Below are positions 1-35,581 of a stretch of 35,581 nt of DNA, one piece after another. The notes under the pieces were generated by a model that saw only the letters and a list, made by a program, of their open reading frames with translations, ran no database searches and was not told the origin of the DNA. The DNA is taken from contig JAFTDL010000075.1 of the NCBI GenBank assembly GCA_017454215.1, forward strand, positions 1 through 35,581, in the 5' to 3' direction. The DNA comes from Lentisphaeria bacterium (lineage in GTDB: Bacteria > Verrucomicrobiota > Lentisphaeria > Victivallales > Victivallaceae). The translations under genes and the position numbers were made by a program. Position 1 is the stretch's first letter. The number at the start of each line of letters is the position of its first letter.

Positions 1-1796
1 AGATGGACGCCTGTCACGAGATCGGGATCAAAGTCCCGATCTACCTCACGGGCGGGTTGAACAATCTGGCAAGTTCCGAACACCCCGAATGGCGGGAGAT
101 ATCCCCGGACGGGCAGTATGCCGGCTGGTCGAAAACGCCTCTCGCTCCGGGATTCCACAAGATGTGCTTCAACACGCCCTATCTGGACTATCTCTGCGCC
201 CTGCTCCGCGAAGCCGTGACGCTGTTTCCCGATGCGGACGGCGTGTTCATCGACATCATCAGCCAGGGGCAATGCTGCTGCCCCAGGTGCATGGAGGATA
301 TGCAGAAACAAGGTTTCGACCCCGAAAACGAAGCCGACCGCAAACGCTTCGCCCGGCAGGTCCTGATGAATTACTACCGCCGGAGCGTGGAATCCGTCCG
401 CTGCCGTAACGCAAATATGCCGGTCTTTCACAACTCGGGCAACATGCCCAGGGGAGACAGGGAGATACTGCCCTATTTCAGCCACCTCGAACTGGAATCA
501 CTGCCCACCGGCGGCTGGGGCTACGATCATTACCCCATGTCCGCGGCCTACAGCCGGAAACTGGGACTGGAGTTTCTGGGCATGACCGGCAAGTTCCATA
601 CCTCGTGGGGCGAGTTCGGCGGCTTCAAGCACGTCAACGCGCTCCGCTACGAGTGTTCCGCCATGCTGGCACAGGGCTCGAAGTGCAGTATCGGCGACCA
701 GCTCCACCCCTGCGGGAAACTGGACAGGTCCACTTACAGGATCATCGGTCAGGCCTACCGCGAAGTCGCCGGAAAGGAACCGTGGTGCGACCATGTCGAA
801 AGCGGGGCCGTTATCGCCGTTCTGGGCGAAGAGGCCGTCTGCCGCCGCAAGGGCAGTTATCCGGGAGACACGGGAGCCGCGCGGCTCCTGTTTGAAATGC
901 ACCAGCCCTTCGACTGCGTGGATACGGATATGTCTTTCGATCAGTATAAAATGCTGATCCTGCCCGATACCGTCCGGCCCGATGAAAAATTGACCGCACG
1001 CCTGAAAGACTACATCGCCCGCGGCGGCAGACTGGTCCTCTCCGGAGCGTCGGGCATGAAGCCCGGGGGCGGCGAATTCCTGTTCGACACCGGTTCCGAC
1101 GGCGGCGAAGAAAGCCCCTTCGGTCCCGATTATCTTCTGCCCGAAAGCGAATTTGCTCCGGAGAACATGAGCACGCCCTTCGTGATGTACGCTCCCTCGC
1201 GCCGGATCAAAGTCCGTCCGGGCGTCCGTTCGCTGGGTAAAATTTACGATCCTTATTTCAACCGGAGCTACCGGCATTTCAGCAGTCACCAGCACACGCC
1301 GTACCGGCCGGAATGCTCCGGCTTCGACGCGGGGAGCATGACATCCGGCATCCTCTATTTCGCCCACCCGGTGTTTTCGATCTACCGGAAATACGGCACG
1401 GTCATACTCAAACAGTTCATCGAAAAAGCGATGAGGGCCTTTGCCGGAAACGACTGGCAGATCGTGACCGACATGCCGTCACAGGGCCGCGTCACCGTCA
1501 TGGACCAGCCGCAGTTCGACCGCAGGATCGTGCATCTCCTGTACGTCAACACGATCCTGCGCGGAGGCCTCTGCAGTGTTCCCGGCGGCGACGGATCGTC
1601 CACGGCCATGATGGAGATCATCGAGGACCTGAACCCGTCTCCCCCGGTGCATCTCTCCATTGCGGAGGACCGCCCGGCAAGATCGGTGAGGATCGTGCCC
1701 GAAGGCCGCGAGATCGCCTTCACACAAAGGAACGGCCGGCTCGAAGTGAACGCGGGCGCCTTCACCTGCCACAGGATGCTCGAGATCCGGTTCTGA
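1..1796 (+). CDS. Glycoside-hydrolase-like protein, GHL6 / beta-galactosidase trimerisation type, 5' end cut off
   Basis: At least 597 residues are in the window and the frame is open at the left edge. The first visible Met (base 3) falls inside the barrel, so the true start lies upstream. The visible part resembles the hypothetical glycosyl hydrolase 6 family: a barrel strand near IKVPIYLTGG, then EHPEWR, the CFNTPYLDYL segment, the DGVFIDI strand and a Cys cluster QGQCCCPRC. The second half contains an alpha/beta region like the class I amidotransferase fold of GH42 trimerisation domains (ARGGRLVLSG). The likely role is hydrolysis of a glycoside, with substrate unknown; related proteins are often annotated as alpha-L-fucosidase or beta-galactosidase-like. 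No signal peptide can be judged because the N-terminus is missing. The family call is fairly sure; the substrate is not. Confidence 0.7.
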   Translation, partial: MDACHEIGIKVPIYLTGGLNNLASSEHPEWREISPDGQYAGWSKTPLAPGFHKMCFNTPYLDYLCALLREAVTLFPDADGVFIDIISQGQCCCPRCMEDMQKQGFDPENEADRKRFARQVLMNYYRRSVESVRCRNANMPVFHNSGNMPRGDREILPYFSHLELESLPTGGWGYDHYPMSAAYSRKLGLEFLGMTGKFHTSWGEFGGFKHVNALRYECSAMLAQGSKCSIGDQLHPCGKLDRSTYRIIGQAYREVAGKEPWCDHVESGAVIAVLGEEAVCRRKGSYPGDTGAARLLFEMHQPFDCVDTDMSFDQYKMLILPDTVRPDEKLTARLKDYIARGGRLVLSGASGMKPGGGEFLFDTGSDGGEESPFGPDYLLPESEFAPENMSTPFVMYAPSRRIKVRPGVRSLGKIYDPYFNRSYRHFSSHQHTPYRPECSGFDAGSMTSGILYFAHPVFSIYRKYGTVILKQFIEKAMRAFAGNDWQIVTDMPSQGRVTVMDQPQFDRRIVHLLYVNTILRGGLCSVPGGDGSSTAMMEIIEDLNPSPPVHLSIAEDRPARSVRIVPEGREIAFTQRNGRLEVNAGAFTCHRMLEIRF

Positions 1797-1813
1797 GCGG
1801 GGCTTTGCGGGCC

Positions 1814-1884
1814 GCCGTACCTGCGGATGTGAGCCCGCGAAAAAAACATAATTTATGCCGATCAGCAGCGCGGAGAACAGCCCT
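1814..1884 (-). pseudogene. Relic of the 5' coding end of the EamA-type transporter
   Basis: About 70 bases match 2976-3044, the start of the intact transporter gene, with only a few substitutions, in the same orientation. On the minus strand it reads GLFSALLIGINYVF, against GLFSALLISISYVF in the intact gene. It then shifts frame because its A-run has seven bases where the intact gene has six; in the next frame it continues SRAHIRRYG, against SRAHIRKYG. Homology stops abruptly at both ends, so neither a start codon nor the rest of the gene is present. This is a degraded partial duplicate or the stub of a lost paralogue. Confidence 0.8.
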
Positions 1885-2106
1885 GTGGAACCGGCGGCCG
1901 ACCCGATCGCTGACCGGCATCACATTTTCCGCAGAATCGAACACCGATCCAGAGGCCGGCTGGCAGGACGCCGGGAAATTCATGAGCATCCGGTAATTTT
2001 TCGAGAAGTGCGGGAAGAGGCAGAGCCCCCGGAACACCCGGAAAATACAGATGCCGAAAATCGAAATGGCCGCGGGAATGACCGAAGATCCCCCGCGGCG
2101 TTCCTG

Positions 2107-2130
2107 AAAAAACGCCGGATTCCGACGGCG
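2107..2130 (-). terminator. Probable intrinsic terminator of the EamA-type transporter gene
   Basis: Read on the minus strand, a CGCCG / CGGCG stem with an eight-base loop is followed directly by six T. It lies about 40 bases past the transporter stop codon. The stem is only five base pairs, but all G/C. A second hairpin (2121-2136) overlaps it and would compete. Confidence 0.5.
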
Positions 2131-2168
2131 GTCGGACGGAGGCGTGAAGTTCATTTTTCATCCGCGCG

Positions 2169-3065
2169 TCACCTGATCGACGCGCAGGTGTACAGCGTCA
2201 TGGCCGTCAGCATCAGAACGGCCATCAGGGCGCGCTGTATCCACAGCCGCCGCGAGACCATGGGTTCGGTCTTTTCCAGCCCCAGCCGGATGAGCAGTAT
2301 GCCCAGCAGAACCGAAATGATCCCCCTCCCCGCCTGCATGATGCTGCCGAACACCACGCCGATCAGACCGAAACAGGTCATCAGAAACAGGATGGAGGTG
2401 AAGTAAAAGATCCCGTAGGGAACGGCGTCCAGCAGAAGCCTTTTCCGCAGCGGATACTTCATCGTCGCGGGCAGCACCGCCAGAGCCAGCGCGGTGTAGG
2501 ATATCCCCATCACACCGAAGGAATTGGTCAGCATGGACCGGCCCGGCATCATCAGCATCATTTCGGCGATGCAGCTGTCGCAGAGGGCGTAAAACAGCAC
2601 GGACACCAGCAGCCAGAACACGCTTTTCACCGGCAGATGTCCGCCCGAAAAATTCATGCCCGCCGCCGCGACGGTGCAGAGCACGATCGCCAGCCACTGC
2701 AGGGGCGAAAGGGGTCTGCCGATCACCACGGCGATCAGGGCCAGAACGATCAGCTTCAGCCCCAGAAGCGAGGACGCCCGGGTGGCCTCCACCTGTTTTA
2801 TCACGATGAAAAAACTGGTCTGCCCGATGAGAAAAAATCCCACATCCCCGGCCAGCAGCAGCAGAAACCGCCGGTCCGTCCACGGGACCTCCTGAAAAAA
2901 GAAACTCAGCCCCAGCAGAAGAACGCCCCCCGCGCCCATCACCAGCTGGGAGTACACGGCCAGCGCCACCGGGTCGCCGTACTTGCGGATGTGAGCCCGC
3001 GAAAAAACATAACTTATGCTGATCAGCAGCGCGGAGAACAGCCCCGCGGCGATCCCGGAAAACAT
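2169..3065 (-). CDS. EamA/DMT-family membrane transporter
   Basis: This 298-residue, very hydrophobic protein shows about ten membrane segments in two repeats, the layout of the drug/metabolite transporter (EamA) superfamily. Examples of segments are ISISYVFSRAHIR near the N-terminus, VLLLGLSFFF, LLGLKLIVLALIAVVIG and GIISVLLGILLIRLGL. The last of these matches the conserved end of the second EamA repeat. It probably exports or imports a small metabolite across the inner membrane. The start is set at the ATG at 3063-3065 because GGAGGAGG sits eight bases upstream; the frame is open further upstream but has no comparable site. It is divergent from the DegT/amidohydrolase pair and shares their promoter region, so a joint pathway is plausible. 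The substrate cannot be read from the sequence. Confidence 0.85.
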   Translation of the reverse strand: MFSGIAAGLFSALLISISYVFSRAHIRKYGDPVALAVYSQLVMGAGGVLLLGLSFFFQEVPWTDRRFLLLLAGDVGFFLIGQTSFFIVIKQVEATRASSLLGLKLIVLALIAVVIGRPLSPLQWLAIVLCTVAAAGMNFSGGHLPVKSVFWLLVSVLFYALCDSCIAEMMLMMPGRSMLTNSFGVMGISYTALALAVLPATMKYPLRKRLLLDAVPYGIFYFTSILFLMTCFGLIGVVFGSIMQAGRGIISVLLGILLIRLGLEKTEPMVSRRLWIQRALMAVLMLTAMTLYTCASIR

Positions 3066-3098
3066 TTCATTCCTCCTCCCGTTTGACGACAGATGCAT

Positions 3099-3127
3099 AA
3101 TATAGCCGCTCCCCGGCGGAATATCAA
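3099..3127 (-). promoter_or_regulatory. Sigma-70-type promoter for the EamA-type transporter
   Basis: On the minus strand TTGATA (3122-3127) and TATATT (3099-3104) are separated by 17 bases. The -10 box ends about 34 bases before the start codon. Confidence 0.6.
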
Positions 3128-3147
3128 AGACATTCTGAAAACGCCCC

Positions 3148-3176
3148 TTGATTTTTTCACCGGGCGGAATTAAATT
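3148..3176 (+). promoter_or_regulatory. Sigma-70-type promoter for the DegT/amidohydrolase pair
   Basis: TTGATT (3148-3153) and TAAATT (3171-3176) have 17-base spacing, ahead of the start at 3232. It lies back to back with the transporter promoter. The arms TGAAAA (3136-3141) and TTTTCA (3154-3159) flank and overlap the -35 box and could form part of an operator. Confidence 0.5.
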
Positions 3177-3231
3177 ATAAACGGCAATAATAAACCATTG
3201 GTTCATCAAAACACCAAGCCGGGAGGTAAAA

Positions 3232-4548
3232 ATGAGCGAACTTGCCCTGTTCGGGGGACCGCGGGCCGTACCGGAGTACAACGAGGAGTTGTTCCACTGG
3301 CCCCGGGTGAACAAGGAAATGGAGGAGGCGGTCCTTGCCGTGCTCCGTTCGGGGGACATGTCGGGCATCGGCATCACCCGCCGGTTCGAGAAGGAATTCG
3401 CCCGGTGGATGGGCGTGGACTACGCGCTGGCTTCGCCCAACGGCACGGGGTCTCTTCAGGAGGCCATGTTTTCCGTCGGCGTGGGCATGAACTGCGAGAT
3501 CATATCGCCCAGTCTCACCTACTGGGCCAGCTGTCTGCCCGCCGTCGGTCTCGGGGCGCGGGTGGTTTTCGCGGATGTGGAGCCGGATACGCTCTGCCTC
3601 GACCCCGAAAGTTTCGAAGCTCACATCACGCCGCGCACGAAAGCCGTGGTGGTGGTGCATTATCTGGGCCACCCCGCCGACATGGATCCCATCATGGAGG
3701 TCGCAAGAAAACACGGCGTCAGGGTGATCGAAGACGTGTCCCACGCCCAGGGCGGCTTCTACAAGGGCCGGAGGCTCGGCACCATAGGAGACGTGGGCGC
3801 GTGTTCGATGATGAGCGGCAAGTCGTTCTCGGTCGGCGAAGGCGGGATGCTGTACACGAATTCCAGGGCCGTTTACGAAAAAGCGCTGACTTTCGGCCAC
3901 TACGAACGCATCGACGAGATCGAAGACCTGAAGCTGCCCGAGGGCGCGGGCAAACTCCCGTGGGGCGGATGCAAGCACAGGATCAATCAGATCGCTTCGG
4001 CCATGGGGCTCTGCCAGCTCAAAAAGTACGAGTCGGAGATTTCCGAGATCGACCGGGCCATGAAATACTTCCGGGACGGCGTGAAGGACATTCCGGGTCT
4101 GCGCATGCACTATCCCGAAAAGTGGCCGAACTCCACCAAGGCCGGCTGGTACGCCGCCAAAATGTTCTACGACTCGAGCGCCTTCGGAGGATTGTCGCTC
4201 ACGCGCTTTGCGGAAGCGCTCCGGGCGGAGGGGGTCCGCGAGGCCGGAGGCGGGTGCAACGCGCCGCTTCACCTTTCGACGCTTTTCAGCAAGGTGGACA
4301 TCTACGGCGGACTGGGGCGGCCCACGGCCAATCTTTTCGACCCCTCCGACGCGGCGGCGCAGACCGGAAGTCTGCCCGTCTCGGAGGCGGCCAACGACCG
4401 GGTGATCTCGGTCCCTTCGTTCCGCAGATTCATGAGGGAGGAGATCGACCGCTACATCGAAGCCTACCGGAAAGTCGCGGCGAACTGCCGCGAACTGCTG
4501 GCGGGCGACCGCGGGGAAAAGGCAGAAGGAAAATTCTTTCAATTCTAA
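3232..4548 (+). CDS. DegT/DnrJ/EryC1/StrS-family PLP-dependent enzyme
   Basis: The protein has 438 residues, slightly above the usual family length of about 370-430. Fold type I PLP features are visible: SPNGTGSLQEA (about 69-79) for phosphate binding, IEDVSHAQGG with Asp168 for the pyridine nitrogen, and SGKSFSVGEGG with Lys197 as the Schiff-base lysine. Known members aminate keto-sugars for nucleotide-sugar or antibiotic pathways, but divergent members like this one occur in carbohydrate clusters with unknown substrates. The start has a good ribosome-binding site (GGGAGG seven bases before ATG). The amidohydrolase gene follows 15 bases downstream, which implies co-transcription. No partner nucleotide-sugar dehydratase is nearby, so an aminosugar-biosynthetic role is not demonstrated. 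Confidence 0.88.
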   Translation: MSELALFGGPRAVPEYNEELFHWPRVNKEMEEAVLAVLRSGDMSGIGITRRFEKEFARWMGVDYALASPNGTGSLQEAMFSVGVGMNCEIISPSLTYWASCLPAVGLGARVVFADVEPDTLCLDPESFEAHITPRTKAVVVVHYLGHPADMDPIMEVARKHGVRVIEDVSHAQGGFYKGRRLGTIGDVGACSMMSGKSFSVGEGGMLYTNSRAVYEKALTFGHYERIDEIEDLKLPEGAGKLPWGGCKHRINQIASAMGLCQLKKYESEISEIDRAMKYFRDGVKDIPGLRMHYPEKWPNSTKAGWYAAKMFYDSSAFGGLSLTRFAEALRAEGVREAGGGCNAPLHLSTLFSKVDIYGGLGRPTANLFDPSDAAAQTGSLPVSEAANDRVISVPSFRRFMREEIDRYIEAYRKVAANCRELLAGDRGEKAEGKFFQF

Positions 4549-4563
4549 GCCAGGAGGATCGTC

Positions 4564-5445
4564 ATGTTTCTGGATATTCACGCACATGCCTACCGCAAGC
4601 CGTTTTTCCGTCCCGAGGGCGCGGAGCCGTGGCCCACGGCGGAAACGCTTCTGGCCAGTTACGACCGGCTCGGCATCGACAAGGGCTGTCTGCTGCCGCT
4701 GATCGGGCCTGAAGTCAACTACCCCTGCCCCAACGAGGACGTTCTGGAAATGGCCGAAAACCATCCGGACAGGTTCATTGCCTTCTGCAATCTGCATCCG
4801 CGGTATCTCACGAACAGTCCCCGTGCGCCCCTTGCGGATATGTTCAAACGCTACCGCGACGCGGGGGCGAAAGGGGTGGGAGAAGTCGCCTGCAACATGG
4901 ATTTTTATGATCCCTTCATGCAGAATTTCTTTGCCGCGGTGCAGGAGGCGGGACTGCCGATGACCATTCATCTGGCTCCGCGAAAGGGCGATTATTACGG
5001 CATCGTCGACGGGCCCGGACTGCCCGGCCTCGAGGAGACATTGCAGAATTTTCCCGATCTGAAGATACTGGGCCACTCGCCCGGCTTCTGGACCGAGATC
5101 GCCGTGCTGGAGACCCCCTTCGACCGCGCCGGCTGGCGGGTGGGAAAAATAGAGAAGGAGGGCGTGCTGCCGAATCTTTTCCGCCGCTATCCCAATCTGT
5201 ACGGGGACCTCTCGGCCGGTTCCGGCACCATGGCGCTGACCCGCGATCCGGAATATGCGGTCAAATTCATGACGGAGTTTCAGGACCGGCTGCTCTTCGG
5301 ACTCGACATCTGCACCGCCGTCGAACCGCCCCGCGCCGGGGACCTCAGAGCGTTCCTCGAAAAAACGCTTTCCGAAAAAAAGATCACGCGGGAGATCTTC
5401 GACAAGATCACCCACCGCAACGCGATCCGTCTTCTGGGGCTCTGA
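4564..5445 (+). CDS. Amidohydrolase-family metal-dependent hydrolase or decarboxylase (PF04909-like)
   Basis: This 293-residue TIM-barrel enzyme starts with the metal-binding motif DIHAHAY (His6, His8). Further likely metal or catalytic residues are GVGEVAC (Glu), MTIHLAP (His), KILGHSPGFW (His) and LLFGLDIC (Asp). This is the pattern of the amidohydrolase 2 group, which includes decarboxylases and lactonases. It is probably cytoplasmic, as no signal peptide is seen. CAGGAGG lies just upstream of the ATG, and the gene follows the DegT-family gene by 15 bases, so the two products probably act in one pathway. The substrate is unknown. Confidence 0.82.
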   Translation: MFLDIHAHAYRKPFFRPEGAEPWPTAETLLASYDRLGIDKGCLLPLIGPEVNYPCPNEDVLEMAENHPDRFIAFCNLHPRYLTNSPRAPLADMFKRYRDAGAKGVGEVACNMDFYDPFMQNFFAAVQEAGLPMTIHLAPRKGDYYGIVDGPGLPGLEETLQNFPDLKILGHSPGFWTEIAVLETPFDRAGWRVGKIEKEGVLPNLFRRYPNLYGDLSAGSGTMALTRDPEYAVKFMTEFQDRLLFGLDICTAVEPPRAGDLRAFLEKTLSEKKITREIFDKITHRNAIRLLGL

Positions 5446-5512
5446 ACGGCCGGTTCGGGACTTCACCGGGCCCCCGCTCCGCGGCACGGGGGAAACCGCG
5501 CGGCGATCCGCC

Positions 5513-5590
5513 CCGGCACGCGAGTTCCCCGGCGGGAAAACCGATCGTGAAACAGACTTCATCAAGCTCCGGCTCATAAAGAGGGAGAAC
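5513..5590 (-). pseudogene. Relic of a GH42-type beta-galactosidase C-terminal segment
   Basis: The minus strand encodes a 26-residue stretch ending DEVCFTIGFPAGELACR. It lines up without gaps with the segment of the GH42 gene encoded at 7017-7094, which ends DKVCFLINFCDRELACR. Fifteen of 26 residues are identical, and the DNA is also visibly related, for example GAAACAGAC in both. The similarity fades on both sides and no start or full domain is present. The piece sits in the 179-base gap between the amidohydrolase and the GntR-type regulator. I read it as the stub of a deleted second GH42 gene. A chance match is possible but unlikely. Confidence 0.5.
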
Positions 5591-5624
5591 GTCAAGTGAA
5601 AATTCTTCGACAGGAGGACTTGCC

Positions 5625-6722
5625 ATGGCCCGTCCGCACAATATGACCGTATGCCGGAAGCTGGAAGAACTGATCCGCTCCGGCGGGGAGTCCCGCGGCG
5701 GTCTGCTGCCCCCGGAACGCGAACTGGCCGCCCGGTTCGGAGTCGGACGCAGCGTCATCCGCGGCAGTCTTTTCGAACTGGAGCGCCGGGGGCGGGTCCG
5801 GCTCGTTCCCGCCCGCGGCTGGAGCATCGTTCCCCTCCGGAACGCCGGGCGGCGCCGTCTGAAACGCATCCTCGTCCGCGTGCCTTTTCTGCTCCGCGCG
5901 AAGGCTTGGGAACAGCAGGCGTTCCTCGCCGCGCTCTGCCGCAATTCTTCGGAGTTCTTCACCGAAGCCGTGTTCTCTTTTCTCGAACGGATCGCCGATG
6001 CCGACGAACTTATCTCACAGGTTCGTCGCGGGGAACTTCAGGGCATCGTCTTTCTTGAGGAAATGCCCGGCGACGATGCCTGTCTGCGCCTGTGCGCAAG
6101 CGGCATCCCCTGCGTCGTCCTCAATCAGGAAAAGGAAACGGGCGGCGCCGCCGGATGCGGCATGGATTTCCACGACATCGGCCTGCGCGCCGGCCGCCTG
6201 CTGGCCGACGCCGGCCACACCCGCATCGGGGCCGTCACGGGAGATACCGGCACGCTGATCTTCAGTGAAATGCTGCGGGGATTCCGGGACGCTCTGCGCG
6301 AACGCCGCATCGAACTCCCCGCGAAATGGATCCTGCCGATCCCTCCCGACGAGGAGGAATCCGGCGTCCTGCGCGAAATGCTTTCCCGTGCCGACCGGCC
6401 CTCGGCGGTTTTCGCCATGCGCGACTGCCGTTCCGCACAGCTCTTCAGGGCGGCCGGAGAACTCGGTCTGGACGTGCCGGGCGACCTCTCGATCATCAGC
6501 TACGACGACATCACCTGGCCCGGCGCGAAGGAAAAGGCTCTCAGCACCTTCCGCGAAGATATCGAAGGCATGACCTCCGCCGTGATGGAAATGCTGCGCG
6601 ACTGGAACATCACCGGACGCCGCCCCCCGTCTCGGAAACTGCGCGCCGTACTCGTCGACCGCGGCAGCGTCCGCCGTCTCCGCCCCTCCCCCGGCCCGGT
6701 CACCGATGAAAGACGACAGTGA
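5625..6722 (+). CDS. GntR-type winged-helix / LacI-type ligand-domain transcriptional regulator
   Basis: The protein has 365 residues. Residues about 8-72 form a GntR winged helix: LLPPERELAARFGVGRSVIR is the recognition region, followed by the wing RGRVRLVPARGWSIV. The rest resembles a periplasmic-binding-protein-like LacI/GalR sugar sensor, with LADAGHTRIGAVTG, SAVFAMRDC and DLSIISYDDI as hallmark strands. This hybrid (GntR head, LacI body, as in AraR-type regulators) usually represses sugar genes until its effector binds. CAGGAGG lies upstream of the ATG. It may control the DegT pair, the transporter or the facing GH42 gene. Its 3' end shares a 41-base element with the region after the LacI gene at 24394-24434. 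Confidence 0.85.
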   Translation: MARPHNMTVCRKLEELIRSGGESRGGLLPPERELAARFGVGRSVIRGSLFELERRGRVRLVPARGWSIVPLRNAGRRRLKRILVRVPFLLRAKAWEQQAFLAALCRNSSEFFTEAVFSFLERIADADELISQVRRGELQGIVFLEEMPGDDACLRLCASGIPCVVLNQEKETGGAAGCGMDFHDIGLRAGRLLADAGHTRIGAVTGDTGTLIFSEMLRGFRDALRERRIELPAKWILPIPPDEEESGVLREMLSRADRPSAVFAMRDCRSAQLFRAAGELGLDVPGDLSIISYDDITWPGAKEKALSTFREDIEGMTSAVMEMLRDWNITGRRPPSRKLRAVLVDRGSVRRLRPSPGPVTDERRQ

Positions 6723-6727
6723 AAAAA
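6687..6727 (+). repeat. Copy 1 of a regulator-gene 3'-end element
   Basis: Thirty-four of 41 bases match 24394-24434, including GTCACCGATGAAAG and TGAAAAAA at the same seven-base spacing. Here it encodes the last residues GPVTDERRQ plus the stop codon and the bases just after it. Confidence 0.75.
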
Positions 6728-6748
6728 AGCGCCGTTCCCCGCAGCGGC
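6722..6748 (-). terminator. Possible terminator of the leftward GH42-ended operon
   Basis: On the minus strand a GCCG / CGGC stem with a ten-base loop is followed by GC and seven T. The stem is short, and the site lies about 135 bases past the GH42 stop. It overlaps the stop codon of the facing regulator gene. Confidence 0.35.
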
Positions 6749-6819
6749 ATGCCCGGTGTGCTTCGCCGGCGTATCCATCATGTACCATAGGGAACAGCGC
6801 GTCCCGAAAAGGACGGGGG

Positions 6820-6888
6820 CTCGGGGAAAGGGAGTTTACCGGGGCGGCGGACTGACGCCGGAACTCCCCCCCCGAAGGTCTGCGTCAG
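6820..6888. other. Overlapping inverted repeats at the GH42 stop codon
   Basis: Two alternative hairpins share this stretch. One pairs GGGAGTT with AACTCCC around an inner CGGCG / CGCCG stem. The other pairs CTGACGC (6852-6858) with GCGTCAG (6882-6888) and includes the GH42 stop codon. Neither is followed by a T-run, so they are not classic intrinsic terminators. The rest of 6749-6819 shows nothing recognisable. Confidence 0.4.
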
Positions 6889-9029
6889 CGGGACTTCGGC
6901 GCGCGGCAGTCGAAAACCTTCGTCCCGTAGGGCCGGAAGACGAGCTCAAGTTCGTTCTCCGCCACCTCTTTGCCGCTCAGGACTTCGCGGCATGACGAAA
7001 ACGGCGGCAGTTTGACCCGGCAGGCCAGCTCCCGGTCGCAGAAGTTGATGAGGAAACAGACCTTGTCGAGCGCCGGATCGTCGTTGCGGCACAGCACGCC
7101 GGTCTGGAGCTGAAAGTTTTCGTCGCCTGCGATCTCCAGGTCGGAAACGACCCCCGCCCCGGCGCAGGCCTTGCGGAACATCTCGCGGATCCCGCCGAGG
7201 GACTCCGTGCTTTTCGCCGTGCGGAAGATCTGGAAGGGCGAGAATCCCCAGCAGATATATTTTCCTTTCCCGTATTCATGGACCGAAAGAGCGCATCCGC
7301 CGTGAACGTAATCCGCCAGCGACGACGCCCCGTTCAGCCGGAGCTGCGCCCGGAAGAGGTCCTTGAGCGGAACCGCCGGATAGTCCGCCACGGAGAAGAC
7401 TTCATCTCTTTCCGCATAGGTGAAATCGTTGATCAGGATCCCCGCGGCTTCCTGAAGACCGAAGCCGGGCATGGTCTGGAACTGGAACGAATCTTCCCGT
7501 TTCTGCGCAAAGCGGTAATCGGTGATCAGCGTTCCGCCGTCGGCGACGAACCGTTTGAGTTCCTCCGCGAATTTTCCGTTGAGGAAAATGGTCTCCGGCG
7601 CGATCAGGACTTTGTATCTGCCGCGTTTTTCACGGAACAGCCGTTCGTTCACGAAATCGCATTCGATGTGCAGTTCGTTCAGGATCCTGAACGCGCCGTG
7701 ACAGGCGTCGACGTATTCCTTGTAAGTCTTGTCGCAGATGCGCGCCAGCTCCGTGTCGGACGCCAGGAGCACGGCGGCTTCGGCATGGACGCAGGAATCC
7801 GCAATGACGTCTTTCAGGCCGAGGAAAGCCCGGCAGGAGGCGGAAAGAAGCTCCGCCCGCTCCGTCATGGAGCCGTCCAGCGCCATGAGATTGTACTGAT
7901 CGGTCTGGAGATCGGTGACGCGTCCGCCGAATTTCCAGAACATGAGCATCTTCGCGCCGTTGGCGGCAAGCTGCCAGTTGGAGGCGATCCGCCAGCCCCG
8001 TTCGCCGCGGTCCTGCCGGTCCGGGAAGTAGGAGATCTGTCCGGCTTCGCCCTCCACCGCCCAGAATCCCGTCTTCGGGTCCTTTCCGGCGGAGCGGCAC
8101 CAGGCGTTGGCCGCCGCGGTGAGATAAGGCGCCTCCTCCATCATGCCGTAAAAAGTATACGCGGAATAACCGGGAATGTCGACGAGGGAATTCTGGTCGA
8201 ACATGCTGGCGTGTCCGTGCTGCCACGAGGTGCTGTAAGCCGCGGTGACGGCCACGTTCACCGTGACGCGCAGACCGCGCGGGTTGTTGCGGTCGATGGC
8301 GTCGCGGACGACTTTGAGCCAGCCGGCGACCCGGGACCGGTTGAATTTCAGAAAATCCACGCAGGGACCGTAGCCGCCGCCGGAGAAGGAAACGTACACC
8401 CCCGGTTCGGCTTCGTTGAAATCCAGATAGTCCACGGGAAACTCCGTGCCCCATTTTTCGTTGAGTTTTGCGATGTCGTTGTCGTATTTTTCGCGCAGGA
8501 AATCGCGGAACCTGGCCATGGTCAGGGGGCAGAAGCAGCCGTCGCCGTGGTAAAAGGGCTCGTTCCACAGGCTCCATGCGCCCAGCGCCGGATGAGCGCA
8601 GTAGCGTTTCGCCGTCAGGTCGAGAAAGATCTTCGCCCGTTCCAGATAATACGGGTCGTCCATGCAGAGATGATGGGTCGGACCGAACTGTTTTTCTCCG
8701 GGTTTCAGTTCCAGTTCCTGAACTCCCTGTCTGCGGACGATGTAGCGCGGGGGATACATGCCGCCCCACGCCGTGAGCGTGCCGCCGAGGTTGAGCAGGA
8801 TCTTCATGCCGTATTTTTCGGCAAGATCGAAGACGAGGTCCAGTTTGCCGTAGTCGTAGACCCCCTCCTCGCGTTCGATGCGGTCCCAGGCGACGAAGGG
8901 ACGGATGATGTTCATCCCCAGTTTTTTCATGGCCGCGATGTCGCGTTCGAAGTATTCGGGCGAAATGTCGCCGCTCTTGGCGTAGGGGCAGTAGGCGGCG
9001 CCGAAATAAAGTTCATGGGTGTCTGACAT
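6885..9029 (-). CDS. GH42 beta-galactosidase-like glycoside hydrolase
   Basis: This 714-residue protein is close to the usual GH42 length. The N-terminal barrel starts YFGAAYCPYA and includes IIRPFVAWDRIEREEGVYDY. The acid/base Glu is Glu157 in SLWNEPF, and the nucleophile region is FWAVEGEAGQ (Glu326 or Glu328). An amidotransferase-like trimerisation domain follows (VLIAPETIFLNG, GGTLITDYRFA), then a small C-terminal beta domain (KVCFLINFCDRELACR). No signal peptide is seen, so it probably acts in the cytoplasm on imported beta-galactosides or related oligosaccharides. AAAGGA precedes the ATG, and the upstream gene ends one base away, so it is the last gene of the secreted-protein operon. 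Relatives with other linkage specificity exist. A fragment of a similar gene lies at 5513-5590. Confidence 0.85.
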   Translation of the reverse strand: MSDTHELYFGAAYCPYAKSGDISPEYFERDIAAMKKLGMNIIRPFVAWDRIEREEGVYDYGKLDLVFDLAEKYGMKILLNLGGTLTAWGGMYPPRYIVRRQGVQELELKPGEKQFGPTHHLCMDDPYYLERAKIFLDLTAKRYCAHPALGAWSLWNEPFYHGDGCFCPLTMARFRDFLREKYDNDIAKLNEKWGTEFPVDYLDFNEAEPGVYVSFSGGGYGPCVDFLKFNRSRVAGWLKVVRDAIDRNNPRGLRVTVNVAVTAAYSTSWQHGHASMFDQNSLVDIPGYSAYTFYGMMEEAPYLTAAANAWCRSAGKDPKTGFWAVEGEAGQISYFPDRQDRGERGWRIASNWQLAANGAKMLMFWKFGGRVTDLQTDQYNLMALDGSMTERAELLSASCRAFLGLKDVIADSCVHAEAAVLLASDTELARICDKTYKEYVDACHGAFRILNELHIECDFVNERLFREKRGRYKVLIAPETIFLNGKFAEELKRFVADGGTLITDYRFAQKREDSFQFQTMPGFGLQEAAGILINDFTYAERDEVFSVADYPAVPLKDLFRAQLRLNGASSLADYVHGGCALSVHEYGKGKYICWGFSPFQIFRTAKSTESLGGIREMFRKACAGAGVVSDLEIAGDENFQLQTGVLCRNDDPALDKVCFLINFCDRELACRVKLPPFSSCREVLSGKEVAENELELVFRPYGTKVFDCRAPKSR

Positions 9030-10388
9030 TTACTTTCCTTTGCAGATTTGAGAAGCAAGTTTGTACCATTGGGGGTTGTCGGTGAAAAGTTCTCCGCGTC
9101 CGGCCTTCTTGCCGAGGAACACGGCGACGCTGCCCTTGCCGCAGGGCCATTCCACCAGCATGGGCTTGCCGTCTGCGGCGAGCTTGACCACAGCGCCCTT
9201 CTTGAGTTTCAGATCATGGTAATACATGACGCCGAAGGACTTGCAGGAGTTTATCCAGCCGTATTCCGGAGCGTTGCTTTTGAGCGGAACGGGCTTGAAA
9301 AATTTGCCCGTGGTGAAGGGCGAACCCAGTTCGACTGGCAGGATCCCGGCAAGAGGCGTCTTCTGATATTCCCCCTTTTCAAGGGTGAAGAAGCCGCCGA
9401 AGATCACCAGACGCCCGCCGCTGCGGACGGAATCGGCCATGTCTTCGAGAACGAAGTCCGGAATGATGCCGTCAGGACCCGCCGGGGCGTCGGCGAGGAT
9501 GATCGTTTTCGCGCTTTTGAGTCTCGACTCACCGGGGAGCCTGTCGTATTTCAGCCGGTTGATGATGATGGTGGACGCTCCTGTCGGGGAAAGTGTGTAA
9601 CGGATGCAGTTTTTCGGGCTGACTCCGTTCGCGGTCAGGGCCTCGAAGATCAGGAGTTCGTCGAACGTCATTCCCTGAAACAGGAGTATCCTGTTCCGGG
9701 GGCGGCTGTCCGTTTCCCCGTCCCGCAGTTCCGTCAGACGGAGATTCGAGATCCGGTACTGGTACGGTTTTGCCGCCCAGCCCATGCTGCCGATCCGGAG
9801 TTTGCCGCCCCGGTAGAAATCGTGGCCGAACACGGAGACCCCGCCCTGAATGAAGGCAGGATCCTCCATGTCGTTCCTGAAAAACTCCACCCGGTCTTTG
9901 CCTTGATCGAAGAAGATCCGGTAATGGGACCTTCCCTTCGGCGAAACGCGGGTTATCCGTTTGTGGCCGACGGGTTCGATGTTGAACCCCTCGATCCGCT
10001 TCGATTCCGGTTCCGGAAAGTAGGCGCGCCAGTCCCCGCAGGATCCGTGGAAGAACGTCGTTATATTGTATAATTCGACGAAAAGCCCGATCCCCTGCGT
10101 GTAGGACGGGTCCGGAAACTCCATGTCGAATTCCAGCATTCCCCGTTTTATCAGCGGAACGTCGCATTCGATATATCCGTCCCGAAAGGGATTGTTCCGC
10201 ACGGTGACGGTCAGACCGTCGGCTCCGGGCGCATAGGAGCTTTTTCCCGGAGCGGAAAAGTTCCGCCACCTTGCGGAAAGGGCGGAAGACGTCCGGAAAT
10301 CGTCCGAAAATACGACTTTGTGTTCGGCCGCGCCGGAACAGAAAGCCGTCAGGGCCGCCAGTATTGCCGCAGCTGATTTGAGTCCCAT
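9030..10388 (-). CDS. Secreted two-domain protein: concanavalin-like domain plus amidotransferase-like domain (paralogue B)
   Basis: This 452-residue protein starts with a clear signal peptide (MGLKSAAAILAALTAFCSGA, cut near AAE). Residues about 25-220 look like a LamG/DUF1080-type beta-sandwich. The C-terminal half resembles the putative glutamine amidotransferase fold PF07090: an FQGMTFDELLIFEAL start, SGGRLVIFGGFFTLEKGEY and LAGILPVELG. I see no Cys-His-Glu triad, so it may bind rather than catalyse. The ATG at 10388 is preferred because GAGGT lies ahead of it; a GTG at 10403 overlapping the previous stop is the alternative. It is a paralogue of the product of 12930-14192, and the two genes flank the large TIM-barrel gene. 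The function is unknown. Confidence 0.65.
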   Translation of the reverse strand: MGLKSAAAILAALTAFCSGAAEHKVVFSDDFRTSSALSARWRNFSAPGKSSYAPGADGLTVTVRNNPFRDGYIECDVPLIKRGMLEFDMEFPDPSYTQGIGLFVELYNITTFFHGSCGDWRAYFPEPESKRIEGFNIEPVGHKRITRVSPKGRSHYRIFFDQGKDRVEFFRNDMEDPAFIQGGVSVFGHDFYRGGKLRIGSMGWAAKPYQYRISNLRLTELRDGETDSRPRNRILLFQGMTFDELLIFEALTANGVSPKNCIRYTLSPTGASTIIINRLKYDRLPGESRLKSAKTIILADAPAGPDGIIPDFVLEDMADSVRSGGRLVIFGGFFTLEKGEYQKTPLAGILPVELGSPFTTGKFFKPVPLKSNAPEYGWINSCKSFGVMYYHDLKLKKGAVVKLAADGKPMLVEWPCGKGSVAVFLGKKAGRGELFTDNPQWYKLASQICKGK

Positions 10389-10399
10389 CGTTCCCGACC

Positions 10400-12910
10400 T
10401 CACTTTTTGCCGTAGCGGAGGATCACGATCATGGCGTCCTCAAGTTCGGGAAGCACGACGGTATTTCCCTTGAGCTTCAGTGCGGATGCCGAGGTCCGCT
10501 GCGGGACCGCCGCATAAGCCGAGACCAGTTTTTCTCCGCTGCGGGGGAGCGCCGTCAGCTCCAGACCTTTCCGCACGGGGACCGGAGGATAATACCGGCA
10601 GATCTCCCTGCCGCCGGGAAGATTGATCAGATGGAGGACCTCCTCCCGTTCTCCGGAGGGGAGCGTTCTGGAACAGATGAACGGACGGAAGAAAATATCA
10701 TATTCCGTGTTCAGCTGAAAGCGGCTGTCCCGCTCCTTTTCGGGGATCCGCAGCAGATCCGGTGAAAAATAGTATTCGGAGTAACGGGTCATGAAGTTGT
10801 CGCGTTCATACTGATCGCGCACGTTCACGACCGTTCCTGTGTATTTCGCGCCGGCGGCGAAACAGAGATACTGGATGAGATTTCCGGAAACGGAATCCGA
10901 CGGGAAATTGCGGGTGAAGCCGACCGCGGGCTGACCGCCGTAAACGCGCACCCGCTGAACGTCCTCCGCGAGAGTCTCGCTCCAAGTCCGGAAGGTGTGT
11001 CTGGGCTTGTGCGTCATGCCCAGCAGATACTCGAAGATCAGCAGGGATTTGCGGGACACCGCCCTGAGATATCCAGGATTGCGTTTCGCGCTCTTGGCGT
11101 TGGCGTGGATGTTGGTGGCGTAGATGAAATCGGGATAAGCCCTCTCCATGATGGAGCAGTACTGGTTCAGACGCTCCACGGCGGTCCTGTCGGGGTCGGG
11201 ATAGTATTCTTTTCCCGTCTTGCCGTACATGTCGCGCCAGTCGGGACTGGGCGTGTTGAGGTACAGCGGATCGTTGGGCGCGTCGGGAATGAAGTACCAG
11301 TCGAAGCGGTAGCCCTGCCAGCCGAACATCTTGCAGGACTCGATCATTTCCTTTGCCCAGGCGTCGACGAATTCCTTCGTGTAGCCGTGGACCTTGAAGG
11401 TGGCGACTCTGGTTTTATTGCCGTGTATCGTGCCGTTGTAGATACTGGGCTGGCCGTTGTCGCAATAGAGGATCTGCTCCGGCTCCTTCAGGGCCTCCTT
11501 GTAGTTGTAGAGTCCCGTGACGCTCGAAAGGACCGTGACGCCTTTGGCCTGACAGCGCTTCACGAAGTTCTGAATGAATTTTTTGCTCATCACGTCTTTG
11601 TAATATCCCGGGGATTCCGTGGAAGGACGCCAGGTATCCTCTTCGGGCGCGAGGCCCCGAACGGTGGAACGCATCCATAGATAGTATTCGATGACGCCGA
11701 TCTTGTTGCGTTTGAGAAAATCGCTCCACACGTCCTCGCAGCCTTCCTTGTGGCAGTTTCCGGAGTTCACCCAAGCGAACCTCAGCGATTCCGGCGCGAA
11801 ATCGCTGACGGCGAAAGCGGTTTTTTTATCGGCGAGAACTTTGCCGTCTTCGCTTATGACCAGCCGGACCCACGCGCCGCCGCGCATGGCTTTGCTTGTG
11901 GCGAAACCGCACTCGAAGGGAACGGTTCCCTGCACGGGGACCGCGATGTCCCCGTCGAAGACCTTTTTGACGTCGGCAAGTTTTGTCTCGACGAAAACTT
12001 TGGCGTTGACCTTTCTGCTTTTATCCGTCGTGTTGGCGATGAAGGCCGAAACGGAGTTCTTTTCTCCGGGCTTGTTCATGAGCTTCGCCGTTTCGAGAGC
12101 CGATACGGAGATCCCGGGAACGGTCTTGAGAGAACCGACAGCTGCGAAAACCTTCTTTTCGGCCAGTTTTCCCGCGATGACCGCAAAAGTGCATTCGGCG
12201 GACTTTTTATCCGCAAACCGGCGGGGCGAAACGGCGACGACCCTGATGCACGCAAGATCGTTGAAGCCCTGATTCTGCCGGTTGAGATAATACTCCATGC
12301 CCTGACAGTCCGTTCCCGTGACGAGACCGATGCCGCCGGAGGCCGCGGGAGAGTATGCGAACTTCCAACCGCTCCCCGGAGCGTAGTACGACCAGTCGTA
12401 GGGAACGCCGGGAGAATTCCTTTCGGGCAGGAAGAATACCCGCTTTTCGCTCGAAAAATTCATGAGGCGCAATGTGTAGAACCAGTCCGCGGGGGCCTCG
12501 GTGAAATCGGCTTGCATCCGGCAGCGGATCACGGGGGAATCGTCGAAGGTGTAAGTGAGGACCGAGGTCATGAAGGGCTTTTTCAGTTCGCACCGGACGA
12601 CGACCTTTTCAGCCGATTTGCTCACGACTTCGACTTTCTGTTTCGTATTGTTTCCGTTGGTCAGCGGCGCGGCGGCCGAATTCTGTCCGGTGAACGTTTT
12701 CTGCTCGCCGTTGGCCCGGAACTCCTGCGAGCCGTAGATCGCGTATTTCCTGTCCCCGAACGTCAAGGTCTTCAATGCGCCTTTGACGTTGTCGATGGTG
12801 AGGGTGTAGTATTTGTTGGAGACGGTCTTTACGGCCTTGGATTCCTGCAGTTCCACGGCGGCGAGAGAGACGCCGACCGCCGCAGCGGCAATGACGCAAA
12901 AAGATCTCAT
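10400..12910 (-). CDS. Large secreted TIM-barrel glycosidase-like protein
   Basis: This 836-residue protein has a short signal peptide (MRSFCVIAAAAVGVSLAAVE). Residues about 25-290 form a beta-rich domain like the N-terminal sandwich of large glycosidases. An Ig-like linker follows, then a barrel from about 375: FAWVNSGNCH, KGVTVLSSVTGLYNY and GWQGYRFDWYF with Asp537 as nucleophile or metal candidate, then YATNIHANAK. The C-terminal beta domain ends VVLPELEDAMIVILRYGKK, which recalls the end of GH66-like and related enzymes. I cannot assign a GH family with confidence. It probably acts outside the cytoplasm on a polysaccharide. AGAGGA precedes the ATG, and the gene lies between the two paralogous secreted proteins with short gaps. 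Confidence 0.6.
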   Translation of the reverse strand: MRSFCVIAAAAVGVSLAAVELQESKAVKTVSNKYYTLTIDNVKGALKTLTFGDRKYAIYGSQEFRANGEQKTFTGQNSAAAPLTNGNNTKQKVEVVSKSAEKVVVRCELKKPFMTSVLTYTFDDSPVIRCRMQADFTEAPADWFYTLRLMNFSSEKRVFFLPERNSPGVPYDWSYYAPGSGWKFAYSPAASGGIGLVTGTDCQGMEYYLNRQNQGFNDLACIRVVAVSPRRFADKKSAECTFAVIAGKLAEKKVFAAVGSLKTVPGISVSALETAKLMNKPGEKNSVSAFIANTTDKSRKVNAKVFVETKLADVKKVFDGDIAVPVQGTVPFECGFATSKAMRGGAWVRLVISEDGKVLADKKTAFAVSDFAPESLRFAWVNSGNCHKEGCEDVWSDFLKRNKIGVIEYYLWMRSTVRGLAPEEDTWRPSTESPGYYKDVMSKKFIQNFVKRCQAKGVTVLSSVTGLYNYKEALKEPEQILYCDNGQPSIYNGTIHGNKTRVATFKVHGYTKEFVDAWAKEMIESCKMFGWQGYRFDWYFIPDAPNDPLYLNTPSPDWRDMYGKTGKEYYPDPDRTAVERLNQYCSIMERAYPDFIYATNIHANAKSAKRNPGYLRAVSRKSLLIFEYLLGMTHKPRHTFRTWSETLAEDVQRVRVYGGQPAVGFTRNFPSDSVSGNLIQYLCFAAGAKYTGTVVNVRDQYERDNFMTRYSEYYFSPDLLRIPEKERDSRFQLNTEYDIFFRPFICSRTLPSGEREEVLHLINLPGGREICRYYPPVPVRKGLELTALPRSGEKLVSAYAAVPQRTSASALKLKGNTVVLPELEDAMIVILRYGKK

Positions 12911-12929
12911 GATGGCAAGTCCTCTGTTT

Positions 12930-14192
12930 TCAGCCCCGGCAAGCGAGGGATTTTTTCAGCAGTTTCGGAAAGGTTTTCTGTCTGTGGATCATTTCCCCTT
13001 TGTCCGCCCGTCGGCCGCCGGGAATGCCGGTGTAGACCGCCACCGCGCCTGAACCGCACCTGATGCCGCTCAAGAGCGGGGCGTTTCCGACCGAGAGGAG
13101 CGCCTGCGCGCCTTCGGTCAGCGGACAGGTCTGGTAGAGGGCCACCGCCCCCTCCGCGCCCCTGACGGAGAAATTGTCCTTGTCATAGGCGATATCCCAC
13201 GGCGCGGCGATCCTGACAGGGAGTATCTTGTTGAAGGCCGCGTGGCGGAATTCACCCTTGTTGAGGGTGAACATGCCGCCCAGAACGATCAGCTGCGCGC
13301 CGTTTTTCACTTCCGAGACCAGTTCGTCGAGATCGTCGGCGCTGAGCGTGCCGTTGAGGGGAAAGTCCGCCATGACGATGAGCGCGGGGCGGGTGCGGGC
13401 AAAAAGCGGATTTTTGGTGAGGTAGAACTCGTTTTTCATGAGGAGCCCCGTCTTGATGGCCACGTCGCAGAAAACGGGCTTCTCCCCGATGGAAAACTCC
13501 CTGAGGATGCCGTCGATGTCGTAGGCGTCGAAGTCGATCCCTCGCAGGATCACCGCACCGCTCCGGACCTTGTCTGAAGCATCTTCGGCCTTCTCCAGCC
13601 GCACATTGCGGATATGATTGACCACCGGGCCCGAAGTAAGTCCGTAGTTGCCGAACTGGAACTTCACCGGCCCCTTGAACTCCACGTCTTTTTCGACCCA
13701 GACGGGGGTCGTCATGTCGTTGAAGAAATAGGAGATGGTTTTTGCCTTGCGGTCGAACTCGATCTTGAAGGAGAGCCACTTCCCCGCGGGAATGGCCGCC
13801 AGACGCCGGTTGCCGCTTTTTACGAAATAATGGGTCCACCAGCCGGGCCGCAGCGAGACCAGACGGCCGTTGAAGCGGATGAGAAGCGACAGGTGGTCGT
13901 AGGTCTGCCGGGGAGCGTTGCCTGCGTTGGGCAGGACTTCGAAGTACAGCGCGCCCCGTTCCACGTCGGGCAGAGCCGTTTCGTACAGGACGCCCGTATT
14001 CACCTTTTTTCCCAGCGCCGAACAGGCGGCGGTCAGCACGCCGTTCCCGGTGACGAAGGAGTCGGCAGCGTTGGCGCGGATCTTTTTCCACGCCAGTTCG
14101 CCCTGTTTGTCGAAGTCGGCCTTCCAGAGAACGTCGGCGGCGGCCAGCTGAAGGCCCAGCGCCGCGGCAAGAGTCAGAAAAAGAGTTCTCAT
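12930..14192 (-). CDS. Secreted two-domain protein: concanavalin-like domain plus amidotransferase-like domain (paralogue A)
   Basis: This 420-residue protein has a signal peptide (MRTLFLTLAAALGLQLAAA). Its layout is that of the 9030-10388 product. A beta-sandwich at about 20-215 includes GALYFEVLP, WLSFKIEFDRKAKTISYFF and FQFGNYG. An alpha/beta domain then carries AVILRGIDFDAYDIDG, NGAQLIVLGGMFTLNKGEF and KILPVRIAAPW. The shared GG(F/M)FTL(E/N)KGE motif shows that the two are paralogues. The amidotransferase-like part resembles PF07090, which has no well-defined activity. The start at 14192 is chosen for its signal peptide and AAAGGTG upstream; it begins just after the pseudopilin stop, so translation is probably coupled. 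Role unknown; glycan binding or processing at the cell surface is an inference. Confidence 0.65.
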   Translation of the reverse strand: MRTLFLTLAAALGLQLAAADVLWKADFDKQGELAWKKIRANAADSFVTGNGVLTAACSALGKKVNTGVLYETALPDVERGALYFEVLPNAGNAPRQTYDHLSLLIRFNGRLVSLRPGWWTHYFVKSGNRRLAAIPAGKWLSFKIEFDRKAKTISYFFNDMTTPVWVEKDVEFKGPVKFQFGNYGLTSGPVVNHIRNVRLEKAEDASDKVRSGAVILRGIDFDAYDIDGILREFSIGEKPVFCDVAIKTGLLMKNEFYLTKNPLFARTRPALIVMADFPLNGTLSADDLDELVSEVKNGAQLIVLGGMFTLNKGEFRHAAFNKILPVRIAAPWDIAYDKDNFSVRGAEGAVALYQTCPLTEGAQALLSVGNAPLLSGIRCGSGAVAVYTGIPGGRRADKGEMIHRQKTFPKLLKKSLACRG

Positions 14193-14193
14193 G

Positions 14194-14859
14194 TTACTGC
14201 ACCTTTCCCCAGGGGAAGGAATCGTCGGCATCCCAGAGGATGCTCGCCGCCTTCACGTTGCTGACGTGGCTGTCGGCAAAGAGAATGTTCGTGGAGTCTC
14301 CGTTGTGGGCGGCCATCCACTCCTTTCCGGTGGTCTGGCTCCGCCAGGTGCGGTATCCCATGCTGTCGCCGAGGCGGCTGGAGTCCGAGATTATCATTTT
14401 CTGCGAGAGCGGTCCCTTCAGGCCGCTTATCTTGAGGTATGTGTTGGTGAAGAAAAGTGTGAGATTCATGGCGTAATTGAAAGAGCCGGATTTTTTCAGC
14501 ATGTTGTCGCAGACCAGAGTCCGTTTCCCTTCATTGACCCATTCATAACCCGAACCGCAGTAACCGGAAGGAAGCGCGCCGGATTTGCGGAGCGCCGCCC
14601 ACCAATGCTGGGGGAGCTTGTTGTCGTAAGCCGGAGGAACAAAGCCTTCGAAATTGTCCTGATACATGACGAACCCGACGCCGATCTGTTTCTGATTGTT
14701 CTGGCAGCTGGACGTTTTGGCACGCTCCCGCGCCTGCTGCAGCGCCGGCATGAGCATGGCGGCCAGAATGGCGATGATGGCGATCACGACGAGGAGCTCG
14801 ATCAGGGTGAAACGGCTGCGCGGGATCGATGGACGGAATTCGCTGCGGTTGTTTTTCAT
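14194..14859 (-). CDS. Type II secretion-like pseudopilin with prepilin leader
   Basis: This 221-residue protein has a basic leader, then [20 protein letters not shown]: the prepilin methylation motif with Glu five residues after the processed Phe, and a hydrophobic helix. It continues [22 protein letters not shown], a signature of the large Lentisphaerota/Planctomycetota pseudopilin family. Near the C-terminus [17 protein letters not shown] is a variant of the H-x9-DG motif, with one extra residue and DS in place of DG. A prepilin peptidase elsewhere would cut after the basic leader. The gene heads a string of secreted carbohydrate-related genes. AAAGGA lies before the ATG. Whether it builds a fibre or tethers enzymes is unknown. 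Confidence 0.85.
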
Positions 14860-14909
14860 GGGAAGAGATCCTTTCTTTGACGGTTGTTTGTTTGAGTGAA
14901 ACTACCCTT

Positions 14910-16298
14910 TCAGGTGTTGAAATATTTTTTTGCCGAAAGCATTTCCGGATCGATATCGGAAAACAGGTCGAACATCTCGCGGAAGAATTTGCCGCGCTCC
15001 CGGCCGAATCTGTGCACGGGATAGGCGTCAAGAGCGTCCGCGAAAAGCTCCGGAGACCGGGCGGCGATCGCCTCGGACACCAGCCGCTGAAACTCCGACA
15101 GCGACGCCGCAAGACCGAAAAACGGCGGGGGGAGGAACTGGTCGTCCACGGGACGGATCTCCGCACCGTCGATGTCCATGGTGTACTCCAGCGGCATGTC
15201 GTCGCCGAATCCCCGGACGGCGCCCCGGTTCGGACGGGTGGCGACGATGCGCGCTTTTCCGTATCCGCCGAGGGCGCGGAAGATCGGGACCGTCACATCG
15301 CTGACGGTTTTGCCGAAAAAGGCGTTTCCGGCGTTCCAGTCGACGGTCCCGGGCTCTTTCGACGCGGCCATGAAATTTGCGAAATCGCGCCGGACTTTTC
15401 CGCGCCATGCCCGGCCGCACGCGGCGGGATCGAAAAGACTTTCATCTCCCGCGTTTTTCCTCTGCCAGTCCAGCATCGTATCCGGGAAGACGTGGGCGAG
15501 TCCGTCGAATTCCGTCGAGAAGATCAGCGTTCCGTAACGTCTGTACATCCGGTGCAGAATCAGCAGCGCGTTGCGGATGTTGTCGCGGACATTCCCGTCG
15601 GAATGACGTATTTCCGGGGGCGTCCAGCCGTCGGCGAGGCGGCGGGGCAGTATCTCCGTAAACAGATCCCGCCCGTCCTTCTCTCCCCGGAGGATGAACG
15701 AAAGATGATTCACGCCCGCTGCGACGACGTTCCAGTTCGGATCGAAGGCGTCTCTGCCGCAGAGCCGGGTCAGGTCATAGCGGTGATTGTTGTATCCGCC
15801 GCAGATCCCCAGCGCCCGGATCCTCGTGTGCGTGTTCACAAGGTGAGAATACACCGCGACCGGATTGGCGAAGATCAGCATCAGCGCGGAAGGAGAAAGT
15901 TTTTCGAGCCTCCGGGCGATATCGAAGATCGTCCGGCCCAGGCGAAGCGCCAGAAAGGCTCCGTTCACCGAAAGATTGTCGCTTGAAAAGTACCCGTGAC
16001 GGGAACCGATGAAGACCGCCTGCGCCGAATCCGGCTGGCGGCGCGCCCCCATTGTGAGATAAAGAACGTCCGTACCCTTCAGCGACGCGTCGAGATCATC
16101 CGTCCAGATCACCTTGCAGCCGATATCCGCGTACTCCGGACAGCTGAGGATCATCCTGCCGACGGCCTCGGCACGTTCGGGTGCAAGATCCATCAGACGG
16201 ATCTCCCCGCCGCGGAAGAAACCGGGAACCTCCGCAAAGATCCCCCGCAAAATGGGCAGGAGCCTCAAAGAACCGCCGCCGATGAACGTCACTTTCAT
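14910..16298 (-). CDS. GH4-family NAD-dependent glycosidase-like protein
   Basis: This 462-residue protein is close to the usual GH4 length. It begins with a Rossmann strand, MKVTFIGGGSLR, for NAD binding. YLTMGARRQPD, NPVAV and GVNHLSF are GH4 hallmarks. In known GH4 enzymes a Cys and a His hold the divalent metal: here Cys166 (in ICGGYNN) and His198 (in GVNHL) are in place. The His that usually follows the Cys is replaced by Gly, so the site is atypical. GH4 enzymes cleave alpha- or beta-glycosides, often phosphorylated, by oxidation and elimination at C3. The start at 16298 has AAGGGGG upstream. The gene follows the cupin by 14 bases in the RpiR-led operon. Confidence 0.78.
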   Translation of the reverse strand: MKVTFIGGGSLRLLPILRGIFAEVPGFFRGGEIRLMDLAPERAEAVGRMILSCPEYADIGCKVIWTDDLDASLKGTDVLYLTMGARRQPDSAQAVFIGSRHGYFSSDNLSVNGAFLALRLGRTIFDIARRLEKLSPSALMLIFANPVAVYSHLVNTHTRIRALGICGGYNNHRYDLTRLCGRDAFDPNWNVVAAGVNHLSFILRGEKDGRDLFTEILPRRLADGWTPPEIRHSDGNVRDNIRNALLILHRMYRRYGTLIFSTEFDGLAHVFPDTMLDWQRKNAGDESLFDPAACGRAWRGKVRRDFANFMAASKEPGTVDWNAGNAFFGKTVSDVTVPIFRALGGYGKARIVATRPNRGAVRGFGDDMPLEYTMDIDGAEIRPVDDQFLPPPFFGLAASLSEFQRLVSEAIAARSPELFADALDAYPVHRFGRERGKFFREMFDLFSDIDPEMLSAKKYFNT

Positions 16299-16312
16299 AC
16301 GCGGTTCCCCCT

Positions 16313-16657
16313 TCAATCGAACCATTCGTCGGCCGGATCGAAAGACGGCACGGAGACGTTGGCTATGATCATTTCGCCCACGGCCCGGTGGCGGCAGTAC
16401 GCGGCGATGAAGACCGCGCTCCCGGGCCTCACGGGGACCCGCTCGCCGTCGAGTTCCATGAAGCCGCGGCCTTCAAGCACGTGGTAGATCTCGAAATGTT
16501 CCTTGTGGTAATGCAGTTTCGCGTCTTTCTTGATCGCGACGACGTGGAGCGTGGCCGCTCCGTCGGAGGCATTCAGAAAGGCTCTTCGGGTCATGCCGCA
16601 TGGGCACGGCACAGGCTCGATGTCGGAAAAGTTTTCGACCGCATAACGCTTTTTCAT
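16313..16657 (-). CDS. Small single-domain cupin protein
   Basis: This 114-residue protein has the two conserved cupin motifs: LHYHKEHFEIYHVLEGRG (HxH then Glu) and PGSAVFIAAYCRH (the last metal His). The N-terminal 30 residues carry MTRRAFLNASD. Single-domain cupins next to sugar genes may isomerise or epimerise sugars or bind metal; none of this is shown here. AAAGGA lies ten bases before the ATG. It sits 14 bases after the ROK kinase gene and 14 bases before the GH4 gene, so it is part of the same transcript. Confidence 0.82.
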   Translation of the reverse strand: MKKRYAVENFSDIEPVPCPCGMTRRAFLNASDGAATLHVVAIKKDAKLHYHKEHFEIYHVLEGRGFMELDGERVPVRPGSAVFIAAYCRHRAVGEMIIANVSVPSFDPADEWFD

Positions 16658-16671
16658 GGCCGTCAGTCCTT

Positions 16672-17466
16672 TCAAAGATGTCTTTGATTTCGTCCGAAAA
16701 ATTTTGCCGCGCCGTGAAGGCCGGGATCTTCGAGAGAGGGAAACTCCAGCGGAAGTTCCGCCAGCGCGGGCGTCATGAAACGCTCTTTCGCCTTGGCGAT
16801 GCCGCCGCCGACATAGATTTTTTCGAGGTTCAGTTCCCGGCGCCACGCCGTCAGCAGTTCCGCCAGCGCATCGCCGAAACCGCGCCAGACGGCGTCCGTT
16901 CCGGGGCGCTCGGCGAGCTCTTTCACGCTCTTCGCGCCGGGACAGGACTTGAGCAGGGCAGAAGCGGAAACGAAGTCTTCGGCGATACCGCCGCGGAAGG
17001 GCCGGTTCCACAGGGGATACAGCGGCGATCCCTGTCCGTTGTCGAGAAACTTTCCGTCGATCATGACGGCGGCGCCCAGTCCCGTGCCCAGCGTGACGCC
17101 GCCCAGACGCCCCGGCTTTTCCCCGGAGACGCCGCTCAGAAAGGCGTCGGCGTCGTGGAGGAACGTCATGGGCAGAGGCGGAAAAAAGTCCGCCAGACGA
17201 CAGCCCTTGACCGCCTGAAACTTGTGGTCCATCAGGAAGATCCCTTTCCGGTAATCGAAGGGCCCCGGAACGGAGAAGGCGACGCCCGTTATCCCCGCGG
17301 GCGACTGAGAAAGGGCGTTCCGGTACACGGTCCGGAAGGCGTCTTCGATCTCCCCGCGGCCGCATCCGGAACAGGCGGGCACCGGGGGCAGGGGCGCAAA
17401 GAGCCGCCCCGCCCGGAACAGGGCGGATTTGAGAAACGTGCCTCCCGCGTCCACGGAAAGGATCAC
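16672..17466 (-). CDS. ROK-family sugar kinase, without the usual zinc motif
   Basis: The protein has 264 residues, short for a ROK kinase (about 300). The phosphate-binding start ILSVDAGGTFLK and the catalytic Asp105 (FLHDADAFL) are present, as is GGVTLGTGLGAAVMIDGKF. The CxCGxxGCxE zinc motif of most ROK proteins is absent: the matching stretch reads NRPFRGGIAEDFVSASALL. The likely reaction is ATP-dependent phosphorylation of a hexose, such as mannose, fructose or glucose. The best start is a GTG whose last two bases overlap the previous TGA (GTGA), so translation is coupled to the phosphomannose isomerase. The frame continues upstream but only inside that gene. Confidence 0.75.
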   Translation of the reverse strand: MILSVDAGGTFLKSALFRAGRLFAPLPPVPACSGCGRGEIEDAFRTVYRNALSQSPAGITGVAFSVPGPFDYRKGIFLMDHKFQAVKGCRLADFFPPLPMTFLHDADAFLSGVSGEKPGRLGGVTLGTGLGAAVMIDGKFLDNGQGSPLYPLWNRPFRGGIAEDFVSASALLKSCPGAKSVKELAERPGTDAVWRGFGDALAELLTAWRRELNLEKIYVGGGIAKAKERFMTPALAELPLEFPSLEDPGLHGAAKFFGRNQRHL

Positions 17467-19250
17467 TTGAGCATTGTCTTCGTCACTTTGCACGGTGTTT
17501 TCCCGAGGTTGATGATGCCGTATTCCCCCAGATCGGCGGGCAGGACCACCATGTCCATATATTTGGCGTGGTAGTTTCTTGCCGGATCCTTTTTGGAGTA
17601 GACGAGGATCTCGTCGCCCTGCACCAGCACGAGGACGTGGAACTTCTTTCCCTCCGTGCTGTCGGAAACGGAACGGTCGAAACTCAGCCGCCTCAAACTG
17701 AAGTAGATGAGGTCGTGTTCGCCCACGATCTCCTCCTTCCACCCCTCGCCCTCGCGGACGGTGACGGGTTTCGGCCGGAGCACGCCGTCCACGGCGGAGC
17801 GTCTGCGGTTCGTGACCAGCACGTTCCTGCCGTGGATGGAGTGGATCGGGCGCGGATTGCCGTCCAGATCCTTGCGCAGATAGTCGTAGAGCTTGAAGGT
17901 GTAGCTGCCGATGGTGTAACTGCCGATCTCCAGCACCACCTGATTGCGCCCCGAGGCGTGGATGGTGCCGCCGGGCAGCAGGAACTGGTCGCCCTCCTCG
18001 CTGGGAAAGGAGTTGACATACTTGTCATGGTCGAAGGGGATGTGTTCCTTTTCGGCTTTGCCGATGCACTCGTAGAACTCCTCCACGTCGCAGTCGTCCT
18101 GCAGACCGAGGTAGGTCCGGCTGCCCGCGGTCTTGACGCAGTAGTAGCTTTCGTCCTGCTGGAAGGGTTCGCCGAAGTTCTTCTGATTGTAGTCCCGGGG
18201 CGGATGCACCTGTATGGACATGTTGCCGCTGCCGCCGTAGGTGTCGTCGTAGTTGAAGCGGATGGGAAAAACGTATCCGAAGCGCTCGACGCTCTCTTTG
18301 CCCATGAGTTTTTCTCCGCAGTGGCGGAAGAACGTGCTGAAGGGAATGTTGAACGTGCAGGGACCGACCTTGACCTGAAAACTCACTTCGTTGGGGATCA
18401 TGTCAAAGACCCACGCGCAGTTGCGCATGTCCTCGGGCAGATTGCGGAGCTTTTTGACGAACTTGCCGCCCCAGACGCCCTCGATGTAGACGGGCGTGCA
18501 GCGGAAGGGCCGCCGGAGCATCTCCGCAAAGACCTTTTCAAGATCGGCAAACGCGATGAGACGCAGATCGTCCGGCAGATTTCCGTCGATGTAGAAGTCG
18601 ACGGCCCCCGCGTCCATGAGCTGTTTGCGGTGGAGCATCATGATCTCGTAGTCGTAGTAATAGAAGCGCCGGAACATGTATGAGAGCGTGCGCTTTCCCC
18701 TGTCCCCCAGCGGCCGGGTCCTGCCCGCGCGGATGCGCAGCGTCGCGGCCAGCGGCGTGACGTCGATGAAGGCGACCTTGTCGGCGATCTTGCGCAGAAC
18801 TTCGCACGCCGCGCCGCAGCCCCAGACGACCACGAGGGCGTTCTCTTTGGCCGCGGCCTGAAGTTTTCCGGCAAGCTGAGCGAGTTTTGAAGGATCGAAC
18901 AGCGAATCAAGTTCACGGTGAACGCTCCTGCCGAAAAGCAGGATCGGGTCGATGACCCGGTCTTCGGGCAGACTCTCCTTCAGCAGGACATCCAGCTCTT
19001 CCGAAGTCCTGTACGCTTCGGAAACGTCGAAGAATTTGACGTCGGCATCGGCCTCTTCGATCCGGACGAGCAGTTCCGCAAAGGAGGCGCCCACGTATCC
19101 GTCGAGGGCGAGGATGCCCTTCGTTCCGGCCAAAAGAGAACCGATCTTCGCATTGCCGCGCAGGACGGACCCGGTCACTTCCCGCGGGAATTCGGGAAAA
19201 TTGACCGCCTCGGGATCCACGTAGGGATAAGGATTGAACATGAAACTCAT
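17463..19250 (-). CDS. Class I phosphomannose isomerase with an extra N-terminal domain
   Basis: This 595-residue protein is much longer than a plain class I mannose-6-phosphate isomerase (about 300-400). Residues from about 250 carry the isomerase: YIEGVWGGK, NMSIQVHP (metal ligands Gln347 and His349), LPGGTIHASG (metal His) and the VLEIGSYT strand. It should convert mannose-6-phosphate to fructose-6-phosphate. Residues 1-250 form an alpha/beta domain I cannot assign, with ALVVVWGCGAACEV, VAFIDVTPLAATLRIRAG and a Tyr-rich stretch RRFYYYDYEIM. GAGGAG sits ten bases before the ATG and overlaps the end of the RpiR gene, two bases away. With the ROK kinase it forms a hexose-phosphate module. Confidence 0.8.
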   Translation of the reverse strand: MSFMFNPYPYVDPEAVNFPEFPREVTGSVLRGNAKIGSLLAGTKGILALDGYVGASFAELLVRIEEADADVKFFDVSEAYRTSEELDVLLKESLPEDRVIDPILLFGRSVHRELDSLFDPSKLAQLAGKLQAAAKENALVVVWGCGAACEVLRKIADKVAFIDVTPLAATLRIRAGRTRPLGDRGKRTLSYMFRRFYYYDYEIMMLHRKQLMDAGAVDFYIDGNLPDDLRLIAFADLEKVFAEMLRRPFRCTPVYIEGVWGGKFVKKLRNLPEDMRNCAWVFDMIPNEVSFQVKVGPCTFNIPFSTFFRHCGEKLMGKESVERFGYVFPIRFNYDDTYGGSGNMSIQVHPPRDYNQKNFGEPFQQDESYYCVKTAGSRTYLGLQDDCDVEEFYECIGKAEKEHIPFDHDKYVNSFPSEEGDQFLLPGGTIHASGRNQVVLEIGSYTIGSYTFKLYDYLRKDLDGNPRPIHSIHGRNVLVTNRRRSAVDGVLRPKPVTVREGEGWKEEIVGEHDLIYFSLRRLSFDRSVSDSTEGKKFHVLVLVQGDEILVYSKKDPARNYHAKYMDMVVLPADLGEYGIINLGKTPCKVTKTMLK

Positions 19251-19252
19251 TT

Positions 19253-20119
19253 TTATTTGACTCCTCTGCTTTCATTATTCAACATGGCGTGCATTCCGGC
19301 CAGATTGCGTTCGGCTTTGTTCATATCGTCAAGCGCCAGCACGACCGAAAGGATATCGACGATCATCAGCTGCGAGAGCCGGGAGGTCATGGCGCCGATG
19401 CGGAAATCGTCCTCATTGGAACTGGTGAGCAGCACCGTGTCGCTCGCACGGGCCAGCGGGGAATTGGGATAATTCGTGATCGCGACGACGGGACAGCCGT
19501 TGTCTTTGGCCGTCTTTACGCTGCTCAACACTTCGGTGTTTTCCCCGCGGAACGAGACCACGATCAGAAGATCGTTCTTTTCCAGCAGAAAAGACATCAT
19601 CCTGTTCATGGCGGAACTGCCGTGATAAAAGGCCGGATACCCCATGTGAACGAGTTTCATCTGCAGATCTTCGCAGACTATCCCCGAAGCGCCCGCACCG
19701 CAGAGCATGATCCGGCGGGCCTTGCGGATCGCCCCGACGGCCTGCAGAACGGCCTTTTCGCCGCAGACTGCCACCGTGTCGTTGACCGTCTGCAGATAAT
19801 CGCCGCGGAAATCCTCCAGCAGACGCTCGAAACCGCTCTTTTCGCGGACGCTGTCGCTGTCGACCTGAGTCTGAAGCGGTATCAGATCGTGGGAGATCGA
19901 ACGCCGCATGTCCGAAAACCCCTTGAAGCCCAGTTTCCGGCAGAAGCGGATGATCTGGGCGTTGTCGCAGCCGCAGGCCGCGGCGATGTCCGAAAGTCTC
20001 CCCCCCGCGAGCAGTCCCGGATCCCGCAGGATACAGTCCGCGATGCGGGCGTAATTGCCGTGAAACGATGAGTAGGACTCCCGTATTTTCAGCAGTGTTT
20101 TCGGCGTCGTTCCGGTCAT
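19253..20119 (-). CDS. RpiR-family transcriptional regulator (helix-turn-helix plus SIS domain)
   Basis: The protein has 288 residues, the standard RpiR length. Residues about 5-80 hold the helix-turn-helix (LSDIAAACGCDNAQIIRFCRKLGF), and about 125-255 the SIS domain (RIMLCGAGASGIVCEDLQMK, LLIVVSFRGENTEVL), which binds sugar phosphates. As first gene of the operon for phosphomannose isomerase, kinase, cupin and GH4, it probably senses a hexose phosphate and controls its own transcript. A dyad in the promoter just upstream is the likely binding site. The ribosome-binding site is GAGAGGG, four bases before the ATG. Confidence 0.9.
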   Translation of the reverse strand: MTGTTPKTLLKIRESYSSFHGNYARIADCILRDPGLLAGGRLSDIAAACGCDNAQIIRFCRKLGFKGFSDMRRSISHDLIPLQTQVDSDSVREKSGFERLLEDFRGDYLQTVNDTVAVCGEKAVLQAVGAIRKARRIMLCGAGASGIVCEDLQMKLVHMGYPAFYHGSSAMNRMMSFLLEKNDLLIVVSFRGENTEVLSSVKTAKDNGCPVVAITNYPNSPLARASDTVLLTSSNEDDFRIGAMTSRLSQLMIVDILSVVLALDDMNKAERNLAGMHAMLNNESRGVK

Positions 20120-20161
20120 AAGACCCTCTCTTTCCGCTTGAGGTCAAACCTTTTCTGATAT

Positions 20162-20201
20162 AAGTTATCACATTTTTTGACTTTTTCAACAGCAAAAGTC
20201 A
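20162..20201 (-). promoter_or_regulatory. Promoter and operator-like dyad of the RpiR operon
   Basis: On the minus strand TTGAAA (20184-20189) and TAACTT (20162-20167) have 16-base spacing. A perfect inverted repeat, TGACTTTT (20178-20185) and AAAAGTCA (20194-20201) with an eight-base spacer, covers the -35 box. The AT-rich 96-base gap stands out from its GC-rich neighbours. The regulator itself is the most likely binder. Confidence 0.5.
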
Positions 20202-20215
20202 TTTTTTTTGATTTT

Positions 20216-21175
20216 TCATTCCATTGTCAGGACGACTTTGCCGATGTTTTCGGAACGGCGGAGCACGCCGTGGGCCGCTTCGACCTCGCGGACGGGAAAG
20301 ACGGCGTGGATATGGGAAATGAGCTTTCCCTGCGTGAAAAGGGGAAAGATTTCGCCGTGCAGCGCGTGCATGATGCGGCTCTTTTCCTCCGGCGTCCGGC
20401 TGCGGAGCGTGGAGCCGATCACTCTGAGGCGCTTGCGCCAGATGTTTTCGAGATCGACGGTCGTCATCCCGCCGCCCATCGAGGCGATCATGATCCAGCG
20501 GCCGCCGAAGGCCATGTACTTGAGACACTCGCCCATGCGCACGCCTCCGATGCAGTCGAGGGCGACGGCGGGCGGGTTCGCCTCCAGCACGGGACGGATA
20601 TCCTCCTTGTGGTAGTCCAGCACGATGTCCGCGCCGAGTTTTCCGATGAAATCAGCTTTTCCGGGGGAGCCCGCCGTCGCAATGACTTTGGCTCCCTGAA
20701 GCTTGGCATACTGGATGGCGGCAAGTCCGACACCGCTGGCGCCGGCCTGAACGTAAAAGACGTCTCCCGGTTTCAGTCCCCCCGCCTCGAACCGCAGATT
20801 GAGGTAAACCGTGCTCCAGACTTCGGGGATCGAGGAAGCCTGAACGAAGTCCATGCCCTCCGGCACGGGGACCGTCATGCCTTCGGGAACGGCGATCTTC
20901 TGCGAGTAGCCGCCGCCGCCCGCCAGAGCGCAGACCCGGTCGCCGGGCTTGAACGAGGAGTCCCTGTCCGCCTCTTCGATCACACCCGCCACCTCCAGAC
21001 CGCACCACCGGGGCCAGCCCGGCGGCGAGGCGTAGAGGCCGTCTTTCTGCATCAGGTCGGCGCGGTTGACCGCGCAGGCATGGACTCTTATGACGACTTC
21101 GCCCTCACGGCGGACGGGGTCTGCCACATCGGTCCAGAGAAAATCGAGATTTTTGTCGAGGATCATCGCTTTCAT
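20216..21175 (-). CDS. NADPH:quinone oxidoreductase-like protein (zinc-free MDR family)
   Basis: This 319-residue protein has the typical length and fold of the quinone oxidoreductase/PIG3 branch of medium-chain dehydrogenases: VHACAVNRADLMQKDGLY, GLEVAGVIEEAD and the Rossmann motif VQAGASGVGLAAIQYAK. The zinc ligands of alcohol dehydrogenases are missing, as expected for this branch. It should transfer hydride from NADPH to a quinone or unsaturated carbonyl compound. AAGGTG precedes the ATG. It follows the Gfo/Idh/MocA gene by 15 bases and is probably the last gene of the short operon that starts at 23256, before the RpiR promoter. Confidence 0.88.
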   Translation of the reverse strand: MKAMILDKNLDFLWTDVADPVRREGEVVIRVHACAVNRADLMQKDGLYASPPGWPRWCGLEVAGVIEEADRDSSFKPGDRVCALAGGGGYSQKIAVPEGMTVPVPEGMDFVQASSIPEVWSTVYLNLRFEAGGLKPGDVFYVQAGASGVGLAAIQYAKLQGAKVIATAGSPGKADFIGKLGADIVLDYHKEDIRPVLEANPPAVALDCIGGVRMGECLKYMAFGGRWIMIASMGGGMTTVDLENIWRKRLRVIGSTLRSRTPEEKSRIMHALHGEIFPLFTQGKLISHIHAVFPVREVEAAHGVLRRSENIGKVVLTME

Positions 21176-21190
21176 AAGATCACCTTGTCG

Positions 21191-22237
21191 TCAAATGCTT
21201 TGCTTCCGTTCCCTTCCGGACCATTCGATGTACCCGGACGCCGCAAGGACCGCTTCGTGGACAGTATAATCGTGCTCGAATGAGTAAGAACTCCTTTTCC
21301 CCTTGCGGATCATGTCGGCCAGTTCCTGCATCTGCACGTCGTAGCGGTTGAGCTGCGGCGGGAATTTCAGGGTATGGGTCCCCTTGGAGAAAGAGCCGGA
21401 GTCTTCCGCCAGCACGAGTTCGAGTTCCAGCGGCTTGCCGTCGAAGCGCTCCAGCGGCGAGAATCTGATCGTGCCCTTCGTCCCGGCGATCTTCATGGCC
21501 CGGCCGCCGGTGCCGCCGGCGTCCTTGCTGCACGAGCGCACGACGGCGAAGGCGTGAGGATACTCCAGCACGGCGAGGCAGTTGTTTCTGACTTCGTCCG
21601 GATAACCGGGCGCGGACTTCAGAAACGGCGTGATCTTTTCGGGCCGCCCCAGCGCGGCAACGACGAAGTCGATCAGGTGACAGCCCAGATTGTACATGAG
21701 CCCGCCGGGAAATTCGGCGATGTACTTCTGATAGAGTTCCCCGCCGTAGCAGTGGTTCATGTCGGCGTCGATCTCGAAGACCTCGCCGATGAGTTTGTCC
21801 CGGACGGCGTCGAGGCAGAACCTGAACGCCGGATTGCCGCGGAACATGTAGCCGATCTGAAAGGGGATGTTTTTTTCGCGGCAGCCGGAGAGCAGCTTCC
21901 CGTAAAGCGCAAGATCGGGCCCGGCGGGTTTGTCCATGTGCATGGCCAGTTTCCGCTCCATGCACTTGAGCGCCACGGGCACGAGGTCGTTGTTGGGCAC
22001 CTCCACGGTCACGGCTTCGAGGCCGGGAAAATCGAGGGCCTCTTCGAGCGTCATTTTTCTGATGTCCGCATAGAACTCCGGCTTGTTGGGGTTGGGCAGA
22101 CGGGGCGTGGTGCAGAACTCCCGTTCGTCCACAAAGCCCGCCAGTTCGAAAAGATCGGTCCGGTTCTTCAGCACCTCGATCTTGCCGATGGCGTGTTCGT
22201 GGAACATGCCGATCTGAATTACCTTGATCCTTTTCAT
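21191..22237 (-). CDS. Gfo/Idh/MocA-family NAD(P)-dependent oxidoreductase
   Basis: This 348-residue protein has the usual family length. The N-terminal Rossmann part starts KVIQIGMFHEHAIG, an altered version of the GxGxxG loop. AVTVEVPNNDLVPVAL and HMDKPAGPDL (the EKP-like lysine motif, here DKP) follow. The C-terminal domain holds GGLMYNLGCHLIDFVV with the likely catalytic His and Asp. Family members oxidise or reduce cyclic polyols and sugars. The start codon overlaps the stop of the upstream epimerase gene by four bases (ATGA), so the two are co-translated. The specific sugar is unknown. Confidence 0.88.
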   Translation of the reverse strand: MKRIKVIQIGMFHEHAIGKIEVLKNRTDLFELAGFVDEREFCTTPRLPNPNKPEFYADIRKMTLEEALDFPGLEAVTVEVPNNDLVPVALKCMERKLAMHMDKPAGPDLALYGKLLSGCREKNIPFQIGYMFRGNPAFRFCLDAVRDKLIGEVFEIDADMNHCYGGELYQKYIAEFPGGLMYNLGCHLIDFVVAALGRPEKITPFLKSAPGYPDEVRNNCLAVLEYPHAFAVVRSCSKDAGGTGGRAMKIAGTKGTIRFSPLERFDGKPLELELVLAEDSGSFSKGTHTLKFPPQLNRYDVQMQELADMIRKGKRSSYSFEHDYTVHEAVLAASGYIEWSGRERKQSI

Positions 22238-23256
22238 CGCATTTTTCCCGATTTTTTCAGGTAGTCGTCCATGCGCAGATTCACGCTGCTTTTCATGTCG
22301 AAACGAAAATCCGCCGGACAGCGGCCGATTTCGTACTCAAGTCCGTCGTAGAGAGGCATCAGGTCCTTCTGCGCCATGCCCGTCGCCGCCAGCACCTTGG
22401 AGTTGTCGATGACGCGGTCGAAGAGGCGGTCGTAAACAAGCTGCCAGCTGCCCGTGTATGGAAAGCGGTCGAACTCCGTCACCGCGATCCTGAGAAAATC
22501 CGTCTGGGGGACCCAGACCGCTTCGAGACCGCAGATGTCGCGGTAAAAACCGGCGATCTCGCCCCACGTGCGGTGCTCGGCGGTGGCGAGGGTGTAGGTT
22601 TCTCCCAATGCCCTTTCGTTGAAGAGCAGCCGGGCGATCATGCCGGAAACGTCTCCGGCCCAGCTCATGGTCGCCTGAACGTCTTTCGCCGTTTCGGGCA
22701 GGACCACGGGTTTGCCCTGCCGGGCGCGGCCCACGGTCGCGGCCGCTTCGAGAGTCACCAGCTGATAACGCAGCAGCGAATAGGTGATCGAGGGCCGCAC
22801 GATGGTCCAGTTTTTCCGCTTCCAGCCTCTTAACATGTTTTCTCCGCGGGCCTTGTGGATGCTGTAATCGTCGGAGTTTCTCAGCAGAACGTCGGATGAA
22901 CTGTCGAGCAGACGGGGCGACGTTTCACGTATGGGGGTCTCCCAGCCGTCGCAGACCCGGCAGGACGAAAGAAAGATGTAATGCTCCGTCGCTTCCAGCA
23001 GTTCCGGCAGGTACAGCACAAGTTCATGCGTGGGATAGGTCAGAAAGTCCACGATCCCGTCGTAGCCGTTCCGGAACAGTTCCGTGCGGAAGGCAAAATC
23101 CTTGGCCTGAGCCTTGATCGTATTGACCGGACAGCCGAAGTCGTACTCGTCCAGCGAAACGGCGTCCACGGCGCATCCCCGCGCGCACAGCTCCGGCACG
23201 AGATATTTGCCCATGGCGCCCGATGCGCCGAGGACCAGCACTTTTTTACGCTCCAT
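22234..23256 (-). CDS. NAD-dependent epimerase/dehydratase-like protein (extended SDR)
   Basis: This 340-residue protein begins with the Rossmann motif VLVLGASGAMGKYL and carries an SDR catalytic pair in DDYSIHKARGEN (Tyr-x3-Lys), with FLSSCRVCDG as the preceding Ser strand. TIVRPSITYS is the usual substrate-side strand. It probably acts on a sugar or nucleotide sugar. GGGAGGG lies just ahead of the ATG. It is the first gene of a leftward operon with a near-consensus promoter at 23298-23326 and is divergent from the LacI gene, which probably controls it. Confidence 0.85.
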   Translation of the reverse strand: MERKKVLVLGASGAMGKYLVPELCARGCAVDAVSLDEYDFGCPVNTIKAQAKDFAFRTELFRNGYDGIVDFLTYPTHELVLYLPELLEATEHYIFLSSCRVCDGWETPIRETSPRLLDSSSDVLLRNSDDYSIHKARGENMLRGWKRKNWTIVRPSITYSLLRYQLVTLEAAATVGRARQGKPVVLPETAKDVQATMSWAGDVSGMIARLLFNERALGETYTLATAEHRTWGEIAGFYRDICGLEAVWVPQTDFLRIAVTEFDRFPYTGSWQLVYDRLFDRVIDNSKVLAATGMAQKDLMPLYDGLEYEIGRCPADFRFDMKSSVNLRMDDYLKKSGKMR

Positions 23257-23297
23257 TCCGTCCCTCCCCGGATACCGTGTGAATGATGTTCCGCTTT

Positions 23298-23326
23298 ATT
23301 GTACCGCGGCCGCGGCCGATTGTCAA
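23298..23326 (-). promoter_or_regulatory. Near-consensus sigma-70 promoter of the epimerase operon
   Basis: On the minus strand TTGACA (23321-23326) and TACAAT (23298-23303) are exactly 17 bases apart, the best promoter match in the window. The spacer is a GC palindrome (CCGCGGCCGCGG). Confidence 0.75.
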
Positions 23327-23339
23327 ACGGACAAACGGA

Positions 23340-23385
23340 TTTTGCGTGAAAAATCATCTGCAACAGATGACTTGATTTCGCAAAA
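23340..23385. promoter_or_regulatory. Nested palindromic operator between divergent genes
   Basis: The core TCATCTGCAACAGATGA (23354-23370) is a perfect 7-3-7 inverted repeat. It is enclosed by a second pair, TTTTGCG (23340-23346) and CGCAAAA (23379-23385). The core size and odd centre fit a LacI-family operator. It lies between the two divergent promoters and next to the LacI -35 box. Confidence 0.65.
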
Positions 23386-23399
23386 ATGCGTGATATATT
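23372..23399 (+). promoter_or_regulatory. Promoter of the LacI-family regulator gene
   Basis: TTGATT (23372-23377) and TATATT (23394-23399) have 16-base spacing. The right arm of the outer palindrome falls in the spacer, which suits autorepression. Confidence 0.55.
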
Positions 23400-23430
23400 G
23401 AAATATCGTCAAAACGGGGAGAAAATTTTC

Positions 23431-24393
23431 ATGAACATCACGGAGATCGCCGCTCTGGCAGGAGTTTCGCCCGCCACCGTATCGAGGGTTTTCAGCAGGA
23501 ATCCGGGGGTGGGCAAAGACGTCGCCCAGCGCGTCATGAAGATCGCGTCCGAACACAACTACCATCCGCGCATTTCGGAAAAGCAGAAGATCGTCATCCT
23601 CATCACGCCGTACAACTCGGTTTATCCCGTGCAGAGCTGCATCGACATGCTGCTGATGGCCCTGACGCAGGAACTGCCTCAGAACGGTTTCCGGGTGGAG
23701 ATACTGCCGCTCAACAGTCTGGAGCGTCTGCCCGACGTGCGGTTCTGCGCGGCGGCGGCCGTGGGGATCGAACCCGGAGAACTGGAAAACTGGGACGATC
23801 AGTTCAGCGAACCTCTGATCTTCCTCGACCGTTCCCCGGACGGCGGCAGATCCGGAAAAAACGTCTGTTTCGTCAACTCCGACGAAGAGGGCGGCATGGA
23901 GCTGGCGATCGCCCATCTCAAGGAACGCGGACACCGCAAGGTCGGATGCATCATCCACGGCGACCCCGGCAGGGGCAATGCCTCCGCCCGCGAAAAGGCC
24001 GTCCGCCGCGCTCTGAAAAAATATGATCTCCCCTGCGGCGACAATCTGATATGCTTCTCGGGCAGCGGAACGGAGCGCTACGTGGAACTGGTGGGAAAAC
24101 TGCTGAAACTCGGCGTTGACGCCCTCTTCTGCCCCGGCGGCAACGCGGGCATAACGGTCCTGTACGCGCTGTCGCTGTACGGCAGGGAAGTGCCGCGGGA
24201 TATTTCGCTCATCGCCTCGGAGCAGACTTTCTTTTCGGGTTACGCCGTGCCGCCGCAGACCACCATCACGCAGGAGTACCGGCTTCTGGCTTCCGAAGTC
24301 GTGGGACTGATAAAAAAACGCCTCGACGGCGGAGCCGTGCCCCCCGTCACCACGCTGCCGTACAGGCTCATAAAGCGCGAAAGCGTCAGGTGA
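23431..24393 (+). CDS. LacI-family transcriptional regulator
   Basis: This 320-residue protein has a canonical LacI head: ITEIAALAGVSPATVSRVF as helix-turn-helix and MKIASEHNYHPR as hinge region. The body is the periplasmic-binding-protein-like sensor domain (HLKERGHRKVGCIIHGDP, PRDISLIASEQ, TTITQEYRLLA). The start at 23431 fits the family and has GGGGAG ten bases upstream; 15 codons of open frame before it lie in the promoter. It probably represses the divergent epimerase/oxidoreductase operon and itself through the palindrome at 23354-23370. Past its TGA the same frame would read PPGSVTDERPR, matching the C-terminus of the GntR-type regulator at 5625-6722. Confidence 0.9.
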   Translation: MNITEIAALAGVSPATVSRVFSRNPGVGKDVAQRVMKIASEHNYHPRISEKQKIVILITPYNSVYPVQSCIDMLLMALTQELPQNGFRVEILPLNSLERLPDVRFCAAAAVGIEPGELENWDDQFSEPLIFLDRSPDGGRSGKNVCFVNSDEEGGMELAIAHLKERGHRKVGCIIHGDPGRGNASAREKAVRRALKKYDLPCGDNLICFSGSGTERYVELVGKLLKLGVDALFCPGGNAGITVLYALSLYGREVPRDISLIASEQTFFSGYAVPPQTTITQEYRLLASEVVGLIKKRLDGGAVPPVTTLPYRLIKRESVR

Positions 24394-24411
24394 CCCCCCG
24401 GCTCAGTCACC
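24389..24411 (+). other. Hairpin overlapping the LacI stop codon
   Basis: GGTGAC and GTCACC form a perfect six-base stem with an 11-base loop, and the TGA stop lies inside the left arm. No T-run follows. The YjdF-like gene starts 23 bases further on, so the hairpin could tune read-through between the two genes. Confidence 0.4.
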
Positions 24412-24434
24412 GATGAAAGGCCAAGGTGAAAAAA
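24394..24434 (+). repeat. Copy 2 of a regulator-gene 3'-end element
   Basis: It matches 6687-6727 at 34 of 41 bases. Here it lies entirely after the LacI stop codon and includes the AAGGTG ribosome-binding site of the next gene. Confidence 0.75.
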
Positions 24435-25057
24435 TGAAGACCGATACCGGACGCGTCGTCCCGGTGCTGCTGGGCGTGTATTTCATCGAAAACGTCATCT
24501 GCGCCATTGCGCCGTACGACCGCACCACGTGGCTGGCCGAGAGCCTGACCGCGTGGATACCTCTCTTCTTTCTGCTGGTCTGTTATGTCCGGGGCGGCAG
24601 ACTCTCCGTCGCGGCCTGCTGCGCCATGGCCCCGTGGTTTCTTCTGCAGACCGTCGGGGCCCACTACTCCTTCGAGCACGTCCCCTTCGACTGGGTGACG
24701 GAGTTTTTTCACTTCGAACGCAATCACTTCGACCGGGTCTGCCACTTCTGCGTCGGCGGCTTCGCCTGCCCCGTCATCGAGGTCTTCGAGCGCCGCAGGC
24801 TGATCGCGAACCGGGCATTGACGATTTTCTGCGTGATCATGGGCGTCTTCGGATTCGCCGCCATCTTCGAGATCGTCGAATGGCTCTACGCGGTCTGTTC
24901 CTCTCCTGAAGCGGGAGCGGCCTTTCTCGGTTCGCAGGGCGACATCTGGGACGCCCAGAAGGACATGCTTTCCGACGGCCTCGGCGCCTGCTGCGCCTCG
25001 GCACTCTACTGTCTTCTCAACCCTCGCCGCGGGACGGAAAAACAGGGAGAAGCGTGA
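24434..25057 (+). CDS. YjdF-like DUF2238 inner-membrane protein
   Basis: This 207-residue protein has about six membrane segments, among them VVPVLLGVYFIENVICAIAP, WIPLFFLLVCYVRGG and FCVIMGVFGFAAIFEIVEW. Conserved-looking features of the DUF2238/YjdF family are HYSFEHVPF, NHFDRVCHF, FEIVEW and the DAQKDMLSDGLG loop. The function of the family is not known. The start at 24434 is chosen because AAGGTG lies just ahead; an earlier ATG at 24413 lacks a site. It follows the LacI gene on the same strand and ends inside a hairpin shared with the facing GH36 gene. Confidence 0.85.
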   Translation: MKTDTGRVVPVLLGVYFIENVICAIAPYDRTTWLAESLTAWIPLFFLLVCYVRGGRLSVAACCAMAPWFLLQTVGAHYSFEHVPFDWVTEFFHFERNHFDRVCHFCVGGFACPVIEVFERRRLIANRALTIFCVIMGVFGFAAIFEIVEWLYAVCSSPEAGAAFLGSQGDIWDAQKDMLSDGLGACCASALYCLLNPRRGTEKQGEA

Positions 25058-25078
25058 CTGCTTTTTCCGTCACGCTTC
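25049..25078. terminator. Hairpin over both stop codons of convergent genes
   Basis: GAAGCGTGAC (25049-25058) and GTCACGCTTC (25069-25078) form a perfect ten-base stem with a ten-base loop. Both genes end in GAA GCG TGA, so the two stop codons lie in opposite arms. It may act as a bidirectional terminator or 3' end stabiliser, although the five T in the loop are the only T-run. Confidence 0.55.
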
Positions 25079-26665
25079 GACGAGCAATGCGGCATCCTCA
25101 GCTGTCATGGTGATCTCGTGAAACACCGTGCGGTCGTCGAGCAAGTCGCGGCAATGCTCCGGCAGGCCCAGATCGGCCAGTTTCCAGAGCTTTTCGCCCC
25201 TTGTGTCGTTGACCAGCGCCACGGCGCGCTTTCCGTCGACCGTTCCCTCGAACTCCTGCGGCCAGACGTTGGGAAAACTGTTGAGCGGCCGGGCGTCGCG
25301 CATGCGGATGTTCTGCGCCTTGGCCAGCAGAGCGTTGCGCTCGGGTGAGATGGTCCCCAGATGGTCGCTGGTGAGAGAGACCCCCGTCATGATGCCCGCG
25401 AGGACCGATATCTTGGCCTGTCCGCGGGTGTAGAAGGCATTGTCCTGCCGGGCCATGATGACGTCGGGATCGGCGCGGAACCAGCGGTCGAAGCACCAGA
25501 AATCCGCCATGGAGACGTGGAAAGCATCCTCGATGGAGCATCCGCAGGGCTGGGGCGCGTTCTTATGCTCGCGGGTGTTGTAGAAATACCGCGACGTGTC
25601 GTTGCTGACCCGGGCGTTGTCCACCAGTCCCAGACAGGGCAGGAAGGGCGCTGAACAGGCCATGAGCAGTGCGTCGGGAACGGCCTCGCGGATCGTTTTC
25701 AGCAGAAGCCGGAACGCGCTGACCGCGGTGGCGTCGGGATCGCGGCGGATCCCCCGCTGGAATCCGAAGTACAGTCCGTCCATTTTGAAGTAGGTGAACC
25801 CCCACGAACGGAAGGTTTTGAAAACCTTTGCGATATGTTCCCGCGCCTCCGGGACCGTGGGGTCGAGACAGGCCCAGAGATTGTCCGGCGCCGGGGACCA
25901 GCCGGGCAGAGTGACCGTATCGCCTTTTTCGTCCTTGACGAACCAGTCGGGGTGTTCCCGGTAGACCCGGCTCGCGGTGGAGGCCGTCGTCGGCATGGTC
26001 CAGATGCCCGCCTTCATGCCGAGACCGGTGATCTTCCGCGCGATCTCCCGCACCGGAGTGGGCCATGTTCCGCACTGGTCCAGCCAGTCGCCCTGAAAGG
26101 TCTGATAGCCGTCGTCGATCTGGACGTACTCCGCCGCGTAAGGAAAACGGTTTTTCCCCAGCGCTTCGATGTTTTCGAGCATGTGGGCTTCGGAAACGTC
26201 CTTGTAATAGTAGTACCATGTGCAGTAGCCGGTCATGTTCTTCTGTTCGGGAATGGGTCTCACGCCCATTTTGGAAGCGGCGATATCGGCGTACCGCGTC
26301 AAAAGTTCCCGCCAGTCGTCTCCCTCGAGGATGACGCTCTCTTCGGGCTTCTCTCCGGGCCGGATATCCGGCTGAAACATCTCGATGCGGGTGATGCGGC
26401 GGCTGTCGTAGACCGCCCGCAGGATGGTGAGAGAGCGGAAGGCGGTGACGGCTCCGGCAAGGAGGTAATGCCCTCCGGCGCCGACGACGATCACGCTGCC
26501 GCTTGAGAGGTCGCCCCAGGAGTGCATCCCGCTGGTGAGCGCGGGCAGCGGACAGCCCTGCGCCATCATCATGTTCGAGGTATGGACGACCGCGTCGGCG
26601 GGGAAGTCGGTTTCGATCACGGCGAGAAAGCCGTTTCCGGTCTCTGTTTTCCAGCTGTAACTCAT
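25070..26665 (-). CDS. GH36-type alpha-galactosidase-like glycoside hydrolase
   Basis: This 531-residue protein is shorter than the classic 700-residue alpha-galactosidases because the N-terminal beta domain is small. The clan GH-D barrel is plain: GYCTWYYYYKDVSE, YVQIDDGYQ, KAGIWTMPTTA, YFKMDGLYF with Asp296 as nucleophile and ARVSNDTSRY with Asp356 as acid/base. A short C-terminal beta domain carries AVALVNDTRGEKLWKLADLG. It should remove alpha-linked galactose or a related sugar from oligosaccharides; with no signal peptide it is probably cytoplasmic. GGAG lies ahead of the ATG. It has its own promoter and palindrome, so it can be controlled apart from the upstream cluster. Confidence 0.83.
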   Translation of the reverse strand: MSYSWKTETGNGFLAVIETDFPADAVVHTSNMMMAQGCPLPALTSGMHSWGDLSSGSVIVVGAGGHYLLAGAVTAFRSLTILRAVYDSRRITRIEMFQPDIRPGEKPEESVILEGDDWRELLTRYADIAASKMGVRPIPEQKNMTGYCTWYYYYKDVSEAHMLENIEALGKNRFPYAAEYVQIDDGYQTFQGDWLDQCGTWPTPVREIARKITGLGMKAGIWTMPTTASTASRVYREHPDWFVKDEKGDTVTLPGWSPAPDNLWACLDPTVPEAREHIAKVFKTFRSWGFTYFKMDGLYFGFQRGIRRDPDATAVSAFRLLLKTIREAVPDALLMACSAPFLPCLGLVDNARVSNDTSRYFYNTREHKNAPQPCGCSIEDAFHVSMADFWCFDRWFRADPDVIMARQDNAFYTRGQAKISVLAGIMTGVSLTSDHLGTISPERNALLAKAQNIRMRDARPLNSFPNVWPQEFEGTVDGKRAVALVNDTRGEKLWKLADLGLPEHCRDLLDDRTVFHEITMTAEDAALLVEA

Positions 26666-26691
26666 TTCGGCGCTCCGTATGTGCGATTTCG

Positions 26692-26738
26692 ATATCAGGC
26701 GGACCGCCTAATATAGCGTCCCGGCGCCGTTTATTCAA
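26692..26738 (-). promoter_or_regulatory. Promoter and palindromic operator of the GH36 gene
   Basis: On the minus strand TTGAAT (26733-26738) and TATATT (26710-26715) are 17 bases apart; the -35 box overlaps the stop region of the ceramidase-like gene. Directly after the -10 box lies the perfect palindrome AGGCGGACCGCCT (26697-26709). With ATAT on both sides it becomes 23 bases with one mismatched pair. A repressor there would block the start site. Confidence 0.6.
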
Positions 26739-28089
26739 GGAGCGCGGAAGCGATCTCGCGGTATTTGCGCAAGATGAGAGAGGCCGTCTTCATGGAGTAG
26801 GGATTCGACCGGGGGGCGTCCTCGTAGCCGCCGCGGCCGTAATTCCAGGCGTTGGGAATGTAGCCGCTTTCGTTGGTGTACGTGCCCGTTCCGTCGGCCA
26901 GCGCCGTGATCATGCAGCAGCGCCCGGCAAAGATATCCTTTCTCACGGCGAGCCCGATCTCGGTGAAGGGTTCGCTGGGCAGCGAAGCGAGAACGAAGGA
27001 GTTCCCGAAGGCGATCCCGGTGAGATACAGACACATATCCTCCTTGCGCGACGCCTTTTCCAGCAGGGCCGAAGCGAAATACTTGAGCACCGCGGGCACG
27101 CCTCTGACCAGATCTTCGCTGGTGAAGGTGCGCGAATCGATATCCTCGTCGGGATAGAGGGCGACCGTTTTTTTCGCCTCCTCGATCTCCGCCTGCGGGA
27201 TCTCGCGGGGAGGCGTGACCACCGTTCCCGAGAGAACAGTCATGCTCTCTCCGGCAACGGGGACAAGACCGTCCAGCGCGGCGCGGACCGTCTCCGCGTA
27301 GCCGCTTCCCAGACGTTCGGCCTCGGCGTAGGAGTTCTGCCTGTCGGCGCTGGACACGTCGAAGTGATTGATGTTGCCTTCGGCGCCGATGAGGGGGCAG
27401 ACCATGGAGCCCGGCCCCAGCTCCTTCTCGAGGATGCGCCGCAGAAATCCCGGCCAGTCGGCGGAGACGCCGGTCCCGCCGATGGTGTCCGAGTGGTTGA
27501 CGATGCTGGAAAGCAGAAGTTTTATTTTCCCCCCGCACTTCACCGCCAGCAGGGGGATCTCGGGGTCGATCTCCCCCTCGGGACGGACGATGTCGCTGTT
27601 GAGTTTGCCCGGATTGGTCCTGACTTTGCCGTCTTTCATCCAAAATCTGCGGTTGAAGAGGAAACGGCTGTCCGCGGTGAGCCCCTGAAAGAGTTCGCCC
27701 TCCCGCAAATTCCCCGCGGCCTCGGCCAGAGCCTCCGTCGCCTGCCGGACGAGGAACGGGATGTAGTCGGGGTTGAACCCCTTCTGGCGTGAACGCACTT
27801 CGGGGGCCGTGTGGGTGTGGATCGCCGCCATGGTCACGTTCCGGCGGCCGAACTGCGTCAGTCCGGCCCGCCGGATGCTTTCGAGAAGCGCGTCGCAGAG
27901 ATAAAGCGGCATGCAGACGAGATCGAAGTGCAGTATCGCGGCGGCTTCGGTCCCCTTTTTGAACACGACCGCGCGGACTTCGATGTCGTCCAGCACATGA
28001 TCCCACATGCGCACGTTGAAATATCCCGCCAGAGACACGGGGACCTGCGGATCGATGCAGCGGCGGGCGGTCCCGAATTCGATCTTCAT
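26731..28089 (-). CDS. Neutral/alkaline ceramidase-like hydrolase domain protein
   Basis: This 452-residue protein resembles the N-terminal domain of neutral ceramidases (PF04734). GTARRCIDPQVPVSLAGYF is the family start. AAIHTHTAPEV (His91, His93) and SIVNHSDTIGG (His) match zinc ligands, and GAEGNINHFDVSS matches the catalytic-loop region, where Pseudomonas-type enzymes carry a GDVSPN-like sequence. Bacterial relatives in carbohydrate clusters are numerous and their substrates are mostly unknown, so ceramide cleavage should not be assumed. No signal peptide is seen, unlike true secreted ceramidases. Its start overlaps the previous stop by four bases (ATGA). Confidence 0.75.
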   Translation of the reverse strand: MKIEFGTARRCIDPQVPVSLAGYFNVRMWDHVLDDIEVRAVVFKKGTEAAAILHFDLVCMPLYLCDALLESIRRAGLTQFGRRNVTMAAIHTHTAPEVRSRQKGFNPDYIPFLVRQATEALAEAAGNLREGELFQGLTADSRFLFNRRFWMKDGKVRTNPGKLNSDIVRPEGEIDPEIPLLAVKCGGKIKLLLSSIVNHSDTIGGTGVSADWPGFLRRILEKELGPGSMVCPLIGAEGNINHFDVSSADRQNSYAEAERLGSGYAETVRAALDGLVPVAGESMTVLSGTVVTPPREIPQAEIEEAKKTVALYPDEDIDSRTFTSEDLVRGVPAVLKYFASALLEKASRKEDMCLYLTGIAFGNSFVLASLPSEPFTEIGLAVRKDIFAGRCCMITALADGTGTYTNESGYIPNAWNYGRGGYEDAPRSNPYSMKTASLILRKYREIASALLE

Positions 28090-28559
28090 TTCGCTTCCCT
28101 GCCCTCTTCACTGGCCGTGACGCTTGATTTCCTGCCCGACGACGCCGGGTAGATCACGCTCCGGCAGCAGGGCTTTCTATGGTCGATGATGTCGTACTGC
28201 GCCACGTAGCCGGCCTTTTCGAGGACGGGTATGACCCAGCCGGGGCAGTGGTTGCAGTAACTGTAGCAGGGAGAAGCGTCGTTGTCGAGGACCTTGCTCA
28301 GGCTGGGGCACTTTTTCATGCGTTTGACGAGACAGTCTTCGTGCAGTTCCAGCTCCAGCTCGCAGTTTTCCTCGAAGCGGATGTGGTCCCAGTACTCGTA
28401 CATGCCCTTGAGGCCCTTCTCTTTGAAGAGGGCCAGCGTGTGCATCTCCTGATGTTCGCTGACGGACTTGTAATAGGCCTGCATTTCCCCGGGAGGCAGG
28501 GTCTCGAGAAATTTGAAAAGTTCGTTGTAGAAGCGCACGAAGTGGTCGCTGGGGATCAT
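28086..28559 (-). CDS. Small Cys-rich protein resembling L-2-amino-thiazoline-4-carboxylate hydrolase (copy 2)
   Basis: This 157-residue protein has a helical N-terminal half and a Cys-rich C-terminal half: RMKKCPSLSKVL, CYSYCNHCPGW (Cys98, 102, 105) and KPCCRSVIYP. The order CP, then a Cys cluster, then a late Cys before a beta strand resembles PF14196, named after an enzyme that opens a thiazoline ring in L-cysteine formation; most members have no known role. The C-terminal 20 residues are polar and probably disordered. AGGAG lies before the ATG, three bases after the upstream stop, and the 3' end overlaps the ceramidase-like gene. Confidence 0.5.
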   Translation of the reverse strand: MIPSDHFVRFYNELFKFLETLPPGEMQAYYKSVSEHQEMHTLALFKEKGLKGMYEYWDHIRFEENCELELELHEDCLVKRMKKCPSLSKVLDNDASPCYSYCNHCPGWVIPVLEKAGYVAQYDIIDHRKPCCRSVIYPASSGRKSSVTASEEGREAK

Positions 28560-28562
28560 GGT

Positions 28563-29003
28563 TCACTTCTCCTTTCTGAAGATCTGCACACAATGGTCGT
28601 CGCCGACGTGTTCCACGGAGCTGGTCCAGCCCGTACCCTCGCACATGCCCGCGTTGACTTCTTCCGTCTGCAGACAGTTGATGGGCTCCACGGGCAGGCC
28701 CAGATGCCGCAGATGCCGGTGGGCGGGGCACTCGAAGACCTCGAAACGGATCTCGTCCGCCGTGACTTTGAGGTCGAATTCGGCCCCTTCCCGGTGATAG
28801 AACCACACCAGATGCTCCAGCAGTTCCGACGGGTCGTTCTTCGCCAGTTTTTCGCGGATGGACCTGTAGACGTCATGTCCCGTGCGGCGGAGTATCTCTT
28901 TGATCTTCTCCTCGCCGTAGCGCCCGGCAAAGTACCGGATGGCGCTGTCGGTGTTGCCGTGAAAATCACGGTGCAGTTCGTTGTTTTCCTGATAACGCAG
29001 CAT
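28563..29003 (-). CDS. Small protein resembling L-2-amino-thiazoline-4-carboxylate hydrolase (copy 1)
   Basis: This 146-residue protein starts MLRYQENNELHRDFHG and is preceded by AAGGAG. The C-terminal half carries EVFECPAHRHLRHLG (Cys92), PINC (Cys110), AGMCEGTGW (Cys121) and EHVGDDHCVQIF (Cys138). This fits the PF14196 pattern of CP, a middle Cys and a final GD-x-C strand. It shares that plan, though little direct sequence, with the next gene, so the two are probably distant paralogues that may pair. No signal peptide or membrane segment is seen. The gene lies between the aldolase-family gene and its partner with short gaps. Confidence 0.55.
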   Translation of the reverse strand: MLRYQENNELHRDFHGNTDSAIRYFAGRYGEEKIKEILRRTGHDVYRSIREKLAKNDPSELLEHLVWFYHREGAEFDLKVTADEIRFEVFECPAHRHLRHLGLPVEPINCLQTEEVNAGMCEGTGWTSSVEHVGDDHCVQIFRKEK

Positions 29004-29020
29004 GGGATGTCTCCTTTTCT

Positions 29021-29920
29021 TCAGTCCAACTGCTCTCTGAATCTGTCGAGGCACGCTTCGATCCGGGCGCGGACCTCCGCCGAAAGGGTATCCATCTCCT
29101 GCGCAATGGTGAAGGGCGACGCGATCAGTCCCAGTTTGCAGAGCGCGTATTTCTGCCCGGTCTGGACCGTGGAGAGGTCTCTTCCGTAAACGCCGTGGAA
29201 GACCCGGATCATATCGTTCTGCACGGCGCGGGCTCCGGCAGGATCCCCCTGTTCGCAGCAGTCCGCCAGACGGCGCATCATTTTGGAGCAGAGCGCGCCC
29301 ATGCCGCAGATCATGCCGTCGCATCCGGCGAAAAGCGCCTCGTCGGCGGCCCATTCCTGCCCCTCGAAAAGCAGTGTTTCGTATCCCTTTTCGGCTTTCA
29401 GCAGCAGGAGTTCCCGCCGGAGCCACATGTTGGAGGCCGAATTCTTGATGCCCTTCAGATTTTCGTGGCCCATGATCGTCTCGAACTGCCCGAGAGAAAG
29501 ATTGATGTTGTTGTTGGGCGGGCAGTGGTAGTACCAGACCGGGCGGTCCGCCGCGTCCAGCACCCGCAGGATCGATCTCACGGGATCCAGCTTCGACGTC
29601 TTTCCGGGCAGCATGAAGACATAGGCGTCGAAATCGTACTTCCGGTAGCTTTTCATGATCTCGAGAGAAAGAGGCAAACTGGTGGCGTTGATCCCCACGA
29701 GAAGCTGTGTTCTGCCGCCGATGCAGTGCGAAGCGTACTCCACGGCTTCCTCCTTGAAGCGGTCGGAGAAACTTCCCCACTCGCCCATGGAACCGAAGAG
29801 AAAAACGCCGTCGATGCCGTGGCGGATGTTGCGTTCGAAGATGCTGCTCAAGCCCGTCCTGTCGAGACTGCCGTTCTCCAGAAGGGGCGTTACCGTGGCG
29901 CTGATGACCTGTTTTTTCAT
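29021..29920 (-). CDS. Dihydrodipicolinate synthase/N-acetylneuraminate lyase-family aldolase
   Basis: This 299-residue protein has the usual length for the DapA/NanA superfamily. The start is placed at MKKQVISATVTPLLENG; the open frame upstream lies inside the previous gene. GSMGEWGSFS is the substrate-carboxylate loop (GTTGE in DapA), WYYHCPPNNN holds the catalytic Tyr region and LKGIKNSASN the Schiff-base Lys159. Members form or split 2-keto acids, for example pyruvate plus an aldehyde. The context of glycosidases suggests a sugar-acid or sialic-acid-like substrate, not lysine synthesis, but this is inference. Confidence 0.85.
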   Translation of the reverse strand: MKKQVISATVTPLLENGSLDRTGLSSIFERNIRHGIDGVFLFGSMGEWGSFSDRFKEEAVEYASHCIGGRTQLLVGINATSLPLSLEIMKSYRKYDFDAYVFMLPGKTSKLDPVRSILRVLDAADRPVWYYHCPPNNNINLSLGQFETIMGHENLKGIKNSASNMWLRRELLLLKAEKGYETLLFEGQEWAADEALFAGCDGMICGMGALCSKMMRRLADCCEQGDPAGARAVQNDMIRVFHGVYGRDLSTVQTGQKYALCKLGLIASPFTIAQEMDTLSAEVRARIEACLDRFREQLD

Positions 29921-29940
29921 TTTCCCATTTGCACCTGTTT

Positions 29941-31119
29941 TCAACGTTTTGCTTCCGCATCCCGCCGGGCCAGCCACGCCTTCAGGGTGCAGTAGAGCGT
30001 ATCGCCCATCTGATCGTATCCGGCCTTGGCGGGGTGAACTCCGTTGTTCTGACGCACGGTCAGGGCGGGATTGCCCTCGTTGACCGGCTCCCTGATCGTC
30101 GGATAATTGTTTTCCGTGTCGATGTTGATGTAGACGGGAACGAGGTTGAATTTGAGTTCTTTGCTCTTTTTGAGCAGCGCGCGGTTGTAGCAGTCCAGAT
30201 TCTTGCGGTACTGCCAGCCGGTCCTGCGGCTGGCGTAGCTCTTGCCGAAGCCGTCCTGCCCCGCACCCGGAATGTGCTGGAACACGAAGATCGCCGGTGC
30301 AGGATCGAGCTCCCGGAATTTCGCGATCAGTTTCTCCATGTTGTCCGTCGATTTTTTCGTGATCCCGGAGATCGTTTCATCGGTGGCGAGGAAAAAATCG
30401 TTCAGCCCCAGCTGAAAACTCACCGCGTCCGGCGCTTTGCCGCCGTTGTTGATCTCGAAATATTTTTTGAGATCGAACACGCCCTTCCCGTTCCGGTCCG
30501 GAAAGAGGAAGGGACTGTTGAAGTTGAGCGGACGGTTCGGGTGCATGCCGTCGTTTTTGGCGTCTCCGGCGTACCCCCAGCGGGTCAGGAACGAATCCCA
30601 GCGCCAGCCGCCGTAGCCCTCGTGTCTGCCGGGGCCTTTGCCGCGGGCCCCGATGCGCGTTCCGATGCTGACGAATTCGGGGTTGCCCGGCCGCTGCATC
30701 AGCTCGGCCACGCGGTTGGGATAAAATCCCTGACGCGTCTGGCTGGCGACGACGATCAGCAGGGAAAAACGCCGCCCCTTTCCGGCGTCTTCCGGCACGA
30801 CCACCAGTTCGGATTCGGCTTCGGCGACCGTGCCGGACTCGCCGATGACGGTGATCTTCCATTTCCAGGCGCCGACGTCCTCTTTCTTCGGCGTGAAACG
30901 CCACCTTTTGAGATCGTTCCGCCCCTTCTCGCAATCCACGTCGAACACATAATTGGCCGGATTGATCACGGTGACGATGTTGTTGAAGTAAACATTCATC
31001 TCCACGCCCGGCACGGCGTAGATCTTTTCGGGCACCAGCAGACGCACGTCCGCGGCGGAGAGCACCTCCGCCAGCAGAAACAGAGCGATGACCGATGCGC
31101 AGTTTCCGAATCTTTTCAT
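29941..31119 (-). CDS. Secreted SGNH/GDSL-like protein with an N-terminal beta domain
   Basis: This 392-residue protein has a signal peptide (MKRFGNCASVIALFLLAEVLSA). A beta domain at about 25-115 is followed by an SGNH-like fold: FSLLIVVASQTRQG (Ser126 as nucleophile candidate), GYGGWRWDSFL, SFQLGLNDFF (block III Asn) and NNGVHPAKAGYDQMG (block V His). Two usual residues differ: the GD before the Ser is VA, and the Asp three residues before the His is Asn. SGNH members in glycan clusters are often acetyl or sugar esterases; activity here is uncertain. GGAG precedes the start at 31119, and a weak GGCCG/CGGCC hairpin lies in the gap upstream. Confidence 0.75.
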   Translation of the reverse strand: MKRFGNCASVIALFLLAEVLSAADVRLLVPEKIYAVPGVEMNVYFNNIVTVINPANYVFDVDCEKGRNDLKRWRFTPKKEDVGAWKWKITVIGESGTVAEAESELVVVPEDAGKGRRFSLLIVVASQTRQGFYPNRVAELMQRPGNPEFVSIGTRIGARGKGPGRHEGYGGWRWDSFLTRWGYAGDAKNDGMHPNRPLNFNSPFLFPDRNGKGVFDLKKYFEINNGGKAPDAVSFQLGLNDFFLATDETISGITKKSTDNMEKLIAKFRELDPAPAIFVFQHIPGAGQDGFGKSYASRRTGWQYRKNLDCYNRALLKKSKELKFNLVPVYINIDTENNYPTIREPVNEGNPALTVRQNNGVHPAKAGYDQMGDTLYCTLKAWLARRDAEAKR

Positions 31120-31164
31120 TTTTTGATCTCCATGATTCAAACGGGGCCGATCAGGAACCGGCCT

Positions 31165-33741
31165 TCACGAAAACGCCACTTCGACCCGGGTGATCCGCGG
31201 CGTCCGCAGGGAGTTGACCGCGCCGAGGGCCAGCCGGTACTGGACGAAGTCGCCCGCGGAACAGCGGATCTCTTCCGGTTTCCGCCACGGCGCGCCGGAG
31301 AGTTCTCCGGCACTGCGGGCGCGGCGCATCAGGACGCCGACCCACGTTTTTGGAGGGATCTCCGCTTCGAGAGAGACCCGGCATCCGGCGCAGCCGGGAT
31401 CGACCCGGTACGGTTCCGACGTGTAGAACTCCTCGGGGCCCCGGTCGAGCATGTTCCCCGGCTGGATCGTCGTCATGCCGTGGGGACCGTTGGTGGGCAG
31501 TCTGGTGCAGCGCTCCTCATTGAATCCGTCGGGACCGTTCCACCAGACGGCGGACCAGCCTTTGTGGTCCCCGTCGATCTTGTGGTTGGCCACCGCCAGA
31601 TCGACGAATCCGTCCTCGTTGAAGTCGCAGGCCACCGCCCCCGAAGCCGAGTGCGTGAAGAGCATCTTGCGGTCGAGATTGCTGAAGTGCCCCTTGCGGT
31701 TCCAGTACAGGAACGAGTGGATGTCCCGGTCCTTGCCGCCGTGGTAACTGCCGGCGAAGATGTCCAGCCAGCCGTCGTTGTTGAAGTCGGCCACGGCGAA
31801 GGAGTCGGCGGCGTCGCCCCGCAGCATGCATTTGCGGGCCTCGCTGAGCCCCTCCGGGCCGTTCCAGTAGATGTAGACGTAACTGTGGTGAGGCTGGCGC
31901 GGAATGAGGTCGCCGTCTCTGGGCGTTTCGGTGTGGCCTCCGATGATGAGGTCGGGATAGCCGTTTTTGGTGAGGTCCGCCGCCGTCGCCGCCAGTCCGC
32001 GGTAGGTGGCAAGTTCGAAGGAGCGTTCAAGTGAAAATCCCTCCGGCCCGCCCCGCAGGACCAGCGTGCGCCCCGCGCCCTGCGGCGCGACGATGTCCAG
32101 ATAACCGTTGTTGTCCAGATCCGCCGCGCAGAGCCAGCGCAGGGAATTTTTGGAGTTGACCTCGATGGTGTCGTAACTTGCGAAATCGTCTTTGCCGTAG
32201 AAAATGCGCAGATCGTTCCAGTGGTTGCACGGCGTGACGATCTCGAGGTAGCCGTCGTGGTTGAAATCCCCGGCGACGACGCCCCAGCCGATGTCGGTTT
32301 TGAGCGTGCGCGTTTTCTCCGGCTCGAAACCGCCGGGGCCGAAGTGGTGCAGATGGTGGCCGGGGTCCAGATGCAGGGAGTTTTCGGAGTTGTTCCCCAC
32401 CAGCAGTTCCGGCCAGCCGTCGTCGTCCAGATCGGCGCAGAGGGAGTCCACCGCGCACCACGAGGGCACGGCCGTCATGCGCTCGGGAGAGTATCCTTCG
32501 GCGCTGCCGTGATAGATGAAAGTCCTGTCGTACCCCACCGTGCTGCGCGAAAAGTGGTTGACGAGAAAAACCTCCGGCGGACGGCCGGGATTGCGGACGG
32601 GAAAGACTCTCCTCGTGTCCTCGCCCGCAAAGCGGTGCAAAATCTTTCCGTCGGGACCGCAGAGCAGCGTCTCGCAGCGGTAGACCGAAGAGTTGCCGTT
32701 GGAGGCAAAGAAGATCCCCTCGGGGGAGATCGCCGCGTCCGAAGCGGCGGGAGTGTCCACGGCCGCCCGGGAGCCGTCTTTGCGCACGATGAAACTTACC
32801 GGACGCGCGGCGACGGCCAGGATCCCCCTCGCGTCGTCGTACGCCGCGGCCAGAGCGCCGGGCAGAACGGTTTCGCCGCACCTTGTCACCTGACGGCCGC
32901 GGGCTTCGAAAAACAGGACCTTTTCCCCGGTGCACCAGGCAAGTTCCGTCCGGCCGCCGCGCACGACGGCGCGGATCTGCGGAAACACCTGGATCTTGCG
33001 CTCGGTGTTGCTTTCAAGGGTGCCGCACTCGGGAGGACGCCGTATTTCGCATTCTCCGGGGAGCGGAACGGCGCTGACGTTTTCCACCCGTATCCCCTCG
33101 GGCCCGCCCCAGTAGACGGACGCCGAGGAAAAATCCGACCGCACGGCGACGAGTTCGTCGAACCCGTCCCCGTCGAGATCGGCGGAGATCACCTGATCGG
33201 CAAAAATGGGCAGATCGACGTACCCGGCCCACTCGAAGCCGACCTCTGTCTGATAAAATATGCGCACGTTCCTGTACACCGGCTGGGCGAAGGCCAGCGC
33301 AAGTTTCCCGCCCGTGAAACGCCCGGCGCAGACGCTCTCGGCCCAGGGGGTCGGGATCCGGATGTGCCGGTCTTCGGAATAGGGTTCCTGCGAACCGAAA
33401 TAAATGTCGGTGGAGGCGAAGGGAGAGACCATGTCGTACCGGCCGCAGACTACAAGATCGGTGTATCCCCGGTCGTAAAGGTCGGCGGCAAGTCCGGCGA
33501 TGCTCCCCTGCCCCGGCAGGGCGGTGCAGTTGTCCTCCATGTCCCAGAGAAAACTCGGCGCGGACTCGTGATGATTCTGACAGTTGGCGAAAACCAGATC
33601 GAAATAACCGTCGCGGTCGAGGTCGTACTGAAAAATGCGCTGCAGGACGCCTTTGCGCGAAACGTAGAGATTCTGTCCGCCGCAGCCGAACACGCCCCGG
33701 CGGAAAGCTTCGAAACCTTCTGTGATCCAGACGTTTTTCAT
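31165..33741 (-). CDS. Large FG-GAP/VCBS repeat propeller protein
   Basis: This 858-residue protein has at least eight calcium-type loops: DLDRDGYFDLV, DLDGDGFDELV, DLDDDGWPELL, DFNHDGYLEIV, DLDNNGYLDIV, DLTKNGYPDLI, DFNNDGWLDIF and DFNEDGFVDLA. They are spaced as in FG-GAP beta-propellers, and the length allows two propellers. Each blade tends to end in GGPEG or NGPEG. The last 100 residues form another beta domain. FG-GAP proteins are usually extracellular and bind ligands, but no signal peptide is visible: the start MKNVWITEGFEAF is polar. The ribosome-binding site before the ATG at 33741 is weak. Function unknown; glycan binding is an inference. Confidence 0.75.
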   Translation of the reverse strand: MKNVWITEGFEAFRRGVFGCGGQNLYVSRKGVLQRIFQYDLDRDGYFDLVFANCQNHHESAPSFLWDMEDNCTALPGQGSIAGLAADLYDRGYTDLVVCGRYDMVSPFASTDIYFGSQEPYSEDRHIRIPTPWAESVCAGRFTGGKLALAFAQPVYRNVRIFYQTEVGFEWAGYVDLPIFADQVISADLDGDGFDELVAVRSDFSSASVYWGGPEGIRVENVSAVPLPGECEIRRPPECGTLESNTERKIQVFPQIRAVVRGGRTELAWCTGEKVLFFEARGRQVTRCGETVLPGALAAAYDDARGILAVAARPVSFIVRKDGSRAAVDTPAASDAAISPEGIFFASNGNSSVYRCETLLCGPDGKILHRFAGEDTRRVFPVRNPGRPPEVFLVNHFSRSTVGYDRTFIYHGSAEGYSPERMTAVPSWCAVDSLCADLDDDGWPELLVGNNSENSLHLDPGHHLHHFGPGGFEPEKTRTLKTDIGWGVVAGDFNHDGYLEIVTPCNHWNDLRIFYGKDDFASYDTIEVNSKNSLRWLCAADLDNNGYLDIVAPQGAGRTLVLRGGPEGFSLERSFELATYRGLAATAADLTKNGYPDLIIGGHTETPRDGDLIPRQPHHSYVYIYWNGPEGLSEARKCMLRGDAADSFAVADFNNDGWLDIFAGSYHGGKDRDIHSFLYWNRKGHFSNLDRKMLFTHSASGAVACDFNEDGFVDLAVANHKIDGDHKGWSAVWWNGPDGFNEERCTRLPTNGPHGMTTIQPGNMLDRGPEEFYTSEPYRVDPGCAGCRVSLEAEIPPKTWVGVLMRRARSAGELSGAPWRKPEEIRCSAGDFVQYRLALGAVNSLRTPRITRVEVAFS

Positions 33742-33750
33742 CGGCGCTTC

Positions 33751-35199
33751 TCAGATGTCCATGTAAAGGCTCGTCACATTCGAGAAGGTCACGACTTCGG
33801 TGACGCCGTCGTGGAGCCACGATCGGGGGATGACCACCGGTCCGGGACCCGACGTTTCGTGACCGTTGACGAGGATCTTCCCCTGCGCATCGGTGAAGAG
33901 TCTGCCGTCGCCCGCGGGAGCCTTGCCGATGCGCAGACGCCAGAGGGTCTCGCCCGAAGCGGGGAAAACCCCCGCAGGCAGTTTATGAGTCTTGAGCCAG
34001 TTCTCGTAATAGCCCGGAATGCGGTTGCACTGATCGAGATCCCCGAGATGGATCTCGCAGTCGTCCCAGCCGGGATGGACGCGGCGCGGCAGGGAGGTCA
34101 CCAGATCCGGATCCTGCACCTCGTTGAAGATCTGCCGCCCCTTGGCGATACAGGCCAGCTGTTCGGAGGGATCGACGCCCTTCTTCAGTAGATCGGAGGA
34201 AAGGGGCGGCCGCAGCATTTTCATGCAGTTGAAGACCTGAAGTCCGTCGGCGCCGCTCCAGTAGGCTCCGGCGGCCAGTCCCCGGGCGTCCTCGGGCGTG
34301 ATGACCGCGCCCCGGTACTTCACTTCGCGCCGCCAGCCCTCTTCGAGGGTGACGATCACGGGCAGTTTTCCCACGATGGTCCGCCACTTTTCGACCGGCA
34401 CGTCGAAGTTGCCGCCGCAGCCGAAGTTGCCGACGAAGAGGTGCGAAAGCACCCCGGCCTCGACCCAGCTTTTGACGTCCAGCCCCAGCTTGAGGGCCGA
34501 TTCGGGCGTGACGGGCACGCGGCAGGCGAAGGGCTGTCCCAGACGGTCTCGCAGTTTTTTGAGCATGTCGGTGATGAGGTGCGCCCGATCCGGACCGGTC
34601 TCGCGGGGCAGATGGGCGGGCCAGCGCATCCAGTCGAGCAAAACGTTGTCGGGTTCGTACTTTTCGAAGGCCTCGACGATGAAGTCGCTGTACATGTCGC
34701 GGACGCACTGATGAGAGTAATCGAACCCGTTCTCGCAGGGAATGTCCCCGGGAATGCGCAACTCCGGGTGCTCGCGCCAGAAATCCGTATGGATCGAAGA
34801 GTTCTCGTCGTGCCCGTTGTGCATGTCGTTCATGCGCACGTCGATCCACGCGCCCATGCCCAGCCCGCGGGCGCCCGCCAGCAGATAGGCGTTGGAGTCG
34901 ATGCCCTGTGCCTCCAGCACCGCCATGTTGGCGCGGCGGCGGAAGGACCAGTGGCGTGCGTCGCCCCGCAGGGCCTTCTGATAGGGTCCCTGCAGGATGT
35001 CGAAGCCGTCCAGATAGCTCTGGAACACCCGGCTCCGGTAGTTGGCGATCTGGGCGTTGACCCCCACGAGGTAGACGCCGACGCCGGTCTTGCCCAGGTT
35101 CTCCAGAATGGCGTCGAGATCGAATTTCGTCATCGTCCCGGCCTCGAACTGATAGAACCGGGCGTCGCTGTCTTCGTCGAAATAAAGTGTGCGCATCAT
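33751..35199 (-). CDS. TIM-barrel glycosidase-like protein (GHL10-like)
   Basis: This 482-residue protein has a barrel start GVGVYLVGVNAQIANYRS. GMGAWIDVRMNDMHNG, FDYSHQCVRDMYSDF and DNVLLDWMRWP follow; the last matches the DGIxLDxxRxP strand of hypothetical glycosyl hydrolase 10-like proteins, whose Asp is catalytic in relatives. VIVTLEEGW may give a Glu. A small beta domain closes the protein (ETLWRLRIGKAPAG, VVTFSNVTSLYMDI). No signal peptide is seen. GGAG lies ahead of the double ATG at 35194-35199, nine bases after the GH16 stop. Substrate unknown. Confidence 0.65.
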   Translation of the reverse strand: MMRTLYFDEDSDARFYQFEAGTMTKFDLDAILENLGKTGVGVYLVGVNAQIANYRSRVFQSYLDGFDILQGPYQKALRGDARHWSFRRRANMAVLEAQGIDSNAYLLAGARGLGMGAWIDVRMNDMHNGHDENSSIHTDFWREHPELRIPGDIPCENGFDYSHQCVRDMYSDFIVEAFEKYEPDNVLLDWMRWPAHLPRETGPDRAHLITDMLKKLRDRLGQPFACRVPVTPESALKLGLDVKSWVEAGVLSHLFVGNFGCGGNFDVPVEKWRTIVGKLPVIVTLEEGWRREVKYRGAVITPEDARGLAAGAYWSGADGLQVFNCMKMLRPPLSSDLLKKGVDPSEQLACIAKGRQIFNEVQDPDLVTSLPRRVHPGWDDCEIHLGDLDQCNRIPGYYENWLKTHKLPAGVFPASGETLWRLRIGKAPAGDGRLFTDAQGKILVNGHETSGPGPVVIPRSWLHDGVTEVVTFSNVTSLYMDI

Positions 35200-35208
35200 G
35201 ACGGTCTC

Positions 35209-35581
35209 CTATTTCCTCTTTTTCTGATAGACGCGGACATGATCGATGGTGAAGACCGAAGATCTCCACGGCTTGCCCTCTTTTCTGATCTTTTCCGCGA
35301 GATTGCGGTGAACGCCGAGCGAAAGGATGATGTAAAGCGGCGCGTGGGAGACGGGATGGTATTCCTTGCTCAGGGCGTAGCTTTCGACGCCGTCGATGAA
35401 GAAACGGTATCCGTCGGGCGTCCACTCCAGCCCCACGGTGTGCCAGCCCTCGTTGAAGCCGGGCATCCGGCGGGCGATGGTGCCGCCGCTCTTGAGCGTG
35501 TATTTTTTTCCGTCGAAGGCCTTGTAGTGGGTCGTCTGCGAGATCTGGTTCATCGAAGGCAGGATGCACTCCATGATGTCG
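35209..35581 (-). CDS. GH16-family glycoside hydrolase, N-terminal part cut off
   Basis: Only the last 123 codons are inside the window. The first visible residues, DIMECILPS, are the second half of the GH16 catalytic motif ExDxxE: the assisting Asp and the acid/base Glu are present, while the nucleophile Glu lies just beyond the right edge. GWHTVGLEWTPDGYRFFIDG and FTIDHVRVYQKK are the typical late GH16 strands. Members cleave beta-1,3 or mixed-link glucans, agarose, carrageenan or related polymers; the substrate cannot be told from this part. It ends with a TAG stop and is upstream of the TIM-barrel gene on the same transcript. Confidence 0.88.
   Translation of the reverse strand, partial: DIMECILPSMNQISQTTHYKAFDGKKYTLKSGGTIARRMPGFNEGWHTVGLEWTPDGYRFFIDGVESYALSKEYHPVSHAPLYIILSLGVHRNLAEKIRKEGKPWRSSVFTIDHVRVYQKKRK

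Follow-up and report, generated by a model that had tools for sequence, protein, structure and literature searches.

In the window analysed here (the whole stretch of 35,581 nucleotides from a Lentisphaeria bacterium), two short adjacent genes, S1 and S2, form with the aldolase gene preceding them the real unit of the locus. We propose, with a probability of roughly 0.4, that S1-S2 is an obligate heterodimeric Cys-metal accessory metalloenzyme acting ahead of the aldolase in a sialic-acid-type, 2-keto-3-deoxy sugar acid pathway. Neither S1 nor S2 reaches the cut-off of any Pfam or NCBIfam model, although the pair is found in several phyla and is linked to aldolase operons of sialic-acid type. 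If this reading holds, S1-S2 would be a new component of the bacterial use of sialic-acid-like sugars, would account for many genes now unassigned in Lentisphaerota and Kiritimatiellota and would show that V4R subunits can be paired in prokaryotes too, as in TRAPP heterodimers.

Four genes follow each other on the minus strand: the aldolase (PF00701; 29021..29920, 299 aa, coding score 94), S1 (28563..29003, 146 aa, coding score 61), S2 (28086..28559, 157 aa, coding score 67) and a ceramidase-like hydrolase (26731..28089, 452 aa, coding score 148). The tight packing given in the preliminary description was confirmed, with gaps of 17 bases between the aldolase and S1 and of 3 bases between S1 and S2, and an overlap of 4 bases between S2 and the ceramidase-like gene. 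The gene map was made with a codon-usage caller written for this analysis, replacing the longest ORFs because GC-rich DNA carries antisense ORFs; this caller chose the same four ORFs, all with high coding scores, and AGGAG-type ribosome sites are present upstream of S1 and of S2. Three further genes precede the aldolase, namely an uncharacterised ORF (33751..35199, minus strand, without Pfam match, with relatives at 11 S1-S2 loci), an FG-GAP repeat protein (31165..33741, minus strand, PF13517, 114.6 bits) and a GDSL-type acylhydrolase-like protein (29941..31119, minus strand, PF13472/PF00657). Since they share the strand, are separated by short gaps (9 bases, then 45, then 20 before the aldolase) and keep their order in the nearest relative (L061), the transcript probably starts earlier than the aldolase and includes them.

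The four genes had been read beforehand as a single module. Among 102 S1-S2 loci, the aldolase belongs to the run at 49 at least, against only 7 for the ceramidase-like gene, so that the four-gene unit is rejected and the latter gene is an optional neighbour. The pairing of the two small genes is much tighter, S2 lying directly 3' of S1 in 87 of 92 cases (with a gap of -4 in 51 of them). The set is also not limited to one genome, S1-S2 being found in Victivallales, Kiritimatiellae, other Verrucomicrobiota, planctomycetes, Armatimonadetes, a Clostridia bin and Devosia, and many of these bacteria come from guts and rumens. In Victivallales, 40 of 49 S1-S2 loci contain the aldolase, and a sequence search of the window's own genome places four of its six PF00701 aldolase genes at S1-S2 loci (hypergeometric estimate 6e-7). 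Across 137 genomes, 25 have both the window-type aldolase and the pair, 8 the aldolase only, 13 the pair only and 91 neither (Fisher p 1.7e-11, kinship uncorrected). That the four genes are chance neighbours without functional unity finds some support in the few loci with the ceramidase-like gene; for aldolase-S1-S2, however, it is strongly disfavoured and scarcely credible, the small genes being paired across several phyla and the aldolase linkage being far above chance. The aldolase does not strictly depend on S1-S2: 8 genomes carry the window-type aldolase alone, so that it can function without the pair. An SSF-aldolase-AKR-SDR arrangement without S1-S2 is found in a nearly complete genome (G125). 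At the Devosia S1-S2 loci no aldolase was seen, and a plasmid search with a Devosia S2 gave no match; the existence of Devosia isolates allows culture tests of S1-S2.

The DapA/NanA-family assignment of the aldolase made earlier stands, with 104 bits to PF00701 for a cut-off of 22.1. By its sequence the protein is a class-I pyruvate aldolase of the DHDPS/NanA family, the positions of the catalytic Tyr and of the Schiff-base Lys being retained (WYY and GIK motifs) as in N-acetylneuraminate lyase and DapA. It misses the equivalog cut-offs of both nanA (64.2 bits vs 382) and dapA (91.9 bits vs 206.15), and a separate DapA-like gene is present in the same genome on contig C119 (304 bits to PF00701). 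Its active-site type is GSMGE / Y / K / EGQEW, with GQEW where N-acetylneuraminate lyase has the GxDE side-chain motif. Three active-site types occur among the aldolases at S1-S2 loci, and a single substrate for all of them is therefore unlikely.

S1 and S2 are, from profile comparison, ancient paralogues: the profile-profile match reaches a probability of 97.2% and an E-value of 3.5e-11 when distant homologues are included, and is weak (probability 10.8%) with close homologues only. The suggestion that the twin proteins are kin and not members of unrelated families is thereby upheld. The S1 alignment conserves E72, C92, C110 and C138, which align with E64, C84, C102 and C132 of S2, where these four residues, together with H104 and C105, are invariant in 110 of 110 sequences. 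Because the two proteins are related, nearly always paired and conserved in their Cys residues, a heterodimer with a Cys-bound metal, as was first suggested, is a good reading of the pair.

The AF2 models are confident (pLDDT 92.5 for S1 and 90.7 for S2), and both proteins are predicted to belong to the V4R/TRAPP-Bet3 fold. The best Foldseek matches are Bet3 for S1 (1wc8, E 5.9e-4; 1sz7, E 8.4e-4) and the Bet3-Trs31 heterodimer for S2 (2j3r, E 4.3e-3), Bet3/TRAPP subunits being the top matches with moderate TM values of about 0.46-0.59. The V4R profile PF02830 is absent from the listed profile matches of S1 and S2 at E<=1, and a PDB profile search with S1 yielded nothing beyond designed repeat proteins and further weak matches, judged spurious. 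The V4R-type fold is familiar chiefly from ligand sensing and vesicle tethering, and TRAPP, which acts in eukaryotic vesicle tethering, is known for heterodimers of paired subunits, to which the S1-S2 pair can be likened. Unlike the V4R/TRAPP proteins (Bet3, DmpR, MopR), the two paralogues S1 and S2 stand alone, and their genes form a pair within sugar-acid operons. Their Cys and Glu residues may be counterparts of those that bind Zn in V4R relatives (PMC7264223), although the Cys spacing differs. Because V4R domains are mainly ligand-binding regulatory modules (PMC2253512; PMC7264223) and the MopR sensor is among the fold matches of S2, the pair could also be a ligand-binding sensor reporting pathway intermediates to a regulator or enzyme, as V4R does in DmpR and MopR. 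We consider this quite unlikely: S1 and S2 carry no DNA-binding or ATPase domain, many loci already have a separate regulator (FadR, AraC or GntR), and the one fusion partner observed, YhcH, is an enzyme domain.

The accessory-enzyme reading draws on the gene context. The neighbours of S1-S2 include sialidase-like BNR proteins (BNR proteins are not necessarily sialidases), an SSF symporter, NeuB, a NagA-like deacetylase, and NanM-like and RenBP-type genes. The NagA-like gene is found at a Devosia locus, NanM-like and RenBP genes lie near the pair in a distant branch, and NeuB, over its cut-off, is only 12 bases from S2, a link that may come from a single transferred cluster. Kiritimatiellae carry a fusion of S2 with a YhcH/YjgK/YiaL domain (81.4 bits vs 45.5; PF04074, 101 vs 26.5). 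YhcH of E. coli is a Zn anomerase which supplies the aldolase with open-form Neu5Ac (PMC8141875). We propose S1-S2 as an analogue of this YhcH/NanQ anomerase (PF04074, NF040884), that is, a small metalloprotein feeding a NanA-type aldolase, whereas fold and sequence are unrelated. An anomerase is not obviously missing, since YhcH is encoded elsewhere in most Victivallales genomes. The same context could be read as ManNAc/GlcNAc interconversion by S1-S2 in place of NanE or RenBP: most Victivallales genomes are without a true NanE, and both the NanA and the NeuB context involve ManNAc. This replacement is disfavoured and very improbable, as both enzymes can co-occur with the pair: in L225 a RenBP-family gene lies within a few genes of S1-S2, and NanE is present in three S1-S2 genomes.

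Under the accessory-enzyme reading, one S1 and one S2 subunit, paralogous and of V4R/TRAPP fold, would form a single obligate heterodimer, with a candidate metal site in S2 (C84, C102, C105 and C132, possibly joined by E64 and H104) and S1 as its partner. Neighbouring glycosidase-like proteins would release sugars to be taken up by the SSF or an ABC transporter, and S1-S2 would open or hydrolyse a cyclic keto-sugar acid, or its amino-sugar partner, before the aldolase cleaves the keto-sugar acid to pyruvate and an aldehyde, products that would then pass to the SDR and aldo/keto reductase enzymes encoded at many loci. S1-S2 would in this way help to open or process sialic-acid-like sugars ahead of aldolase cleavage, the exact reaction being the least certain element. 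The narrower claim that S1-S2 is a previously undescribed two-subunit V4R-fold metalloenzyme opening cyclic keto-sugar acids for NanA-type aldolases is doubtful and must be regarded as unlikely; if true, the work of YhcH would be done in a second, unrelated way, by an enzyme whose fold is known mainly from sensing and tethering.

The twin proteins, earlier called PF14196-like, stay under the curated cut-off of that family, S1 reaching 18.6 bits for a cut-off of 28.1 and S2 giving no usable match. Of 44 members of the S1 family, 23 match this profile at E<=1 (best 2.9e-4), and the best E-value in the S2 family is 0.11. ATC hydrolase (PF14196) appears related to S1 by this weak match and a similar Cys pattern, and a Cys cluster common to V4R, HNOB and ATC hydrolase has been described (PMC5847659); its context is that of thiazolines, whereas S1-S2 has a sugar-acid genome context. 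Among the papers retrieved by literature searches for PF14196 and ATC hydrolase, none deals with the S1-S2 pair. As S1 is remotely similar to this enzyme, which cleaves a thiazoline ring (PMC5847659), and as SDR and AKR genes occur at 24 and 13 of the 102 loci, the SDR gene immediately preceding S1 at several loci of Devosia, S1-S2 might instead be a hydrolase or lyase in the style of a lactonase or ATC hydrolase, catalysing a separate step of an oxidative route (SDR dehydrogenase, ring hydrolysis, aldolase, AKR), and not a substrate-opening helper. The missed PF14196 cut-off, an aldolase-SDR-AKR set without S1-S2 (L243) and the lack of a known substrate common to all contexts make this alternative somewhat unlikely.

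The ceramidase-like label holds in part: a weak N-terminal match to neutral ceramidase (PF04734) exists, although it is partial and remains under the cut-off (20.2 bits vs 32.1), and the protein is shorter than neutral ceramidase and without a match to the C-terminal domain. The HTHT, NH, PSE and GGYE columns are conserved among 8 relatives; they may correspond to the His, His, Glu and Tyr zinc ligands of neutral ceramidase and constitute a putative zinc amidase-type site. In the proposed pathway, this protein would serve optionally to hydrolyse the amide of acylated forms. Relatives are present in 71 of 137 Victivallales genomes, mostly on contigs other than those of S1-S2, and at one locus (L138) an orthologue with 53.6% identity adjoins aldolase-S1-S2.

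The four genes singled out in the preliminary description lie on the minus strand and are packed as claimed there: 17 bases separate the aldolase (29021-29920, 299 aa) from the small protein S1 (28563-29003, 146 aa), 3 bases separate S1 from S2 (28086-28559, 157 aa), and S2 overlaps the ceramidase-like gene (26731-28089, 452 aa) by 4 bases. The same ORFs were picked by a codon-usage gene caller. Three more genes of this strand lie upstream at spacings of 9, 45 and 20 bases, their order being conserved in the closest relative, genome G102 (locus L061): an uncharacterised ORF (33751-35199), an FG-GAP protein (31165-33741) and a GDSL-type protein (29941-31119). The first encodes 482 aa without Pfam match, possibly a glycoside-hydrolase-like barrel, and has relatives at 11 S1-S2 loci; the 858-aa FG-GAP repeat protein, immediately upstream in the same presumed transcript, has homologues near the same aldolase at L061 and L069. 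The aldolase is a clear PF00701 member (104 bits). The matches of S1 to PF14196 and of the ceramidase-like protein to PF04734 were under cut-off, S2 matched no Pfam family in the profile comparison, and no NCBIfam model names S1, S2 or the ceramidase-like protein.

When distant sequences were added, the S1 and S2 profiles aligned over 141 columns (probability 97.2%, E 3.5e-11) with coincidence of their common Cys and Glu, and on this alignment the two proteins are paralogues. Ten S2 positions are invariant in 110/110 sequences (Y11, F15, E64, C84, S86, Y101, C102, H104, C105 and C132), and E72, C92, C110 and C138 are near-invariant in S1. At the distant loci L222 and L229, at least two of the S1 Cys are gone while all four S2 Cys are kept, suggesting that the metal would be carried by S2. 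Among 137 genomes of the order Victivallales, S2 is found in 38 and S1 in 37, frequently in several copies. When one genome per species was scanned, relatives of S1 turned up in Lentisphaeria, Kiritimatiellae, other Verrucomicrobia, Phycisphaerae, another planctomycete, Armatimonadetes, a Clostridia bin and several Devosia, some of them cultured. A profile run against 388 genomes of the phylum picked up a branch that is more distant (E 1e-15 to 1e-26) and also has S1 and S2 mostly side by side. Over all loci read, S2 immediately follows S1 in 87 of 92 cases, 51 of them at a gap of -4; the five exceptions are mostly close to contig ends. S2 is duplicated in the order S1-S2-S2' at L085, L082, L086, L092, L093, L100, L104, L105 and L120, once as three tandem copies, and S1 remains single.

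A PF00701-type aldolase adjoins or lies near S1-S2 at 40 of the 49 loci of the order, and the genome of the window has four of its six PF00701 genes at such loci (hypergeometric estimate 6e-7). These aldolases fall into three active-site types: GQEW and relatives, as in the window, GDEF and relatives, and GADE, the motif of N-acetylneuraminate lyase. At E <= 1e-40, 33/137 genomes have the window-type aldolase; S1-S2 is present in 25 of these and in 13 of the remaining 104 (Fisher p 1.7e-11, relatedness ignored). Since eight genomes have this aldolase without the pair, for example in an SSF-aldolase-AKR-SDR run in G125, S1-S2 is strongly linked to it and not required, as expected of an accessory enzyme or of a step for some substrates only. 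At L240, L244 and L245 the window-type aldolase stands with an SDR and S1-S2 is missing, which may be another version of the pathway; L240 and L244 also have Gfo/Idh-type genes.

The AlphaFold2 models are confident (pLDDT 92.5 for S1 and 90.7 for S2) and have a like order of helices and strands. The top Foldseek matches were mouse and human Bet3 for S1 (E 5.9e-4 and 8.4e-4) and the Bet3-Trs31 heterodimer for S2 (E 4.3e-3), with BcsD, YslB, H-NOX and the sensor MopR among the other matches. At these moderate TM-scores (about 0.46-0.59), V4R/TRAPP is a fold assignment and no proof of close kinship. V4R has been proposed as the ancestor of TRAPP subunits (PMC2253512), a survey linked the domains V4R, HNOB and ATC hydrolase and noted a Cys cluster conserved in V4R and ATC hydrolase (PMC5847659), and Cys151, Glu172, Cys177 and Cys185 bind Zn in the V4R domain of DmpR (PMC7264223). 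A Cys-metal site in S1-S2 is probable from the conserved residues. That the pair acts as a sensor, like the MopR match, seems improbable to us.

Taken together, the sequence comparisons and models indicate that S1 and S2 are a pair of paralogues of V4R fold, widespread and unnamed, that is linked to aldolase operons of the sialic-acid type. In E. coli, the Zn protein YhcH supplies the aldolase NanA with Neu5Ac by opening its cyclic form; the authors of that study anticipated more such helpers (PMC8141875). In Kiritimatiellae, S2 carries a C-terminal domain of this anomerase family, YhcH/YjgK/YiaL, at L176:2012-2983, L180:10450-11418, L187 and L237:5970-6938 (domain score 81.4 bits, cut-off 45.5; PF04074 101, cut-off 26.5). 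On the strength of this fusion, of the link to the aldolase and of the probable Cys-metal site, our best single guess is that S1-S2 would open or hydrolyse a ring, by analogy with YhcH. Gene maps of 102 loci gave, in operon-like runs with S1-S2, aldolase 49, SDR 20, BNR protein 15, AKR 11, SSF symporter 11, ceramidase-like gene 7, YhcH domain 4 and NeuB 3, all under-counts, as the caller discards any gene whose overlap exceeds 60 bases (e.g. the L061 aldolase) and many of the contigs are short. With such neighbours, a hydrolytic step of its own within an SDR/AKR route is conceivable for S1-S2 and less likely than the YhcH-like reading.

The preliminary description gives the genes correctly, and its interpretation holds in part: for the pair of small proteins with the aldolase, not for the ceramidase-like gene as a module member. 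Relatives of that gene occur in 71/137 genomes of the order, mostly on contigs other than those of S1-S2, and its product is most plausibly an optional, peripheral partner resembling amide hydrolases. A 53.6%-identity orthologue adjoins aldolase-S1-S2 on the opposite strand at L138 (a Verrucomicrobia bin), and more distant relatives are at L078, L104, L105, L177 and L226.

Other neighbours vary. Devosia loci have a peptide-type ABC transporter and an SDR, some with a NagA-like deacetylase, and the distant branch has NanM-like kelch proteins and a RenBP-family gene. NeuB follows S2 by 12 bases at L078 (469.9, cut-off 399.65) and is close to S1-S2 at L077 and L080, which also have PseF-like cytidylyltransferases; L080, where FabH-like and acyl-carrier-like genes are present, resembles a surface-polysaccharide cluster. 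The S2 N-termini of L077 and L080 are apparently near-identical despite distant genera, which suggests transfer. In Kiritimatiellae, L156:2984-4792 and relatives adjoining S1-S2 encode proteins of ~600 aa in which residues 142-544 match an SSF symporter domain and ~140 aa form an additional N-terminal region.
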